DNA from: a bacterium
Lineage (GTDB): Bacteria; Electryoneota; Electryoneia; Electryoneales; Electryoneaceae
Reading direction: 5' to 3'
NCBI GenBank assembly: GCA_020444265.1
Contig: JAHLLH010000002.1
Span: 62,001-126,000 of the forward strand
DNA length: 64,000 bases
The position numbers and the translations under genes were made by a program. This document shows, one piece after another, positions 1 through 64,000 of the stretch. Position 1 is the first letter of the stretch. Every line of letters begins with the position of its first letter. The notes beneath the pieces are model-generated. The model saw only the letters and a list, made by a program, of their open reading frames with translations. It ran no database searches and was not told where the DNA came from.

Positions 1-467
1 GAAGTCCCTACGGCAGGCAGTCCGCTGTTAAACATGCCTGCCTGCTGGGTGCTGAACTGGACACCTCCGGCAGAAATGTCCTTGACAAATCCACGCGCCT
101 GGTTGGTCAGCTGGCCGTTGGGCATGAACCGAACCGTTCCGCCCAATTCCGCGCGGGTGTGCGTGCGACGCTGGTAACGTGTAATCCGGCTGGGGAACCC
201 GATGCGGACGACCGGACCAACCCGTTCCTCAAACCCCAAGACCTTGGTCAGGAACTGATAGGCGGAATCCTGACGATAGTAGCGCACCAGCACTTCCTGC
301 CCTGACTCCAGCTTGGGGCCGCCGAGGTCGGGTATACCAGTCAAGATCCCTTTGGTATCAATATCCTGAATGCGCACGTCGAACGTGAACACTTTACTGC
401 CGACTTTTGCCCGGCAGCTCAGTTTTTCGCGCAGATACAGTTTCTTGGGATCATCGTACAGCGCCAC
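1..467 (-). CDS. PilZ domain protein (3' end outside window)
   Basis: The first 155 or so residues are visible; the C-terminus runs off the left edge. The N-terminal half resembles the YcgR-type PilZN region, with a small beta-rich segment opening VALYDDPKKLYLREK. It is followed by the start of a PilZ domain: an Arg-rich RYQRRTHTR stretch and then DISAGGVQF, matching the RxxxR and DxSxGG c-di-GMP-binding motifs. The start is GTG at 467, preceded by AAGGAG five bases upstream. It follows pyrF by 21 bases on the same strand, so they are probably co-transcribed. A c-di-GMP-responsive role in motility or surface behaviour is inferred from the family only. Confidence 0.7.
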   Translation of the reverse strand, partial: MALYDDPKKLYLREKLSCRAKVGSKVFTFDVRIQDIDTKGILTGIPDLGGPKLESGQEVLVRYYRQDSAYQFLTKVLGFEERVGPVVRIGFPSRITRYQRRTHTRAELGGTVRFMPNGQLTNQARGFVKDISAGGVQFSTQQAGMFNSGLPAVGT

Positions 468-488
468 TTCGTCTCCTTGAAACGAGGT

Positions 489-1313
489 TCAGCTCTCTTG
501 AATGTTGCCGACGGAGGTCTGGATCGCCTCGGCTAACTTTTTTGCTTCCCGTGCCGACGCTTCCTGAAAATCCTCGCCGGACGAGGCATAGAGAATGCCA
601 CGTGAGGAGTTGATCATGCTGGGCAAAACGGACCCGGTCATGCCATGACGGACCGACGCGTCCAAATCACCACCTTGTGCTCCGACACCAGGAATCAGCC
701 AGGGCAGGTCGGGTGCAGTCTTGCGGATCGTATCCATCGTTTCGACACGTGTCGCCCCGACCACCAGCCCGATATTGTTGTGCTCGTTCCACTCCTCCTG
801 CGCCAGTTTCGCAATGCGCAGGTAGAGGGGGTCATCTCCACTCTCCTGCACCTGTGCGGAGCTGGGGTTCGAGGTGGCGGCGAGCAGGTAAACCCCATGT
901 TCAGGGCGCTGGGAAAAAGGAAGCACCCCATCGGAACCGAACCACGGGTTGACGGTTGCGGCATCGAATCCATAGCGGTCAAACAAGGCGGACGCATACC
1001 GTTCGGCGGTACTACCGATGTCGCCACGTTTCCCGTCCCCGATCAGCAAGGCGTGGGGCGCGTGCACACGGACCGCATCAACAGCACGTTCCAGTGCCGC
1101 TTCGCCGTCTTTCCCCAGCGCTTCATAGAAAGCAAGATTGGGTTTGTAGGAGGCGGCATAGGGTGCGGTCGCAAGGATAATCGCCTCGACAAAACGCGCA
1201 ACACCGTTCCGTGTTTTGCGAAGAGGTTCCGGCAGACGTTCCGGCACCGGGTCCAGCCCGATACAGAGGTAGCCGTTTTCACTCGCCTTGCTGAGGCGTT
1301 CCTGGAAGGTCAT
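489..1313 (-). CDS. pyrF: orotidine 5'-phosphate decarboxylase
   Basis: This enzyme decarboxylates OMP to UMP, the last step of de novo pyrimidine synthesis, in the cytoplasm. The protein has about 274 residues. It carries the catalytic motif LIGDGKRGDIGSTAERYA (the D-x-K-x-x-D core with the Lys/Asp array), and CIGLDP near the N-terminus binds substrate. The length and motif spacing fit the longer type 2 PyrF subfamily (TIGR02127-like) rather than the E. coli type. The start at 1313 is chosen because AAAGGAG lies five bases upstream. An upstream in-frame ATG at 1403 would add 30 unconserved residues. PyrF is followed by the PilZ gene. Confidence 0.93.
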   Translation of the reverse strand: MTFQERLSKASENGYLCIGLDPVPERLPEPLRKTRNGVARFVEAIILATAPYAASYKPNLAFYEALGKDGEAALERAVDAVRVHAPHALLIGDGKRGDIGSTAERYASALFDRYGFDAATVNPWFGSDGVLPFSQRPEHGVYLLAATSNPSSAQVQESGDDPLYLRIAKLAQEEWNEHNNIGLVVGATRVETMDTIRKTAPDLPWLIPGVGAQGGDLDASVRHGMTGSVLPSMINSSRGILYASSGEDFQEASAREAKKLAEAIQTSVGNIQES

Positions 1314-1435
1314 TCCCGCTCCTTTGTGCATCGAGGGAAAGTAGGCACAATGCCGGAAACGCGCAAGAGCGGACAGGTGTTGAGAAAGGGTGGCGTGTTC
1401 CACTCGGTTGAGGAGGGTTGGGCTACCCTTTTGTT

Positions 1436-1519
1436 CTGTCAGGTCCTAAGCGAAGCGGAGACCTGACAGAGGATCGCGCCGAGGGCGCGAATCAGGTGTC
1501 AGATCTGAGGATCTGACAC
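1436..1519. repeat. pair of perfect inverted repeats
   Basis: Two strong hairpins sit side by side upstream of pyrF. The first has ten-base arms, CTGTCAGGTC (1436-1445) and GACCTGACAG (1460-1469), with a 14-base loop. The second has ten-base arms, GTGTCAGATC (1496-1505) and GATCTGACAC (1510-1519), with a TGAG loop. A weaker CGCGCC/GGCGCG stem lies between them. Neither has a clear U-tract, so they do not look like simple terminators. They belong to a 577-base gene-free stretch (1314-1890) that is otherwise filled by two palindromic repeat elements and the glyQS promoter. Confidence 0.7.
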
Positions 1520-1592
1520 AACTGGCGGCCGCCATTGCGAGGACCGTAGCGCAGCGGAGGGACGTGGCGGACACCTGCTGCATGAACTCACC

Positions 1593-1662
1593 TGTCATGC
1601 CCAGTCCCCATGTTCGGCGATAGCCGGACACGGTGTTTGTGTTGGGGACGTCGGGCATCCCC
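1593..1662 (+). repeat. dispersed palindromic element, copy 1
   Basis: This element begins TGTCATGCCCAG and ends GTCGGGCATCCCC, with an inner stem GTTCGGC/GCCGGAC. It has the same ends as the elements at 1694-1770, 61099-61173 and 61587-61661. In this copy the outer stem reads ATGCCC/GGGCAT instead of ATCCCC/GGGGAT, so both sides of one base pair have changed together. No reading frame is supported here. Confidence 0.7.
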
Positions 1663-1693
1663 GTTGATTGAGGTCCGAAGCTTCGTTCATCGC

Positions 1694-1770
1694 CCCGGGG
1701 GATCCCCGACGCTCGCGGGTACCCTTCGGTCACGTGCCCGCTGACGCAGGCATGCGAGCTGGGGATGACA
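1694..1770 (-). repeat. dispersed palindromic element, copy 2
   Basis: Read on the minus strand this copy begins TGTCATCCCCAGC and ends GTCGGGGATCCCCCGGG, the same termini as the two copies near 61 kb. Its interior is different, with a GCTCGC/GCGAGC stem and a GCGGGCAC/GTACCCGC stem. The family therefore keeps its ends and its ability to fold while the interior varies. The element is about 77 bases long. Confidence 0.72.
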
Positions 1771-1806
1771 ATTCATCCCCCGCCGAGACGACACGCCACG
1801 GATCGC

Positions 1807-1835
1807 TTGTCCCTTTGGTGAACCCGGTCTATATT
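1807..1835 (+). promoter_or_regulatory. candidate sigma-70-type promoter for glyQS
   Basis: TTGTCC and TATATT are separated by exactly 17 bases and lie about 55 bases upstream of the glyQS start. This is pattern matching only. Confidence 0.4.
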
Positions 1836-1890
1836 CGTGCCTCAAGGCCGGGTGGACGACCCGCCGGGTGGACATGAAGGAACAAGAACG

Positions 1891-3303
1891 ATGGCCAAAG
1901 AGAAGAGCTTGATGGATGTGATTGTGGCGCTGGCCAAGCGCCGCGGGTTTGTCATGCCAACCAGCGAAATTTATGGCGGGATTGGATCGAGCTACGATTA
2001 CGGCCCTTTGGGGATCGAGCTGAAGCGGAAGCTTGCTGACCTCTGGTGGCGGGACATGGTTCGCAGCCGTGAAAATATCGTCGGTATTGATTCGGCCATC
2101 ATCTACCACCCTCGCACCTGGGAAGCGAGCGGCCATGTCGACGGGTTTGTTGACCCATTGGTCGATTGTCGACAGTGCAAAAGCCGTTTCAAAGAGGATG
2201 ACCTGCTGGAGCACGCCGCCAAGGCGAAAGGGATTGAAACTCCCCCAATCAAGGAGAATGGCCTCCATCTCGACCCGGATAGTCCTGAGTATGCAAAGCT
2301 ACCCTGCCCCAATTGCGGAAACCGTGGCACCCTGACCCCCCCGCGTGCCTTCAACCTGATGTTCAAAACCTTTATTGGTCCAGTGGAAGAGGGAGCCTCG
2401 AGTGTCTTCCTGCGTCCTGAAACGGCACAAGGAATCTACACCGACTACCCGCAAGTGTTGAACAGCACCCGTTTGCGTCCCCCGTTCGGTATCGCCCAGA
2501 TCGGGAAGGCCTTCCGTAACGAGATCACGCCAGGCAACTTCATTTTCCGAACCCGTGAGTTCGAGCAGATGGAAATGCAGTATTTCATCGTTCCCGGTAC
2601 TGAAGACGAAACCATCGAGTTCTGGAAGGAAGAACGGATGCGTTTCTGGCGCGAGACCTGCGGTATCCGCGAAGAGAACCTCCGTTTCCATACCCACGGC
2701 CCGGACGAGCTGGCGCACTACGCGAAAAGCGCTTTCGACATCGAGTACCAATTCCCCTTCGGCTGGTCAGAATTTGAGGGGATTCACAACCGCACCGATT
2801 ATGACCTGAAGAGGCATGCGGAATACTCCGGCAAAGAGAAAGACTTGATGTACTTCGACGATCAGACTCGCGAACGGTATTTGCCGTTTATCGTCGAAAC
2901 CTCCGCCGGGCTCAACCGTGCGCTGCTGGCGATCCTGCTGGATGCCTACCACGAGGACGAGGTGGATGGCAACACCCGTGTCGTGCTCAAACTCGATCCG
3001 AAGCTGGCACCCTACACCGCCGCGATCCTGCCGTTGACGAAGAAGGATGGTTTGCCAGAGAAGGCTCGCGAACTCTTCAACAGCCTGAAGCACGAGTTCA
3101 ACGTCTTCTACGATGAGTCGGGGAATATCGGGCGACGCTACCGTCGCCAGGACGAAGCCGGCACCCCCTTCTGCTTCACGGTCGACCATCAGACCCTCGA
3201 GGATGGGACCGTGACCATCCGTGACCGCGACACCCTTGATCAGCCGGATCGCCCCAAGATGGAGCAGGTCATCAACCTGCTGCGGGACAAGGTTTACGCG
3301 TGA
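1891..3303 (+). CDS. glyQS: glycine--tRNA ligase, single-chain alpha2 type
   Basis: This class II aminoacyl-tRNA synthetase charges tRNA-Gly. The protein has 470 residues, the usual size for the homodimeric form rather than the separate GlyQ/GlyS subunits. It opens with the conserved KRRGFVMPTSEIYGG and YDYGPLG segments. Cys93/Cys96 and Cys139/Cys142 form a likely zinc ribbon in the insertion. Motif 2 is visible as FRNEITP...FRTREFEQME, and motif 3 as TSAGLNRALLAILLDAY, followed by an anticodon-binding domain. ATG 1891 is chosen because GAAGGA lies about nine bases upstream and the family starts here; an upstream in-frame start at 1837 would add 18 unlikely residues. A terminator follows. Confidence 0.95.
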   Translation: MAKEKSLMDVIVALAKRRGFVMPTSEIYGGIGSSYDYGPLGIELKRKLADLWWRDMVRSRENIVGIDSAIIYHPRTWEASGHVDGFVDPLVDCRQCKSRFKEDDLLEHAAKAKGIETPPIKENGLHLDPDSPEYAKLPCPNCGNRGTLTPPRAFNLMFKTFIGPVEEGASSVFLRPETAQGIYTDYPQVLNSTRLRPPFGIAQIGKAFRNEITPGNFIFRTREFEQMEMQYFIVPGTEDETIEFWKEERMRFWRETCGIREENLRFHTHGPDELAHYAKSAFDIEYQFPFGWSEFEGIHNRTDYDLKRHAEYSGKEKDLMYFDDQTRERYLPFIVETSAGLNRALLAILLDAYHEDEVDGNTRVVLKLDPKLAPYTAAILPLTKKDGLPEKARELFNSLKHEFNVFYDESGNIGRRYRRQDEAGTPFCFTVDHQTLEDGTVTIRDRDTLDQPDRPKMEQVINLLRDKVYA

Positions 3304-3321
3304 TTTTTTCAGAACACTAAA

Positions 3322-3346
3322 ACCCCCGGTTCCGCCGGGGGTTTTT
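3322..3346 (+). terminator. intrinsic terminator after glyQS
   Basis: ACCCCCGG and CCGGGGGT form a perfect eight-base stem with a five-base loop, followed at once by a run of five T. Confidence 0.88.
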
Positions 3347-3449
3347 CTTTTCCTGGAGGCACTTCCAGCACTTTCCCGTCTGTCGGGCACAGGCCTATTT
3401 TGTGCGAACGGCAGCCTGCTGGGCTGTCCTTCGACCAACAGGGATCATC

Positions 3450-5696
3450 ATGAACCGGCACCCCGGCTTGATTCTACTCGCGCTTTCACTCTTTGCCCTG
3501 TCCCTGCTTGTCGGCAGCACTCCCGCTTGTGCACAACCCACAACCACCGCCCCAACCAACACCCTTTCTGCCGAATCTGATTACAACATGACCATTCTGC
3601 CTGACCCCCAGGGTCCGCCATCACGTCCCAGGGTCGGGCTTGTGTTGAGTGGTGGTGGGGCAAAAGGATTGGCGCACATTGGTGTGCTGAAGGTGATCGA
3701 GGAAGCAGGTCTCGATATTGATGTGGTCACCGGCACCAGCATGGGCAGTATCATCGGCGGGCTCTATGCCATCGGGTATACCTCCGAGGAGATTGATTCG
3801 CTGGTCGTCTCGATCGACTGGGCCGATTTTTTTGCGGAGACGGTCAATCGTGAACACCTGTCGATGGAACAGAAGCTCTACGATGCCCGTTACCTGGCAT
3901 CGCTGCCATTGCGGGACGGAACCGTCTCCCTGCCCAACGGCTTGATTCCCGGTCAGAATTTCTCCGCCCTGTTGAACCGTTTAACCCTCTTTGTCCACGA
4001 TACGCCCGACTTCCACAACCTGCCTCGTCCCTTCGCCTGCATCGCGACGGACCTGGTGACCGGGGTGGCGGTGGTGCTGGATCACGGCAACCTTTCCGAA
4101 GCGATCCGTGCAAGCATGGCGATTCCCAGCATTTTTACGCCGGTCCCCTACCAGGGCTCCCTGCTGGTAGATGGCGGCATGGTGCGGAACTTCCCTGCCC
4201 AGGATGCGCTTGACCTCGGTGCGGACATCCTGGTCGGGGTCAATGTCGGCGTCCCGCTGAACAGCAGGGAAAAGCTGACCGACATTATCTCCATCGTCAA
4301 CCAGTCCCTCTCCTTCATTGGTGCAGAATCGGATTCAATTCAACGCACCCTGGTGGATATTCTGATCGAACCGCCCGTGGCGGAGTTTTCGATCACTGAC
4401 TTTTACGACGCAAAATCGATCATCCAGGTGGGCGAAGAGACAGCACGTACCTACCTGCCGCAGCTTCGCGCCCTCGCCGATTCGCTGAACCGTCTCGGCC
4501 CGGAGTCGCCTCGCCCCCTGCCGCCTCGCATTGATTCTGTCTATGTCGAGAAGGTCGAGATTCATGGGTTGAATCATGTGACCCAACGTCAGGTGATGGC
4601 TGATTTTGCGATTGATGCGCCCCGGTGGGTGACAACCGAGGAACTCGAGGCTGGGGTGGAACGAGTCTTCTCCTCCCAGTTCTTCGAGCGAGTCGGCTAC
4701 AATTTGCAGGCGACACAGCGAGGGACGATTGTTACCCTGAATGTGCTCGAGAAACATTCCGACTTTTTCCGCTTCGGCTTCCGCTATGACAGCTTTGACA
4801 AGGCTGGTGTGCTGCTGAACCTGACTTCGCACAACCTGATCTGGAACAGCACCATGGCCACCCTTGACCTGGTGCTGGGCGAATACACCGAGGCGGAAGC
4901 GGCATGGTTTTTCCATACGGGGTATCGTCCACGGATCGGGATGCGTCTCCACTCGATTTACCAGCAGGCGCAATTCCTGATTACCCCGCCCTCGGTCCTA
5001 ACCCCCGTTGAGATGAAGCTTCGTCTGAACCGTAATGAATTTCTCGCGGGAACTATCTTTTCCACCACGTCTGCAATCGGCGGCGGCGTTCGTCACTACT
5101 GGTCGGTCACCAGTCCGCGCTTTTCTGTACCGGGACTCAAACGGACCGAATCTTCCCACCCCGCACTGTTTGCTTTACTTTGGGAAGACAGTTTTGACCG
5201 GGCGGATTTTGCGACCGATGGTTCCTGGATCTATGCCGATTTTGAAATCGCGGATCCTGCGATTGGTGGTGATGTCGCCTATCGTCGTGGCGAGCTCTCC
5301 CTTGAGAATCGGACCGAGAGTCGATCCTGGCTAACCCTGATTGGGAGGTTGCGTCTCGGCTCGTCCACCGGTACCCCACCCTTGCACCGCCTCTTTTTCA
5401 ACGAGCCTTTCGATGCGGTGATTGGGGCCGAGCCGGGTCAGTTGGCCGGGAAGGCAATCCAGGTTGTGGGTGGCGGGCTGCAATTCCAGCCCTGGCGCAA
5501 ACGGTTTCTGGTGGTCGAGGGGTCGCTTGGCAACAGCTTTGCGAGCTGGAACACCAACCTTTCCTTCGATCAGTACGAGTGGGGGGTGGGGATCAGCGCG
5601 GGTGCCTCGACAGTGGTCGGCCCGATCAGCGCCTCGCTTTCAACCGGCAGCCTGCACGATGCCTTGTTTGCTGTCAATGTCGGGTTCCATTTCTGA
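3450..5696 (+). CDS. outer-membrane patatin-like phospholipase (PlpD/type Vd-like)
   Basis: This is a 748-residue exported lipase-like protein. A signal peptide (about residues 1-29, ending ACAQ) is followed by a patatin domain. That domain has the oxyanion-hole glycine loop SGGGAKG (about 67-73), the nucleophile motif GTSMG with Ser97, and the DGG motif with Asp241, forming the Ser-Asp dyad. A POTRA-like segment follows (VEKVEIHGLNHVTQRQVM), then a C-terminal beta-barrel of the BamA/Omp85 family ending in an aromatic residue (GFHF). This order matches type Vd secretion, in which the lipase is carried by its own barrel. ATG 3450 is chosen because the signal peptide begins there; a start at 3402 would add 16 residues in front of it. 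The natural substrate is unknown. Confidence 0.88.
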   Translation: MNRHPGLILLALSLFALSLLVGSTPACAQPTTTAPTNTLSAESDYNMTILPDPQGPPSRPRVGLVLSGGGAKGLAHIGVLKVIEEAGLDIDVVTGTSMGSIIGGLYAIGYTSEEIDSLVVSIDWADFFAETVNREHLSMEQKLYDARYLASLPLRDGTVSLPNGLIPGQNFSALLNRLTLFVHDTPDFHNLPRPFACIATDLVTGVAVVLDHGNLSEAIRASMAIPSIFTPVPYQGSLLVDGGMVRNFPAQDALDLGADILVGVNVGVPLNSREKLTDIISIVNQSLSFIGAESDSIQRTLVDILIEPPVAEFSITDFYDAKSIIQVGEETARTYLPQLRALADSLNRLGPESPRPLPPRIDSVYVEKVEIHGLNHVTQRQVMADFAIDAPRWVTTEELEAGVERVFSSQFFERVGYNLQATQRGTIVTLNVLEKHSDFFRFGFRYDSFDKAGVLLNLTSHNLIWNSTMATLDLVLGEYTEAEAAWFFHTGYRPRIGMRLHSIYQQAQFLITPPSVLTPVEMKLRLNRNEFLAGTIFSTTSAIGGGVRHYWSVTSPRFSVPGLKRTESSHPALFALLWEDSFDRADFATDGSWIYADFEIADPAIGGDVAYRRGELSLENRTESRSWLTLIGRLRLGSSTGTPPLHRLFFNEPFDAVIGAEPGQLAGKAIQVVGGGLQFQPWRKRFLVVEGSLGNSFASWNTNLSFDQYEWGVGISAGASTVVGPISASLSTGSLHDALFAVNVGFHF

Positions 5697-5742
5697 CCCT
5701 TGGTTGCACCACCGAACAGATGAGACAGCGGTATCCTTCCCC

Positions 5743-5771
5743 TTGTTCCCGTTGCCTGCATCCTGTACTTT
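5743..5771 (+). promoter_or_regulatory. candidate promoter for panD-pepA
   Basis: TTGTTC and TACTTT are separated by 17 bases, about 88 bases before the panD start. The 160-base gap after the patatin gene shows nothing else. Confidence 0.3.
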
Positions 5772-5858
5772 TCCAAGCACGCTTTGCCTCACTCCTCCAA
5801 AGGTCTTCCCGAGTGGATTCAGGGGTTGGGCAGCATGAACCACGACCCGGGAACCACC

Positions 5859-6209
5859 ATGCTCCGACGCTTTCTCCGAGCGAAAATACATCGCGCCACC
5901 GTAACCCAGACTGAACTGGATTACGTTGGCAGCCTCACCATCGACTCCGACCTGCTGAAACGTGCCGGTATCCTGCCGAACGAGCAGGTGGAGGTGTACA
6001 ACATCACACGCGGCACACGGTTTACCACCTATGCGATTGTTGGTGAAGCTGGTACAGGCGAGATGTGTGTCAACGGTGCGGCGGCCCACCTTGCCGAAGT
6101 GGGCGACCTGATTATTGTTGTTACCTACTGTGATCTCGCAGAAGATGAGATAGAAAGCCACGAACCGGTGGTTCTTGTTGTGGACGATGAAAACAAACCT
6201 GTTTCCTGA
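5859..6209 (+). CDS. panD: aspartate 1-decarboxylase
   Basis: The enzyme makes beta-alanine from L-aspartate for pantothenate and coenzyme A synthesis. At 116 residues it has the family's standard length. It shows the conserved opening LRRFLRAKIHRATVT, the self-cleavage site YVGS (Gly-Ser, giving the pyruvoyl cofactor), TRG and NGAAAHL. The start at 5859 matches the family. An in-frame ATG at 5835 has a better spaced purine-rich sequence (AGGGG) and cannot be excluded. The gene is followed 23 bases later by pepA. Confidence 0.94.
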   Translation: MLRRFLRAKIHRATVTQTELDYVGSLTIDSDLLKRAGILPNEQVEVYNITRGTRFTTYAIVGEAGTGEMCVNGAAAHLAEVGDLIIVVTYCDLAEDEIESHEPVVLVVDDENKPVS

Positions 6210-6232
6210 TTGATCCTCTAGGAGATCTTCTC

Positions 6233-7735
6233 GTGAAACTCCAGCTGCACGATGTCGCACCCCAGGAAGTTGAAGCCCAGTTATTCGTCGCCGGTCTCTT
6301 CGAAGGCGAAAAAGCGGTGGAAGGCGGCATGGGCCGTCTCGATGCCAGCCTCGCCAACCGGATGGAACTTGCCCGTAAGCAGGACGATTTTACCGGAAAG
6401 TCTGGCCAGTTTTTGACCCTCTATGGAGGAGATAATGGGCCTCGACATATCCTGGTGGTCGGTCTCGGAAAGCGAGACGAGTGGACTCCGGAAAAACTGC
6501 GTCGCGCGTTCGGCACCGCCGGTAAACAGGCACGAGCCAAACGATGGACGGATGTCGTCCTCATGCCGCCACTGAAAGGCTTTGCTCGGCCCGATGAGGA
6601 ACGTGTGACGGTTGCCGCGGTCGAGGGGTTTGTTCTGGCGATGTACCGTTACGTGCGTCAAAGCCGAAACCTCGAGAAACTGCCGACCCTGGAGCTGCTT
6701 CGGGTCACCCCCGGCGAATCGGAAGGTGTTGCGGGTTTGAAGGTGGGCCTGAAACAGGCAAAAGCGAACCTGGACGGCACCCTGTTTGCCCGTGACCTCG
6801 CCGCGATGCCCGGGATGGATCTTTACCCTGAATCCTATGCCAAGATCGCGAAGGGGCTGGAAAGCAAAAACATCAAAGTTGAAATCTTCGACCGCAAAAA
6901 ACTCGAGAAACTGGGCATGGGCGCCCTGCTGGCTGTCGGCCAGGGGTCTGCGCACCCACCGGTGCTGATTCACCTGACTTATGATCCGGGCAACCTGCCA
7001 AAAAAGGCGAAGACCTTCTGCCTTGTTGGCAAGGGTATCACCTTCGATTCGGGTGGCCTAGACCTCAAGCCCGCCGCCGGGATGCGTGACATGAAAATCG
7101 ACATGTCCGGCTCCGCTGCGGTTATGGGGGTCTTCAAGGCACTCGATACCATGAAGCCTAAATGCCGTATCGAGGGCTTCATCCCCGCCGCTGAGAATAT
7201 GACCGGCGGCAATGCTTATCGTCCCGGCGATGTCTTGACCTCCTACCGTGGCCTCACCATCGAGATAGATAACACCGATGCCGAAGGTCGTCTTGCCCTT
7301 GCCGATGCGCTGGCGTACGCCGCGGACACCGTGAAGCCCGACACAATGGTCGACCTCGCAACATTGACCGGCGCCTGCTGGATTGCTTTGGGTAACCATG
7401 CGACCGGCATGATGGGGACCGACGAGAAGCTTGTCGAGATGCTGACCGCTGCGGGTGACGAGTCCGGGGAACGTGTCTGGCGTCTGCCGCTCTGGGAAGA
7501 GTACTCGGAACAGATCAGCAGCGAAATCGCCGATTTGAAGAACACAGGAGGCCGTCCCGGTGGTGCGAGCACAGCAGGTGCTTTCCTGAAGGAATTTGTC
7601 GGTGACACACCCTGGATTCACCTCGACATCGCAGGAACCGCCTCTGAGGTGCCCGTCAGCTACGTGCCTCACAAAGAGCTGCCGACTGGTGTTGGTGTTC
7701 GTCTGATTCTGGAGACGCTGAGACGGTGGGTGTGA
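6233..7735 (+). CDS. pepA: leucyl aminopeptidase, M17 family
   Basis: A 500-residue cytosolic two-metal aminopeptidase. The catalytic C-terminal domain has VGKGITFDSGGLDLKP, the metal-binding DMKIDMSGSAAV and NTDAEGRLALADALAYA, and ATLTGAC, all diagnostic of M17. The N-terminal 170 residues form the usual variable macrodomain-like part. The start is GTG at 6233 with AGGAG eight bases upstream. The last ten bases overlap the start of the EamA transporter gene, so the two are probably translated together. Confidence 0.95.
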   Translation: MKLQLHDVAPQEVEAQLFVAGLFEGEKAVEGGMGRLDASLANRMELARKQDDFTGKSGQFLTLYGGDNGPRHILVVGLGKRDEWTPEKLRRAFGTAGKQARAKRWTDVVLMPPLKGFARPDEERVTVAAVEGFVLAMYRYVRQSRNLEKLPTLELLRVTPGESEGVAGLKVGLKQAKANLDGTLFARDLAAMPGMDLYPESYAKIAKGLESKNIKVEIFDRKKLEKLGMGALLAVGQGSAHPPVLIHLTYDPGNLPKKAKTFCLVGKGITFDSGGLDLKPAAGMRDMKIDMSGSAAVMGVFKALDTMKPKCRIEGFIPAAENMTGGNAYRPGDVLTSYRGLTIEIDNTDAEGRLALADALAYAADTVKPDTMVDLATLTGACWIALGNHATGMMGTDEKLVEMLTAAGDESGERVWRLPLWEEYSEQISSEIADLKNTGGRPGGASTAGAFLKEFVGDTPWIHLDIAGTASEVPVSYVPHKELPTGVGVRLILETLRRWV

Positions 7736-8760
7736 GACGAGATCAAGAACATCCTGATGCGGCCCCGGGCAACGACCGGGGCCGTCGTCGTTGGGTCGCC
7801 ACTGGCATGCTTGTCCTGCTGACGGTCATCTGGGGGTTAACCTTCCCTGCCACCAAGGCCGCGCTGGAACAGACCGACCCGATCCAGTTCCTCGCCCTGC
7901 GTTTTGTCTTCGGATTTGTCCTGCTGGTGCCCCTGCTGCAGATCATGAAGCGCGCCCGGAAACGCCATCCAGCTGCGCTGCCCCATGTGGAATCCCCTGC
8001 ACCCACTACCATTGCTGTGGCCACCGAACTGGAAGGAATGCACCCCTTCTGGTTTCGCTTGCGGACTGTCCCTTTGCGATCCATTGCTCTGCGTGGCGCG
8101 ATCGTTGGATTGTTTTTAACAGTAGGCTTTATACTGCAAGTGCTTGGGATGCAGCATACGACCGCTTCGAGATCCGGCTTTTTCACCGGGCTGCTGGTGG
8201 TGATGGTGCCGCCCCTGGCGATGTTGCTGCGAACAAGCCGTTCCCCGCTCGCCTCCTGGCTCGCCATCCTGCCTGCGCTCTTCGGGATTTACCTGTTGGC
8301 GGACCCGGAACTGGGCGGGTTGAACATCGGCGATCTGCTGACCATCGGTTGCGCACTGGCGTTCGCTCTGCAAATGGTTGTGCTCGAAGCGTTGTCGTCC
8401 GGCTCGCATGAGAGCAACCGTCTTACTCTCTGGCAGATTGCGGTGATCATGGTCGTGGCTTCCGCCTGGGCTTTAATCGAAGGGAAGCCGGTTGAGCTGA
8501 ACCTGGTTGGCTGGCTGGGGGTGGGATATACCGCCCTCTTCGGGTCGGTTGTGGCAGTCTACCTGCAGACACGTTACCAACCGGATGTACCTGCTGGCCA
8601 TGCCGCGCTGATCTTTATCCTCGAGCCGGTTTTTGCGGCCACCTTTGCCTGGATCCTGCTAAACGAACCCTGGACCGCCCGTTCCCTTGCCGGGGGAGCA
8701 CTTGTCCTTGCCGCGATGGGGTTGTCGAGCTTCGGGTTGCTTCGGGATAAACCCAACTAG
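7726..8760 (+). CDS. EamA/DMT-family membrane transporter
   Basis: A 344-residue protein with about ten hydrophobic segments in two EamA repeats (WVATGMLVLLTVIWGLTFPATKAAL and a second repeat ending GGALVLAAMGLSSFGLL). This is the drug/metabolite transporter superfamily, and the substrate is unknown. A hydrophilic insert of about 40 residues after the second helix (RKRHPAALPHVESP...) is longer than usual. The likely start is GTG 7726, overlapping the pepA stop; GTG 7732 is an alternative. Its stop codon shares the bases CTAG with the stop of the convergent phosphoesterase gene. Confidence 0.85.
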   Translation: MGVRRDQEHPDAAPGNDRGRRRWVATGMLVLLTVIWGLTFPATKAALEQTDPIQFLALRFVFGFVLLVPLLQIMKRARKRHPAALPHVESPAPTTIAVATELEGMHPFWFRLRTVPLRSIALRGAIVGLFLTVGFILQVLGMQHTTASRSGFFTGLLVVMVPPLAMLLRTSRSPLASWLAILPALFGIYLLADPELGGLNIGDLLTIGCALAFALQMVVLEALSSGSHESNRLTLWQIAVIMVVASAWALIEGKPVELNLVGWLGVGYTALFGSVVAVYLQTRYQPDVPAGHAALIFILEPVFAATFAWILLNEPWTARSLAGGALVLAAMGLSSFGLLRDKPN

Positions 8761-9911
8761 GCAGCAGCCGCTTCTTCGTCTTCCGGCGCTTCTTCGCGGA
8801 CCGTCTCCATCTTCGGCGGCGGGGCGGCATCATCATCCCTGCCCTCAAGATGTGGCGGGTTTTTTACACGGTCGATCACCTCGGCCAGGTTGGCGGTCTG
8901 GTAGAGCTTCCGCTCGATGGTGAACAGCAAACCCTCGTTGCTACGTTCCTCGAGCGCCTCCGGATGGACCGCATCATTCAATTCCCAGCGGATCAGGCTG
9001 ATTTCGCCACGATCAATCTCAATGCCGGTGATGCCGTTCGTATTGACACAGCTGCCGCCATTGAAGTAGCTCGGGACTGGCGGTTCGCCCATCTCTTCGT
9101 TTTGTGCCTTCTGGATCACCTTGCGCAAATGCTGGATGGTCGCTTGCACCTGGAAGGGTGAGGGGTTGTTTGGCAGGTCAGCTTCCAGTTTTTTCAGCGC
9201 TTCCACAAGCTGATTGCTCTCCGGCAGGTCGCCAAACATGCTGCGATGGGTATGGCCGGCGATGACAATCTGACGATGTTTGCGTGACCAGCTATAAAGA
9301 AGTTCGTCGCGCTGGCGACGGACCAGGTGGTTCACCGCTGCACTGGCGGTGGTGTAGCGCAAAATCCTCTGTACCCAACGCCAACCATGCCGAACAGCCC
9401 AGGCGGCAAGCCAGGTGATTTCATCGCTCATCCACTCGCCCTGGTGGCCGTGCGTGATGAAAATGTCGTCCCCAAGACGTAGCCCCTGGTGAACATCCAC
9501 TTCGCCCACCGCTTCCCAGAGGTACTTCTGGACTTTTTTCTCTTTCCGCCAGAGGGCATCGTGGTTGCCACGGATACGCACGTGACGCGGGAAGCCCTCG
9601 TCGGCGAACAGACGTTCCATTTCGTAGGCGGTATCTTTGTAGGCGCGAAGGATCGCGCTGATCTTCGCTTCCCACCCCTCTTCCACGTCGCCGTTCAGAA
9701 CCAGCGAAAAACCTTGGTCGTAATAATGTTTCAATGCATGGCAATAGATCATCTCGTTGCGGGAAAAATCATCGACACGGGCCACCTTGTCCGCCATGTG
9801 GACATCGCTGAAGATGATATACCGGTCGTTTTCCACGTCAAAGGGTATCCGGGGCGAGGCCTGGTACGCTTCGTCGAGACGTTTAAACGTGCGATTGCGT
9901 GTACTGAACAT
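8757..9911 (-). CDS. calcineurin-like metallophosphoesterase
   Basis: A 384-residue protein with the full set of metal-binding motifs: FSDVHMAD, LNGDVEEGWE, IRGNHDALW, ITHGHQGEW and IAGHTHRSMF. The family hydrolyses phosphate esters with two metal ions; the substrate here cannot be told. There is no signal peptide or membrane segment. The last 30 residues are Glu/Ala-rich and probably disordered. The start is ATG 9911 with AGGAA about ten bases upstream. It ends the minus-strand block of SDR, GMC and PHP-glycosyltransferase genes. Confidence 0.85.
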   Translation of the reverse strand: MFSTRNRTFKRLDEAYQASPRIPFDVENDRYIIFSDVHMADKVARVDDFSRNEMIYCHALKHYYDQGFSLVLNGDVEEGWEAKISAILRAYKDTAYEMERLFADEGFPRHVRIRGNHDALWRKEKKVQKYLWEAVGEVDVHQGLRLGDDIFITHGHQGEWMSDEITWLAAWAVRHGWRWVQRILRYTTASAAVNHLVRRQRDELLYSWSRKHRQIVIAGHTHRSMFGDLPESNQLVEALKKLEADLPNNPSPFQVQATIQHLRKVIQKAQNEEMGEPPVPSYFNGGSCVNTNGITGIEIDRGEISLIRWELNDAVHPEALEERSNEGLLFTIERKLYQTANLAEVIDRVKNPPHLEGRDDDAAPPPKMETVREEAPEDEEAAAA

Positions 9912-9980
9912 ATCAATGGGTTCCTGTCATCTCTTCAGGGTCTTTCACGCGCTTAGGGGTGGTCCTGTTTCCTGCCCGAA

Positions 9981-10760
9981 TCAGACAAACTTGCTACCCT
10001 TTTTCCAGCCGAGCACCTGTAAGCGGTAGAAAAAGTTGGGGGCCAAGGCGAACAAGTACTTGAAAATCTTGAACGAGAAAGGTTCTTCATAGGTTCCAAC
10101 GAACTGCTTTCCCGCTTGAATCCATACGCCGATCTTCTGCGCGACATGGTCAGCATTGGGCGCTGATTCGCACCGTTTCGCCCGGATGTTGTAGCCTTGC
10201 TTGTTCAGCCGATTGACGGGTGCCCAGGAGAGGGGTCCCTTGATCGCACCGGGACGGTATAGGCGTAAGCGTATGTTCGAATTAGCATTTTGAAGAATCG
10301 GGCCGACACCCGATACGAAGTAGTGAACCGCTATCTTGGACGCGTGATAGAGAGGTCCAAACGCCGAGGGGCTGCCATCCGCAATCGACCCAATCACCAC
10401 CAATTCGAGTGGTTTGGATGGGTTCCGTTTCGCGGCTTCCAGCGCCACCAGCGAAGGAAAGAGGTAATTCACCCGGGTAATCGACTCGAGCGAATCGCCG
10501 AGCGGCTCGCCTTTCGGCCCGATTTCAGTCTCGATCTGGCCTGCATTCAGCAGTACCAAGTCAGGATCGGTGTCCAGAAGGGCGTTCGCATCGTCCGCCG
10601 TTACCTGCGGGCTGGTGAGAAGGGTATCATACGCCTGGTTCTCGACCGTGTCGCTCCTCGAGACACCCACAACATGCCAGCCCGTCCGTCTATAGTATCT
10701 CCCCAGCGCCTCGCCCAGGGTGCCGGATATCCCGGTAATTACAACGGTTTTGCCTGTCAA
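9981..10760 (-). CDS. short-chain dehydrogenase/reductase
   Basis: A 259-residue SDR with the nucleotide-binding motif TGISGTLGEALG, the NAG segment (LLNAGQ), Ser in VVIGSIADGSP and the active-site YHASK (Tyr-x-x-x-Lys). The start is TTG 10760: AGGAGG lies four bases upstream and the TTG overlaps the TGA stop of the GMC gene (TTGA), so translation is probably coupled. An ATG-initiated reading would add a long unrelated N-terminus lying inside the GMC gene. The C-terminus is hydrophobic (FKYLFALAPNFFYRLQVLG) and may touch the membrane. It probably acts with the GMC oxidoreductase on the same alcohol or carbonyl substrate; this is inference. Confidence 0.85.
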   Translation of the reverse strand: MTGKTVVITGISGTLGEALGRYYRRTGWHVVGVSRSDTVENQAYDTLLTSPQVTADDANALLDTDPDLVLLNAGQIETEIGPKGEPLGDSLESITRVNYLFPSLVALEAAKRNPSKPLELVVIGSIADGSPSAFGPLYHASKIAVHYFVSGVGPILQNANSNIRLRLYRPGAIKGPLSWAPVNRLNKQGYNIRAKRCESAPNADHVAQKIGVWIQAGKQFVGTYEEPFSFKIFKYLFALAPNFFYRLQVLGWKKGSKFV

Positions 10761-12265
10761 GCTGCCTCCTTCACAATCCTGTCTGCGACACGCATGGCGT
10801 TCGCAATAATCGTCAATGCCGGCCCCACCCCCAGCGAGGTGGGCATAAAACTGCCATCGACCACATAGAGGTTGTCGGTGCCAAAAACACGGCAATCCCT
10901 GTCGAGCACAGCGGTGTCGGGATCGTTCCCGAAACGAGCCGTCCCCACCTGGTGAGCCGTATGGACATCATCCTTGTCGCCCGTCATCCCGACCACATAG
11001 GATGCTCCGGCACGTTTCATCACGCGACGCAACCGTCCGAGAAAGACATGGGACCGTTCGATGTCGTAGCGATGAAAGGAATGATCGAGCTGAACCACGC
11101 CATCTCGCCCGAGGGTGACACGGTTGCCTTCCTGCGGCAGATCCTCGACCGTCCCCGCGAGGGTGACTGTACGCTCGTAAACTTTGCGTGCGGCCTGTTC
11201 GGGCAGGAGCACAGGCGACTCCTGCATCAGCGAAAGTGGCCCGGGAACGGGCAACACCTGGGCGTAACCCAATTTGTGCGGGTAGTCCGGCAGGCCGAAA
11301 TAATCATCGGTGAATCCGACCTGTTTGCTGAAACGGTCCGCGCTGCCCTGTGGTTTTAGAAAGACTCCGGCCGCTACCGCACCGGTGTGGTACATGTAGT
11401 TTCGTCCTACCTGGTCCGATCTGTTCACCACGCCACTTTTGAGCAACAGCGCTGCGGTACCAAGTGCCCCCGAGCCGAGAACGACCGTTTCTGCGCTGAT
11501 TTCCTGCTCATCACCCGTGCGATGGTTTCGCAAACGCACCCGGCGAATCCGTCCTTTACTTTCAACAAGTTCAACCGCTTCGGTTTCGGTCCATAGTTCC
11601 GCGCCGTGGTCCTTAATCGCCGGATCGATCGCTTGATGCAGACTCGAAGAACGAGCCCCGGTCGGACAGAGGTAGCCGGGACAGGTTGGGCAATGCAGGC
11701 AGGTGGAAAAATCGATCGCAAGCGGCAGGTGGAAGGGATTCAGCCCTTCTTTGCGCATCGCGTGGGTCAGTTTTTCGCTGATCGGTTCCAATGCTGGGAG
11801 CTGCCCGGGATAGTTGCTTTTGCGCTGACCGAGGTGTTTCGGCGGCTGGTCCGCTCTCCCGCTGACCCGGTAGAGCTCTTCGGCCCGGTCAAACCAGGGG
11901 GCGAGATCTTCATAGCGGATCGGCCATTCGTGCAGATGACGAGGCAGGTAGCTGTGGTAGAATTGTCCCGGGAAGAAGTCTTCCGGCGAGGGACGCAGCA
12001 GCACTGCGCCGAAGAGCGAACTTCCACCCCCGGCAATGCCACCGTTGAATAGCCTTCGTTCGCGACCGTTTCGCAGCAACGGACGGTCATCAAAGGGTTC
12101 CATCCCGACCAGCATCCGTTTTTCGTCTTGAAATGCTCGTCGGTCGGTGAATCGTTTCCCTCGCTCAACCATCAGCACCTTTTTTCCCGCTTGGGCAAGT
12201 GACAGCGCTGCTGTCCCCCCGCCAGCACCGGTCCCGATGATCAGCACATCAACATCCGTGGACAC
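10757..12265 (-). CDS. GMC-family FAD oxidoreductase with ferredoxin-like Cys cluster
   Basis: A 502-residue flavoprotein. The N-terminus has the FAD-binding IIGTGAGGGTAALSLAQAG and VERGKR. The C-terminus has the GMC signature VVDGSFMPTSLGVGPALTII and a likely active-site His in THHAxxx-like context (VHTAHQVGTARFG). The family oxidises alcohols, sugars or sterols. Residues Cys189, Cys192, Cys195 and Cys200 form CxxCxxCxxxxCP, close to a [4Fe-4S] ferredoxin motif and unusual for classical GMC enzymes. There is no signal peptide. It overlaps the SDR gene and lies 41 bases after the PHP-glycosyltransferase gene. Confidence 0.87.
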   Translation of the reverse strand: MSTDVDVLIIGTGAGGGTAALSLAQAGKKVLMVERGKRFTDRRAFQDEKRMLVGMEPFDDRPLLRNGRERRLFNGGIAGGGSSLFGAVLLRPSPEDFFPGQFYHSYLPRHLHEWPIRYEDLAPWFDRAEELYRVSGRADQPPKHLGQRKSNYPGQLPALEPISEKLTHAMRKEGLNPFHLPLAIDFSTCLHCPTCPGYLCPTGARSSSLHQAIDPAIKDHGAELWTETEAVELVESKGRIRRVRLRNHRTGDEQEISAETVVLGSGALGTAALLLKSGVVNRSDQVGRNYMYHTGAVAAGVFLKPQGSADRFSKQVGFTDDYFGLPDYPHKLGYAQVLPVPGPLSLMQESPVLLPEQAARKVYERTVTLAGTVEDLPQEGNRVTLGRDGVVQLDHSFHRYDIERSHVFLGRLRRVMKRAGASYVVGMTGDKDDVHTAHQVGTARFGNDPDTAVLDRDCRVFGTDNLYVVDGSFMPTSLGVGPALTIIANAMRVADRIVKEAA

Positions 12266-12306
12266 GACCCCTCCATCTGGTCAGGAGCACACTGGACAAG
12301 CAGTGT

Positions 12307-14685
12307 TCAATCATCCGCGAGGACACGCGGGATTGGCACAAGCACCTGGGTGGTCAGGCTTTTCAGTACCGATTCCCAGCCGTAGGTGGAGATCGCTCGT
12401 TTCCGCGAGGTTTCACGCATCCTCTGGTACTTGTCCGGGTCGGTTTCGATGATGCGGATCATGTCCAGCAGACGGCCGACCCAGGCATCGAGGTTTAAGG
12501 CCGGGACAACAAAACCGGTCGAGCCATCCTGCACGATCTCCCTCGGCCCTCCAACATCGGAAACCACCGCAGGCAGTTCGCAGCATTGTGCTTCGAGGAC
12601 CACCATGCCGAAGGTGTCGGTCGTGCTGGGGAAGACGAGCGCATGACCCTGTGAGTAGATCGCAGGCAGATTTTCATGGGCCACACGTCCCAGGATCGAC
12701 ACGCCCTCGACATCTCCCACCTGCCTTTTGAGTTCTTCCATGTATGGCCCTTCGCCCGCAACAATCAGGTTGACATCGTCGCGACGTTGTCGGATTTCAT
12801 TGAAGGCTTTGACCAAAAATTCGAGGTTTTTATCACGCGAGACACGGCCCACGTAGAGCAGGTTGATGCCAGGACGTTGACCGATCGTATTTCCGTTCAG
12901 CTCTTCCGGTGGGATATAGCGGAAGTTTTCATGGTCGATCAGACGCGGGAAGACCGACATCCGCTCCGGGTCCATCCCCCGTTTCGCAAGAATGTTGATG
13001 TATTCCCGAGTCGGCACCTTGATCTCATCCATCTGGCTGTAGAACCAGCGCAACCCACCCTCGACAATGTCCACCGCGCTATCGTCCGCATCGGTGATTT
13101 CGTGCAGCTCGTTGGTGAAGTCCGAGTGGTAGATGCCCACCGCTCGTACCGACAGCAACTTGGCTAGCAACAACCCCAACCCGCCGACCGGGCCGGGGGT
13201 GGAGATGAAAATCTCGTCCGGTTCGAAATCATTCAGCAGCTTCATCGCCTTGAGCACGGAAGGAATCTTGATCGAATACTGGCTGTAGTAAGGCAATTCG
13301 AAGTCGTGAACACGCGGCAGGTTGATTGTGTTTGGCGGTAGCTCCTCGGTGATCTCGTCCTCCCGTAAGGAGGTCACAATTTTAACGTCAATACCGTTTT
13401 TGTAGAACTCCCAGCCCATGTTTTTAAGAGTGACCGACGGGCCATTCATATCGACCAACGTATCGGTAAACCAGAGGATGCGACGGTTCTGCTGCACGGG
13501 TAGCGCACGCTGCAGTTCACCCAGTAGCGCACGATTGTTGTGCAAATGTTTCATGCTGGTGAAGAAGGGAACCAGCATAAACAGGGCGGGTATAGCGGCA
13601 GAAACCTCTTTCACGAGGGCGAATAGATCGCCCTGTTTCAGGGTTCCGGCAGTGGTCTGGATGGCATTACGTGTCATCTCGTCCACAATTGCTGCGATAC
13701 GATCGTAGACCATGTCGAAGTTGGCTTCGACATCGGCAATATCCCGTTTCCGAATTTCCTCGACCAGTTCGCCAAGCTGACGTTTCCAGCCGGTTTCCGC
13801 CTTCAGGCCGACCACAGCCAGGCGATCCAGCAGGGAAGGCTTCTGTTCGCCAAAGATGACAGAGGGAAGGCTGATGAGCGGGGAAACCGCTAGCGGTTTG
13901 CTTTTCGAGCGCGAAAAATCATGCGCCACCTTGTAGACGGTCAGCGCAAAGGTATGGAAATCGTTGGACCGTCCCTTCGCGAAGCTCTTTTTCTTGCGGA
14001 TTGACTCGAGGAAGCTGTCCGCGCCATTCGCGTTGGCCATCGTATAAGCCTTCGCGATAAAGAGGCCGGCGTGATCATCCGAACCGCCGGTAAAGCCCTT
14101 GACCCAGGAATCACGTCCCTGGGGACGGATGCCGTGTTTATCTTCGAGGCCCGACAACGTTTCTTCGCTGAGGTATTTGAGGTAGTAGTACAGGGTTGAG
14201 TTGCTGGTACTGGTCTGGCTGCCGTTCATCGATTCGAACACATCGAACAGCAGGATCAGTTTTTCGAGGTGGTCTACATTCAGTTTATTGTTGATGCTGT
14301 AGGTTGCATGGGCCACTGAGTGGGCGAGTTTCTGTTCCACCAGGTAGTCGCGCAGATCATAGATGTCATGGCGAATACCCTGCACCTGTTCGAACTGACC
14401 TTCGTTCAGCCCCCAGACGAGCACGTGAACTTTGCAGCCATCTTCCGGGAAATAGGTGGTGGATTGCACGCCAGAGAAGGCATCCGGATATTTTCGTGCC
14501 AGGGTAAGCGATCCTTCAATGGTGTTATGATCGGTGATCGTGACAAAGCTCATCTCTTTCGACTTGGCGCGATCATAAATCCGTTCAGGTTCGGTATAGG
14601 ATTGTGCCGCGCCGAGACGCTGTAGGAACCATTCGGAAGGACGGTTCGAGAAACGTGAATGCAGGTGAAGGTCAGCTTTGGCCAT
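12307..14685 (-). CDS. PHP-domain / glycosyltransferase family 4 fusion
   Basis: A 792-residue two-domain protein. Residues 1 to about 215 form a PHP phosphoesterase-like domain with DLHLHSRFS, VTITDHNTIEG and GGSDDHAGLF (metal-binding His/Asp). A helical linker follows to about 385. The rest is a GT-B glycosyltransferase of the GT4 type: LWFTDTLVDMNGPSVTLKNM at the acceptor domain, LLYVGRVSRDKNLEFLVKAF, VAGEGPYMEEL and the nucleotide-sugar binding EAQCCELPAVVSDVGGPREI. The GT half resembles mannosyltransferases of lipid or glycan assembly. The PHP half may dephosphorylate or hydrolyse a related intermediate, but no substrate can be named. ATG 14685 follows AGGATGACCT. Confidence 0.87.
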   Translation of the reverse strand: MAKADLHLHSRFSNRPSEWFLQRLGAAQSYTEPERIYDRAKSKEMSFVTITDHNTIEGSLTLARKYPDAFSGVQSTTYFPEDGCKVHVLVWGLNEGQFEQVQGIRHDIYDLRDYLVEQKLAHSVAHATYSINNKLNVDHLEKLILLFDVFESMNGSQTSTSNSTLYYYLKYLSEETLSGLEDKHGIRPQGRDSWVKGFTGGSDDHAGLFIAKAYTMANANGADSFLESIRKKKSFAKGRSNDFHTFALTVYKVAHDFSRSKSKPLAVSPLISLPSVIFGEQKPSLLDRLAVVGLKAETGWKRQLGELVEEIRKRDIADVEANFDMVYDRIAAIVDEMTRNAIQTTAGTLKQGDLFALVKEVSAAIPALFMLVPFFTSMKHLHNNRALLGELQRALPVQQNRRILWFTDTLVDMNGPSVTLKNMGWEFYKNGIDVKIVTSLREDEITEELPPNTINLPRVHDFELPYYSQYSIKIPSVLKAMKLLNDFEPDEIFISTPGPVGGLGLLLAKLLSVRAVGIYHSDFTNELHEITDADDSAVDIVEGGLRWFYSQMDEIKVPTREYINILAKRGMDPERMSVFPRLIDHENFRYIPPEELNGNTIGQRPGINLLYVGRVSRDKNLEFLVKAFNEIRQRRDDVNLIVAGEGPYMEELKRQVGDVEGVSILGRVAHENLPAIYSQGHALVFPSTTDTFGMVVLEAQCCELPAVVSDVGGPREIVQDGSTGFVVPALNLDAWVGRLLDMIRIIETDPDKYQRMRETSRKRAISTYGWESVLKSLTTQVLVPIPRVLADD

Positions 14686-14972
14686 AGGTCATCCTGTCGT
14701 TCAGGGGGGCCTGGCTCTCCTTTTTCCGGGCGAGGTCACGATCCTTTCCTCACAGTTCGGAAGCTGCGGTCCCCATAGTTCACGTGATAAGGAACAACCC
14801 TCCTGTCACTCTTTCGTTATGAAACCATTGGGAATGCGTGAGACTCCCCCTTACTTCCTTAACCGGCACCACGAGGAGGGGGGTGTGGACCATGTGCGAA
14901 GGTTTCCGTACATTCGAACACGTTGAAAACAGCACCCTCGAAATTTGAGGGAATCGGCACAGAGAGGATGTC

Positions 14973-16298
14973 ATGGCGGGAAAAACCTTCAGCGAGAAGA
15001 TTCTTGCGAAATACAGCGGTCTCGATTCGGTCGAGCCCGGGCAGATTGTCGAGGTCACTCCGGATGTGGCGATGAGCCACGATAACACAGCGGCGATTTC
15101 GAAGACCTTCGCAAAAATCGGGGTGGACAAGCTTTTTGATCCAGACATCCACCTGGTCACCCTCGACCACTGCGTGCCGCCGGCAAACGAAGCTTTTGCC
15201 AACAACCACAAGCAGATTCGAGAATTTGTCAAGAAGCATGGCATCAAGAACTTCTACGATATCAACCACGGTATCTGCCACCAGGTGATGGCCGAACATG
15301 GCCACTGCTTGCCGGGTACAATCATGACCGGGTCAGACTCGCATTCCACCACATACGGTGCGTTTGGGGCCTTTGGGACAGGGGTAACCCGCAGTGAAAC
15401 CGCCGTGATCATGGCGACAGGCAAGATCTGGTTCCGTGTTCCGGAAACCTTCAAGATCATCCTGAAAGGCACCCTTCCGGACGGAGTGTATGTCAAGGAT
15501 ATCGCGCTGCACATCACCGGCACCATCGGGGCGGATGGCGCCCTCTATCGTGCTATTGAATTCACGGGCCCGACGGCTGACCGATTCTCCATTTCCGAAC
15601 GCATGACCCTTTGCAACCTCGCGGTTGAGATGGGCGCCAAGGTCGGCTATATCCCACCGAACGAGGTGGTCTTCGACTACCTGGAAGGACGTGCAAAGAA
15701 AGAGTTTGAGGCGGTTTATTCCGACGATGACGCGAAGTACGACGAAGTCCTCGAATTTGACATCAGCAACCTCGAACCGCAGGTCGCCTGCCCGCATACG
15801 GTGGACAATGTCAAACCGATCAGCGAGGTCGCTGGCGAGTCCATTGAGCAGGTCTTTGTTGGGTCGTGCAACAATGCACGTCTCGATGACCTGGCGATCC
15901 TGGCGCACGTACTGGATGGGAAAAAGATTTCAACCGACACCCGTCTTGTTGTGATCCCCGCCAGCAGCCGTGTGATGCTCGATGCCATGCGCCTCGGCTA
16001 TGTCGACACCATTGTTTCGGCGGGCGGTACCCTCGCTTCTCCTGGCTGCGGCCCTTGCATGGGCAACCATCTTGGCGTGCCAGGTGACAACGAGAAAACG
16101 CTCTCCACGGCCAACCGTAACTTCCGGGGCCGTATGGGCAACCGCGAGTCGGAAGTCTTCCTCGGCAGCCCCCACACGGCAGCGGTCAGTGCACTGCGTG
16201 GTGTAATCAGCGATCCGCGCGAAGTACCGGTCGACTGGGATGTGATCCGGTCGGAGCTGGGTCAGGCGACCCTGTCGCCAGTGCTGGTGAAGGCGTAG
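14973..16298 (+). CDS. leuC: 3-isopropylmalate/homoaconitate dehydratase large subunit (LeuC2 type)
   Basis: A 441-residue aconitase-superfamily large subunit that isomerises 2-isopropylmalate to 3-isopropylmalate in leucine synthesis, or a related homoaconitase substrate. The [4Fe-4S] ligands are Cys299 (VGSCNNAR), Cys359 and Cys362 (SPGCGPCMGN). TGSDSHSTTYGAFGAFGTGV is the substrate-binding signature. The size is that of the LeuC2/HacA group, so the exact substrate is uncertain. No small subunit (LeuD) or other leucine gene is in the window. The start is ATG 14973 with AGAGAGGA upstream. The 287 bases before it show no clear leader peptide or attenuator. Confidence 0.88.
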   Translation: MAGKTFSEKILAKYSGLDSVEPGQIVEVTPDVAMSHDNTAAISKTFAKIGVDKLFDPDIHLVTLDHCVPPANEAFANNHKQIREFVKKHGIKNFYDINHGICHQVMAEHGHCLPGTIMTGSDSHSTTYGAFGAFGTGVTRSETAVIMATGKIWFRVPETFKIILKGTLPDGVYVKDIALHITGTIGADGALYRAIEFTGPTADRFSISERMTLCNLAVEMGAKVGYIPPNEVVFDYLEGRAKKEFEAVYSDDDAKYDEVLEFDISNLEPQVACPHTVDNVKPISEVAGESIEQVFVGSCNNARLDDLAILAHVLDGKKISTDTRLVVIPASSRVMLDAMRLGYVDTIVSAGGTLASPGCGPCMGNHLGVPGDNEKTLSTANRNFRGRMGNRESEVFLGSPHTAAVSALRGVISDPREVPVDWDVIRSELGQATLSPVLVKA

Positions 16299-16319
16299 AA
16301 CCATATAAAGCTGGAACGA

Positions 16320-16359
16320 AAACGGCAGGCCTGCTAAGGCCTGCCGTTTCTGTTTTTTT
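16320..16359. terminator. bidirectional intrinsic terminator
   Basis: A perfect 12-base stem (AAACGGCAGGCC and GGCCTGCCGTTT, loop TGCTAA) is followed by TCTG and seven T. The A-rich 5' flank gives the minus strand a short U-tract, so it probably serves both leuC and the convergent protease gene. Confidence 0.88.
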
Positions 16360-16372
16360 CTAGATGAATCGA

Positions 16373-16395
16373 CCCGATTTGGCAAGCAAGTCGGG
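16373..16395. repeat. hairpin repeat CCCGATTTG/CAAGTCGGG
   Basis: A nine-base stem with one G-T wobble and a GCAAG loop. The same hairpin with an ACGAG loop and similar flanks (GATGAA before, GGGCC after) occurs at 61493-61515. It lies between the terminator and the stop of the protease gene. Confidence 0.55.
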
Positions 16396-16401
16396 CCGGC
16401 C

Positions 16402-19056
16402 TCACTTCACAAACGCCACTTTTGTGGTCGCAGTCTGGGTGCCTGCCTTCAGGTTGAGCAGGTAGACGCCACTCGCCAGGTGCCCGGGCATCTGCCAGCT
16501 GATCCGGTTGCTACCGGCGTGGGCACGCTGCTGCCACGAAGCCACTTCCCTTCCCAACAGGTCTACAACGACCACCTTAACACGTTGCGCCTGAGGCAGG
16601 GTGAAGGGGATGGTGACCATGCCGTTGGTCGGGTTGGGATAGGCGCTATGAAGGGCGAAGGTCGATGGCGCACTCAACTCCCCGGCTTCATCTTCCACGC
16701 CGACCTCTACGCCCCATGCGGTGAAGAGGCGACGGAACCAGTCGGCACGATGGGTGCCGGTGGCAATCGAGTCGTTGACCGCTTCGAGGCCGAAGCTGCA
16801 GAAGACAATTTCGCCCGCGCCGTGCGCCACACGTACCCCGGCGAGTTCTTCGGGCACATCATGCGTGTAGACAAAGAGCGGCTCGGCGCCTTCTTGCGCC
16901 GCAATCACATCGAGGCTGGTCTGGTTCCAGGCGCCGCCCTCTCCGGCGAGCACGAAGTTGACATTCTGTGTCAACGGCACACCATCAATACCCTTTGCGG
17001 TAAGACGATTCGCATGTTCACGTGTGAAGTCAACCTGGAAGAGGGTGTCCATCGCCATTGGTGCGACGCCGTCCACTGATTCGGCAATGTTCTGGCCCGA
17101 TACCAGCCAGTTGCCACCTTGACGGACAAAATTCGCCCACGCGTCGATCTGGCCCTCGTTGAAGGGACTGATAAGACGGCTTCCTGTGGCGAGAATCGCG
17201 GTCTGGTAGGGTTCGAGACGGGTGTCAAGATCGTTGACCTCATCGAGGGTCACCACATCGACCGCAAGCCCAAGCTCGTTAAGCGGGGCGGTGTACCAGA
17301 GGTCGAGACGCCCTTCGCCCCCCATGTCGGCATCAACAAAGAGGACATCTCCCACTCCAACCTGCAAATAGATGGGCTGCGTGTAATCGAAAACCCCACC
17401 GATCGCATCTTCACCCGTAAATCGGAGATCGAGACGGATTTCCTCACGGCTGCTGCCGTTTCCTTCGACTTCGATGCCCACATCCCTCACCACAGAGCTT
17501 CCGCCTCCAAGAAACGCAACCTGGAGAGTGTCCGCGTCAAGCAGGACGCGTGGGTTGTCGGACTGCAGATCCACATTAATTCCGGATACAAAACCATCAA
17601 GCTTGGCGATGCGCAGGCTCAATGTCGCAGGCTGATCGTGGGTCAAACGTGGTCCACTGGCTGATGCTACCCCAACAGAATCCACCGAGACAAAGGGATC
17701 AAGCAGTGCTCCAAGATTGAGCAGGCCAGCCCCGGTGCCCTCCTGGCTCATAGGGGTGGATGTGAGAGCGATACGTGTTGTGACTTCGTCGTAGGTCCAG
17801 TCTGGGGCGAGGCTTAGCAGGCTGGCGATTGCACCAGCGGTTACCGGACAAGCCATGCTTGTTCCGCTCATCGCTCCGTATCCGCCAGAATTCAGCGTAC
17901 TGTAGATGAAGGATCCGGGGGCGGAGACGGTGATCCACGTTCCGCTGTTGGAAAACCCGGAGAGTTCGTTGTTCGGGTTGGTCGACGCGACTGAAATGAC
18001 AAAGGGTTCCGCTGCCGGATAGTGCGGCGAGGTGCTGGATTCATTGCCTGCTGCTGCCACCAGCACCAAGCCGGAATCTGTAGCCGCTTCCATGCCCTGG
18101 TAGAAATACTGGGGATCACCACCTGATCCGCCGAAACTCATGGAGATAACGGAAAAATCGTGTTCCACCGCGTACGCAATTGCGCTGGTCGCTTCGGAAA
18201 GCCCTACTACTCCCTGGCCTGTGGTCAGGGTCCAGCCTGCACGCAGGGCCGCAACACGGCACCCGGCCCCGGGTGAGGCCACACCAATTCCATTGCCGGT
18301 AGTTGCGCCGGCATCCCCGGCACAATGGGTGCCATGACCGTTGAAGTCATCCGGGTTATTGTCAGGCGGGGCAGCATCTTCGCCGGGAAAGACCGATCCT
18401 TCATCAGTGGCGACCCAGTCCCACCCTATTCCATCATCCGTATATCCGTTTTCGTCGTTATCGATGCCGTCTTCATCCACGGACGGGTTCCAGATCCCGT
18501 CCCCGTCCAAATCCTCGCCCGGGTTGATCCACATCGAAGTGGCGAGGTCTGGATGGCTCCAGTTCACGCCACCATCCACGATTCCAACAACGATTTCCTC
18601 GCTACCCCCTGAAAGGGCGAATCCGCGTTCCGCGTTGATCGCCTGCAGGTGCCACTGCGAGGGTAGCAGGGGGTCGTCCGGGGTGTAGCGAAGTTCGCTC
18701 TGTTCGAAGGCCACGTTACCCCAAGCGTTCGCCACATCGCTGCGCTCCTGCAGCACGGCGAGGACATCATCGGTAGAAATCGATGAGGGAAAACGCAGGA
18801 CGCGATACGACGGCAACAGGGTGCCATATTCCTGTTTCAGAGAGGTGGCACCCAGCTCCTTCAGCCAGCGATCCAGTTCGGCATCTCCGCTGTTCCACCC
18901 TTGTTTCCCTGCCGCATTATCCGGCCATGAGCCGGGTTGCGTCAACTCGATCACAACACATCCGTCCACAGGAATCGAGCCAGCCGCTTGGGCTGCGACC
19001 ACCACCAACAGCGCCAGCAAAGGCACCACACTCCACCGTACAACCCGCATCATCAC
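16402..19056 (-). CDS. secreted subtilisin-like serine protease (S8) with T9SS-type tail
   Basis: An 884-residue secreted protease. A signal peptide (about 1-25) and a prodomain are followed by an S8 catalytic domain: Asp in VVGIVDGGVNWSHPDL, His in FNGHGTHCAGD and Ser in MSGTSMACPVTAG. An acidic calcium-type linker (DLDGDGIWNPSVDEDGIDND) interrupts the domain. Beta-rich modules follow. The last 85 or so residues form a FlgD-like sorting domain (SAYPNPTNG, then VVDLLGREVASW, then SGVYLLNL) ending in a basic tail. T9SS export and surface attachment are inferred from this tail. It lies 15 bases after the upstream paralogue, so they form one operon. Confidence 0.9.
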   Translation of the reverse strand: MMMRVVRWSVVPLLALLVVVAAQAAGSIPVDGCVVIELTQPGSWPDNAAGKQGWNSGDAELDRWLKELGATSLKQEYGTLLPSYRVLRFPSSISTDDVLAVLQERSDVANAWGNVAFEQSELRYTPDDPLLPSQWHLQAINAERGFALSGGSEEIVVGIVDGGVNWSHPDLATSMWINPGEDLDGDGIWNPSVDEDGIDNDENGYTDDGIGWDWVATDEGSVFPGEDAAPPDNNPDDFNGHGTHCAGDAGATTGNGIGVASPGAGCRVAALRAGWTLTTGQGVVGLSEATSAIAYAVEHDFSVISMSFGGSGGDPQYFYQGMEAATDSGLVLVAAAGNESSTSPHYPAAEPFVISVASTNPNNELSGFSNSGTWITVSAPGSFIYSTLNSGGYGAMSGTSMACPVTAGAIASLLSLAPDWTYDEVTTRIALTSTPMSQEGTGAGLLNLGALLDPFVSVDSVGVASASGPRLTHDQPATLSLRIAKLDGFVSGINVDLQSDNPRVLLDADTLQVAFLGGGSSVVRDVGIEVEGNGSSREEIRLDLRFTGEDAIGGVFDYTQPIYLQVGVGDVLFVDADMGGEGRLDLWYTAPLNELGLAVDVVTLDEVNDLDTRLEPYQTAILATGSRLISPFNEGQIDAWANFVRQGGNWLVSGQNIAESVDGVAPMAMDTLFQVDFTREHANRLTAKGIDGVPLTQNVNFVLAGEGGAWNQTSLDVIAAQEGAEPLFVYTHDVPEELAGVRVAHGAGEIVFCSFGLEAVNDSIATGTHRADWFRRLFTAWGVEVGVEDEAGELSAPSTFALHSAYPNPTNGMVTIPFTLPQAQRVKVVVVDLLGREVASWQQRAHAGSNRISWQMPGHLASGVYLLNLKAGTQTATTKVAFVK

Positions 19057-19071
19057 AAGCCATCTCCTCGG

Positions 19072-21801
19072 TCAGCGTACCAGGGTTATCCTGCGTGTCA
19101 TCCACCGGTCGTTCCAGCCGGCTCGAACAAAATAGGTTCCGGACGCGGCTTCCAGTCCGGAGGAAGATCGTCCATCCCACACGAGACGATGTCGTCCCGC
19201 CAGGTAGTCGTTGTCAGCAAGCACCGCCACTCGTCGTCCAAGCAGGTCGTGCACCACCACCTCCAGTCGCCCTGCTTCCGGTAGGTTGACAATTGTTGAG
19301 GCGCTGCTGTTGAATGGGTTTGGCCAAGCGTTTGACAGGCTGAATTGCCCGGGGATCGTCACGTTTCCGTCCCACTCCCCACCGACGGTTCGTTTTGCCA
19401 GTCCAAGAAGGGCGCTTTCGCTTTCGGCGGCAAGGATAGCGAAGCTGGCGCGGCCCGGTTCAGCCACCGTCACTCCCTCAAGGCGCACAGCAACAATGTG
19501 GGACATGTCCCCGGCGGTTAAAAATTCCGCATTTTCGGTGCCGGATGTCATCAGCTGCGCTTTTTCCGTGTCGGTAAACCCGTTGTAGACCACCGCTTCG
19601 TTATCAATCGCCGCCACACCAACCGGAGTGTCGCCAATAATTTTGATCCCCGCAGCACCGTTTGGCCCGAGGATGTAGGAAAGTTTTTCTGTGCTGTTGT
19701 AGCGCACTGTATTGTTGTAGGCTCCGCCGATGTCCCAATCGCAGTAGAGGCCGACGTCGTAGGTGAAGTTGTTTCCTGCAATTGGGGTCACATCGAGGTC
19801 GACATAGACAATTTCTTCGCCGTTCGGGTAGCTGATGCTGGTCTGGTCTACCAGCACACCAGCCGTACCAAATGCCGCGCCATCCGTGTACTGGGCCGAA
19901 TAGACAACCTGCGAGGGGGCGGTTGCGACTTGGCGAATTTCCCCGGCCGAGGTCGTAAAGAAATCGTAGATATTCTGACTGTTGTTGCCGAAGGCACAAT
20001 CGCTGACATTCGCGCCCTGTGCCACCATCACCGAGCCGTGAAAAAGGAAGCCTGTGGAACGCTCTGTCAAGCGGATCCCTTCCGCACGATCTTTGTTGTT
20101 CACATAGTCACGGTACCCGATCGCACCGAAATCGGTGATACTCGCCACCATCTCCCCGGCATCATGAGTGCGCCACTTTGGGTCGACTGGGATATCAACG
20201 ACCGTTGTAGACCGGTAAGTATCCAGTGATCCGTTCGCCCCTTCGTGCTGGACTTGAATATCCAGCGTCAAGGGTGCAAAACCACGGGAGCCTGAACTGT
20301 TGGCGTGGATGGTGAAGGCCCGTGAGGTAAACAAGCCAGGTTCGAGGTCTGTCCAGCCTTCCTGAAAATCTGCCTGGAGCCCACCATCTGTGCTGGTACA
20401 GGAAATGCTGACCTCGCTTGCAGACCTACCTATCAGTTCCAGCTCGAGAGTCAGCGAACCGTCCTCGCCGAGCTCGAGAACGCCGTCTTCATCCCCGTCG
20501 ACGACGTCCAGGTTGTTCACGACCACCGTCGGACGATCCGATAAAGCAGTACGCCAGGCATCGACCCGACGGGTCGGATAGCCAGCGTTGGGAGGGTCAG
20601 TCAAGGGAATACTGCCGCTGAGTAGACGTGCTTTGACAGCATCCGCACTGAGGTCGGGGTCCTCTCCGATGATCAGGGCGGCAATGCCAGCCACCAGCGG
20701 GGTCGCCATCGAAGTGCCGGTGCTGTAGCCATATCCGTCAATCACCGTGCTAAGGATGTCGCTCCCCGGCGCGGCGATATCGACCCACGGACCCGTGTTG
20801 CTATACGAGGTAATCTGGTTGTCCAGATCAACCGCTGCGACACCAATGACTTCTTCGTAGGCCGCGGGATAGGCGAGAGCGGTTTGCCCCTCGTTACCGG
20901 AGGCTGCAATCAGGACAACATCATTGGCCGCGGCATAACGGATCGCATCGCGTTCAAAAGCGGATTCCCCTCCGCCTGAAAATGACATCGAGAGGACACG
21001 GGCACCATTATCAACCGCATAGACAATCCCTTCTACCGCGCTGCCGATCTGGCTTCCTTGCCCGGCCCGGATCGCCATCAGGCGAGCACCAGGGGCGATG
21101 CCGGAGATGCCGACCCGGTTGTTGTGTGCCCCGACCGCGATACCCGAGCAGTGGGTGCCGTGGTCACGGCTTGAAACATTCGTCGGAGCGTTCGGGTCGC
21201 CATCGTTGGAGTAGGAGTCCCAGCCGAAAAAATCATCGATGTAGCCGTTTTCGTCGTCATCAATGTTCCTGCGTCCATCCCGTTCCGCCTGGTTAACCCA
21301 GAGGATGGGCTGCAAGTCCGGGTGGTCCATGTCGACCCCATTGTCGACGACCGCCACCACCACACCCTCTGCATCCGGCGCGACATCCCATGCGGCAAAA
21401 GCATTCACGTGATCGAGGTGCCACTGGAAAGCGGCAAGCGGATCATTGCAGGTCGCGTCCAGGCCAGCGTCGGCAGATACTGTTCGAACCGGCGTTTCTT
21501 CCACCCACTCAATCCCCTCGTCGGCCATCAGCTGGAGACGAACATCTTCGAGTTCTTCGCTGGAGGAGAGCTCGACACGAAGCCAGCGGTCGAGACGGTT
21601 TGCTTCTTGACGCACTGTCTGGGGAAGGGCGATACGAGCTTCGACAACTCCTGGCAGAGAACGTAGTTCGCTGACACGATCCTGTTTATGGTAGGCATCA
21701 TCTACCGTAGGCAATACATAGAGGATGGGTCCCGCCTGGGCCGCGAAAACCAGCATCAGGAGGCCGATCAACCCCTGTCCGAATCGTTTGAATACACTCA
21801 C
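19072..21801 (-). CDS. secreted subtilisin-like serine protease (S8) with T9SS-type tail
   Basis: A 909-residue paralogue of the next gene and first in their operon. It has a signal peptide (ending FAAQAG), then Asp in VVAVVDNGVDMDHPDL, His in SRDHGTHCSGIA and Ser in STGTSMATPLVAG. A beta-sandwich region follows. The C-terminal sorting domain has NAWPNPFNSSAS, VVHDLLGRRVAVL and SGTYFVRAG, with the basic end MTRRITLVR. The start is GTG 21801 with GGGAG five bases upstream. The 279 bases upstream hold a CCGTCTGC/GCAGACGG inverted repeat at 21979-22007 and no clear promoter. Confidence 0.9.
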   Translation of the reverse strand: MSVFKRFGQGLIGLLMLVFAAQAGPILYVLPTVDDAYHKQDRVSELRSLPGVVEARIALPQTVRQEANRLDRWLRVELSSSEELEDVRLQLMADEGIEWVEETPVRTVSADAGLDATCNDPLAAFQWHLDHVNAFAAWDVAPDAEGVVVAVVDNGVDMDHPDLQPILWVNQAERDGRRNIDDDENGYIDDFFGWDSYSNDGDPNAPTNVSSRDHGTHCSGIAVGAHNNRVGISGIAPGARLMAIRAGQGSQIGSAVEGIVYAVDNGARVLSMSFSGGGESAFERDAIRYAAANDVVLIAASGNEGQTALAYPAAYEEVIGVAAVDLDNQITSYSNTGPWVDIAAPGSDILSTVIDGYGYSTGTSMATPLVAGIAALIIGEDPDLSADAVKARLLSGSIPLTDPPNAGYPTRRVDAWRTALSDRPTVVVNNLDVVDGDEDGVLELGEDGSLTLELELIGRSASEVSISCTSTDGGLQADFQEGWTDLEPGLFTSRAFTIHANSSGSRGFAPLTLDIQVQHEGANGSLDTYRSTTVVDIPVDPKWRTHDAGEMVASITDFGAIGYRDYVNNKDRAEGIRLTERSTGFLFHGSVMVAQGANVSDCAFGNNSQNIYDFFTTSAGEIRQVATAPSQVVYSAQYTDGAAFGTAGVLVDQTSISYPNGEEIVYVDLDVTPIAGNNFTYDVGLYCDWDIGGAYNNTVRYNSTEKLSYILGPNGAAGIKIIGDTPVGVAAIDNEAVVYNGFTDTEKAQLMTSGTENAEFLTAGDMSHIVAVRLEGVTVAEPGRASFAILAAESESALLGLAKRTVGGEWDGNVTIPGQFSLSNAWPNPFNSSASTIVNLPEAGRLEVVVHDLLGRRVAVLADNDYLAGRHRLVWDGRSSSGLEAASGTYFVRAGWNDRWMTRRITLVR

Positions 21802-22080
21802 TGCAACTCCCGTCTACCGGACAGGTCGCCTGGTATCAGCGTGAACCCTGACGGCATGATATAGAGGTGTTCCTGCACAACCGTCTTTTCACAATAACAT
21901 CTCGCCGGCAGGAAGGCCATCTCCTGTTTCCCGCTGAGGGGAATCGTGCCTCGTGGGGACCGGCTGTCCTGTCGCCATCCGTCTGCATGGCGGGGGTGGG
22001 CAGACGGACCATGGGTACATCTGGGGTCCACTCTTCTGTTTTGCTCTCGGGTATGTGGATGCTCGAATACTCGCAGGTTG

Positions 22081-22683
22081 TTATTTCTCCGCAGGGAGTC
22101 GCCAACTCCGATGAATGTCCGTCAGCTCCAATGGCCCGGAGGGCAGGTTCGCGCTCCACCCTTCCAGCGTGTACACCTGCTTACCACGCGTGTAGGCAAC
22201 AACCATGAAATAGCGTGACGGCTCCGGTTCGGGGGTTTCCAAAGTGGAGCCTTCCTCGCTTGCCCTTTTGTGCTCCTCGTTCGGCGTGGCCGGGTCGAAG
22301 GGGACAATTACCGAATCTCCGCCCAGCTTGACCGTCCCAAGAATGTAGCTGCCCAGGTCCGCGCCCGCTTTTTTCTTCAGTTCGGGGTCGATGCCACGGA
22401 TATGGTCCGGGATGCCCAGCTGTCTGGCGCGCATACGCAGGTACTCTGGCGCCCCGTTTTTCTTCAACCCGGTAACACGAGCCACCCGTACCCCGGTCAA
22501 TCCAACCGAATCCTGCAGCACAACGGTACCGTCCAGCTTGTCCACCCGGACCCATCCTTGTGGAATCTCCAGAACCCCAATCCCCTGCACCCGGATCCGC
22601 ATGGTTTCTGCTCGTGCTGAGGGTGCCGTCGAGGAGAGGAAGAAGAAGAGCAGCAATAGCAGGGTAATACGGCTTGTGCGCAT
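22081..22683 (-). CDS. exported protein of unknown function
   Basis: A 200-residue protein with a strong signal peptide (MRTSRITLLLLLFFFLSSTAPSARA) and no recognisable domain. The mature part is soluble, with short beta-like stretches (IRVQGIGVLEIPQGWVRVD) and a Glu/Pro-rich section. The start at 22683 has AGGA upstream; an earlier in-frame ATG at 22710 would push the signal peptide inwards. It is divergent from rpmH. I do not recognise the family. Confidence 0.65.
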   Translation of the reverse strand: MRTSRITLLLLLFFFLSSTAPSARAETMRIRVQGIGVLEIPQGWVRVDKLDGTVVLQDSVGLTGVRVARVTGLKKNGAPEYLRMRARQLGIPDHIRGIDPELKKKAGADLGSYILGTVKLGGDSVIVPFDPATPNEEHKRASEEGSTLETPEPEPSRYFMVVAYTRGKQVYTLEGWSANLPSGPLELTDIHRSWRLPAEK

Positions 22684-22860
22684 AGAAAGTCCTGTCCTGG
22701 TTGTCGTCACGGGCGGTACCGGAGGTTACAATGCTGCAATACGTCTCCGGGAGTGGATCACGATTCCCCTCTTGCATCGAGGTATCCTCAGCCTGCAATG
22801 TAGGCTGAAAGTAGGGGTGGAGAAAACGGCTCCGCCGTGCTCGGTGTGCCTGTTGCCGAG

Positions 22861-22889
22861 TTGCGTGCAGAAAGCGTCCCCACTATATT
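22861..22889 (+). promoter_or_regulatory. candidate rpmH promoter
   Basis: TTGCGT and TATATT are 17 bases apart, about 78 bases before rpmH. The -10 region reads TATATTTG, which also fits the Bacteroidetes -7 consensus TAnnTTTG. The 5' leader that follows contains a G/C-rich potential stem. Confidence 0.4.
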
Positions 22890-22967
22890 TGTGGGTTCTT
22901 TCAGGCATGTAGCGGATAACGGGCCCCCGTTTCTGTGGGGAGCAGCCCGAACGAAGGGATAAGAAGG

Positions 22968-23117
22968 ATGAAACGGACGTACCAGCCGCACAATCGGAAG
23001 CGCCGCAACAAGCACGGTTTCCGCGCTCGCATGGCGACCAAGCATGGCCGCCAGGTGCTCGCACGTCGCCGCGCCAAGGGTCGCAAGCGTTTGACCGTCT
23101 CCGATGCACAGTACTAA
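22968..23117 (+). CDS. rpmH: 50S ribosomal protein L34
   Basis: A 49-residue basic ribosomal protein with the standard [19 protein letters not shown] opening and [11 protein letters not shown] near the end. AAGAAGG lies just upstream of the ATG. It is first in the origin-linked run rpmH-rnpA-yidD-yidC-mnmE. Its last 14 bases overlap the start of rnpA. Confidence 0.97.
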
Positions 23118-23459
23118 GAATTCTCTTACCAAGGCTGATATCCTCCGTGGGCGGATGACCTATGATCATCTGCTCCGTGAGGGCCGAAGGGTACGCGGGC
23201 GAGGCGTCACCCTTTTTTTTTACCTTCGTCCCGACGACGTTTCGGGACGATCGTACCCTTGCGCCCGTTCGGTGGTGCGATCAAGCGTAATTACGCGCGG
23301 AGACGTCTGCGTGAATACTTCCGCTTGAACCGGGATTTATTTCCTGATGGGCATGACACCCTGGTTCGTCTCTTCCGCGCACCCGATGACTGGGACCATT
23401 TTTTCAGCCAGCTTGACGAGCTCCTGAGCGAAGCACGCCGTATGGCGAAATCAACTTAG
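23104..23459 (+). CDS. rnpA: ribonuclease P protein component, split by a -1 frameshift
   Basis: RnpA is the protein subunit of RNase P, which matures tRNA 5' ends. The gene lies in two frames. Frame one (23104 on) encodes [20 protein letters not shown]...GVTLFF. The rest of the family continues in the -1 frame as [12 protein letters not shown], then [18 protein letters not shown] (the conserved RNA-binding RNR-like motif), ending at 23459. The junction is a run of nine T at 23213-23221, where T-TTT-TTT is in phase as a perfect -1 slippery heptamer. A -1 slip there gives one continuous protein of about 118 residues, normal for the family. Without it the product stops at about 74 residues and lacks the motif. 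An assembly indel in the T run is the plainest explanation. Confidence 0.85.
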
Positions 23460-23522
23460 GGCTCATAGACCTCCGGGGGGAAAGAACTCGCCGTCCTCCC
23501 CGAACGAAGGATCCAGCGACGC

Positions 23523-23882
23523 ATGAAGGAACGCGCAGGCAAGATCATTCAACGCCTTAGCCGGGCTGCCGTCCGGTACGTTGCACTGCCCGTGCTCGCT
23601 GTTTACCGTCGTGTCGGCTCGCCGGTGATGTACATGCTGGGGAGCCGTTGCCGTTTCTACCCATCCTGCAGCCATTATGCGGAAGATGCCTTCCGTGTGC
23701 ATGGTTTTGGTAAAGGGCTGGTGCTCTCAACAGTCCGTCTCGCCAAATGTAACCCCCTTCACCCTGGTGGTATTGATCATGTTCCCCCTGCCGGGGAGTG
23801 GCATAGCCAGACGTGCGACCACGATCATACGGTTCACGATGGCGACAAAGAGAGCAAAACATCGATTGTAACATCCTTGTGA
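23523..23882 (+). CDS. yidD: membrane protein insertion efficiency factor YidD
   Basis: A 119-residue protein with the YidD hallmark cysteines in CRFYPSCSHYAEDAFRVHG and RLAKCNPLHPGGIDHVP. It helps YidC insert inner-membrane proteins. The N-terminus has an amphipathic helix (LSRAAVRYVALPVLAVYRR). The C-terminal 30 residues are rich in His and Asp (TCDHDHTVHDGD) and are an extension beyond the core domain. Its position between rnpA and yidC is the standard one. Confidence 0.95.
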   Translation: MKERAGKIIQRLSRAAVRYVALPVLAVYRRVGSPVMYMLGSRCRFYPSCSHYAEDAFRVHGFGKGLVLSTVRLAKCNPLHPGGIDHVPPAGEWHSQTCDHDHTVHDGDKESKTSIVTSL

Positions 23883-23960
23883 TTGATCGCGTGATTTCTA
23901 GTGCGTATCACGCAGACAGATAATTGGTAACAACGAACGTAACAAGGCTGGTTGGCCATC

Positions 23961-25778
23961 ATGGACCGTAGAACGCTTTTAGCGATTGTTATTGTCGGAA
24001 TCATTATCGTTCTGACACCCTACTACTACAACCTGGTCTCCCCCCCGCAGGAGATGACACCTTCGGATACGGTCAACACCGCCATGGTCCAGAACGAGGG
24101 CGACAGAGGGTCCACGCCTGCTGTCTCCGGGGAGAGCAGCGAGCCCCTGGAGCAGAGTTCTTCGGCCACAATGGATGCCGAGAACATGGATCGCCCCTGG
24201 TATGCCGCTGATCCTGCAGGTGAAGCGGAAATGGTCGAGGTGTCGACGCCGCTTTATACCGCACGTTTTTCGACGCGCGGGGCGACGGTCCATTCCTGGA
24301 CCATCCTGCCGACCCAGCCTTACCTCTCGGAAGGGGAGCAGTTGGTTCGCCCCTCCTTCGCCGACCGAAACCTGGTGCTGACCGCACGTGGTGGCATGGG
24401 CCTGCTTCGCACGGAAGAGAAAAACTTCAAGGTTGACAGAAAACGGATCAGTCTGAACAAATCCAGCCAGCCGATCTCGGTCACCTTCACCCTTCCGCTT
24501 CCGGAAGGCGGGTATTACCGTGAGATTTACACCTTCTATCCGGACCGTTATGATGTCGACCTGAAGCTGGAAAGCAAGAACTTGACCCGTCTTACCGGCG
24601 CCCCGAATGTCTGGTTCGGCTGGGGTGGCGGCTTGGCGATGACCGAGCAGGACACTGCCCAGGAACTCTATTACTCCCAGTCGATGTACCTGATGGGCAA
24701 AACGCAGGAAACATTAAAGGGCAACGGGAAAAAGGTAGAGGAAGACGAAGCGACAGGCGGGACCGACTGGGTCGCCCAGCGGACCAAGTATTTCCTGATG
24801 GCCCTCGTCCCGGAACAACAGGCGGATGGCGCACGTCTCCGTACCTTCGTCGACAACAGCTACAAGGGCAAGCACCCGCCGAAACTCTACGAAACCTCGC
24901 TTTCCCTTGGATTGGCTGAAACCGGGGATTTGAACCACCTGATCAAACTTTACCTCGGGCCACTTGATTACGGCACCATCCGTGCGGCAGACCCATCTCT
25001 AGAAGAAACAATGTCTTGGGGTTGGAAGATCATCGAGCCGTTTTCGAAGGGCATCTATTGGATCCTCGTCTGGCTGCACACCTTTATCCCGAACTACGGT
25101 GTTGTGCTGATCATTTTCTCTATCGCGATCAAGGTGGTTGTCTGGCCGTTGACCCATAAATCCCAGCAGTCAATGAAGCGGATGCAGATGCTTCAACCAG
25201 TGATGAAGGATTTGCAGGCGAAGCACAAGGACAACCCGCAGAAGATGCAGCAGGAAGTGATGGGTCTCTATAAGAAGTACAAGGTCAACCCGATGGGTGG
25301 TTGTTGGCCAGTTCTTTTGCAGATGCCGCTGCTCTACGCCCTCTTTATCGTCTTCCGCTCGACCATCGAGCTGCGCGGCCAGCCCTTCATTTTCTGGATC
25401 AACGATCTGTCGATGCCGGATGCGTTGATCACCTTCCCCTTCCATATTCCGCTCTACGGGGACCATCTCGCGGTACTGCCGATTGTCATGGCTATTTCGA
25501 CCTATCTGCAGTCGAAGACCACGATGACCGACCCAAACCAGAAGGCGATGCTGTACATGATGCCGATCATGTTCATCTTCCTCTTCAACAATTTCCCGAG
25601 CGGGCTGACCCTCTACTACACGCTCTTTAACCTGCTGAGCTGGGCGCAGACCAAGCTGATCAAGATTCAGGATCCCAGCCTGGCGAAGGCGGTCGAGGAG
25701 AATCAGCTCGAGCACGAGAAGCAGGCGATGCGTGAAGAGCGGCGCGCCCGCAAAAAGAACCGGTCCAGCGACTCCTGA
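23961..25778 (+). CDS. yidC: membrane protein insertase YidC
   Basis: A 605-residue YidC of the Gram-negative type: an N-terminal transmembrane anchor (RRTLLAIVIVGIIIVLTPYYY), a periplasmic beta-sandwich domain to about residue 340, then the conserved five-helix insertase core (YGVVLIIFSIAIKVVVWPLT, NPMGGCWPVLLQMPLLYALF, FPSGLTLYYTLFNLLSWAQT). The C-terminus is highly basic. The start at 23961 gives the family's usual MDRRT opening; TTG 23952 has a slightly better spaced AAGG. A hairpin GCGTGAT/ATCACGC lies at 23889-23913. mnmE follows after four bases. Confidence 0.96.
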   Translation: MDRRTLLAIVIVGIIIVLTPYYYNLVSPPQEMTPSDTVNTAMVQNEGDRGSTPAVSGESSEPLEQSSSATMDAENMDRPWYAADPAGEAEMVEVSTPLYTARFSTRGATVHSWTILPTQPYLSEGEQLVRPSFADRNLVLTARGGMGLLRTEEKNFKVDRKRISLNKSSQPISVTFTLPLPEGGYYREIYTFYPDRYDVDLKLESKNLTRLTGAPNVWFGWGGGLAMTEQDTAQELYYSQSMYLMGKTQETLKGNGKKVEEDEATGGTDWVAQRTKYFLMALVPEQQADGARLRTFVDNSYKGKHPPKLYETSLSLGLAETGDLNHLIKLYLGPLDYGTIRAADPSLEETMSWGWKIIEPFSKGIYWILVWLHTFIPNYGVVLIIFSIAIKVVVWPLTHKSQQSMKRMQMLQPVMKDLQAKHKDNPQKMQQEVMGLYKKYKVNPMGGCWPVLLQMPLLYALFIVFRSTIELRGQPFIFWINDLSMPDALITFPFHIPLYGDHLAVLPIVMAISTYLQSKTTMTDPNQKAMLYMMPIMFIFLFNNFPSGLTLYYTLFNLLSWAQTKLIKIQDPSLAKAVEENQLEHEKQAMREERRARKKNRSSDS

Positions 25779-25782
25779 TCCG

Positions 25783-27129
25783 ATGACAAGCCGTCTGAAT
25801 GATCAGGATACGATTGTAGCACTTGCGACCCCCGAGGGCCATGCCGCCCTCGGGGTCGTTCGTCTTTCCGGCCCCGATGCCTGGGATATTGCCGGGAAAG
25901 CGCTGCGCGATCCGTCAAGGGTAGCCGCATTCGAACCACGCAAGGCGGTGCTGGTCGATCTCGCCGACAGTAAAGGCGAACCGATTGACCAGGTGGTCAT
26001 CCTGCCCTGGAAAAACCCCGCCTCATACACCGGCGAAGATCTTATCGAATTCAGCTGCCATGGTGGGCGTGAGACCCTGCGTCTTGTGGTTCAACGCCTG
26101 CGAGACCTCGGGGCACGACCCGCGGAGCCGGGTGAATTTACCCGTCGCGCCTTCCTCAACGGCAAAATGACTCTGGAACAGGCGGAAGCGGTGGCTGCGT
26201 TGATCGATGCTCGTACCGCATCGTCCGCGAAAGCCGCAGTACGTGTCCTGGAAGGCGGCCTGGGAAACCGAATTCGCAGTTTACAGGAAGCCCTAGCCGA
26301 ATTCCTCAGCAAAATTGAAATCGGACTCGACTTTGTCGAAGAGGAAATCAAAACCTACGAGCCCGACGAGCTGATACGGTTCCTCTCGGACCTTGAGCAG
26401 CAGCTCTCTACCCTACTCCAACAACATCGCGCGGGGCATTTGTTACGTCACGGTGCATTGGTGGTCATAGCAGGACCGCCGAACGCCGGGAAATCGACCC
26501 TGCTGAACCGGATCCTTGGTTATGATCGCGCGATTGTCAGCGACATGCCTGGAACGACACGCGATTATCTCGACGTGACAATCGACCTGGAGGGGATTCC
26601 GCTTCAACTGGTCGACACGGCCGGCCTGCGCGAGGCATCGGACGCCATCGAGCAGGAGGGCACCCAACGCGCCCACTCCTTGCTTGACCGTGCAGATCGT
26701 ATCCTCTGGCTGCTTGCACCCCCAACCTTTGAGCCCCCTCCTTCTTCCTTGCAAAAGGACGAGCGTTTAACCTTACTGGTAAACAAGTCGGATCTGGGCA
26801 ACCTGCCTGCCGAATTGACTTCGCTCCCCCAAATCAGCGGACGAACCGGCAAAGGGGTCGATGAGATGCTGCACCGTCTTGTCGACGACCTGCTGCAAGG
26901 AGCTGACCCCAGCGAATTATTGATCCTGGAGGAGCGACATGCCGATCGTATATCGGATGCTGTGGCCGCCGTCGGACGCACCAGCGATCTTGTCCAACAG
27001 CACGCCAGCGAGGAGTTGCTGGCCACCGAATTACGCGACGCAGTCAATGCACTCGGTGAAATTACGGGAACGATCACCACAGACGATCTTCTGAACCGTA
27101 TCTTTTCCCGCTTTTGCATTGGTAAATAG
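25783..27129 (+). CDS. mnmE: tRNA modification GTPase MnmE
   Basis: A 448-residue GTPase which, with MnmG, installs the 5-carboxymethylaminomethyl group on wobble uridine. The N-terminal folate-binding domain (DTIVALATPEGHAALGVVRL) is followed by a helical domain. The inserted G domain has G1 GPPNAGKSTLLN, G2 GTTRD, G3 DTAG and G4 NKSD. The C-terminus ends in FCIGK, with the conserved CxGK motif. The start at 25783 lies four bases after the yidC stop. A longer frame from 25732 would overlap yidC. Confidence 0.96.
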   Translation: MTSRLNDQDTIVALATPEGHAALGVVRLSGPDAWDIAGKALRDPSRVAAFEPRKAVLVDLADSKGEPIDQVVILPWKNPASYTGEDLIEFSCHGGRETLRLVVQRLRDLGARPAEPGEFTRRAFLNGKMTLEQAEAVAALIDARTASSAKAAVRVLEGGLGNRIRSLQEALAEFLSKIEIGLDFVEEEIKTYEPDELIRFLSDLEQQLSTLLQQHRAGHLLRHGALVVIAGPPNAGKSTLLNRILGYDRAIVSDMPGTTRDYLDVTIDLEGIPLQLVDTAGLREASDAIEQEGTQRAHSLLDRADRILWLLAPPTFEPPPSSLQKDERLTLLVNKSDLGNLPAELTSLPQISGRTGKGVDEMLHRLVDDLLQGADPSELLILEERHADRISDAVAAVGRTSDLVQQHASEELLATELRDAVNALGEITGTITTDDLLNRIFSRFCIGK

Positions 27130-27144
27130 CGGGTTTCGAGGTGT

Positions 27145-27160
27145 TGTTTCACGTGAAACA
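27145..27160. other. parS site (perfect)
   Basis: TGTTTCACGTGAAACA, a perfect 16-base palindrome identical to the bacterial ParB-binding parS consensus, in the mnmE-mnmG gap. Such sites cluster near oriC and load ParB/Spo0J for chromosome segregation. No parA or parB gene is in the window. Confidence 0.9.
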
Positions 27161-27190
27161 CTCCCCTTTCTTCCTCGTTTCTTCCCGTTG

Positions 27191-27206
27191 TGTTTCATGT
27201 GGAACA
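27191..27206. other. second parS-like site (2 mismatches)
   Basis: TGTTTCATGTGGAACA differs from the parS consensus at two positions and lies 30 bases after the perfect site. It could be a weaker ParB site. Confidence 0.5.
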
Positions 27207-27320
27207 AGTGAGAAAACCCCTCTCGCGGCCTCGATCTCCGGGGACAACCCCCTCTTTCGCTTTTATTGCGTCCAAATCGTCTCTACATTGGCGCCCTATT
27301 GAGAACTGGAAGGTCGCGGT

Positions 27321-29207
27321 ATGGTAGATGTTGTCGTCATCGGAGGGGGGCATGCGGGTGTCGAAGCGGCAGCCGCAGCAATACGTGCGGGTGCATCGGT
27401 CGCGCTGGTTACGCGCGAACGAAATGCGCTGGCACGTCTCTCGTGCAACCCGGCGATGGGCGGCACCGCAAAGGGGCAATTGGTCAAAGAAGTCGACGCT
27501 CTCGGTGGCCTGATGGCTATCGCGACCGACCTCTCCGCCATCCAGTACCGGATGCTGAACCGGTCTAAAGGACCTGCGGTCTGGTCGCCGCGCGCCCAGG
27601 TGGACCGTGACAGCTACACTGCGGCCATTGACACTCTCTTTGCCGAGCGCTACCCGCAGATTGAAATCATCGAAGACGAAGCGGTGGGATTTGAAGTAGA
27701 AGGGAGTCGTCTTGTCGGCGTTCGTCTTGCTGGGATACCCACCCCCCTCGCCTGCCATGCCGCCGTCCTCTGCTCTGGCACCTTTATGCGTGGTCTGACC
27801 CATGTCGGGACTATTCAACGTCAATCCGGAAGGTTCGGTGAACCACCAGCCAATGCGATTTCTGAGAACCTGGCCGCCCTTGGCTTCCCGCTGGACCGTT
27901 TTAAGACCGGAACCCCGCCGCGTGTTGTGGCATCCTCTATCGACCTTAGCAGCATGGAGCGACAGGAGAGCGAAACCGAGCTCTGGTTCTTCAGCAGTGA
28001 GGTGAAGGAGAGGCAACTTCCGCAATCGGCCTGCTACCGGGCCCACACCGCGCCTATGACCCATACCCTGATCCGTGACCGGATCGAAGATGCGCCGATG
28101 TACAACGGGCAAATCCAGTCGGTTGGGCCACGATACTGCCCTTCTGTCGAGGATAAGGTGATGCGCTTCCCGGACCGGGAACAGCACCCCCTTGTCTTTG
28201 AGCCGGAAGGAATGGACCACCCCTGGCTCTATGTCAATGGCTTTTCTACCTCCCTGCCGGAAGAGGTACAGCTGCAGGCCCTGCGTAGCATTCCCGGCTG
28301 TGAAGAGGCTGAGATCGGACGGCCTGGCTATGCGGTCGAGTATGATGTTGTGCCGCCGCACGAGCTGCGTTCGACTCTCGAGACAAAACGTGTACCAGGC
28401 CTCTACCTCGCTGGACAGATCAACGGTACTTCCGGGTACGAGGAAGCGGCAATCCAGGGGTTGCTGGCAGGCGCAAATGCCACGCTGAAGATTCATGGCC
28501 GCCACCCGTTGCTGCTGGAGCGGTCTGAAGCGTATGGTGGAGTGCTGATCGACGACCTTGTTACCCTGCACCCCCGTGAGCCCTACCGCATGTTCACCAG
28601 CCGTGCGGAATACCGCCTGCATTTACGTCAGGACAATGCGGAAGAACGCCTGTATGAGAAGGCTCGTCGCACCGGGCTGATCGACGAGGAACGTTACCAA
28701 ACCATCGGTGCGCGCTTGAGTGCGAAAGAGGAGTGGGTCGAACGTTTAAAAAATGTCCGGCTGAAGCGTAATCAAGTCGTATCAGACTCCAAAGACCCGG
28801 AACGGGTAGAAAACGCTTCCCATCTGCTAACACGTCCAGATGTTTCGCTTCAATCAATTCTTTCCGCGACCAATGGTGGCACGTTCAATAACCTTTCAAT
28901 GGACCCCGGCCTGTTGCTGGCCGTGGAAATTGATATCCGCTATGCGGGGTATCTCGAGCGTGAGCGTCGCCAGATCCGACGTCTCCAGGACCAGGAGCGC
29001 CGTGCCATCCCGGATGACTTCGTTTACGAGGGTTTGAGCGCCTTGTCTGCGGAAGGAATGCAGCGGCTACTACTGCATCGCCCCGCCACCCTGGGCCAGG
29101 CCTCGCGCATTGCCGGGGTCACCCCTTCCGACCTGACGATTCTGCTGGTTGCGCTGAAGCGACGGGACGAGCGCGCCCAGGAGCCACGGGGAGCGAAATC
29201 GTCCTGA
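27321..29207 (+). CDS. mnmG: tRNA uridine-5-carboxymethylaminomethyl synthesis enzyme MnmG
   Basis: A 628-residue FAD enzyme and partner of MnmE. It has the dinucleotide-binding [19 protein letters not shown], the signatures [22 protein letters not shown] and TGTPPRV, and [17 protein letters not shown] with the NGTxGYEEA motif. GGAAGG lies upstream of the ATG. The standard mnmE-mnmG order is kept, with parS between them. Confidence 0.97.
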
Positions 29208-29314
29208 ACCGGTTGTTCCTCTAGCCCTGTATCGTACATTCAGTCTACCAGTAGCGGCCGCGTTACTCACAGCCCGGCCCCAGCATATACTCCTGTTTTA
29301 GTGTGTTGGAAGAG

Positions 29315-30277
29315 ATGGATCGAGATCAAGACAAGCGTCGAAACGACAAGCGGAATGATCGGCCTGTCGGAAAAGCCCCCGGCAACCCCTATGGCAAGGC
29401 CAAGGGAAAGCCTCGCCCGGGTGGCCCCGGCAAACCTGCAGGTGGGCCGAAGAAGGATGGCCCTCGTCCTTCCGGTAAGCCAAATTATAAACCATCCACC
29501 TCGAACTCTTCCAGCGCACCCTCGCGCGAACAGCCGCAACGCCGTCGTCGCAAGCTGAACGCGACACCCAAGGGTGTTGCCGCCCAGGCCCCTGCCTGGC
29601 TGTTGGACACCCAGCATGCTCCCCAGATATCGTCTTCAAATGTCACCGAGATGTTGGAAAAGATGGGGTTTACGGGCGACAAAACGATTATTGCATCGCT
29701 TGTCGACCACCTCCTGCTGGTGCGTGAATTGAACCGCGAGATCAACCTCGTCTCCCGCGCCAACGTGGATTCCGTGCTGCTGCAGTCCTTGTGGGAGAGC
29801 CTGGTGCCAGTGCTTCATCCTGCCAAGTGGCGGCGAGGCGAAAAGGTGCTGGATCTGGGTAGTGGTGGTGGGTTCCCGGGCTTGTGCCTTGCGATTGCCA
29901 TGCCTGAACAGGAGTTTCTGCTTGTCGATTCACGGCGCGCGAAAACGCTCGCCTTGACCTCGATGGTCAACGACCTCGGGCTGAAAAATGTCTCTGTGGT
30001 ACACGAGCGTGCAGAAAATCTCGCCTCGCACGAGGATGTGTTGGTTGACAACGTGGTTGTTCGTGCGGTCGGAGTCCTGAAAGAAGTGGCCCCATGGGCA
30101 GAAAAGCTGCTGAAGCCGGGTGGTACGCTGCTGGTCTGGAAGGGCCCTGAAGGGTTACGTGAGTTTCAGGCGCTGGATCGTGAACGTTGGGGGTTGTTGG
30201 AAACGCTTCCGGTGTTGCCTCACCGTTCGGTGATGGTGCTGGAATACAAGGGCGCGGCCGAAATGAAGGAGGGGTAG
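29315..30277 (+). CDS. rsmG: 16S rRNA m7G527 methyltransferase with basic N-terminal extension
   Basis: RsmG methylates G527 of 16S rRNA. The catalytic part (about residues 105-320) has EINLVSRAN, the SAM-binding VLDLGSGGGFPGLCLAI, VDSRRAKTLAL and the conserved VVRAVG and LVWKG segments. The first 90 residues are a Lys/Arg/Pro/Gly-rich low-complexity tail (KAKGKPRPGGPGKPAGGPKK) that is absent from typical RsmG of about 210 residues. ATG 29315 has GGAAG close upstream; GTG 29303 is an alternative. The stop lies in a small hairpin (GAGGGG/CCCCTC, 30269-30283) shared with the convergent gene. Confidence 0.92.
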   Translation: MDRDQDKRRNDKRNDRPVGKAPGNPYGKAKGKPRPGGPGKPAGGPKKDGPRPSGKPNYKPSTSNSSSAPSREQPQRRRRKLNATPKGVAAQAPAWLLDTQHAPQISSSNVTEMLEKMGFTGDKTIIASLVDHLLLVRELNREINLVSRANVDSVLLQSLWESLVPVLHPAKWRRGEKVLDLGSGGGFPGLCLAIAMPEQEFLLVDSRRAKTLALTSMVNDLGLKNVSVVHERAENLASHEDVLVDNVVVRAVGVLKEVAPWAEKLLKPGGTLLVWKGPEGLREFQALDRERWGLLETLPVLPHRSVMVLEYKGAAEMKEG

Positions 30278-30281
30278 CCCC

Positions 30282-30530
30282 TCAACGCCACTCAAGTGTT
30301 TGTTTATGCTCGTCCTCGAATGTGTAGATAAGGGAATAATTCGGGGTGGGGGTGGAGGGAATGATTCGCTGACTGCGTGACTCGTCACGTGGAGCGTAAA
30401 ACGTGTAGTCGCTGTCCAACGCGTCCGCTAGCAACATCGCTATGAACCCGACCACAATCGCCGAGGCCACCACGATTCCCCACCGAACGATCTCTCGCTG
30501 ATTTCGTCTCCAGTACCGCTGCCAATTCAT
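30282..30530 (-). CDS. small single-pass membrane protein, unknown function
   Basis: An 82-residue protein with a basic N-terminus (NWQRYWRRNQREIVRW), one transmembrane helix (GIVVASAIVVGFIAMLLADAL) and a short, probably periplasmic tail rich in Tyr, Ser and Pro. The start at 30530 has AGGAAG seven bases upstream. It is convergent with rsmG, four bases apart. I do not recognise the family. The 261 bases between it and the polymerase gene (30531-30791) show no convincing gene. Confidence 0.6.
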   Translation of the reverse strand: MNWQRYWRRNQREIVRWGIVVASAIVVGFIAMLLADALDSDYTFYAPRDESRSQRIIPSTPTPNYSLIYTFEDEHKQTLEWR

Positions 30531-30791
30531 GACATTACTTCCTGACCTCTTGTGAAAGCATGACCCATACTGATTTATTCCTCGTAACGCTTCCCTCAAG
30601 GTACGTGTGCCTGTGCTGATTTTGCTATTCTTTCAGAGGAAATTGCATAATGAGAACCGTTGCATAAGACCGCAGGAATTTGCCCGACTGTTGCTTCCAC
30701 CCTTGGCGCAATCTGCCTGCGCGGGCCTTTTTATGGCCGCGTCCCGCACTCTGCATCCAGTCCAGAGAGGATGACACTCAAATTGGAGTGG

Positions 30792-32228
30792 TCAGGCTGG
30801 AAGATTACCTTCGATCTTCATTTGCTCTTTTCGCTTTGCGGTCAAGTCAGGCAGCATCATGACCAGGGCTGTAAGGAACCAGAAAGGCTCCATGATACGG
30901 ACAATGATAAAGGTATTGGCGCCAATACCGTGTATGATCATCCCCGCAAACCCGCCCAGGTAACCAACAATAAAAGCATACTCCGCCGGGAAAAGCTTTG
31001 GGTCCACCAGTTTGAGCTTCTTCACCCCCTCGGCGAAAATCGTCCACAAAAGCCAGCCGAAGGCAAATAAACCCACCACGCCTGTCTCCACCAGCACACG
31101 GAAATACTGGGCATCCTTGAATCCGGCGCCCGTCACTCCCCACCCGAAAATCGGTTTCTGAGTCCACTGTTTGATGGTTTGTGTCCAGGAGATGATACGC
31201 GCCGAGGTGGAAGGATCAAGGGCGGTGTCCCCCACTTCAACCACATCCGTACGGAGCTGATTTTCCTGGCCGAACGTATAGCTGACACGTTCGTAAACCG
31301 ACGCGGGAATAACGAAAGGCAGGACCATCAGTGCCAGGATCATGGCAATAATCAGTTGACGGCGCTGTCTGCTATAGAAGATGACCACAAGGACGGCGGG
31401 GAACAGCGCAATCCAGGACGACCGCGACAGCGTATAGGCAAATGGAATCAACATCACCAACAGAAGGATGAGGTAGCCGGCGCGTTGACGCATACTCTTC
31501 AAGGTCGGTAGAATCGCGATCACCAGGGACATCATGATGACCAGGTAGCCACCAAGCGTGTTCGCTTCACCGCCCTCGCCCTCAAAGGGCGCCGAGACAC
31601 GAACCCCGGATGGAATCTGCGAAACGGCATACAGCGAGACAAGGAAAGCAGTGATCAGGAACATGCGGCGATACCGCCACAAGTTGGTCAGGTCCTGGAT
31701 ATGTGACGAGACCATAAGAAAGATCAGGAAGTATTGGAAGTACTTGATGTTGTACAGCAAACCAACCAGCGGCGAAACGTTACCGTTGAAGATCCCGAGG
31801 AAGGTTGCAAAAAAACTTATGCCAAGATAGGTGAAGATGGGGCGGTTCAGCGGTGTGCGGATAAAAAGACCCAAGTCCTTGTTCACAGCCGTTTTCACCA
31901 GCCAGGAGAGGGTGATCAAACCGAGCAGAAGGTCATCGAAACGGAGGACAACGTCACGCGAAGTGTCGGTTCCGCCCCCACCGCCCCCACCAATGGCAAA
32001 CTCCGGAGAAAGCAGCATGGAGAGAATGAGGATCGAGAGGGCGAAGTCAGTATTGATGAAAGCGAAAATGAAAATTGCAATCGCAACCACCGAGTAGAAC
32101 GCGAGGCTTTCGTCATAGCCAGCAAGGCTGGAGATGGCCAACGAGGCGAGGGTCACGACAATCATGGTCGCGACCACCGCGAGACGTTGATTCCCGGTAT
32201 TCAGCCCGAGAGAGCCTCGAAAAAGCAT
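30792..32228 (-). CDS. O-antigen ligase/polymerase family membrane protein (Wzy_C)
   Basis: A 478-residue protein with about eleven hydrophobic segments. It has the Wzy_C-type large periplasmic loop, seen as SRSSWIALFPAVLVV before it and KPIFGWGVTGAGFKDAQY followed by VLVETGVVGLFAF after it. Such proteins polymerise or ligate lipid-linked polysaccharide units at the periplasmic face. A run of seven glycines (EFAIGGGGGGGTD) sits in an early loop. It is the last gene of the minus-strand block, ten bases after the tyrosine autokinase-like gene. No glycosyltransferases or flippase accompany it. Confidence 0.82.
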   Translation of the reverse strand: MLFRGSLGLNTGNQRLAVVATMIVVTLASLAISSLAGYDESLAFYSVVAIAIFIFAFINTDFALSILILSMLLSPEFAIGGGGGGGTDTSRDVVLRFDDLLLGLITLSWLVKTAVNKDLGLFIRTPLNRPIFTYLGISFFATFLGIFNGNVSPLVGLLYNIKYFQYFLIFLMVSSHIQDLTNLWRYRRMFLITAFLVSLYAVSQIPSGVRVSAPFEGEGGEANTLGGYLVIMMSLVIAILPTLKSMRQRAGYLILLLVMLIPFAYTLSRSSWIALFPAVLVVIFYSRQRRQLIIAMILALMVLPFVIPASVYERVSYTFGQENQLRTDVVEVGDTALDPSTSARIISWTQTIKQWTQKPIFGWGVTGAGFKDAQYFRVLVETGVVGLFAFGWLLWTIFAEGVKKLKLVDPKLFPAEYAFIVGYLGGFAGMIIHGIGANTFIIVRIMEPFWFLTALVMMLPDLTAKRKEQMKIEGNLPA

Positions 32229-32237
32229 CGCTCTCGT

Positions 32238-34547
32238 CTACGCTTTCTCTTTTTCTTTCGGCCCGAGCAGGGTGTCAACTTTAAGTTTGCCCATCAGACG
32301 TTCCCACCCGGATTTACGTTTCGGCTGCTGTTCCACCACCTCGGTATCGCCGGACGCACCATAGTACTTGCCGTAGTAATAGTGCGAGCTGGAGAAGCCG
32401 ATCAGTTCTGAACGAAGATCGTTGAGCACAACACCCATGACCGTTGCGCCTACCGATTCAATCTGCACCTTTGCGCGACGCAGCGCGGCGCGTGGCACCT
32501 TGCCGGTACGGTAGACTAACAGGGTCGCATCGGTTCGTTTCGCCAGAATCGCCGCATCGGTCACCGGCAGCACCGGCGGGGCATCGAAAAGGATGATGTC
32601 AAACTCTTCGCGTGCCTCGTCAATGAACTGCTTCATCCGCTCGGAAACCAGCATTTCTGCCGGGTTCGGCGGCACACCGCCACTGGTGATGATGTGAAGG
32701 TTCTCCATACCCGGGGTCATCAAGGTCGAGGACATGCCCATATCGCCCATGATGATATCGGTCACCGTTCGAATGCAGTCGCGCCATTCGACACGTCCCA
32801 GTACGATATCGACCACACCCGGGGCCTGATCGATCCCGAAAACCTTGTAGATGCTCGGGCGACGCAGGTTGCAACCGACCAGCAGGATTTTCACTCCGCC
32901 CTGCGCCATCGTAATCGCGAGGTTCACAAGGGTGGTCGACTTTCCCTCCTGCAAGGAGGCAGACGTGGTGGTAATCGTCTTGACTGGCGAATCAATCGCA
33001 CGGAATTGCAAGGCAGTACGCAGGGCGCGATAGCCTTCCGCCACAGGATCTTTCGGGGCAAAGTGGGTGACAAGCCGTGCGGACGCTTCGAGGTTGGGGT
33101 TGTTTTCCAACCCCGGGTTTCTTCGTAACAAGTGTTCCGTGACCGACTCGATGTCGATGCTGGGGATTACCCCAAGCACCGGCACCTGGAGGAATTCTTC
33201 AACATCTTCGATTGTCCCGATGGAGGTATCAAACGTTTCGAAGAGGAAGGCGAGTACCAGGCCAAGTGTCAGCCCAATCACAAAGCCTACACTGATCATG
33301 CGGCTCATATTGATGTTGATCGGAGCCTGATTAAGCATGGCGGGACGGACCACAGTGACCTCGTCCGCCTGGTCCGCTTCACGGATCAATGCTTCCTGGT
33401 ATTTAACTGTCAGGTCGGTGTACTGTGCTTCACGCAGGGCAACTTCACGTTCCAGCTGAGCATAGCGTCGTTGCGCTTCGGGTACCTTGGCAAATTCGGC
33501 GTCGCCTTCGGCAATCAGCCTGTCGAGATTCTTCAGCTCGCGTTTCTTGGCGTCCAGCATATCTATCGCTTCTTCAGCGATCTGGCTGAGCAATGCCTGA
33601 ATGTCACCTTCAAGCTGGGTAATGCGCGGATAATCAGGTTTGTATTGGGTCAACAGGTCACGTTTACGGACTTCGAGTTCGATCAGACGCTGGTTCAACA
33701 GGGCAATCGACCCGCCGTCCGCTTCTCCGGAGGAAAACCAGTCGATCAGGCGCATGGCCGAGGAGTCCATGGCTGTGTTTTTCAGTTCCCCTTCACCTGT
33801 CTTGCGCAGGTTTTGACGCTGACGAAGCTGTCCGAGCTGGGTCGTAAGCTGATCAACAACTGTCTCGAGCGACCGTTTCTTTTCACGCAGGCTCATTTGT
33901 TCTTCGAGCCTGAGGCGGAGTTGGTCGTTCAAGACGGGGAGTTTACTCTGCTGGCGAAAATCCTGCAACCGGTTTTCCGCAGCGTTCAAATTGGACTGTG
34001 CCAGCAGGAGTTGGGATTCGATAAATTCTCGTGTTTCACGATCCTGCCGGGACTTCTCCTCCAGATGAGTTTCGGTGAAGACCTGCGCCAGGGTCTGTGC
34101 AACATCGCGGGCCTCGTAGGGATCATCCGATGTCACATTGATGTCGATGATATTGGTTCGTCCACTTCGTTCCGTGGTGACCAGACCAATCATCCGGTTG
34201 ACCATCGATGCCAGTTCGGAGTTGGAACGGACATCCTCGCTGGTCAGATCACGATCGATCTTACCAAGCCGTTTCGCCACCTTTTCCATCACAGGAAAAC
34301 TGCGGATCAGCTCTTGCGCAGTGGCGATGTTATCCCATCGTGTGTAGGTCAGCCGTTGCAACAGCAACCCTGCAACCGTGTTTGTCTCTTCCACCTTGAC
34401 GCTGGAATAGGAACTGTAGAGCGGCTGACGGGAACGTCCGAAGAAATAACTGAAACCGAGCACCAGCAACGTAGCGAAGAGCACCACTTTCCAGCGTCGG
34501 CGAAGAATTCTCTGGACATCGCGCAGATTCAGGTCATACTGGGCCAT
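32238..34547 (-). CDS. Wzc-type polysaccharide co-polymerase / BY-kinase with altered Walker A'
   Basis: A 769-residue inner-membrane protein. It has a Wzz-type N-terminal half with two membrane helices (VVLFATLLVLGFSYFFG and MISVGFVIGLTLGLVLAFLF) flanking a long periplasmic coiled coil and the Pro-rich PININMS segment. The C-terminal P-loop domain has Walker A SLQEGKSTT (about residue 550) and Walker B IILFDAPP. The tail has a Tyr cluster, HYYYGKYYG. The Walker A' motif, normally LxDxDxR, reads LLVGCNLRRP, so both acidic residues are missing. The protein should set chain length and export; kinase activity is doubtful. It lies between Wza-like and Wzy-like genes. Confidence 0.9.
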   Translation of the reverse strand: MAQYDLNLRDVQRILRRRWKVVLFATLLVLGFSYFFGRSRQPLYSSYSSVKVEETNTVAGLLLQRLTYTRWDNIATAQELIRSFPVMEKVAKRLGKIDRDLTSEDVRSNSELASMVNRMIGLVTTERSGRTNIIDINVTSDDPYEARDVAQTLAQVFTETHLEEKSRQDRETREFIESQLLLAQSNLNAAENRLQDFRQQSKLPVLNDQLRLRLEEQMSLREKKRSLETVVDQLTTQLGQLRQRQNLRKTGEGELKNTAMDSSAMRLIDWFSSGEADGGSIALLNQRLIELEVRKRDLLTQYKPDYPRITQLEGDIQALLSQIAEEAIDMLDAKKRELKNLDRLIAEGDAEFAKVPEAQRRYAQLEREVALREAQYTDLTVKYQEALIREADQADEVTVVRPAMLNQAPININMSRMISVGFVIGLTLGLVLAFLFETFDTSIGTIEDVEEFLQVPVLGVIPSIDIESVTEHLLRRNPGLENNPNLEASARLVTHFAPKDPVAEGYRALRTALQFRAIDSPVKTITTTSASLQEGKSTTLVNLAITMAQGGVKILLVGCNLRRPSIYKVFGIDQAPGVVDIVLGRVEWRDCIRTVTDIIMGDMGMSSTLMTPGMENLHIITSGGVPPNPAEMLVSERMKQFIDEAREEFDIILFDAPPVLPVTDAAILAKRTDATLLVYRTGKVPRAALRRAKVQIESVGATVMGVVLNDLRSELIGFSSSHYYYGKYYGASGDTEVVEQQPKRKSGWERLMGKLKVDTLLGPKEKEKA

Positions 34548-34571
34548 GCTCGGCCACCTCTTTCCGTTTAA

Positions 34572-35264
34572 CTATCCTCCGAGCACCGCAATCAGGATCA
34601 CGGTCTGTAGCACAAGACCGACCAGCTGGACAACACGAGAGGTTTTTTCCAACCAACTGATTGGCTTAAAGGGGATAAAAACTCGATCCCCCGGTTGCAT
34701 CAGAATGTCCTGCGTGGCCACCCCGTTCTGGAAAAAACTGCGAAGATCAAGACGGATTAATTCACCGTTGCTCCGCAGGAGAGAGACATTTTCCAAATCC
34801 GCGTTCGGCTGAATGCCACCGTTGGCTGCAATAAATTCAGAAGCGGCCATGTTCGGTACGAGAGCAAAAACCCCCTGTTGGACACATGCCCCAACCAGGA
34901 CAGCCGTCAATGACCGATAGTCGAGTACCTCAACAAACACCTGTGGTTCTTCGATATAACGCGTCAAGTCACGCTTGATGTTGCGCTGAATTTCGGATGG
35001 CGTCAACCCGGCAACCTGAACCTTCCCGAGAAGGGGTACCAATACTTTCCCCTCTTCCCCTACATCGGTTTCGATCACTTTTCCGACATCCTCGAAGGAA
35101 ACTCCCTGGTAATAGCTGATCCGAACCCTGTCGCCGATACCGATGACATATTCGATCGAACCGCCGTCGCCAGCCGTATCCTGTGCCAGGACAGTTGTAC
35201 TGCCAGCCAGAAGTAGCACCAGCAGCAGCCCGCCTCTCCACCATTTCATCGAGGTGATCCTCAT
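34572..35264 (-). CDS. polysaccharide export protein (Wza family)
   Basis: A 230-residue secreted protein with a signal peptide (WRGGLLLVLLLAGSTTVLAQ), a Poly_export domain (YVIGIGDRVRISYY, then VPLLGKVQVAGLTPSEIQ) and an SLBB domain (VLVGACVQQGVF, then PGDRVFIPF). The C-terminal helix is hydrophobic (VVQLVGLVLQTVILIAVLGG). There is no lipobox cysteine, unlike E. coli Wza. The start ATG 35264 overlaps the response-regulator stop in ATGA, indicating coupled translation; ATG 35249 is an alternative. Confidence 0.87.
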   Translation of the reverse strand: MRITSMKWWRGGLLLVLLLAGSTTVLAQDTAGDGGSIEYVIGIGDRVRISYYQGVSFEDVGKVIETDVGEEGKVLVPLLGKVQVAGLTPSEIQRNIKRDLTRYIEEPQVFVEVLDYRSLTAVLVGACVQQGVFALVPNMAASEFIAANGGIQPNADLENVSLLRSNGELIRLDLRSFFQNGVATQDILMQPGDRVFIPFKPISWLEKTSRVVQLVGLVLQTVILIAVLGG

Positions 35265-35647
35265 GTCAGGATAGATACCACTTTCGCCAGAATGCTGTGT
35301 TCCAGGTACTCGAGGTCAATCGGTTTGGTAATGAAATCAACGGCACCCTCTTTGAGCGCCTGCCGACCAATCCCTTCGTCGAGAACGCCGGTGACAACAA
35401 TGACACCAACAAACGTGTCGAACGAACGGATCCGCCTGAGCACCTCGATCCCGTCAATTCCCGGCATCTTGATGTCAAGCAGAATGACATGCGGGCGAAA
35501 GAGCTTGGTCTTGGCAAGTGCATCTTCGCCGTTCAGCGAGACCATGCATTCGTACCCACTACCGTTGAAATAATCGGCGAGAAATTCGCAGATTTCCTGT
35601 TCGTCGTCGACAATCAACAGTCGTTTTTTTACCGTTTTATTCAACAT
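35261..35647 (-). CDS. stand-alone response regulator receiver protein
   Basis: A 128-residue single receiver domain (CheY-like) with the acidic pair in LLIVDDEQE, the phospho-acceptor Asp in VILLDIKMPG, the conserved Thr in VVTG and Lys in ITKPID. It has no output domain and no kinase next to it. GGAG lies four bases before ATG 35647. Its position between the HprK-related kinase and the export genes suggests that it controls polysaccharide output by protein contact. That is inference. Confidence 0.9.
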   Translation of the reverse strand: MLNKTVKKRLLIVDDEQEICEFLADYFNGSGYECMVSLNGEDALAKTKLFRPHVILLDIKMPGIDGIEVLRRIRSFDTFVGVIVVTGVLDEGIGRQALKEGAVDFITKPIDLEYLEHSILAKVVSILT

Positions 35648-35680
35648 GATCTCCAGAATGCGACGTTTCGCCACAGCACC

Positions 35681-36574
35681 TTAGCTACCCAACAATTGCA
35701 TCGCCCGGGTCGCGGCTTCTTCGGATCCACCGGCACCATGAAGATGGATGGTCTCGCAAAGCGTGCGCAAGCTGCCAAGTGCTTGAGTTTCATCTCCCGC
35801 ATGGTACGCGAGGGACAACAGTGCGGGCAGCGCCTGAATATCGTTCAGCTTGCCCCTCAGTGCATCAAAACCAACCAGTATTGCAGCGCGCGGACGAGAG
35901 GCCCGTACCCAGGGAACAGTACCGTTGGCCAAGTGACGTTTTCCTGCCGGATCGACACGACCTGGTTTCAGGTGGTTGAAGCGGCTCCAGACATCATCCC
36001 GCGCTCGTAACCCATCCCCAAGACCCGCAATGCGAAACGATCCTTCATCACGGTAGAGAAAGAGCAGATCATCTGACACAAGCCGCGCGTGCTGCGACAA
36101 TAGCAACAATGCCGTTGTGGTCTTTCCGCTCCCCGAATGCCCTGCAATCATCACACTGTTCCCGCCCATATCCACGGCACTGGCATGCAGGGCGCGAACC
36201 CCTCGTGCCGCCAGCGGCGGAAGAAGTGTGGGCAACAACAATTGGTCAAAGATGCTCTCAGTCTGAAGCCAGGCGGACGCTGGCAGTGCTATGTGGGCCT
36301 TTCCGGCCCGTGGATGCAGTTCGATGATCGTCCCGAGATCCGGATGCCACCACAGCATGTGGTCCGGATCGCCGTACGCCTCGAGTCGACCGCGCTTGAG
36401 ACGGGGTTCTCCCTCGGGCTCGGGCATGGAGGCGTTGCCCACTGACAAGTCGACAAAAATATCCGGCTTATCGTCCTCCTCCACCGCACGAAATCCGTCC
36501 GGTACAGCAACTTCCGGGATATCGTGGTTGCGGTGCAACCCGATCCGGACCCCGGCAAATTCAAATTGGATCAC
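35681..36574 (-). CDS. HprK-related P-loop kinase
   Basis: A 297-residue protein of the HPr kinase-like family. The P-loop GHSGSGKTT sits at about 145-153 after the conserved ALHASAV strand, followed by LVSDDLLFL and a Gly-rich LGDGLRARDD. It lacks the HPr-specific C-terminal signature, as do kinases associated with PqqD and exosortase or polysaccharide loci. In paeninodin-type lasso clusters, HprK homologues phosphorylate a serine of the precursor peptide. The start is GTG 36574, with GGGAG five bases upstream; it overlaps the PqqD stop in GTGA. Confidence 0.85.
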   Translation of the reverse strand: MIQFEFAGVRIGLHRNHDIPEVAVPDGFRAVEEDDKPDIFVDLSVGNASMPEPEGEPRLKRGRLEAYGDPDHMLWWHPDLGTIIELHPRAGKAHIALPASAWLQTESIFDQLLLPTLLPPLAARGVRALHASAVDMGGNSVMIAGHSGSGKTTTALLLLSQHARLVSDDLLFLYRDEGSFRIAGLGDGLRARDDVWSRFNHLKPGRVDPAGKRHLANGTVPWVRASRPRAAILVGFDALRGKLNDIQALPALLSLAYHAGDETQALGSLRTLCETIHLHGAGGSEEAATRAMQLLGS

Positions 36575-36840
36575 TGAGACTCCCGAAGAAACCCCACAGA
36601 TACGAGCTCGCGACAAAAGGTTACAACTTCAGCCCGACACTGCTCGCGATCCGGCGCTGATTCACGGGAGGCCAGTGTATCGAGTAACACATCCAAGTTA
36701 CGCGATTCGCGCAGGTGCTTCCAAACCATGCGGCCCGTACTATTCACGATCACATAGTCTCCCGTGTCGCGCAGGAGCAACAAGCCCTCGCTCAATTCCT
36801 GCTCGACCACCTGATCGACGGGTACGGGTAATGTGTCCAT
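36571..36840 (-). CDS. PqqD-family RiPP recognition element
   Basis: An 89-residue stand-alone PqqD/RRE winged-helix protein. It has the strand pattern GLLLLRDTGDYVIVNSTGRMVWKHL followed by helices ending FCRELVSVGFL. PqqD-like domains bind the leader of ribosomally made peptides and present them to modifying enzymes. The start at 36840 has AGAGGA just upstream. An 81-base gap separates it from the nucleotidyltransferase gene and contains a T-rich tract on the coding strand that could hold an internal promoter. It overlaps the kinase gene by four bases. Confidence 0.87.
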   Translation of the reverse strand: MDTLPVPVDQVVEQELSEGLLLLRDTGDYVIVNSTGRMVWKHLRESRNLDVLLDTLASRESAPDREQCRAEVVTFCRELVSVGFLRESQ

Positions 36841-36921
36841 AGTGTCCTCTGTTTCGGTGAGGCTATCCACCAATATCGAGTGATAATACAAAAAAAACCA
36901 AAACCAATGCGACTCGCCGGG

Positions 36922-38082
36922 TTACTCGGCCCGCTTTTTCGGGCCGTCGCGAAATCCCTGTATCAGCTTTCCTGCAGCGCGAAAACGGTCCTGCAGGTAG
37001 GCTCCCCATCCGGGACGGTCCGTATCGCTGAACCAGAAAAGATCTCGTGATGGAAACATGGTGCGAAAGAGATACCCCGCTTTGTCCCGGTTGTGGTCCA
37101 TCAGGTCAAGCATCGCACTCAATCGCCTCCACCCGCCATGCTGAGTCAGATGACCATGGCCGATCACATAGGGAGACCGTCTCGCTGCGGCACGAGCCGT
37201 AGCTTTGTCCGGTATCAGGTGATCCAGGGGATGCCAACTGGTCGCATAAAGTTGACGGGCTACTTCCAGGCCAACATGTACTCCTCGCAGAATGTTCCAG
37301 TGACGGCAGAACGTTTCAAATTCACGCGGGTCTATCTGCTGTCGCCATAATTCACACCCGAGATGGACATCGTAGGACCAGGCGAGACGGAAGGTGCCGT
37401 GACGAACGCTGTGCAAGGCCGTATAAGCAAGATGTTGGATCGGTTGTAATGTCGAGAGCGCCAACCCCTCGGTCAGTTCGAGGCGGCTGGTCTGCTGGGT
37501 CAGCGCATCAGGATGAAGCCAGAAGGGTTCTGTCCGGTCGATAGGATCGCGATGCAAATCGACGATGACAGGACGGACCGGGTGACGCAACACCTGAGCA
37601 AAGCCATATTTACGGCCAATTTCGGCAGGATGGTCACGGTGAATACTTGGCTGGAGACGCCACCCCTCTCCCTGCAATGCTTCAACCGCTTTGTCAAAAT
37701 CCCCCGTGCCAAGCAGAATGTCGAGATCACCAGGATTGCGCAGCCAGGGGCGCGGATAAAGCTCTGCCAGGGCTAGTCCTTTGAAGAGAACCGGGTGGAA
37801 AGGACGGAGGATTTTCAGGGCGTCCGCTAGCGCCACGACCACCATGTTACGCCTGATTTTTGCCTGGAGAACAGTCTGATCCAGCCTTTGTAGCGGTTCG
37901 CCTGCCAGTTTGCGACGCCAAGTGTCATGCCTGCTGGCCTGCCAGGAACCGAGCGGACCGAGACCGTGGTGAACGATCAGATCGGCAATGAGAGACGGAT
38001 CGGACAGCTCGCCACGAGGAGTTCCCCCCCGAAGAAGCTGGCAGGCATCCCGCACAACCCGTTCCGCTTCAATCCGGTTCAT
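36922..38082 (-). CDS. nucleotidyltransferase-family protein (PF14907-like)
   Basis: A 386-residue protein with the family core FKGLALAELYPRPWLRNPGDLDILL: Lys-Gly, then Tyr, then Arg, then Asp-x-Asp, the metal-binding nucleotidyltransferase motif. A helical region with several conserved His/Trp positions follows (LAYTALHSVRHGTFRLAWSYDV). Members occur with PqqD and HprK-related genes in lasso-peptide and exosortase or polysaccharide loci. In lasso clusters the kinase and nucleotidyltransferase are thought to decorate the same peptide. The start overlaps the stop of the S24/S26 gene by four bases. Confidence 0.82.
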   Translation of the reverse strand: MNRIEAERVVRDACQLLRGGTPRGELSDPSLIADLIVHHGLGPLGSWQASRHDTWRRKLAGEPLQRLDQTVLQAKIRRNMVVVALADALKILRPFHPVLFKGLALAELYPRPWLRNPGDLDILLGTGDFDKAVEALQGEGWRLQPSIHRDHPAEIGRKYGFAQVLRHPVRPVIVDLHRDPIDRTEPFWLHPDALTQQTSRLELTEGLALSTLQPIQHLAYTALHSVRHGTFRLAWSYDVHLGCELWRQQIDPREFETFCRHWNILRGVHVGLEVARQLYATSWHPLDHLIPDKATARAAARRSPYVIGHGHLTQHGGWRRLSAMLDLMDHNRDKAGYLFRTMFPSRDLFWFSDTDRPGWGAYLQDRFRAAGKLIQGFRDGPKKRAE

Positions 38083-38510
38083 AGGTTTCCACGATCACGT
38101 TCGAACAACTTGTGTAACCGCCAGAGGAAGGGGGTCGTCAGCGATTGAACCTTCCCGTTGCGTTTACGAGAAATCACAACACCAAGCAATTGATCAAGCT
38201 GAAGACGATTGATATCCTGTTGACGATCTCCCCGCTCGAGCAAAGCATCGCTTTCCCAGCCGAGAAAACGATGGACGATTAATTGCCTGTCCCGGACAAA
38301 CAGAATCATCATCCCGGGCCGTAAGCTTTCCCGTTCCGATTGCTTCGTCCACGGTTGAACGAGCACAAAGTCCCCGTTGCGCAGCAGCGGTTTCATCGAG
38401 CTGCCGGAAACGGGGACCCAATAGGGACTCTGAAGTGTGCGAAGAAGTTCGGCTGGATCCGTGTTACGGTCCCCAGGGATCGGGTTCGTCGCTGAAGAGC
38501 TTGGCTTCAA
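38079..38510 (-). CDS. S24/S26 signal-peptidase-like protein without membrane anchor
   Basis: A protein of about 143 residues with the peptidase S24/S26 core: the nucleophile Ser38 in VSGSSMKPLL, NGDFVLVQP, and LIVHRFLG followed by LLERGDRQ. The second catalytic position has His-Arg and no typical Lys, suggesting a Ser-His type site as in archaeal or ER-like signal peptidases. There is no membrane helix, so it is cytoplasmic or peripheral. The start is uncertain. TTG 38510 has AAGGA four bases upstream; ATG 38543 or 38555 would overlap the peptide gene more deeply. It may trim the adjacent peptide. Confidence 0.7.
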   Translation of the reverse strand: MKPSSSATNPIPGDRNTDPAELLRTLQSPYWVPVSGSSMKPLLRNGDFVLVQPWTKQSERESLRPGMMILFVRDRQLIVHRFLGWESDALLERGDRQQDINRLQLDQLLGVVISRKRNGKVQSLTTPFLWRLHKLFERDRGNL

Positions 38511-38595
38511 TTCGTCCTTTCTCCACGACTGCGGGCGGTGCATAGCGCTCTTCATCGTTCGAATCGATCGGATGCTGTGCGGGGTCCTTCTCCAT
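38464..38595 (-). CDS. small peptide with lasso-type leader motif (candidate RiPP precursor)
   Basis: A 43-residue frame begins at ATG 38595 and ends at TAA 38464. AGGAGG lies five bases upstream, one of the best ribosome-binding sites in the window. The peptide is acidic and Pro-rich. Residues Tyr18, Pro21, Val23 and Gly27 form YAPPAVVEKG, matching the YxxPx[L/V]xxxG leader motif recognised by PqqD-like RRE domains. The tail after Gly27 ends LFSDEPDPWGP, with one Ser (Ser35) flanked by acidic residues. It lacks the Thr-x-Gly junction of a true lasso core. It starts 42 bases after gyrB and precedes the S26, nucleotidyltransferase, PqqD and HprK genes. Its expression and processing are unproven. 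Confidence 0.72.
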   Translation of the reverse strand: MEKDPAQHPIDSNDEERYAPPAVVEKGRIEAKLFSDEPDPWGP

Positions 38596-38637
38596 CCTTT
38601 CCTCCTGATCGTCCTGCTGAGGTCCTACCCTTGCAAC

Positions 38638-41075
<2,438 letters not shown>

Positions 41076-41076
41076 C

Positions 41077-42189
41077 TCAGGAGAGTCGCACGGGCATGAC
41101 CAGCATCAGGAAATCTTCGCCTTCCTTCTGCTGGGTGGGACGCACAATCCCGGCCTGAGTCGAACCACCCAGGTCAAATTGCACATCTTCTGTCGGCACC
41201 TGCTTCAGCAGGTCGAGGACATAGGTCGCGTTGTAGCCGATCGTCTGCGCTTCACCCTCGTAGATGGCATCGACCGCTTCACGTCCCTTGCCGCCAAGTT
41301 CTACATCTTCCGCCGAAATCTCTACCTTTTCCTGGGATAGATGGAAGACAATCTGACGGTTGATCGGGTTGGCAAAAATCTGGGCACGTTTCACCGCACG
41401 AATCAGGGTGGCCACATTGACAATCATCTTGTTGTGGTTCTCCTGAGGAATCACACTTTCGTAGTGCGGGTACCGTCCCTCAATCAGCCGACTGTAGAGG
41501 GTGGCGTGCTCGAGACGAACCATGATCTGGTTGCCGCCGACCACAAGTTCCACATCCCCCTTCTCCGGCAGATTGCGTCGAATCATATCGAGCGCTTTGA
41601 CGGGAAGGATCAGTTCACGCGACTCTCCTTCGGCACGGAACTTCTGATCGATGATGCGCACCAGGCGGTGACCATCGGTTGCAACACTGCGAACTTCCGT
41701 CGGTCGAATCTGGAAAAAAACACCGGTCAGTGCCGGACGCAGCTCATCACGCGAAACCGCGAAGCTGGTCCGTGCAATCATCGAGTTAAGGTCTTCCGCA
41801 GTGAAACGCAGGGTGGCCGCGCTGTCGATCTCCGGCAGGCTGGGATACTCCTGGGCCGCAATACCCGGCACCTGGTATTCACCCTCGCCAGCATCAATCA
41901 GCAGGTGATGGCTTTCATCCACATTAATCGTGAGAGTCAGACCATCCAGTTCCCGGACGATATCACCAATCTTTTTTGCAGGAACCGAAACACTTCCGCT
42001 CACCTCGCCCTGGACATCTACCTCGGTAACCACGGATACTTCGAGGTCCGTCGCTACCATCTTCAGACGATTTTCTTCAAGCTGCAGCAGGACGTTCGAC
42101 AAAATCGGCAGAGTGGACTTGGTCGGTACAGCCGGGGAAACTCGACCGAGAGCTTCCATCAGGTCAGCCTGGGTGACTGTAAAGCGCAT
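41077..42189 (-). CDS. dnaN: DNA polymerase III beta sliding clamp
   Basis: A 370-residue clamp with three repeats (MRFTVTQADLMEALGRVSPAVP, then ATDLEVSV, then ATDGHRLV, then GYNATYVLDLL). The C-terminus reads LMLVMPVRLS, close to the family's LVMPMRL end. The start at 42189 has GAGGAG four bases upstream; an in-frame start at 42201 adds four residues. It lies downstream of dnaA across the oriC candidate. Confidence 0.97.
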   Translation of the reverse strand: MRFTVTQADLMEALGRVSPAVPTKSTLPILSNVLLQLEENRLKMVATDLEVSVVTEVDVQGEVSGSVSVPAKKIGDIVRELDGLTLTINVDESHHLLIDAGEGEYQVPGIAAQEYPSLPEIDSAATLRFTAEDLNSMIARTSFAVSRDELRPALTGVFFQIRPTEVRSVATDGHRLVRIIDQKFRAEGESRELILPVKALDMIRRNLPEKGDVELVVGGNQIMVRLEHATLYSRLIEGRYPHYESVIPQENHNKMIVNVATLIRAVKRAQIFANPINRQIVFHLSQEKVEISAEDVELGGKGREAVDAIYEGEAQTIGYNATYVLDLLKQVPTEDVQFDLGGSTQAGIVRPTQQKEGEDFLMLVMPVRLS

Positions 42190-42632
42190 GGTGCTCCTCA
42201 CGCGGAGAAGGGGGAACTTATCCCCTCCTGGTTTAAAATGATTGTATTAGAGGTAACTCTTTGATGTTGTTGTAGGCTTGTGGATAGAGGGGATAACCCT
42301 CAACAATTCCGGAAAGCCCTGAACCTGTCTGCCCTTTTTTCTTTCTATCGGTGTGAATTGAGAGGGGATAGAACGGATAGTTGTCCCCTCTGATCCACTC
42401 GTGGAGGGTGGGTAAAATCCAACCACTACGCAACCCACATATTATCCACATTCTCATCCCCATCTGTGGATGAGAGGAGGGGTGAGAAAAAGGGCTTTTC
42501 CGCCCCCTCCTGAAAATCTGTGAAATATAGGAAATCCGCTGGCTCCGGGTCAAGGAGGGAAGGTGGATTTCAGCCGAAGCAGGGAAGAATCTACGGGTCG
42601 GAGAAGAAGTGAGTAGCCGCTTGAAAAAACAG
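42190..42632. other. oriC candidate between dnaA and dnaN
   Basis: A 443-base gene-free interval. It holds a perfect DnaA box TTATCCACA (42442-42450), near-perfect boxes TGTGGATAG (42279-42287) and TGTGGATGA (42465-42473), and a repeated GAGGGGATAA-like motif. That motif occurs at 42287-42296 and 42362-42370, inverted at 42218-42227, and inverted with one change at 42381-42390. A/T-rich DNA lies at 42230-42270. A GAGTAGC/GCTACTC hairpin (42611-42638) spans the dnaA stop and could aid termination. The dnaA-dnaN interval is a classic origin position. Confidence 0.6.
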
Positions 42633-44045
42633 CTACTCTGATTCACTCTCAATGCGTGAAACCATCTGTTCGAGCTGGGAGGCAAATGCCGGATCCTGCT
42701 CCCATTCATCCAGCTTGTCGCGCGCGTGCAAAACAGTCGTATGGTCTCGTTTCCCGTACTGTGCGCCCACCTGCTTGAGCGACTGGCCTGTCAGACGGAC
42801 CGAAAGGGCCATGGCGATCATTCGCGCTCGTGCGATAGGCTGCGTGCGAATCTTTGCCATCAGCAGATCCGGAGCGACCTGAAAATGCTCTGCAACGACA
42901 CGACGGACGATCTCAACTGTGATACGTCGTTCACGGTTCGAGACGAGGTCCTGAAGGGCACGATGGGCCATTTCGGGTGATATCTCCGACCCAGTCAGGC
43001 TGGCGTGCGCCATAAGGCGAATCAGCGCTCCCTGCATTTCACGTACGTTCTTGGTGAAATGGCTGGCGAGGTAGTCCAGCACACGCGGGTCGAGGTTGAG
43101 GCCCTCTTCCTCGCTCAACTTCTGGATGATCGCGATACGAGTATCAAAATCAGGTGGCGCGATGTCGGTGACCAGGCCCCAGCCAAAACGACTGACGAGA
43201 CGTTCATCGAGACCGTCCAGTTCACGAGGCGGTTTATCGCTGGTCAGAACAATCTGCTTTCCCGATTGGTGAAGCGTGTTGAAGGTGTGAAAGAACTCCA
43301 TTTGGGTCCGTTCACGTCCAACCAGAAACTGCACGTCATCCATCAACAGGACATCGACCGCTCGGTACCGGGCGGAAAACTCGTCGGCGCGATTCGCTTT
43401 GATCGCCTCGACAAAATCCTGCGTAAACCGTTCGCTGGAGATGTAACGGACCATCGCACGCGGATTCTGGATTAGTGCCTCATTGCCAATCGCCTGCAGC
43501 AAGTGCGTTTTTCCCAGCCCAACCCCGCCGTAAATCAGCATCGGATTATACGCGGTCCGTCCCGGTGATTTCCCGACTGCGAGCGCGGCAGCACGTGCAA
43601 ACTGGTTTTGCGGACCCTCGATAAATGTGGAAAAGAGATACCGCGGATTCAGTCCGTGATCAACCCGGGGACCTCCATTTGTTGGCGGAGTGACCACCTC
43701 TTTGACCTGAAGCGGAGCTGGCGCAACCTTCTGGTCGTCCTGCTGGCCGGTAACATAGATGAGACGCGCATGTCCACCGAGGGTACGGTCGAGAGCGGAA
43801 TCAATGTGGTCGGAATAATGACCTTCAATCCACTCGTAATAAAAGCGACTAGGCACTTGGACGGTGAGTGTACCATCACGAAACTGGACCGGTTGAATTG
43901 GACGGAACCAGGTATGAAAGGCCTGTTCCGGTAGTGCGGATTCAATTAATGTGCTGACCTGCATCCAAGCTTCGTGAGCCGCATCGTCCCGTGTCTGGTT
44001 TCCCTGTTTGGCGAGAAGGGGGCGGGGAGTGGCGAGTCGCGTCAT
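42633..44045 (-). CDS. dnaA: chromosomal replication initiator protein DnaA
   Basis: A 470-residue AAA+ initiator. Domain I is at the N-terminus (LIESALPEQAFHTWFRPIQP). The ATPase has Walker A YGGVGLGKTHLLQAIGNE and Walker B VLLMDDVQFL. The C-terminal domain IV has the signature GAQYGKRDHTTVLHARDKL for DnaA-box binding. The first 26 residues are not conserved and an internal start is possible, although GAGGG lies just before ATG 44045. Four DnaA-box-like sites lie directly upstream, suggesting autoregulation. Confidence 0.97.
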   Translation of the reverse strand: MTRLATPRPLLAKQGNQTRDDAAHEAWMQVSTLIESALPEQAFHTWFRPIQPVQFRDGTLTVQVPSRFYYEWIEGHYSDHIDSALDRTLGGHARLIYVTGQQDDQKVAPAPLQVKEVVTPPTNGGPRVDHGLNPRYLFSTFIEGPQNQFARAAALAVGKSPGRTAYNPMLIYGGVGLGKTHLLQAIGNEALIQNPRAMVRYISSERFTQDFVEAIKANRADEFSARYRAVDVLLMDDVQFLVGRERTQMEFFHTFNTLHQSGKQIVLTSDKPPRELDGLDERLVSRFGWGLVTDIAPPDFDTRIAIIQKLSEEEGLNLDPRVLDYLASHFTKNVREMQGALIRLMAHASLTGSEISPEMAHRALQDLVSNRERRITVEIVRRVVAEHFQVAPDLLMAKIRTQPIARARMIAMALSVRLTGQSLKQVGAQYGKRDHTTVLHARDKLDEWEQDPAFASQLEQMVSRIESESE

Positions 44046-44060
44046 GATCCCTCTTTATCC

Positions 44061-44160
44061 TGTGAATAACTCATTGTGGATGAACGTGGATAACTCTCCG
44101 TCAACGACAGATACCCCCTGTGGTTTCTACACAGTTGACGCGGTACCAAGATGTGGATAA
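44061..44160. promoter_or_regulatory. DnaA-box cluster upstream of dnaA
   Basis: Four sites in 100 bases, read as reverse complements of the box: TGTGAATAA (44061-44069, fits TTATNCACA), TGTGGATGA (44075-44083, one mismatch), CGTGGATAA (44085-44093, one mismatch) and TGTGGATAA (44152-44160, perfect). All have the same orientation. Confidence 0.75.
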
Positions 44161-44614
44161 GTGGCGGAAAGCCAAGCGTGACAAGCAAAAGCCGCCCTTG
44201 CCTTGAGCGGCGAGGGGAAAAGATAGACGAGACTCGGGGGTGAGTCAACAGTGAGAAATGCGAGAATCCTTCCCCCGCCCGATCAACTGCCCGAAACCGG
44301 ACAATGCGAAGAGAAGCGGAACGTAACTACTGGGTTTTATTCATGGCCTGGTTTTCAGTTTGCCTCATAGAGCCTACAATATTTTTTTTAATCATCTCTT
44401 GCACACTGAAAGTTGAGGGCATCTTGCGAAACGATAAGTGGACTCGCAGGGTGATGCAGATCAACACTCTATCTGCTGGGAATTGCAATTTTACTATCCA
44501 TGTCGTACAATACCGAAAAATAGCGAATTATCGCCGTGGGCGATAGTGTCTGGGGAAAACGCTACGGGTTCAGGGCACCTAAACATCCAGGTACTTCAGG
44601 TAGAAAGGCCGAAA
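44161..44614. other. gene-free stretch between dnaA and the AAA protein
   Basis: The first half is G/C-rich. 44330-44400 is markedly A/T-rich with a run of eight T. A TATCGCC/GGCGATA hairpin lies at 44529-44545. No conserved reading frame was recognised; the frame leading into the AAA protein is open from 44438, but its first 59 codons look non-coding. It could be part of a bipartite origin or the divergent promoter region. Confidence 0.45.
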
Positions 44615-46150
44615 ATGCTAGACATTTTAGGACAGGCGTTGTCCTCGATCGGCGAACGGAAAGCGTTGGCGAATAGTCTATTATCGTTCGCCCGTGACCA
44701 TTTTGGTGGTGACCATGGCTTTTTGCTCGAGCTGGAAGAGACGACGGGGAGTTTGCGTGAAATCGCATCATTTGGTGACGTCGAGGAGATGTTAAACCAG
44801 GACATGCGCATTTTTATGCAGTACTCGTCCGATCACCCCACCGACCCTGATAGCATCATCGTTGCCCCTGACGCAAAGGCGGTGAAAAAACTATCCGCAC
44901 GCAAAAGTGTCCGCCGTGACATGACAAAAGGTGTCCTCCTCTTCCCGTTGGCCAGCGGAGATCGCGCGATGGGCGCGATTTACCTCGGCGAAAAGAAGAG
45001 TGGTAACCTGAAGTTGAAGGGCGTGAAGGAAAACGATTTGCTGGCGGTGGGTCAAGTGATGGGCCAGATCATCAACCTCGACCATGTCCAGCAGAAGCTC
45101 ACCCTGCAAAACCGTGCGCTCCAGCAGGAAGTCAGGCATGTCGCCAGTTTTGACCAGCTGGTTGGAACGAGCGACGCGATTGGACGAGTCCGTCGCGCCC
45201 TCGAACTTGTGACCGAGACCGACGTGGCGGTCACCTTGATCGGCGAGGATGGAACCGGTCGTTCCACCGCAGCCGAGGCGCTGCATTTCCACAGCCTCCG
45301 TAAACGGAAGCCTCTCGTCGTGCTGCCGCTGGATGAACTTCCGGAAGCGATGCACGCCAGCCTGATCTTCGGTGCGGTGCCGGGGACGGCCAATGTACCG
45401 GCGAAGGGGCGTCGCGGTGCGTTGCGTGATGCCAAGGGTGGTACGCTGGTCCTTGAAGGGATTGACACCCTGAACGCTGATCTGCAGGACAAGCTGGTTG
45501 CAACGATGGACAGCGGGCGGACGACGGTGGTCGGGAACGAGGAAGATTACCAGGTTGATGTCCGTTACATCTTCACCACCTCGAAGAACCCGCGTGACCT
45601 CTTCGAATCCAAGCAGCTGGCCCAGGATTTCTACCTGAAATTGAACATTTTCCCGGTGGTGCTGCCACCCCTGCGCGACCGTGTCTCCGACATGCCGATT
45701 CTGGTGGAACACTTCATTGAGGAAACCACTGCGGCCTTTGGAAAAACCATCTCCGGCGTCAGCAGCGAAGTGTACGACTTCCTCGGTACCTGGGAATGGC
45801 CCAACAATCTGGATGAGCTCGAGCACGAGATCCGTCAGGCGGTGCTGCGTGCGCCGGATGGTGGCACGATTACCCCGGCGATGTTGAGCACCAGCCTGAT
45901 CAGCCGTCAGGAGCCAGCGCTGATGGATACCGGCGAGGGCACGCTGAAGCAGCGGATTGCCCGCATCGAGAAGCGGATGATCATGGAGCAGCTCGAGCGC
46001 AACAAGCACAACCAGTCGATCACAGCGGACCAGATGGGCTTAAGCCGTCAGGCGCTGATCAATAAGTTGCACCGGTATGGTATCGAAACCGGCCGGAAGT
46101 ACAAGCGCAAGATGAGGGAAATCGCCGCACAGGCGAAAAAGGGAGAGTGA
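44615..46150 (+). CDS. GAF-AAA-Fis protein resembling an inactive sigma-54 activator
   Basis: A 511-residue protein with the NtrC-family layout: GAF-like sensor (about 10-165), AAA+ domain (about 180-415) and a C-terminal Fis-type helix-turn-helix (ITADQMGLSRQALINKLHRYG). The catalytic features are lost. Walker A reads GEDGTGRST with Arg216 in place of Lys. The GAFTGA sigma-54 loop is replaced by IFGAVPGTAN. Walker B has LVLEGID in place of the LxxDE form. The arginine-finger segment reads LAQDFYLKLN. DNA binding may survive, but ATP hydrolysis and sigma-54 contact probably do not. AAAGG lies six bases before ATG 44615. DnaA boxes flank the gene. Confidence 0.85.
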   Translation: MLDILGQALSSIGERKALANSLLSFARDHFGGDHGFLLELEETTGSLREIASFGDVEEMLNQDMRIFMQYSSDHPTDPDSIIVAPDAKAVKKLSARKSVRRDMTKGVLLFPLASGDRAMGAIYLGEKKSGNLKLKGVKENDLLAVGQVMGQIINLDHVQQKLTLQNRALQQEVRHVASFDQLVGTSDAIGRVRRALELVTETDVAVTLIGEDGTGRSTAAEALHFHSLRKRKPLVVLPLDELPEAMHASLIFGAVPGTANVPAKGRRGALRDAKGGTLVLEGIDTLNADLQDKLVATMDSGRTTVVGNEEDYQVDVRYIFTTSKNPRDLFESKQLAQDFYLKLNIFPVVLPPLRDRVSDMPILVEHFIEETTAAFGKTISGVSSEVYDFLGTWEWPNNLDELEHEIRQAVLRAPDGGTITPAMLSTSLISRQEPALMDTGEGTLKQRIARIEKRMIMEQLERNKHNQSITADQMGLSRQALINKLHRYGIETGRKYKRKMREIAAQAKKGE

Positions 46151-46190
46151 TCCCGCAACACTCTCCGCTGCGAGGGCAAAGCATTCGCGG

Positions 46191-46222
46191 AACGGGTGGC
46201 ACTTCGGTGTCACCCGTTTTTT
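46191..46222 (+). terminator. intrinsic terminator with UUCG tetraloop
   Basis: AACGGGTGGCAC and GTGTCACCCGTT form a 12-base stem with one G-U pair around a TTCG loop, followed by a T run. It lies 41 bases after the GAF-AAA-Fis gene. Confidence 0.9.
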
Positions 46223-46247
46223 ATGGAGTCGGTAAGGCTTGCCTGCC

Positions 46248-46348
46248 TGTGGATGGTTTCCAACCGCGGCCCACACAAATAAAAGCCAGGCTTGCAAGCC
46301 GGGGCACGTTCAGGGGAGGAAACAGGGGTTATCCACCCCTGTGGATGA
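46248..46348. promoter_or_regulatory. third DnaA-box-like cluster
   Basis: TGTGGATGG (46248-46256), TTATCCACC (46329-46337) and TGTGGATGA (46340-46348) lie between two convergent genes. The TTATCCACC site sits in the loop of a CAGGGGT/ACCCCTG hairpin (46323-46341). This is an unlikely place for a promoter, so a replication-related role is possible. Confidence 0.5.
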
Positions 46349-46376
46349 GAATGAGGATAAGTCGGCGATGTCCTCG

Positions 46377-47897
46377 CTATACCTCGAGTGTTGGCGGCGG
46401 TAAACCATCCTTACGGGCACGCATGATGTCGCGGAGACGTGTCAACACAACCTTTTCATCCAGGGCTTGCACCTCGTTCACAACCCGTTCAAAAATGGCG
46501 TTTGCCCCCTCTTCCGAGTTGTGAATCTCGCCATCAAGGATTGCTTCTTCGATCAGCGCCTTGATCAGGCCAACACGCGGCCCTTCCGGCAGGTCGGTGC
46601 GACGCATGATCTCCTCGCCTCGGATTGGCGATTGGAACGCGCGCAGCACATCCTTCTTTTCGATCTCTTCCATCCGGTCGACCATCCGGTCGAACTCTTT
46701 CAGGTAGCGACGCACCTTGCGCGCATTGCCCGAGGTGATGTCGGCACGGCACATCTTCAGCAAATCGTCAATCTCGTCCCCCGCCTGCACCACCAGCCGG
46801 CGGATTGCCGAATCGCTGACTCCCTCGTCCTGCAGGTTCATCGGTCGCATGTGCAGGCGCACAAGATGGCTGGTATAGCGGGTCAGATCCTCGCTGAACT
46901 GGTACTTCTTCCCCATCTTCCGAACCATCCGCTCGCCGACATGTTCATGGCCGTGGAAGGTCCAACCCACTTTCGGCTCGAACTTTTTCGTGCGCGGTTT
47001 GCCAATGTCGTGCAACAGGGCGGCGAAGCGCAGATTGACAGGGACGTCAGGATAGGCACCGACGAGCTGATCCACCACCTGGAACGTATGCAGCAGCACA
47101 TCTTTATGATGGTGTTTGCCCACTTGATCAACCCCGGCCAACTCTTCGATTTCGGGGAAGATGACATTCAGGACGCCAGATTCATGCAGCAGCAGCAGTC
47201 CACGCGAGGGCGGATTGTGGGCGAGAATCTTGAAGAACTCGTCGTTGATCCGTTCGCGCGCGACAATCTCCAGCCGTTTCGCCTCACGCTGCATCGACTC
47301 CCAGGTCGGTTCGGCGATGGTAAAATCGAGGCGTGCCGCGAAACGAACCGCGCGCAGGATACGAAGCGGATCGTCACGGAAGGTCTGTTCCGGGTCGAGC
47401 GGGGTGCGCAGAATCCCGGCCTTCAGATCGTCCAGACCGTTGAAGTGGTCAATGATAGTGCCGGGGTCACAGACATCCATCGCGAGGGCGTTGATCGTGA
47501 AATCGCGTCGTGCGAGGTCCTGATCGAAGGGGGCCGGGGTGACATCCGGATTGCGGCTATCTTCGTGGTAGCTCTCCGCACGGCTCGAGGCGAACTCGAG
47601 CTGGATCGATCCGGTACGGATACTGGCGGTACCGAAGCGTCGATAAACCTGGATTTTCCCCTTCAGACCGAGCTCGGAGGCGACCCGTTCCGCAAAGGCG
47701 GGGGCATCCCCGACGACAGAGAAGTCGATCTCGCCGCTGAAAGGCAGGCCGAGTTGACGATCCCGCACGTAACCCCCGACGGCATAGACATCGAGGCTGT
47801 CACGAGTGGCGAGACGTCCAATCGCCTCGATCGCGGCATCGGGAGTGGAAAGGTTAGCGGTCAAGGGTTTGACGGGCTTTTTTGCGGAGCTTTTCAA
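46377..47897 (-). CDS. cca: CCA tRNA nucleotidyltransferase / poly(A) polymerase-family protein with HD domain
   Basis: A protein of about 506 residues. The class II nucleotidyltransferase head has VYAVGGYVRDRQLG, EIDFSVVGD and RRDFTINALAMDV. The RNA-binding segment has FRDDPLRILRAVRFAARLDF. An HD domain follows (RFAALLHDIGKPRT, with HGHEHVG). It adds or repairs the tRNA 3' CCA end, though a poly(A) polymerase or A-adding enzyme cannot be excluded by eye. The start is poorly defined: no ATG is available, and TTG 47897 (overlapping the upstream gene by 44 bases) or TTG 47864 are candidates, neither with a clear ribosome-binding site. Confidence 0.87.
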   Translation of the reverse strand: MKSSAKKPVKPLTANLSTPDAAIEAIGRLATRDSLDVYAVGGYVRDRQLGLPFSGEIDFSVVGDAPAFAERVASELGLKGKIQVYRRFGTASIRTGSIQLEFASSRAESYHEDSRNPDVTPAPFDQDLARRDFTINALAMDVCDPGTIIDHFNGLDDLKAGILRTPLDPEQTFRDDPLRILRAVRFAARLDFTIAEPTWESMQREAKRLEIVARERINDEFFKILAHNPPSRGLLLLHESGVLNVIFPEIEELAGVDQVGKHHHKDVLLHTFQVVDQLVGAYPDVPVNLRFAALLHDIGKPRTKKFEPKVGWTFHGHEHVGERMVRKMGKKYQFSEDLTRYTSHLVRLHMRPMNLQDEGVSDSAIRRLVVQAGDEIDDLLKMCRADITSGNARKVRRYLKEFDRMVDRMEEIEKKDVLRAFQSPIRGEEIMRRTDLPEGPRVGLIKALIEEAILDGEIHNSEEGANAIFERVVNEVQALDEKVVLTRLRDIMRARKDGLPPPTLEV

Positions 47898-48924
47898 GGC
47901 GTTTCAAATCGTCCTGTTTACGGTCCATCTCATCTTCGTCGAGCGGCAGGCTGAGGGCATCGTCCGCATAGGCGATGACATCGTCCCACTCCTCCTGCGC
48001 CGCCGCAATGTGCCCCAAACGGTGCAGGATCCCCACCTCGCGGGCCGGGTTCATTCGAGAGACACTACGCAACGAAGTCAACAGGGAGTCATAGCGACTG
48101 CGCGCCAACTCCCAGCGCTCGGCAAGATAGTAGGCTTTTCCCGCCGGTTCGAGCAGTCCACGCGGGCTTTGCCCCAGAGCCTGAGCCATCGAATCGGCCA
48201 GCGTCGCTGCTTCCAATGGACGATCCATTTCAATCAACGCCCAGCTCAAACCAATCGCTGCGGAAACCCGGTAGGGGCTGTTGCCGCGTGCGATGTCGTA
48301 GAGTGTGGCGATGGATTCGTCACGTTTGTCGGCGACAAACGGTGTCCAGGCAAGACCACGCAGTGCATAGGAGCGCCAGAATTCGTAAAAGGCAAGCGAG
48401 ATCTTCGCTCCGGTCAGGTCTGGGTTCATATCAAGAGCGGTGCGCATTGCTTCGGCACTTCGTTGTGCAGGTGTAAATGCTTTCAGGGGCTTCCGAAGTA
48501 CATCCATGTGGTACTGGGCAAATGCACCTTCCAGCGAACCATACAGCATATAGTCAATCGCCGATTTTTCGCTGTCCTGTTTTTCTGACCATAACACCTG
48601 AGCTTGTTCGGCACGGTCATGAAAAGCCCGCATTGCCTCCGGACTGCCAAGGTCGATGTGTTGTGCGAGGGAGACCATTGCGCTCAACACCCACTCATCA
48701 AAATGTTGAGGTCTTGCTGGGATAAACGAGAGGTCGGTGTAGTGTTCGAGTGCAATCGCTTGACTTGTCAGCCTGGAAGGAAGGGTGGTTTGGCCCGAAG
48801 GGTAATTAGCAGCGATTAGACGTTGAGCATCGAGCGCACGCAACGAATCCTCGTTGACTTGCGCAAACACGACAGTATTTGCTGAAACAATGAAGACCAG
48901 CAGAAGAAGCAACGGAAGTCGCAT
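47854..48924 (-). CDS. exported TPR-like protein
   Basis: A 356-residue protein with a signal peptide (MRLPLLLLLVFIVSANTVVFAQ) and an all-helical mature part resembling TPR repeats (ALDMNPDLTGAKISLAFYEF, AAIGLSWALIEMDRPLEAATLA, LHRLGHIAAAQEEWDDVIAYA). The C-terminus is basic and coiled. Its function is unknown; a scaffold role is typical of such proteins. The start at 48924 overlaps the propeller gene stop in ATGA. Confidence 0.72.
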   Translation of the reverse strand: MRLPLLLLLVFIVSANTVVFAQVNEDSLRALDAQRLIAANYPSGQTTLPSRLTSQAIALEHYTDLSFIPARPQHFDEWVLSAMVSLAQHIDLGSPEAMRAFHDRAEQAQVLWSEKQDSEKSAIDYMLYGSLEGAFAQYHMDVLRKPLKAFTPAQRSAEAMRTALDMNPDLTGAKISLAFYEFWRSYALRGLAWTPFVADKRDESIATLYDIARGNSPYRVSAAIGLSWALIEMDRPLEAATLADSMAQALGQSPRGLLEPAGKAYYLAERWELARSRYDSLLTSLRSVSRMNPAREVGILHRLGHIAAAQEEWDDVIAYADDALSLPLDEDEMDRKQDDLKRLEKLRKKARQTLDR

Positions 48925-50432
48925 CAATCCAGTCTCCCCGGTGCATTCCAATAGTAACGCACGAGTGCGACATCAGTGCCGAGCCAGAGGTAATCGCCCT
49001 CTCCCTTGACCGCGAAGACCGTCCGTCCGGCGAGACCTTCCTTGGCGGTGTAGCGGATCGCGTCCTTTTCGCGCGGGTCATACTTGACAAGCCCACGGTC
49101 GGTGCCGAGCCAGAAATACCCGCCGTGGTAGTCAATATCAAAGACGGCGCCGCTTGACCACTGGTTCGACAACGCCTGCTTCCATTTGCCCTTGCCATCC
49201 TTCCATGCCAATCCCGTGCTGGTGCCGACGGCGAGGATGCCATTTTCGGCGTAGAGCGCAGTCGGAACGGATCCGGCCGCAACGACTCCAGGCACTTCGA
49301 TGTCCAGCCAGGGACCATTGGGCGTGTGTTTCAGCAGGATGCTGTTGGCTGCGGCGTAAAGCGTGTCGCCATCGGCCGCGAGCTGGTAAAACATCTCGGA
49401 ATAGGGGATCGGTTCCAGCTTTTTATCGGGACGCAGTACAACGCTCGACTTGCTGTCAACGAAGGCGAGACCGTTCCGTGTCGCCGCCCAGGCACCATCA
49501 CGGACCGGCTGGACGTCAAGCACTTCCATCCGCGGCAACCCTTCCTGCTTGCGGATCTGACGCCAATTGTCACCCCGGCGGAACATCACACCCTGTGTGG
49601 TCGCCAGCCAGACAGACCCATCGACACCCACCTCCATCGCCTGCACGTCCGAGGGTTCGAGACCCCATTCGGTGTCGGGTTGATAAAAGGTCCAGCGGTC
49701 CTTGCTGCGGTTGCGCTCCCAGACCCAGCCGCCCTCACGGTCCAGCTTCGCGGCGCACCAGATAGCATCAGGTCCAACCGCCATTGCGTGCGCCGGGCCG
49801 GGGCCACCGGGGTAAAATTCAATCTGGGGGGAGTAAGTGCTCAAGGTGCCGAGGCCAAAGCCCGTCCAGCCGTAGATAGCCCGCCCCCATTCATCTTCCA
49901 CCCCGCCTGCGAATTCCCAACTCGAGAAACGGTGATGCAGCTCGTTCTCCGGGCCGATGGTGTAGTTATAGGGCATGATCACGTGCGGCCCGGGCTTGGC
50001 ATCGTTGGCCGCGCCCTGACGAGTTCGTTCGAGCACATCGGCGCTGGGCCCGTTGATCTTCTCCCATCGCTCGTTGGTCTTGTTGCGTCGCACCCACCCA
50101 CTCCCGGCCAGCTTGACATACACATCACCGGTCAGCGGATCCTCTCGCACCCGCCGTACGCCCGTCAACATGATCGCCCGGTCCATCGACCCCGGGACGC
50201 TGTACCAGGGTGTCAACCACCTTTTGTCATTGCGGTCATAGCGGAGCACGCCGTGATCGGTGCCGACGTAAAGGGTCGTGCGCCCGACGGAAAAATCGTA
50301 AAAATCACGCGTGTCCCCCCAGGCGATCCAATCCCCCTCGACAAAACGGTCGCGAGCGAAGGAATTTGTTCCGATAATCGCAAAAAAGAGGGTAAAAAAG
50401 GTCAGAACCATGGTAAAACGGGTCGTTTTCAT
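48924..50432 (-). CDS. exported beta-propeller protein
   Basis: A 502-residue protein with a signal peptide (about 1-26, ending NSFA). It has repeated Trp/Gly-rich blades such as TTLYVGTDHGVLRYDR, GSVWLATTQGVMFRRG, GILAVGTSTGLAWKDG, YFWLGTDRGLVKYDP and DYLWLGTDVALVRYY. These resemble the two-component-regulator propeller repeats (Reg_prop), here without a kinase domain. It is probably periplasmic or on the surface; the ligand is unknown. Its start overlaps the acpS stop in ATGA and it overlaps the TPR-like gene, so the two exported proteins may act together. Confidence 0.8.
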   Translation of the reverse strand: MKTTRFTMVLTFFTLFFAIIGTNSFARDRFVEGDWIAWGDTRDFYDFSVGRTTLYVGTDHGVLRYDRNDKRWLTPWYSVPGSMDRAIMLTGVRRVREDPLTGDVYVKLAGSGWVRRNKTNERWEKINGPSADVLERTRQGAANDAKPGPHVIMPYNYTIGPENELHHRFSSWEFAGGVEDEWGRAIYGWTGFGLGTLSTYSPQIEFYPGGPGPAHAMAVGPDAIWCAAKLDREGGWVWERNRSKDRWTFYQPDTEWGLEPSDVQAMEVGVDGSVWLATTQGVMFRRGDNWRQIRKQEGLPRMEVLDVQPVRDGAWAATRNGLAFVDSKSSVVLRPDKKLEPIPYSEMFYQLAADGDTLYAAANSILLKHTPNGPWLDIEVPGVVAAGSVPTALYAENGILAVGTSTGLAWKDGKGKWKQALSNQWSSGAVFDIDYHGGYFWLGTDRGLVKYDPREKDAIRYTAKEGLAGRTVFAVKGEGDYLWLGTDVALVRYYWNAPGRLD

Positions 50433-50866
50433 TTGGTTTCCGCGCTATTGGTTGAAGATTTCCGCTCAGGAATCCAGACGATGGCGATAGCATACTCCCC
50501 ATCATGAGACAGGGAGAGGTGAAGGTCAGGGTGGTGGTGCCGCGCGGCGGCCTCCTCGGTCAGCTGAATCGAGGGTTTGCCTGTCTGGTCTCTTTCCAGC
50601 TGCATCTCTTTCCAGCTCAAGCGGTCGCCGATGCCGCAGCCAAGTGCCTTGGCGCACGCTTCCTTGGCGGCCCAGCGGGCGGCCAAACGTGCTGAACGGT
50701 TGACACTGCTGCCAATTGCAGCGAGTTCACCCTCGGAAAAGATGCGTTCGAGAAACCGGGAATCATGCTGGAGGTCTTCAAATCGGCTGATTTGAACGAG
50801 GTCAATGCCGACACCGGCGCCCGGAGGCAGAGAAAGTTGGGACAGAGCTTCCACACGGCCATCCAT
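50429..50866 (-). CDS. acpS: holo-[acyl-carrier-protein] synthase
   Basis: A 145-residue phosphopantetheinyl transferase that activates ACP for fatty acid synthesis. It shows VGIDLVQISRFE (metal-binding Asp), RIFSEGELA, and the signature RLAARWAAKEACAKALG with the catalytic Glu/Lys. SLSHDGEYAIAIV is near the C-terminus. The first 17 residues precede the usual start and lack a clear ribosome-binding site, so translation may begin later, for example at GTG 50854. Confidence 0.92.
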   Translation of the reverse strand: MDGRVEALSQLSLPPGAGVGIDLVQISRFEDLQHDSRFLERIFSEGELAAIGSSVNRSARLAARWAAKEACAKALGCGIGDRLSWKEMQLERDQTGKPSIQLTEEAAARHHHPDLHLSLSHDGEYAIAIVWIPERKSSTNSAETK

Positions 50867-50924
50867 GCTGGTTCGTTACCCACAAGATAAGATGTGGGCA
50901 GTCACTTGGACGATGAAAGGGAGT

Positions 50925-51623
50925 TTACACCCAACGATCAACAATCGCGACCAGGTCTCCTATGTCGTCAATGACCACATCTGCGGAAGGATCGGGGCCG
51001 TCCGGAACAACTTCGGCGCCGTATCGTGCGTGAACCGTCCGCATCCCCAGGTTCTTTGCTCCCAGCAGGTCGCGATCGACCCAGTCCCCGATCATCAAAG
51101 CCTCTTCAGGCTTCAATTTCAGCCTCTTCAGTGCCATGTTGAAAGGCTTGGGCGAGGGCTTCGCTTCGCCGGTGTCATCGAAGGTCACCACGGTGTCGAA
51201 AAGGTCGTGAATCTGGAGGTAACAGAGGCGCAACCACGCCTGAACCGAAGGAGCATCGGACACAACAGCGATTTTGATCCCTCGTCGAATCAGCGCCACG
51301 AGGGTGGAGCGTGTATGCGGATACGCGACAAGTCGTGCCTCACGGACACGTCGATAGGCAACAATTCCAGCCGCCAGAATCTTCGGATCTACTCTCCCCA
51401 ACACATCTTGCAGCATTTGATCGAAGACATGCTGAAACTCGATCCCCTCGAGCTCGTAGACACTAAAGATACGGCGCCTAACTTCCTCGGCGGTCAAGGG
51501 AAGGCCGGCGTCGATCATCGCCCAGGCCGCTGCTTCGATCGCAGATTCCTTCATCGTGATGAAATCGAAGAGGGTATTGTCGAGATCGAAGATGACCCCC
51601 TTCAACGCTCGCGTGTTCACCAT
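50925..51623 (-). CDS. HAD-family hydrolase
   Basis: A 232-residue haloacid dehalogenase-type phosphatase: motif I GVIFDLDNTLFD, motif II VVSDAP, motif III Lys in KPSPKPF and motif IV IGDWVDRDLLGA. The C1 cap and length fit phosphoglycolate phosphatase or YjjG-like enzymes; the substrate is unknown. The start at 51623 has GGAGG upstream and overlaps the end of the PBP1A gene by seven bases. Confidence 0.88.
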   Translation of the reverse strand: MVNTRALKGVIFDLDNTLFDFITMKESAIEAAAWAMIDAGLPLTAEEVRRRIFSVYELEGIEFQHVFDQMLQDVLGRVDPKILAAGIVAYRRVREARLVAYPHTRSTLVALIRRGIKIAVVSDAPSVQAWLRLCYLQIHDLFDTVVTFDDTGEAKPSPKPFNMALKRLKLKPEEALMIGDWVDRDLLGAKNLGMRTVHARYGAEVVPDGPDPSADVVIDDIGDLVAIVDRWV

Positions 51624-53905
51624 CCCCCACCTCCGCCGGTCGCACGATGCAAGTCGCAGGAGTCGATCGGTTCGTCTCCGCGACGGAACAATTCGTCGTA
51701 CACATGCGGGCAGGTCGGGCCGGCGAGCATGCCTGTATCTTCGCAAATGGGTACTTCGACCACACCGACAGGCAATTCGAACTCATCCCAGGGCCACCCT
51801 TTGTCCTCGTAGACCTTGTTCATGAAGATGGCCCAGATCGGCAGGGCGGCCACCGCGCCGGACTGATGGGCGCCGAGGCTCTTTTTCGGATCGTCAAATC
51901 CGACCCAGACACCGGCGACAATTTTCGGGGTGAAGCCGAGGAACCAGGCGTCTGTAAAGTTGTTGGTGGTCCCGGTTTTCCCGGCTGCGGGGGCACGGAA
52001 ACCCCATTTCCAGCGCGAGGAGCCACCGGTCCCCTGGTTGATCACCCCTTGCAGCAGGTCAACCATGATCGCGGAGGTCTCTTCGCTGAGCACCACCTCG
52101 CGTTCGATACCATTGCTGACAATCACCTGGCCGTTCCGGTCGTCCACCTCTTTAATCGCACGCGGGGTGGAGCGCACACCGCCGGAGGCAAAAACCCCAT
52201 ACGCGGTGACCACATCAATCGGAATAACGCCTCCCGCGCCCAACGCCAGGGACGGCACAGCACTCAGCGGGGTGGAAATCCCCATACGGTGTGCGTAACG
52301 GATCACTTCGCGCAACGGTACAATCCGGTCTTCGCCGGAAACCATGCGCACGGTGACGTTGTTCAGCGATTTTTTCAGCCCCTCGCGCAGGCTGACATAT
52401 TCGCCGCGGTTCTGGACATTGTAGTTCTCCGGTCGCCACCAGGTACCATCCCCCATCAACAGGGGTTGCACCATGTTGAGAATACGGTAGTTGGCGTAGA
52501 TACCGTTATCGATAGCCGTCGTGTAGACAAAGGGCTTGAAGACGGACCCCGGCTGACGCATGTCGGCCTGGACAGCACGGTTGAACTTGGAACGGTGGAA
52601 ATCACGTCCCCCGACCATCGCCCAGACATCGCCAGTCTGCGGGTCCATGGCGACAAGGGCAACCTGGACCTGGAAATATTTATTCAGGATGCTGTCGACC
52701 GCTGCGCTGTCGTCCATGACCGCCTGCGCAAGCGCGTGCATGGAATCTTCAAGCGCTTTGTTTCGTTCCGCCAGCATACTCTCGGTTGAGGTTGAATCAT
52801 CCTCGTTTTCCTCGAGCAATCCCTGGTTGCGCAGGCTGTCACGGTAGGTTTCGACAAGCCAGTCGAAGAGACCGTTGTGGGTAAAGCGTGTGTTAAAGTT
52901 CTCCTGGAACTGGGTAATATGGCTGTCGACAGCGGCATCGGCGGCGTTCTGGATCACCGGATCGAGGGTAGTCTGGACCTTGAGGCCGTCCCGGTAGTAG
53001 TCGAACCCGTAAACCTCTTCCATCTCCTCGAGCTGACGGCGAACCCATTCGGTGAAATACGGGGCGATGCCAAGATCATCGGCTTCATTTTCTGCGAGAA
53101 CCAGCGGCTCGGCACGGGCCTCGTCGTAGGCCTTCCGCGTAATATCCCCTTCCGACAGCATGTTGAGCAGGACTGTATTCCTGATCCGGAGCGCCTCGTC
53201 CGGGTTGCGCAGGGGCGAATAGTAATTGGGTGCGCGCAGCATCCCGATGAGCATCGCTGCCTGGCCGAGGGTGATCTCGGAGGCCGATGTACCGAAATAG
53301 AGCTTGGATGCGGATTGAACGCCGTAGGCCCCGTGTCCCCAGTACATCTGGGTGAAGTACATCTGGAGGATTTCATCCTTGGAGTACGTGCGCTCGATTT
53401 GGACCGCGGTAATCATCTCGCGCAGTTTCCGTCGAACCGTTTGCCTGCGGTGGAGATAGAGGTTGCGCGCGAGCTGCTGGGTCAGGGTCGAGGCGCCCTC
53501 TTCGGTCGACATCGATAAGGCGTTGACAGTAAACGCGCGCATGATCCCGATCGGGTCAATGCCCCAGTGGTTGTAGTAGCGACGGTCTTCCGTGGAGAGC
53601 AGCGCATTGACCAGGTAGGGAGAGATGGAGTCCAAGGGCACCTGGACACGTTTTTCGGTGTAGAATTCCTTAATGACGGTGCTGTCTTGCCCGAGGACGC
53701 GTGTGATCAGGCGCGGCGTATAGGTTTCGAGCTGTTCGAGCTTGGGAAGGTCCGTGGAGAGCGCCTGGATAACCGTCAGGACGAGCGCACCCGCGACCAG
53801 TACCACCGCGAGGGCACCGAGGGCAATCGAGGTCAGGGAGGGGCCGCTGGTCAGGTCTCCCTGCACCCAGGACCTGGAGTATCGTCTGCCCTGCGGGCGG
53901 TTCAT
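51617..53905 (-). CDS. penicillin-binding protein 1A, bifunctional transglycosylase/transpeptidase
   Basis: A 762-residue class A PBP for peptidoglycan synthesis. It has one N-terminal membrane helix (SIALGALAVVLVAGALVLTVIQAL). The GT51 domain has LLSTEDRRYYNHWGID (catalytic Glu), STLTQQLARNLYL and KDEILQMYFTQMYWGHGAYG. The transpeptidase has SxxK in QPGSVFKPF, SxN in KSLNNV and KTG in AGKTGTTNNFTDAWF. An acidic insert (EENEDDSTSTES) lies between the domains. The C-terminus has CEDTGML...CPHVYDE and a Gly-rich end. The start at 53905 overlaps the LpxH-like stop in ATGA, with GAGGTG upstream. Confidence 0.94.
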   Translation of the reverse strand: MNRPQGRRYSRSWVQGDLTSGPSLTSIALGALAVVLVAGALVLTVIQALSTDLPKLEQLETYTPRLITRVLGQDSTVIKEFYTEKRVQVPLDSISPYLVNALLSTEDRRYYNHWGIDPIGIMRAFTVNALSMSTEEGASTLTQQLARNLYLHRRQTVRRKLREMITAVQIERTYSKDEILQMYFTQMYWGHGAYGVQSASKLYFGTSASEITLGQAAMLIGMLRAPNYYSPLRNPDEALRIRNTVLLNMLSEGDITRKAYDEARAEPLVLAENEADDLGIAPYFTEWVRRQLEEMEEVYGFDYYRDGLKVQTTLDPVIQNAADAAVDSHITQFQENFNTRFTHNGLFDWLVETYRDSLRNQGLLEENEDDSTSTESMLAERNKALEDSMHALAQAVMDDSAAVDSILNKYFQVQVALVAMDPQTGDVWAMVGGRDFHRSKFNRAVQADMRQPGSVFKPFVYTTAIDNGIYANYRILNMVQPLLMGDGTWWRPENYNVQNRGEYVSLREGLKKSLNNVTVRMVSGEDRIVPLREVIRYAHRMGISTPLSAVPSLALGAGGVIPIDVVTAYGVFASGGVRSTPRAIKEVDDRNGQVIVSNGIEREVVLSEETSAIMVDLLQGVINQGTGGSSRWKWGFRAPAAGKTGTTNNFTDAWFLGFTPKIVAGVWVGFDDPKKSLGAHQSGAVAALPIWAIFMNKVYEDKGWPWDEFELPVGVVEVPICEDTGMLAGPTCPHVYDELFRRGDEPIDSCDLHRATGGGGGW

Positions 53906-54651
53906 TGCCACACCTCGTTGCGGGGTAAGCCCCCATCAATCACACTGTACCGTTGCTCGGAGAGGAAGGGACCGGGGTTGTGGTAGTGGCCTCCGGGACG
54001 TTCCACATCCTGCTGGTCATGGGTGTGTCCAAACACAACCACGTCATGACCCTTCTTCAGAATGTCGTCCACCGCCACCAGGTATTCCTCGAGCCCCGGT
54101 TCACGACGTTGCCCGCTGTCGTGCCGTTTCCGCCCCTTATCACTGGTCGTACGGCCAAGGTGCATCGCCCAGTCGGGATGTACAAATGTCCCGAAGAGCT
54201 TTTGGGCGATTCCTGAACGGAATACCTGCTTCAACAAGCGGTAGTTCCTGTCGCTTGGAGCAAACCCATCTCCATGATGAAAAAAGTAGTTACGCCCATC
54301 GATATTGGCTGTCCACTCGTTCATGTGCAGAGTGAGGCCGATTTCACGCGCCAAGAACCCCTTCAGGTGAAAATCATGGTTCCCGGCGAAGTAGTGGACG
54401 GGGACTCCGGAGTCAACAATGGCCTGTAGTTCGGTAAGAATAGGGTAGGCCCGCTTTGGAACCACATGTTTCCATTCAAACCAGAAGTCGAAGATATCTC
54501 CGAGCAGGACATAGCACGTCGTAGTAGAACGTGTTGATTTAATAAGGCTTAGGAACGAATTTCGTTGCTCAAGTCCGCCCTTGCGATCGTCCAGCGGCAG
54601 GTGGGCGTCGGCAACAATGACCACACGCTTTGAGGGGTCGGTTTTCATCAT
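53902..54651 (-). CDS. LpxH-like metallophosphoesterase (UDP-2,3-diacylglucosamine hydrolase family)
   Basis: A 249-residue metallophosphoesterase with DAHLPL (a variant of DxH), VLLGDIFDFWFEWK, FAGNHDFHLKG, FFHHGDG and VVFGHTHDQQ. The GDIFDFWFEW block and size are typical of LpxH/LpxH2-like enzymes that cleave UDP-2,3-diacylglucosamine in lipid A synthesis. No other lpx gene is in the window. It is first in the operon with PBP1A and the HAD gene. Confidence 0.8.
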   Translation of the reverse strand: MMKTDPSKRVVIVADAHLPLDDRKGGLEQRNSFLSLIKSTRSTTTCYVLLGDIFDFWFEWKHVVPKRAYPILTELQAIVDSGVPVHYFAGNHDFHLKGFLAREIGLTLHMNEWTANIDGRNYFFHHGDGFAPSDRNYRLLKQVFRSGIAQKLFGTFVHPDWAMHLGRTTSDKGRKRHDSGQRREPGLEEYLVAVDDILKKGHDVVVFGHTHDQQDVERPGGHYHNPGPFLSEQRYSVIDGGLPRNEVWQ

Positions 54652-54991
54652 GATCCGTATGTCTCTCGTAAACGTTGGGAAAAGTAGAACTCTCCGATGT
54701 TCCGTGCAAGTTCATTGTTCGAGGGGGTTGACTGTTGTGAGACGGCTTAAGCGAGCTTAATTTCAAACGATGCAACTTGACAAGCAGATCCCGACTCGGC
54801 GACCGGGCCGGATCGCCTTTCCTGCGATGTTGACGACACTTGGGAACGGTAGACGGAACGATCCCATCTATCGATCTGCTGTCTGAATATGGGGGTGTGT
54901 TGAATCGCTGTGTTCTTCAGTTGTACAAGTAAGGCTGAGGGAGGATAGTGCAGTTTCATTGCATTTACCCTAGAAACAGGAGGGAAGGTTT
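54652..54991. other. 340-base intergenic region upstream of a secreted protein gene
   Basis: A divergent promoter region between the LpxH-like gene and the T9SS-type protein gene. It contains the inverted repeat TTAAGC-GA-GCTTAA (54747-54760) and a strong ribosome-binding site (AGGAGGGAAGG) just before ATG 54992. No convincing -35/-10 pair or reading frame was seen. Confidence 0.45.
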
Positions 54992-57900
54992 ATGAGTAAG
55001 GTACGATGGTTTGTTCTTGGTATGGCCCTGCTAATGGCGTGGTCATTCGCTTTTGCGTCGCAGCCGCTTGAAACGGCTCCGGCGACCCTGAATGCGGATG
55101 ATGCCCGCGTTGTGCCAAACCCGGGACAAAACAACAGCCTCGACGAAGTCACTGTTGTTTACACGTATGACTTCGAAGATGCGAATGTTGAGGACGACTG
55201 GACCTTCAGTGACCCCGCTGTCCAGCCGAACTACTGGCATACGTCTGATTTTAGCCCCAGCACGGGCATGAACTGGTATTGCTCCGATCCCGCAACCTAC
55301 CCTGATGGTGGTTACGGTGATGACTGGTCCCAGTTCATGATGTCACCCGTCCTCGACCTGAGCGGTGCCGGGACTCTCAGCCTTTCCTTCATGCTTCAGC
55401 TTACATCGGAAGGTGTGGACTGGGATGGTGGTAACGTGATGGTCCTGCACGGTGCGGACGAAGCGTCTGCCGTGTATGATGTCGTCCCGGTCGGAACAGG
55501 CCCGGCGTACATCGGCCATGTTCAGGCCTTCGGCGACACGTGGGTTGCGGATGCACAGGGTTGGGCAGGCACCACAGGTGACTTCACGACCTGGTCCGAA
55601 GTGACCATGGACCTGTCGTCCTACAATGATGCCTATGTCCGTGTCATCTTTGCCTTCGTTTCCGATGGCAACACCCAGGACGGTACCGGCATGCAGGTGG
55701 ATGACATCGAGCTGCTCGATGGCGAAACAGCTATCTGGGCGGACGATGCTGACGGCACCAACGTTGGTGGAGCACCGGAGTTCCTGAGTGGCGCAGCTGC
55801 CGAAGGCGGCTCGACGGTTGCTCAGAACTTCGAAATCTTCGATGGCGAGTACGACCCGCCCTCACCGACTCATATCATGGGTACCGATGAGAACCCGATT
55901 GGCCAGCCGTACACCCACTACTTCACGGGCCCGGAATTTGATCTTCCGACCGTGGACACCGGTGACAAGCTGAAGATCAACTATGCCATCCGTACGGGTT
56001 GGGACAACGGCACCGCCGACTTCTCGACCCAGCAGTATTACTACGTGATGGAAATTTACAACCCGGATACCGGTGTCTGGGCAAACGTCAACACGATTGA
56101 TGGTGGTTCGAACTACGCGATGAACCACTACCTGGCGGAAGGTGAATGGACGACCTTTGCGGAAGCCTACACCAACCCCAACTTCAACTTCGACGTTACT
56201 GCCATGCAGGGTCTCGAAGGTGTGCGTCTCCGCATCCGTATTCGCGCCATGGGGTATGACTTGACCGAGGCCGGCGGTTTCTGGAACCACATGCTGTTTG
56301 ATGACCTGATGGTTGAGCACCACACGCTTGATCATGATGTTGGCTTTATTTCGACGTTTGTCCCATTCCCGCGTTCGGTGGGTCAGCCCATTTCCACAAC
56401 GACCCTGTTGGCCAACCTCGGTCCGAACCCGGAAACCGTTCCTCCCTTCACCTGGAACTATGGTGCAGGCATTCGTCCGATCGCTCCGGCTGGTCCCTAC
56501 ACGCTCGATCTGGAAGAGGCTATCGTGCTGACGCTTGATGCGCAGCTCAACGATGGTTTCGCCGGTTGGGTTCCGACCGCCGCCGAAGATGTGACCATCT
56601 CCTTCTCGCATACGTTGTCACCGGATGACATCCCGGCCAACAACAGCCAGGAAGGCGATGTGACCATCATGGAAGAAGGAATGTGGGAGCTTGGTTATGA
56701 CGGCAGCCTTGCCGGCACCACCTCCAACATGGCCTACTTCGATGACGGCGAAGGCGCGCTTGTCCACATCTTCCCCGAAGCAATGGGTGGAGATGTTGCC
56801 TTCATCGGTCAGACGATTACCGGGATCAAGTACGAGATTCCATGGAATGATGGCTGGTACGGTGCTGGTACCACGGTCCAGTATGATGTTTCCATTCTGG
56901 CCGGTGGTCCGCCGCCGCATGCTGCCCTGTACACCTCTGATCCGATCGATTTCTCGGACCCGAGTGGCACAGGTGCGTTCGGCACGTACTGGTTCACCCA
57001 TGAGCTGGCCGAAGATGACCAGATCACTCTCGAAGCTGGTGAAGATTATTACCTCTACCTGCGTCCGCTGACCCCGAGCGCAAGCTTCGGCAACCTGCCG
57101 TTCATGCGTGCCCAGGATGCGACCCACGCGGGCGAGAACTTCGCCTCCGCGTACTACATCTACGACACCGACACCTACACCAGCGGTTCAAGCCGTGCAT
57201 GGGCCCTCCGCGCCATCACCGAACCGATGATGGATGGCAACGGTGCGCCGACCGAGTTCACCCTGGACTTCCCGGGTGATGTGGTCCAGTTCCCGGATGT
57301 CGGTTTCATCTGGAACGCTTCGATGGATCCGGAGCATGGTCCGGTGAACTACAGCCTGACCATCATGTCGGGGGATGATGAAATCACCATCGACAACATC
57401 ATGGACAACTCGGTTGCGGTGGATCTTGAAGCATCAGATCTCGGCGCCGAGCCGAACCAGGCTTACTCCTGGTACGTGACTGCGTACGATGTCTGGGGTG
57501 CGGAAACACAGAGTACAGACACCTTCGACTTCGTCATGGCGGATCTCGCACCGACCGAGTTCGCGTTGGTTGGTCCTTCGGATGAAGGCGAGTGGTCGGA
57601 TCTGGATGTGGACTTCACCTGGGAAGAGTCGCACTCGCCCCAGAGCAGTGAAGGTGTGACTGTCTCCTACACGCTCGTCGTGGAGCAGGGCGACAACACC
57701 CACACGGTTGCTGACCTCGATACCGAAGCCTCCACGGTGAACCTGGAGAGTGCTGGCTTCGAGCCTGAGTACATGCAGGAATACTCCTGGCATGTTGTTG
57801 CGACGGACTCTGAAGGTCGCGAGCGCATGTCCACGAGTGACTTCACCTTCACGTTCACAGGTTTGAGTGTTGGCGAAGAAGCCCTGCCGACCGAGTTTGC

Positions 57901-58153
57901 GGTGAGCGAGCTCTATCCGAACCCGTTCAACCCGAGCACCTCGATGAAGGTCGCGCTGCCGAACGCTGCGCCGGTTCATGTCACAATCTTTGATGTCCTC
58001 GGACGTCAGGTTGCCGACTTGAACTACGGTCAGCTCGCCGCGGGCCGTCACCACCTTACCTGGGGTGACAACACCATCTCGTCCGGTCTCTATGTCTTTG
58101 TCATCAAGGCCGGCCCGATGCAGGTGACTCGCAAGGCAGTCTTTATGAAGTAA
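54992..58153 (+). CDS. large secreted modular protein with T9SS-type sorting domain
   Basis: A 1053-residue protein. A signal peptide (about 1-23) is followed by an acidic beta-rich module with a MAM/jelly-roll look (YTYDFEDANVEDDWTF, then SPVLDLSGAGTLSLSFMLQL) and further related modules. Two FN3-like repeats lie at about 740-950, each opening APTEF. The last 80 residues have LYPNPFNPSTSMKVALP, VTIFDVLGRQVADL and SSGLYVFVIKAG, with the end TRKAVFMK. It is probably exported by a type IX-like system and anchored on the surface. It is paralogous to the next gene. No enzyme motif was recognised. Confidence 0.87.
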   Translation: MSKVRWFVLGMALLMAWSFAFASQPLETAPATLNADDARVVPNPGQNNSLDEVTVVYTYDFEDANVEDDWTFSDPAVQPNYWHTSDFSPSTGMNWYCSDPATYPDGGYGDDWSQFMMSPVLDLSGAGTLSLSFMLQLTSEGVDWDGGNVMVLHGADEASAVYDVVPVGTGPAYIGHVQAFGDTWVADAQGWAGTTGDFTTWSEVTMDLSSYNDAYVRVIFAFVSDGNTQDGTGMQVDDIELLDGETAIWADDADGTNVGGAPEFLSGAAAEGGSTVAQNFEIFDGEYDPPSPTHIMGTDENPIGQPYTHYFTGPEFDLPTVDTGDKLKINYAIRTGWDNGTADFSTQQYYYVMEIYNPDTGVWANVNTIDGGSNYAMNHYLAEGEWTTFAEAYTNPNFNFDVTAMQGLEGVRLRIRIRAMGYDLTEAGGFWNHMLFDDLMVEHHTLDHDVGFISTFVPFPRSVGQPISTTTLLANLGPNPETVPPFTWNYGAGIRPIAPAGPYTLDLEEAIVLTLDAQLNDGFAGWVPTAAEDVTISFSHTLSPDDIPANNSQEGDVTIMEEGMWELGYDGSLAGTTSNMAYFDDGEGALVHIFPEAMGGDVAFIGQTITGIKYEIPWNDGWYGAGTTVQYDVSILAGGPPPHAALYTSDPIDFSDPSGTGAFGTYWFTHELAEDDQITLEAGEDYYLYLRPLTPSASFGNLPFMRAQDATHAGENFASAYYIYDTDTYTSGSSRAWALRAITEPMMDGNGAPTEFTLDFPGDVVQFPDVGFIWNASMDPEHGPVNYSLTIMSGDDEITIDNIMDNSVAVDLEASDLGAEPNQAYSWYVTAYDVWGAETQSTDTFDFVMADLAPTEFALVGPSDEGEWSDLDVDFTWEESHSPQSSEGVTVSYTLVVEQGDNTHTVADLDTEASTVNLESAGFEPEYMQEYSWHVVATDSEGRERMSTSDFTFTFTGLSVGEEALPTEFAVSELYPNPFNPSTSMKVALPNAAPVHVTIFDVLGRQVADLNYGQLAAGRHHLTWGDNTISSGLYVFVIKAGPMQVTRKAVFMK

Positions 58154-58204
58154 TTCATGTTTTTGGCCGGGTCTTGCATCTTGCTTGACCCGCCTCGAAC
58201 ATTT

Positions 58205-58238
58205 ATCCCCCGCAGCCTTTTGGTTGCGGGGGATTTTT
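58205..58238 (+). terminator. intrinsic terminator
   Basis: A 13-base stem, beginning ATCCCCCGCAGCC and closing with GGTTGCGGGGGAT (one G-U pair), around a TTTT loop and followed by a T run. Confidence 0.9.
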
Positions 58239-58324
58239 CATTACGTGCAAAGGGTCTTGTTTTGTCTTAGCGCAAAAGGAGGTATACAGCGGTACGGATG
58301 TTCAGAGAGCAGAGGAATGCTCGC

Positions 58325-58353
58325 TTGACCGACTTGTGCCATCCACCTATCTT
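58325..58353 (+). promoter_or_regulatory. candidate promoter of the second secreted protein gene
   Basis: TTGACC and TATCTT are 17 bases apart, ending 60 bases before ATG 58413. The gene thus seems to have its own promoter after a terminator. Confidence 0.5.
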
Positions 58354-58412
58354 ACAAGACTAGAGGAAAAGGAAGGGTCTGAGAGTACGTACAAACACAG
58401 AGGGATTAGGTA

Positions 58413-60950
58413 ATGAGGAAATTTGCAGGGTTGACACTGACTGTGTTGTTCTTGATGGTCTTTGTCGCGGGTTCTTTCGCGGCAGAGCGTGTGATCGACC
58501 AGTCGACCGTGGCAAATGCGAACGCAACGGGTTCGTTGATGGAAGAGCATGCCGCGGTACCGAACGAGCTCGACGAGCCGGTCGTCTTGTTCGACTTTGA
58601 ACTTGAAAACCTGGACGACTGGACCTGGGGCAACAATCGTATCCAGGATTCTTTCTGGTCTACCAGCACGTACAACGCACACGAGGGCAGCAACTCCTGG
58701 CGTCCCTTCAATGAAGAATACGGCGACAACGGTGGCTACGCGAACACGTGGCTCCAGACGGCCATGACTCCGGCCCTGGACCTGACCGCGACCACAACCC
58801 CCGAGCTGACCTTCTGGTTCACATTGAACTGCGAAGCGGCCGGTGGTGAGCCGGAAGGGTACGATGCCTGGGATGGCGCCAACTTCATGATTCGCTACAC
58901 CAACGACAGCGAAGAAGTGGTCACGGAAGTGGTCACGGACTTCACCGGGACCCAATACAACGGCACCTCGTACTTCTCTTATGGTTTCGAGTGGTACATG
59001 GGCGCGGGCGTCCCCGGTTGGAACGGTGTCATCGACTGGACCGAGATCACGATGGACCTCTCGGCCTACACCGGCTACGATGATGTCCAGATTCTCTTCA
59101 CCTTCTGCTCCGACCCGGGTTATGACACAGCCTCCCCGGCGCCGAACGGTGATCCGACCATGAGTGGCCTGCAGATCGACGATGTCTCCATCCATGATGG
59201 CGAGACTGTCCTGTTTGCCGACGACGCGGAAGATCCCGAGAACACCGAATTTATCTTCTTCGGTGGCCTGGACGAGACCGTCCCGAGTGAATTCCAGCTC
59301 CTCGACGGCCAGGCTGATGCTCCGTCCCCCTCGAAGGTTCTCGACGTGAACAACGTTGAGCACGGGTATTCGCACTACATGGAATCCCCGGAATTCACCC
59401 TTCCGACCTTAAACGATGGTGAGCAGCTCTTCTTTGACCTCTGGGTCAATTCTGAAATGGCGTACGACGCCGCCCTGACCTACTACGCTTCCTGGGAAGC
59501 TGAGATCTGGGACCCGGTGGAAGAGCAGTGGTGGAACGTCAACAACATCCGTAACATCAACGCCGCGTCCAGCTATGTTGGTCCGAGCAGCGGCTGGAGC
59601 AGCGTAACCACCGACTTCGGTAGCGCGGTCTGGGAAGCCACCCCGCTTGCTGGCGAAGAGGGCGTGAAGCTGCGCATCATCTTTAACTCCGCAGCGGGTG
59701 CCTATGATTTCACCTTCTGCCGTTGGGACAACTTCACCTACGAAGTGCGTGGCGTTCAGCACGATATCGCCACCCAGATTCTTTCAATCCCCTACCCGGT
59801 CGCGGTTGGCCTGCCGAACCCCGGCACGGTTCAGTACACAAACCAGGGTATTGAGGAAGAAACCTTCATCGCCTTCTGGGGTGTTGGTGTTGCGAACGTT
59901 CCCGGTATCCCCGGACCGAGCATCACGCTCCCGGTGGAAGAAACAGCCCTGATGACCATCGACACTCCGAACGACGCCTTCACCGGTTGGGTTCCGAGTG
60001 CCGCGCAGGCGGGCACCACGGTCAACCTGGTTGCACGTGCCAGCTTGAGCACGGATGAAGACAATACGAACGACTACGATACCACCGCTGTGTACGTCAA
60101 CAACGCTGGTGAGTACGAGTTCGGGTACGACAACCACACGGTTGCCTGGTTCTACACCATGAACAGCGCGAATACGGGCCCGATGACTCGTTTCGTGATG
60201 GACCAGAACAACCCCTACTTCACAGATGTCCCGCTCGACATCAGTGATATCGGTGTGCAGTGGTACTCCGATCCGGATACCCGCGCCAACTGGCCTGCCG
60301 GTGGTATTCCCTTCCGTGTCCACGTCTACGAGGGTGGCGACACCCCGGGCGCCGAGCTGCTGAACCAGGAAGTCACGGTTAGCCTTGCAGCCGGTACCTT
60401 CGGCTGGGCGCTGATCGATGTCAGCGGTGTCGAAGCCCTTCAGGGTGCGACCGCGGCAGACTTCTATGTCTGGACCGAGTTCTACACGATGGTCAACGAC
60501 GGTACGGTGGATGTCGTCCAGCCCTCGATCCTCGCGGACGAGAATAACACGGGCGAGCTCTACCCGAGCAACAACCTGTATTATGACGGCGAGACGGTCA
60601 CGGAAGCGGGCTATGCCTCCTTCATCCACGTGCTCGCAACCGAGACAGAAAACAGCGCGGACGAGCCGGTTATCGGCGCGATCCCAGGTGAGTATGCTCT
60701 CGATGCCGCCTACCCGAACCCCTTCAACCCGACCACCACGCTGCGCTATGATGTCGCGCGCACCGGTCAGGTCAGCCTGAAGGTCTTCAACGTCATGGGT
60801 CAGGAAGTTGCCAGCCTCGTCGATCGTCAGATCCAGGCCGGTAGCCACACCATCACCTTCGACGCTTCGGCGCTGACGAGTGGTGTCTACTTTGTTCGCA
60901 TGCAGGCTGATGGCTTCAGCGCCGTCCGCAAGGTCATGTTGATGAAGTAA
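58413..60950 (+). CDS. large secreted protein with T9SS-type sorting domain, paralogue of the preceding gene
   Basis: An 845-residue protein. The signal peptide (KFAGLTLTVLFLMVFVAGSFA) is followed by the same module as its neighbour (VVLFDFELENLDDWTWGNN, then TPALDLTATTTPELTFWFTL), without the FN3 pair. A central region resembles surface-layer or immune-inhibitor-like beta domains. The C-terminal domain has AYPNPFNPTTTLRYDV, LKVFNVMGQEVASLV and SGVYFVRMQADG, ending RKVMLMK. Composition is strongly acidic. Tandem duplication is likely. The function is unknown; a surface adhesin or coat protein is one possibility. Confidence 0.87.
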   Translation: MRKFAGLTLTVLFLMVFVAGSFAAERVIDQSTVANANATGSLMEEHAAVPNELDEPVVLFDFELENLDDWTWGNNRIQDSFWSTSTYNAHEGSNSWRPFNEEYGDNGGYANTWLQTAMTPALDLTATTTPELTFWFTLNCEAAGGEPEGYDAWDGANFMIRYTNDSEEVVTEVVTDFTGTQYNGTSYFSYGFEWYMGAGVPGWNGVIDWTEITMDLSAYTGYDDVQILFTFCSDPGYDTASPAPNGDPTMSGLQIDDVSIHDGETVLFADDAEDPENTEFIFFGGLDETVPSEFQLLDGQADAPSPSKVLDVNNVEHGYSHYMESPEFTLPTLNDGEQLFFDLWVNSEMAYDAALTYYASWEAEIWDPVEEQWWNVNNIRNINAASSYVGPSSGWSSVTTDFGSAVWEATPLAGEEGVKLRIIFNSAAGAYDFTFCRWDNFTYEVRGVQHDIATQILSIPYPVAVGLPNPGTVQYTNQGIEEETFIAFWGVGVANVPGIPGPSITLPVEETALMTIDTPNDAFTGWVPSAAQAGTTVNLVARASLSTDEDNTNDYDTTAVYVNNAGEYEFGYDNHTVAWFYTMNSANTGPMTRFVMDQNNPYFTDVPLDISDIGVQWYSDPDTRANWPAGGIPFRVHVYEGGDTPGAELLNQEVTVSLAAGTFGWALIDVSGVEALQGATAADFYVWTEFYTMVNDGTVDVVQPSILADENNTGELYPSNNLYYDGETVTEAGYASFIHVLATETENSADEPVIGAIPGEYALDAAYPNPFNPTTTLRYDVARTGQVSLKVFNVMGQEVASLVDRQIQAGSHTITFDASALTSGVYFVRMQADGFSAVRKVMLMK

Positions 60951-60979
60951 ATCGCCTTGGCGATCAGGATGGATTCCCC

Positions 60980-61011
60980 AAGCGGGACCGCATTTGCGGT
61001 CCCGCTTTTTT
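60980..61011 (+). terminator. intrinsic terminator
   Basis: A perfect 12-base stem (AAGCGGGACCGC and GCGGTCCCGCTT) with an ATTT loop, followed by six T. Confidence 0.92.
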
Positions 61012-61098
61012 GGTATGGACAATGACGTGGTGGGGGACGGGCTGCGAGTGGGCAGGGGGTATGAGACCCGGGCAGGGGTCTGCCCGGGCTACCCTACC

Positions 61099-61173
61099 TG
61101 TCATCCCCAGCGCACAAGTCCGGCAGCTGCCGGACTATGTCGTTGCTGTTGTGCGGGTCGGGGATCCCCCGGG
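61099..61173 (+). repeat. dispersed palindromic element, copy 3
   Basis: A 75-base element, 68/75 identical to the copy at 61587-61661. It has nested stems: ATCCCC/GGGGAT outside, CGCACAA/TTGTGCG in the middle and AGTCCGGCAG/CTGCCGGACT inside. Confidence 0.82.
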
Positions 61174-61410
61174 ACCTTCCGACACAGGACTGGATACATC
61201 ACTGCGTGCGTCCACCTGTCTTTCCGGGCACGACTCGGAATCCAGCATCGTTCGCTTGATAGAGTGATACCGTCCCGGCCGGGGCCGCACCCCAGCCTGA
61301 GTGCTGGGGCGACGAAGCCAAACCACCCTGCGAGGAACGACGACCCACTCCATGCTGATGTGGCACCTGGGTTACGGGCGGTCCGCACGTGGCAAGAGCA
61401 GGTAGCTGGG

Positions 61411-61429
61411 CCCCGGATCAAGTCCGGGG
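61411..61429. repeat. short hairpin CCCCGGA-TCAAG-TCCGGGG
   Basis: A perfect seven-base stem with a five-base loop, followed by TGACA. Similar hairpins are common dispersed motifs in several bacterial genomes. It has no T-tract and no link to a gene. Confidence 0.5.
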
Positions 61430-61492
61430 TGACACCATGGAAACGCTTGCATCAGGTCCGCAGACCTGGCGCGTTCCATCGGGATGAAGATA

Positions 61493-61515
61493 CCCGACTT
61501 GACGAGCAAGTCGGG
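61493..61515. repeat. hairpin repeat CCCGACTTG/CAAGTCGGG
   Basis: A perfect nine-base stem with an ACGAG loop, a second copy of the hairpin at 16373-16395 with shared flanks. Confidence 0.6.
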
Positions 61516-61586
61516 CCACCCGATAGCTGCGAATGGGAAGCGGAAGTGAGACCCCCAGGCGGGGGACTGCTTGGGCCACCCGACCC

Positions 61587-61661
61587 TGTCATCCCCAGCG
61601 CACAAGCCCGGCAACTGCCGGGCTATGCCTTTGCCGTTGTGCGCGTCGGGGATCCCCCGGG
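61587..61661 (+). repeat. dispersed palindromic element, copy 4
   Basis: A 75-base copy differing from copy 3 at seven positions. Positions 21 and 36 of the element change together (T-A to C-G), keeping the inner stem. Position 58 (G to C) lengthens the middle stem by one pair. Confidence 0.82.
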
Positions 61662-61867
61662 GCGTAGAACGAAAGGTGTGGTCTTCGGTTGTTGGTGGGT
61701 CCCTTTGCAGCAGCACAAAGGGTGCTATCTTCGATCAAAGGGGACCTACGAAGCTCGCAGGTTCAGAGTGTTCACGATCCAACTGACGCCGGATTGCGAG
61801 CTGGAGATGGCAGGGATTGCGCTGAAGAAACCAGGGCCACAAGACTACCTGGGCCAGAGGTTAGGCC

Positions 61868-63988
61868 CTACAGCGCGAGCAGGTCAGCGTCTTCGTCGAT
61901 ACGGGCAACAGGATTGAGGGCGATGGTGTGGTTGCCGTGGTAGATCACCAAACGGCAGTACCCCCGTCCTTTTCGTGGATAAAGCTTGAAGGATTTACTC
62001 TGCTTGTGGATGGCGAGCACCTCGCCGCCCGGACCAATCGTTTCGGCGTAATTGACGACCCGATCAAACTCGATATTCAGCTTGTTTGCCTTCCAGCGGA
62101 ACTCCTCGATCATGGGTAGTTCTTCATTCGGCAGGGCACGGGTAATCTCTCGCGAGAGGTGACGTACCGCGATAAACCGTCCCGTTCTCATGGCCTGCAG
62201 CACCTTATCCGGATCGGGAGCCCGCTTGCGCTCGAGGTTGGTCCCCTCCCGCAGATCCACCAGCAGGTACCGTTTCCCGGTCTGATGGCGGCTGCGCAAA
62301 TCATGGCAATCGTCCCCGGCGGTTCCCCAGACCAGCAGACCGGCGGTCAGTGCATGGTCCCAGGGCTCGAAATCGTCAATCGACTTGTTGAACAGCTCAA
62401 GCGCATCATAGTCCATGGTGGTGGCTGCTTCGGCACACCAGGACTTGTTGCTCGGGTGGGCGAGGATCAGCATTTTGCTGTCAGCACGTAATCGTTCGAT
62501 CGTTTCAGCCCGTCCCGCCAGAGATCCACCGAAGGGATATCGTTCCGACCGGGTACGAGTCGCGCCGAGCACGAGGACATGATGGTTGTGCGGCCCCCAA
62601 CCGTGCTCGTAGGCGAGAATACCGCCGTGGGTGTGCCCGGAGTCGGCGATCCGGTTGTGTTCGGTCAGGATGACCGAGCCCGCCCCGAGTTTTGCATAAT
62701 GATCAACCATCTCGCTGGCGGTAAACGCTCCTTCCCAGCGGTTGGTGTGCATGTGCATCACCACCGGCACCCAGCGTGGACGTCCCTCTTCGTAGGGGGC
62801 GTGGAGACGGTCGCTACCTCCATCGATCAGGTAGCGCGGTGGGGTCGGGACCGTATTCTGCGGGGTACGGAAGAGCAGGATGCGCCAGACGGCGGCACTG
62901 AACGAGCGAACAATGATCCACGCTTCTTCAAGGATACCGAGAAGTGGGGTGAGGCGACGTCTTGGGTGACGTGTTTCATCGTCACGAATGATGCTTTCTC
63001 GCGCTGCAAACCCCAGTCCGCACAACAGCCCGCCCGCTGTCATCACCCAGGGGTAGGCGGGCAACGGCAGGTAGAAGAGTGCAGCGACAACAAGCAGTCC
63101 GGATAGCCAGCCGCCCAGCAGCACCCCGCTGCGCCACCCGAATTTTCGCCAACGAGACCGCTCCTTCAGCGTGACCCGTCCATAGCCGATCAACACCCAA
63201 AGAAGCGCGAGCAACGCCACCGGTTGATACCAGACGAACGGCATCATCACTTCCCAGGTTGCGTGTGCATCCGGCATGTACCTCAGCCACTCCGGCAGCT
63301 CGAACGCGAGCGAAGCAACAGAATAGACAATCACTGCCAGGGGAAGGGCCGCGAAATAGGCGACCTTTCGCCCGCTGGCAACGACCCAGGGAATTGCGGT
63401 GGCCACAATCAACAGCTGAACAGTCGCGTAGGCAGCATATCGATACGTCAGCAGGGGCACAGAACTTTCGAGATGGCTTCGGGGCAAGACCCAACTCGCA
63501 GGGAGGTCCAGCAGGATCGAACGCAAGGCCAGGATGGCACCCAATAAAAGGAGCGCAACAACCGAACCGTGCAGCATGCGCTCCTCACGCAAGAGCCAGA
63601 TCGGTACCAGCAAGCCCATCCCGAACAGGATCCAGCCATGTATCACCATCGGGCCGGGGTCCTCAAATCCGGGCATCAGGTAGCTGCCCAGCATCACCAA
63701 CGCGAACAGTAAAAACGGAGGAGCGGCTGCGTGCATCCGTGGACGATCTACTGCATGACTGAGCGAAGCAGCCATCGCGGTGACCAACCCGGCGAGACTC
63801 GAGATGGTCAGCGCATTCGGGTCCCCACCGAACAACAGGATCGAAATGTGAGTCAACACCCAGACAAGACCGGCGAGTGACCAGGGGTAGGCAATGGGCC
63901 GAGCGGCAGCATCCACCAGCAGTCGCGACATCGGATCCGGTTCCGAGGTTGTCAGGTCAAGGCTTTGCTGGGGGGGCTGATCGGTCAC
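61868..63988 (-). CDS. multi-pass membrane protein with PHP phosphoesterase domain
   Basis: A protein of about 706 residues. The first 370 hold some ten hydrophobic segments (for example LAGLVWVLTHISILLFGG and FLLFALVMLGSYLMPGF). The rest is a cytoplasmic or periplasmic PHP domain with VMHMHTNRWEGAF (HxH), SVILTEHNRIAD, ILAHPSNKSW and GTAGDDCHDLRS. A small C-terminal beta domain follows. It resembles CehA/McbA-type PHP proteins fused to a membrane part; the substrate is unknown. GTG 63988 is the visible start, but the frame stays open to the window edge with no ribosome-binding site, so translation may begin outside. Confidence 0.78.
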   Translation of the reverse strand: MTDQPPQQSLDLTTSEPDPMSRLLVDAAARPIAYPWSLAGLVWVLTHISILLFGGDPNALTISSLAGLVTAMAASLSHAVDRPRMHAAAPPFLLFALVMLGSYLMPGFEDPGPMVIHGWILFGMGLLVPIWLLREERMLHGSVVALLLLGAILALRSILLDLPASWVLPRSHLESSVPLLTYRYAAYATVQLLIVATAIPWVVASGRKVAYFAALPLAVIVYSVASLAFELPEWLRYMPDAHATWEVMMPFVWYQPVALLALLWVLIGYGRVTLKERSRWRKFGWRSGVLLGGWLSGLLVVAALFYLPLPAYPWVMTAGGLLCGLGFAARESIIRDDETRHPRRRLTPLLGILEEAWIIVRSFSAAVWRILLFRTPQNTVPTPPRYLIDGGSDRLHAPYEEGRPRWVPVVMHMHTNRWEGAFTASEMVDHYAKLGAGSVILTEHNRIADSGHTHGGILAYEHGWGPHNHHVLVLGATRTRSERYPFGGSLAGRAETIERLRADSKMLILAHPSNKSWCAEAATTMDYDALELFNKSIDDFEPWDHALTAGLLVWGTAGDDCHDLRSRHQTGKRYLLVDLREGTNLERKRAPDPDKVLQAMRTGRFIAVRHLSREITRALPNEELPMIEEFRWKANKLNIEFDRVVNYAETIGPGGEVLAIHKQSKSFKLYPRKGRGYCRLVIYHGNHTIALNPVARIDEDADLLAL

Positions 63989-64000
63989 GACAGTTTTAAC

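Follow-up and report, generated by a model that had tools for sequence, protein, structure and literature searches.

A nine-gene block at the replication origin

The window, i.e., the whole stretch of 64,000 nucleotides analyzed here, comes from the Electryoneota genome designated G000 and contains a block of nine genes that are all carried by the minus strand (Table 1). Their order is the one given in the preliminary description of this DNA; re-reading of the positions and reading frames confirmed all nine ORFs, and Pfam/NCBIfam matches back the assignments. The block is flanked by gyrB-dciA-dnaN-dnaA on one side and by rsmG-mnmG-mnmE-yidC on the other, and therefore lies at the replication origin. 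The overlaps previously noted at several joints were read directly as ATGA at the S26/NTP and REC/Wza joints and as GTGA at the PqqD/HprK joint, and the S26 reading frame also covers the 3′ end of the peptide gene, in a different phase, an arrangement shared by the three other family genomes that have both genes. The peptide gene follows gyrB at a spacing of 42 nt, and the largest gap inside the nine-gene block, 81 nt, separates NTP from PqqD. Consensus promoters (7 found vs. 5.0 ± 2.2 by chance) and consensus terminators (11 vs. 12.1 ± 3.0) occur in the block at chance level. A terminator at the NTP-PqqD gap was considered and rejected: a GC hairpin and a T-run are present but not adjacent, and the RNA fold (z −1.37) is not unusual. 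None of the 20 window proteins scanned is a glycosyltransferase or a flippase, as had been remarked for the surroundings of the export genes, and a family scan of the block proteins found neither an MsbA-like transporter nor a radical SAM enzyme. On sequence comparison, the small membrane protein listed last in Table 1 is probably encoded by the tenth gene of the block; a similar small ORF was seen by eye at the same place in G004, and a methyltransferase gene, missing from the window, stands between Wzy and the small protein in G001, G003, and G004.

Table 1. Genes of the block and their main sequence features (coordinates within the window).
Feature	Coordinates	Strand	Remarks
Precursor-like peptide, 43 aa	38464..38595	-	No family; leader YAPPAVVEKG, end LFSDEPDPWGP; ATG after AGGAGGAAAGG
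S26/S24-like serine peptidase, candidate leader peptidase	38079..38555	-	PF00717; candidate start, overlaps peptide gene
NTP_transf_5 nucleotidyltransferase-fold protein, LppN/PsmN-like	36922..38082	-	PF14907 E=3.7e-31
PqqD-type discrete RiPP recognition element	36571..36840	-	PF05402
HprK-like predicted peptide kinase	35681..36574	-	GTG start overlaps PqqD stop; HprK-type P-loop matches
Stand-alone receiver domain (REC)	35261..35674	-	PF00072 E=1.1e-26
Wza-like outer-membrane export protein	34572..35264	-	PF02563 (Poly_export), SLBB_2
Wzc-like chain-length/tyrosine autokinase	32238..34547	-	Wzz, GNVR, AAA_31; degenerate Walker A' LLVGCNLRRP
Wzy_C family membrane protein, polymerase or ligase	30792..32228	-	PF04932 E=5.1e-14
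Small membrane protein, likely tenth block gene	30282..30530	-	Homologues after Wzy/methyltransferase in G001, G003

The S26/S24-like protein scores over the cut-off of PF00717 and below those of sigpep_I_arch and sod_Ni_protease; it appears to be a relative of archaeal-type signal peptidases and is a candidate leader peptidase, with S53, H95, and D110 invariant in the four proteins aligned. Residues D119, D121, and D175 of the NTP protein are likewise invariant in 4/4. Its AF2 model (pLDDT 83.6) is best matched by MenT1 (Z 14.6, rmsd 2.9 over 178), followed by ANT(2'') (Z 11.7) and the ribitol-phosphate transferase FKRP (Z 8.8), so that the protein is predicted to fold as a nucleotidyltransferase, a common fold that in itself shows no function. 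The only PDB sequences matched by the PqqD protein at E≤1 are lasso-type RREs, namely TbiB1, TfuB1, and 9x90_B. The kinase displays the residues H130-G145-G148-G150-K151-T152-D168-D169 with the spacing found in BsfK, and in the G001 kinase E replaces the first catalytic Asp. The structure model of the HprK-like protein (pLDDT 61.3) was too poor for use, and a search with short patterns in genome contigs returned no relatives of this protein.

Among the export proteins, family membership does not discriminate between ligase and polymerase for the Wzy_C protein. Models of the XrtA system fall below their cut-offs (chain-length 141 bits vs. 278.85, kinase 117.9 vs. 230.65, export 68.3 vs. 180). 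The Walker A' motif of BY-kinases normally reads DxD. This signature is missing from the Wzc of the window, which has GCN at Walker A' (LLVGCNLRRP) and keeps both the Walker A motif (QEGKSTT) and a C-terminal tyrosine cluster (YYYGKYY).

Conservation of the peptide and of its union with the export genes

Occurrences were counted in 39 Electryoneota genomes, a sample that is small and partly incomplete and whose relatedness inflates all counts; the family of the window comprises seven genomes, including G001 (Ca. Electryonea clarkiae). A search of 118 genomes with the window peptide gave 25 genomes with any match at E≤10, from which G000, G001, G003, G004, G010, and G015 stand apart at E<1e-7. 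A peptide profile run over the 39 phylum genomes matched seven at E≤0.1 and the same six at E<1e-14, a count of 6/39 that includes the window's own genome; since the profile was built from the same peptides, the single-peptide search is the independent test. Matches in G008 (E 0.039) and in contig C161 of G015 (E 0.10), each with one stop inside, were left out of the peptide count. The peptide has no Pfam/NCBIfam family and no PDB match. Its end, LFSDEPDPWGP, is nearly invariant across homologues; the invariant columns of eight aligned peptides include P21, E25, L33, S35, D36, E37, P38, P40, W41, and P43, and the candidate phosphorylation site, Ser35, is thus present in 8/8. A degenerate pattern of this end, run over 84,980 species, matched six stretches, five of them from these Electryoneota lineages; the sixth, from Legionella, is part of a longer reading frame that lacks a YxxP leader and was dropped as chance. 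The preliminary description had left the link to a defined peptide unsettled, and this conservation now indicates that the 43-residue peptide gene is genuine, defined, and conserved. The window's genome also holds a diverged copy (G000:C4:74478-74564, i.e., L057 9478-9564; FTPPTLVEIELLDETLRGFSDEPNPWTP), which ends in SDEPNPWTP and has no ATG, GTG, or TTG start before the leader.

Gene order is identical to that of the window in G003, from a second genus (gyrB-peptide-S26-NTP-PqqD-HprK-REC-Wza-Wzc-Wzy), at 32-63% identity between the aligned proteins. In G004, from a third genus, gyrB-peptide-S26-NTP-PqqD-HprK runs up to a contig end, and a second contig carries Wzc-Wzy-methyltransferase-small protein, then rsmG. 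In G001, from a fourth genus, the block is divided into two loci precisely at the NTP-PqqD gap, with peptide-S26-NTP at one and PqqD-HprK-Wza-Wzc-Wzy beside dnaA at the other. These four genomes are the only ones of the 39 with strong HprK (E<1e-60) and PqqD (E<1e-18) matches, obtained with profiles built from three of the four, and the only ones with Wzc at ≥58% identity. The remaining family members, G002, G005, and G006, have no peptide match and no strong HprK, PqqD, or Wzc matches. Co-occurrence of the peptide and PqqD genes with Wza/Wzc in other genomes, on which the preliminary description had staked its proposal, is therefore borne out by four family genomes with peptide, PqqD, HprK, and orthologous Wzc, set against three without.

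Outside the family, G010, which belongs to another class of Candidatus Electryoneota than G001, keeps the order S26-NTP-PqqD-HprK on a contig of 3 kb, and a second contig has REC-Wza-Wzc-Wzy; both contigs end at the HprK|REC joint, and their ends have no common sequence by which adjacency could be seen. G015, which is 77% complete, has S26-NTP near a contig end and shows neither a Wzc with GCN nor a PqqD match. S26 and NTP of the window kind stand side by side in all six peptide-bearing genomes. The peptide genes of G010 and G015 are found beside genes for T9SS-type secreted proteins and not beside export genes. All four have a T9SS-tail protein as neighbor, three flagged by the search and the fourth (L056) by eye; those of L054, L055, and L056 lie within about 60 nt of T9SS-tail surface-protein genes that are mutually similar. 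T9SS-tail matches are abundant (93 in G015, 147 in G010), each adjacency has by our own estimate a chance of perhaps 8%, and the copies are not independent, so this link is suggestive only. Together with the two loci of G001, these neighbors count against a simple single-operon reading. Taken over the phylum, sequence comparison nonetheless indicates that the union of the peptide set with Wza/Wzc/Wzy is conserved.

The Wzc variant follows the same distribution. GCN at Walker A' occurs in 7/30 Wzc loci of the phylum (G000, G001, G003, G004, G010, G031, and G026), and the peptide is present in 5/7 of these genomes vs. 1/32 others (G015; Fisher p=2e-4, uncorrected for relatedness); the other Wzc proteins of G010 and G015, encoded away from the peptide-modification set, read DSD at this position. 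The GCN subgroup of Wzc tracks the peptide-modification set. A receiver gene next to Wza is also found in G003, G010, G031, and G026 and was not found in the G001 block.

G031 and G026 belong to another family (f2), and in these two genomes NTP, HprK-like, PqqD, radical SAM, S26, REC, Wza, and Wzc genes stand together in another order. By eye, these blocks (L154, L234) have a receiver/HD-type regulator gene at their start, and a radical SAM/SPASM enzyme is encoded inside. Outside the phylum, NTP and a radical SAM protein accompany Wzc in G251 and G142, with Wza/Wzy as well in G251. A broader view is given by 60 NTP_transf_5 loci, i.e., 59 from a ranked list after removal of loci already examined, plus contig C112 of G026, chosen since NTP and Wza both matched on it. 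PqqD is present at 34 of them, HprK at 33, S26 at 19, and all three at 18; Wza and/or Wzc are present at 3/60, or 2/59 (G251 and G142) when the G026 contig is set aside. The modification set is therefore widespread and usually in other company; loci that unite it with export genes are few, special, and recurrent.

Relation to known peptides, proposed pathway, and alternatives

Linear polyphosphorylated peptides (LPPs) are RiPPs whose gene sets, according to Popov et al. (2026; PMC13381572), comprise a precursor, a SpI-like peptidase (S29/H68/D93), a discrete RRE, an HprK-like kinase, an NTP transferase, and an MsbA-like pump. The same paper describes experiments on the LPP core in a system from Paenibacillus; the kinase puts several phosphates on one Ser, and the NTP transferase was without effect in the host used; LPPs are often found in capsule loci and are said to be restricted to Bacillota (PMC13381572). 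As far as that paper allows comparison, the window resembles LPP loci by its Ser-His-Asp SpI-like peptidase, discrete RRE, HprK-like kinase, NTP transferase, [Y/W]xxP leader, lack of a cyclase, and polysaccharide setting. On the other hand, it differs by its Electryoneota host, by its constant association with Wza/Wzc/Wzy and a receiver, and by a short and nearly invariant peptide end where LPP cores are variable. Since the MsbA-like exporter and the HQxIxFET motif are both missing (of the LPP precursor motif YxxPxVLxHQxIxFETxxS, the peptide has the YxxPxV part and not the HQ..FET part), the set is best described, on sequence grounds, as LPP-like and not as LPP proper. It also recalls the SynChlorMet (SCM) cassette of NCBIfam by its PqqD- and HprK-related pair, whereas its kinase scores 15 bits to ScmC against a cut-off of 125 and the block has no radical SAM gene. 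The export genes are like those of Wza/Wzc/Wzy (XrtA/Eps-like) systems (Poly_export, Wzz-GNVR-BY-kinase, and Wzy_C) and unlike them in having no adjoining glycosyltransferase/flippase, in their degenerate Walker A', and in their coupling to peptide genes.

It seems fairly probable that an LPP-like RiPP is the product of the block and that a dedicated polysaccharide-export operon is coupled to it. By homology with these systems, the PqqD-type RRE would bind the 43-aa precursor through its [Y/W]xPPx[V/I]xExG leader, the HprK-like kinase would phosphorylate Ser35 of FSDEPDPWGP, the sole conserved hydroxyl of the end, and the S26-like Ser-His-Asp enzyme would cut the leader near ...IEAKL, so as to leave an acidic product roughly ten residues long. 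Leader binding, phosphorylation, and cleavage are, as a set, likely. Between the last two steps, the phosphate may be decorated further with a nucleotidyl or hexosyl group by the nucleotidyltransferase-fold enzyme, in the manner of PsmN; according to a review, PsmN either accounts for a hexose on phosphoserine or attaches a nucleotidyl group there, the sugar being added afterwards by the host (PMC9266682). As the block has no ABC exporter of its own, the product would stay with the Wza/Wzc/Wzy_C machine or leave through it, most likely tuning that machine or being carried by it. Synteny is the basis for proposing a cooperation between peptide and export machine, which is somewhat favored; any single role, as cargo, primer, or regulator, is less probable than this cooperation. 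One bolder variant, quite improbable in our view, casts the modified peptide as a gene-encoded molecule that primes or anchors a polysaccharide: phosphoserine would receive a sugar from the NTP-fold enzyme (PsmN-like chemistry; likeness to FKRP), Wzy_C would extend the sugar or ligate a glycan, and the peptide-linked polymer would pass out through Wza and the atypical Wzc. If true, bacteria would have in this peptide an equivalent of a glycan-priming protein.

A different explanation holds that two independent modules, for peptide modification and for export, happen to occupy the same safe insertion point at the origin, without functional contact. The two loci of G001 (peptide-S26-NTP and PqqD-HprK-export), an NTP-PqqD gap that measures roughly 80-190 nt in G000, G003, and G004, and the 57/60 NTP_transf_5 loci without Wza/Wzc nearby fit this explanation, yet PqqD-HprK remain with Wza-Wzc-Wzy in G001, REC-Wza-Wzc recur with the set in a different order in G031 and G026, NTP and radical SAM genes stand with Wzc beyond the phylum, and three family members lack both parts jointly; we regard it as rather unlikely. 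A further idea, judged distinctly unlikely, is that the peptide is a small regulator or subunit that stays unmodified, and that the kinase and NTP proteins have some other target, such as Wzc or a sugar. The nearly frozen C-terminal end, so different from the variable LPP cores, and the location of the G010 and G015 peptide genes away from the set speak for it; against it, all six peptide-bearing genomes also have the S26-NTP pair, the leader suits recognition by an RRE, and related clusters own YxxP peptides.

Extremely improbable, and largely refuted, is a lasso peptide cluster of paeninodin/Bsf type that is broken or has its cyclase elsewhere. A lasso core has a Gly-type first residue after Thr at −2 and an acidic ring partner at 7-9. 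The end of the window peptide is unlike such a core, the B2 protease (PF13471) occurs in 0/7 family genomes, and the cyclase model NF033535 is over its cut-off in 0/6 genomes, sub-threshold matches of the same kind being seen in 9/14 control genomes as well. These absences set the window apart from phosphorylated lasso peptides in spite of the YxxPx[V/I] leader, the matches of PqqD to lasso RREs, and the BsfK kinase motif. Kinase, RRE, and nucleotidyltransferase are indeed shared with paeninodin, Bsf, and pseudomycoidin, and the bsf and psm clusters likewise include an NTP gene (PMC10368454, PMC9266682).

For the preferred reading, an LPP-like peptide coupled to export, the interest lies in function. 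The LPP paper assigns no role to these peptides and only remarks on their frequent place in capsule loci (PMC13381572). Here, a defined peptide with a nearly invariant end is fixed with named export genes, including the GCN subgroup of Wzc; a frequent proximity to capsule genes thereby becomes a specific pairing that can be tested, and a lead on the function of poorly understood peptides. LPP-like chemistry, as predicted by homology, would also extend beyond Bacillota to an uncultured Electryoneota bacterium. A literature search found no paper on such a union of a peptide set with export genes in Electryoneota.

Related clusters and peptides

A cluster of G001 on contig C128 (L151) combines PqqD, a ScmC-type kinase (244 bits with the ScmC model against a cut-off of 125), S26, an ABC exporter whose best model is MsbA, below cut-off, and NTP; judged by its sequences, it appears to come closer to a complete LPP set, although it is not from Bacillota. 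LPP- or SCM-like clusters of this composition were seen in Electryoneota at L151, L155, L156, and L214, with precursor candidates in L151 and L214. Small ORFs near PqqD or S26 were scanned at 16 loci for the pattern [YW]xxPx[LIVAF], a SEP stretch not being a criterion. Precursor-like peptides with S-x-EP or SEP after the leader appeared in G001, G010, G026, G005, and G006, and Cys-bearing ones beside radical SAM genes in G012 and G017; several of the 16 loci gave no candidate, and the other ORFs listed look like chance. A second pair of PqqD and HprK/ScmC-like genes lies straight after a T9SS-tail protein gene in the window's genome (G000:C11, 353 kb; L001/L058). Finally, Wza-like proteins whose N-terminal part is a repeat region resembling FG-GAP by eye were seen in G010 and in a genome of another phylum (L279 558-3125, L232 3621-5903).

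Follow-up and report, generated by a model that had tools for sequence, protein, structure and literature searches.

The stretch of DNA analysed here, the window, comprises 64,000 nucleotides (contig JAHLLH010000002.1, positions 62,001 to 126,000) of a 4.3-Mb bacterial genome (G000) that is 94% complete. Its named relatives, among them Ca. Tariuqbacter arcticus and Ca. Electryonea clarkiae, belong to the candidate phylum Electryoneota (PMC10439189). On the minus strand of the window, a gene for a peptide of 43 residues, with gyrB 42 nt upstream of its start, heads a run of nine genes that overlap or stand close together. They are listed in the order in which they follow each other, together with the signals of the first one:

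38601..38606 (-): AGGAGG ribosome-binding site, with the ATG 5 nt downstream (sequence)
38464..38595 (-): precursor peptide gene, 43 aa, MEKDPAQHPIDSNDEERYAPPAVVEKGRIEAKLFSDEPDPWGP (sequence; 8 copies in 6 genomes; purifying selection)
38515..38544 (-): putative recognition motif of the leader, Y18xxPxVxxxG27; relatives have W/YxxP (sequence, copies aligned)
38467..38499 (-): conserved core LFSDEPDPWGP, residues 33-43, with the Ser35 codon at 38491-38493 (8 copies)
38079..38555 (-): S24/S26-type Ser/His peptidase with Ser53 and His95; its frame overlaps that of the precursor, start uncertain (PF00717 over cut-off)
36922..38082 (-): PF14907 nucleotidyltransferase (109 bits, cut-off 31.2)
36571..36891 (-): PqqD-family RRE protein, predicted to bind the leader; likelier ATG near 36840 (PF05402, 39.5 bits)
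35681..36616 (-): HprK-like peptide kinase (similarity to the HprK C-terminal domain)
35261..35674 (-): single-domain response regulator (PF00072)
34572..35264 (-): Wza-type polysaccharide export protein (PF02563, 67 bits)
32238..34547 (-): Wzc-type chain-length determinant and tyrosine autokinase (TIGR01007 over cut-off)
30792..32228 (-): Wzy/O-antigen-ligase-type protein, where the gene run ends (PF04932, 52.7 bits)

The preliminary description of this DNA had picked out the short minus-strand frame, with AGGAGG 5 nt before its ATG and YxxPx[V]xxxG at residues 18-27. The sequence agrees; the motif reads Y18-A-P-P21-A-V23-V-E-K-G27. W/YxxP recognition sequences have been described for PqqD and lasso RREs (PMC12710340). 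Ser35, which had been noted as the single serine of the tail, is indeed the only one there and is unchanged in all eight copies known. No Pfam or NCBIfam model matches the 43-residue precursor, and its overlap with the following gene makes it easy to miss in annotation. A scan for promoters and terminators gave no signal exceeding that of shuffled sequences.

The gene overlaps are as previously described, and so are the neighbours: Peptidase_S24 of Pfam scores 27.6 bits (cut-off 23.3), PF14907 109 and PF05402 39.5, while the HprK-related kinase reaches 31.7 bits with Hpr_kinase_C, slightly below the cut-off of 33.3. The run does not stop at the kinase but continues with the response regulator, Wza, Wzc and Wzy, and it is uncertain where the S26 gene starts.

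The 43-residue frame is a real gene. In three other genera of the same family (G001, G003 and G004) tblastn finds it upstream of the same S26 and nucleotidyltransferase genes. A profile search of 39 genomes of the phylum adds copies that lie away from the enzymes, three in G015 and one in G010, which brings the total obtained with the peptide model to eight copies in 6 of 39 Electryoneota genomes. P21, E25, L33, S35, D36, E37, P38, P40, W41, G42 and P43 are invariant in all of them. Among the four same-family genomes, pS of the core is 0.92 and pN 0.057 in the precursor frame, third positions account for 30 of the 39 core differences, and the other two frames show the opposite pattern. The core is under very strong purifying selection, and in the precursor frame only. 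Conservation in relatives and a codon-position bias with overwhelmingly synonymous changes, which had been proposed as checks, are therefore both found.

LFSDEP[DN]P, searched in 84,980 species genomes, returned five Electryoneota relatives that were already known and none beyond; at this stringency, the precursor (type 1) thus seems restricted to Electryoneota. The six genomes that carry it are those in which an unfused pair of S26 and nucleotidyltransferase genes was seen. The probability of such a coincidence by chance would be about 3e-7 if the other 33 genomes were indeed without the pair.

Gene order is conserved, and it extends to the polysaccharide genes. PqqD and HprK lie beside Wza-Wzc-Wzy in G000 and G003; the response regulator has a matching place in G003 and adjoins Wza in G031 (L021). 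In G001 the unit is split: precursor, S26 and nucleotidyltransferase genes reside on one contig, PqqD and HprK on another, directly upstream of Wza-Wzc-Wzy and near dnaA. The kinase and the RRE protein thus remain beside the polysaccharide-export genes even where the precursor is elsewhere.

The PqqD protein of the window exceeds the Pfam cut-off and stays below every NCBIfam cut-off for PqqD. Its AlphaFold2 model (pLDDT 87) best matches the TbiB1-leader complexes 5v1u and 5v1v, with TM scores of 0.87-0.89 of the target and a Foldseek E value of 1.7e-5 for TbiB1 with bound lasso leader; the next match is another lasso B1-leader complex. It is thus closest to lasso RREs, and of the features of a lasso locus the PqqD-like B1 RRE is present. 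W/YxxP is conserved in the precursors, and the predicted PqqD fold resembles RRE-leader complexes.

The catalytic residues of the three enzymes are intact. The kinase is similar to HprK structures across the P-loop region, and His144, Lys165 and Asp182 are invariant in 16 cassette kinases; its residues agree with H-K-D-D, the set that lasso kinases are described to have (PMC9266682). By NCBIfam cut-offs it is neither ScmC nor HprK_rel_A/B. In the PF14907 transferase, Arg115, Asp119 and Asp121 are invariant in 15 sequences. A second PF14907 gene of the same genome (L001, G000:C13:108920-109660) sits between UDP-GlcNAc 2-epimerase-like and HAD-phosphatase-like genes; it is apparently glycan-related and without PqqD. 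The peptidase keeps Ser53, Met54, Pro56, His95, Arg96, Gly109 and Asp110 in 20 sequences, and its AlphaFold2 model resembles the LexA C-domain and signal peptidase.

In the relatives the S26 gene begins within the last codons of the precursor, and the two frames overlap by about 30 nt. This arrangement suggests coupled translation. ATG or GTG starts lie inside the overlap in three relatives; none is found at the homologous place in the window copy, which leaves the S26 start uncertain there. A programmed frameshift fusing precursor and peptidase was also considered. It was rejected because the stop contexts (CCG-TAA, CCC-TAA, CCA-TAA and CCC-TGA) share no slippery site and because of the three starts within the overlap.

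Several known systems resemble this locus in part. The paeninodin and pseudomycoidin clusters (PadeK, ThcoK, PsmK; PsmN; PMC9266682) share with it a PqqD-type B1/RRE, an HprK-like H-K-D-D kinase, a nucleotidyltransferase, a W/YxxP leader and a serine in the tail. The window locus differs in that genes for a lasso cyclase and a transglutaminase-like B2 protease are absent, an S26 Ser/His peptidase being present instead; its serine is internal, in an acidic and proline-containing context, and the locus is embedded in a polysaccharide-export gene run. SynChlorMet (ScmC TIGR04249, ScmD TIGR04248) is represented by G017 (L062), where PqqD, HprK-like kinase, nucleotidyltransferase, S26 peptidase and a W/YxxP precursor occur together. 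That cassette, however, has two radical SAM genes, whereas there is none between gyrB and Wzy in the window, and the window kinase scores 15.1 bits against the ScmC cut-off of 125. The HPr-rel-A and HPr-rel-B systems (TIGR04352, TIGR04353, TIGR04355) likewise combine an HprK-related kinase with a PqqD-family chaperone, yet the window kinase obtains 20.7 (TIGR04352) and 30.2 bits, with a cut-off of 200. The peptidase shares fold and Ser/His motif with the nickel superoxide dismutase maturation protease, signal peptidase I and LexA (S26/S24). It differs in its score with TIGR02754 (32.1 bits, cut-off 63.25) and in that its gene accompanies that of a RiPP-like precursor, its probable substrate.

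The cassette is not restricted to this phylum. PF14907 was found in 135 and PqqD in 172 of 386 genomes searched, and 40 loci were read from other genomes, mostly picked for having PF14907 and PqqD within a few kb. Most of the 40 contain an HprK-like kinase, many an S26-type peptidase (after improvement of the profile), and their core enzymes are a lasso cyclase, one or two radical SAM proteins, or neither. In this small sample, the PqqD/HprK/PF14907 cassette, often with the S26 peptidase, is spread over many bacterial families. ABC exporter genes occur in sister cassettes. In roughly one locus out of two, a small frame with [YW]xxPx[LIVM] lies close by, the cores ranging from Cys-rich to Pro-rich. 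Natural fusions of S26 and PF14907 (L019 6620-8245, L020 7205-8848, L091 4237-5898 and L097 1816-3243) suggest that peptidase and transferase act on one substrate. Wza or Wzc lies close to the cassette in L021, L079, L081, L088, L093, L097 and L098; in L081 and L093 no adjoining motif-bearing precursor was found.

A second set of PqqD, kinase and S26 genes is present in G000 itself (L058 8199-10081, C11:353 kb), with no nucleotidyltransferase alongside. Its kinase is ScmC over the NCBIfam cut-off (196 versus 125 bits), as are those of the sets in G001 and G010, and a profile search detected no radical SAM in the L058, L025 and L106 sets. Matching precursor-type frames, of a second type, share YxxPxxxEIxLLDESxxG(W/Y/F)S and occur in G000 on C4 (L048, L101) and in G001, G010, G006 and G026. 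The orphan frames on C4 lie at L048 8476-8607 and 8992-9162 (-) and L101 5831-5935 (+), and comprise MDDCRVPYTPPMVDEIPLLDETAVGTSGPIE, MSSVLRPYEPPSLEEILQLDESLHGWSEGEPGPP and a degraded relic that lacks a start and ends in GFSDEPNPWTP.

The orphan copies of type 1 have peculiar company. All four (three in G015, one in G010) lie 25-60 nt from genes of proteins with a type IX secretion (T9SS) tail, and these neighbours share a domain of about 380 residues (YVMxGIPVxVxDGDP...NWRVSRWD...GLGFWVVQD) that has no match in Pfam or NCBIfam. The proteins with this domain are:

L045 2921-5125 and 186-2351 (-), L046 2669-5356, L047 2849-5323, L101 2987-5800, L106 3262-5343: ~380-aa domain proteins

The domain profile was built from five precursor neighbours, and counting these again would be circular; only hits outside model building count as a test. 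Of five further strong hits of this kind, four adjoin a type-2 precursor frame. Weaker hits have no precursor frame beside them. As background, a like search of 188 kb of G000 gave only two distinct precursor-type frames, both of this kind. Genes of T9SS-tail proteins abound (G015 has at least 93, which puts chance adjacency at about 7% per precursor), so it is only the shared domain that makes the association notable. The dispersed precursors, the sister set, the polysaccharide-export genes in the run and the S26 peptidase as a regular part of the cassette go beyond the preliminary description. Absence from the literature is weak here, with subscription papers mostly outside the search, which yielded nothing on SynChlorMet, nothing on PF14907 outside lasso clusters and nothing on RiPPs with type IX-secreted proteins.

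Most likely, the product of the locus is a non-lasso RiPP-like peptide. A short conserved gene beside an RRE/PqqD protein and modifying enzymes is what a RiPP precursor looks like, and the same product had been proposed before; selection, the RRE fold, the intact residues, the absence of PF13471 and of a suitable cyclase (see below) and the invariant Ser35 support it. The PqqD-type RRE would bind the leader at W/YxxPx(V/I), as fold and motif suggest, and present the tail to the HprK-like kinase. The kinase may then phosphorylate Ser35 in LFSDEPDPWGP, the invariant and sole serine of the tail. PadeK and PsmK phosphorylate a C-terminal serine, and PsmN puts a hexose on the phosphoserine of pseudomycoidin (PMC9266682); by analogy, Ser35 is likely the site of phosphorylation and further transfer, the PF14907 transferase possibly extending the phosphate by a sugar or nucleotidyl group. 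The S26-type Ser/His peptidase would trim the leader, and the product presumably works at the cell envelope, most likely tied to the export machinery of Wza, Wzc, Wzy and the response regulator. For all of this jointly, that is a non-lasso tailored-peptide precursor bound by the RRE, modified at Ser35, trimmed by the S26 enzyme and yielding an envelope product, we estimate a probability of about 0.7. Counting against it, Ser35 is internal while the targets of PadeK and PsmK are C-terminal, the kinase and the transferase share only some 13-21% identity with homologues from cassettes outside the family, and L081 and L093 lie near Wza/Wzc without an adjoining precursor.

An ordinary lasso peptide, with cyclase and B2 protease encoded elsewhere in the genome, would fit the W/YxxP leader, the PqqD protein nearest to lasso RREs and a kinase and nucleotidyltransferase known from paeninodin and pseudomycoidin clusters. 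The preliminary description had seen neither a lasso cyclase nor a transglutaminase-like protease in the window, and this now holds for the whole 94%-complete genome: PF13471, the transglutaminase-like B2 protease, has no match, and the single PF00733 protein is an AsnB of the ordinary kind, from a glycan locus that lacks PqqD. A lasso peptide relying on a distant cyclase was rejected on these grounds. Moreover, the penultimate leader residue of the precursor is not Thr, and LFSDEPDPWGP shows no obvious Gly/Ala-to-Asp/Glu ring spacing; we consider a lasso product very improbable. A non-coding or chance frame, which the overlap with the 5' end of the S26 open frame might bring to mind, is ruled out for practical purposes by selection on the precursor frame alone; also, orphan copies exist without any S26 gene, and the S26 N-termini are unconserved across the overlap.

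The peptide could also stay inside the cell as a regulatory docking partner that binds PqqD and, by being phosphorylated or not, switches the kinase or the response regulator and Wzc, thereby tuning polysaccharide export. Its place in one run with the response regulator, Wza and Wzc speaks for this, as do the PqqD-HprK pair that stayed by Wza-Wzc in G001 after the precursor had moved, and the fact that no dedicated exporter adjoins the window precursor. ABC exporters in sister cassettes and precursor-type frames next to secreted proteins, however, point outward, the S26 peptidase implies maturation, and the diversity of Cys-rich and Pro-rich cores elsewhere is typical of products; we think this regulatory role rather improbable. 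Alternatively, the peptide might become, or act as, a prosthetic or anchoring group of large type IX-secreted proteins, the window copy being the one that stayed by the enzymes. The pairing of all orphan precursors in G015 (3/3) and G010 (1/1) with the shared domain, the four in five independent strong hits and the rarity of precursor-type frames in the background favour it. But the type-1 precursors of G000, G001, G003 and G004 are not near such proteins, the weaker domain hits have no precursor, and adjacency to one of the many T9SS-tail genes is not very rare. We regard an anchoring group as unlikely, at perhaps one chance in a handful.

The non-lasso tailored peptide thus remains our preferred reading, with a role in the envelope. 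Its polysaccharide and secreted-protein contexts are not reconciled, since the precursors of G010 and G015 adjoin secreted-protein genes and not polysaccharide genes; the T9SS pairing is a second clue to envelope function. A tentative and doubtful extension would embrace both: without ring formation or radical chemistry, the peptide would become a phosphate conjugate whose phosphoserine bears a sugar or nucleotide, and it would serve the envelope by priming, regulating or anchoring exported polysaccharide and type IX-secreted proteins. If true, this would be a RiPP class for building the cell surface and not for antibiosis.

Such kinase and nucleotidyltransferase genes are known from lasso peptides, for which they are optional decorations without a clear purpose. 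In the window they occur without cyclase or radical SAM, serve a precursor with an unchanging putative phospho-acceptor serine and are tied to polysaccharide export across genomes. This makes a testable case of what kinase and nucleotidyltransferase alone do to a peptide, and of whether the product has its place at the cell surface. Because the cassette is found in many bacterial families, if in a small sample, the answer would matter well outside Electryoneota. What these observations point to is a so far undescribed family of small cell-envelope peptides with chemical decorations.

Two of the loci from other genomes may be mentioned for their small frames. L021 of G031 (3412-7552, minus strand) is a radical-SAM version of the locus that adjoins a response regulator, Wza and Wzc, and a frame of 59 aa, MKRKYHPPEIKSEIAFEQEMLACLKVNQNCFQ..., lies between its radical SAM and S26 genes. 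In L070 (2980-3280 and 6812-7129), four near-repeated precursor frames (YxxPxLRRVGWLRDVTA..., YTKPTLTKHKPLRDITA...) are found by a locus of PqqD, radical SAM, HprK and nucleotidyltransferase genes.
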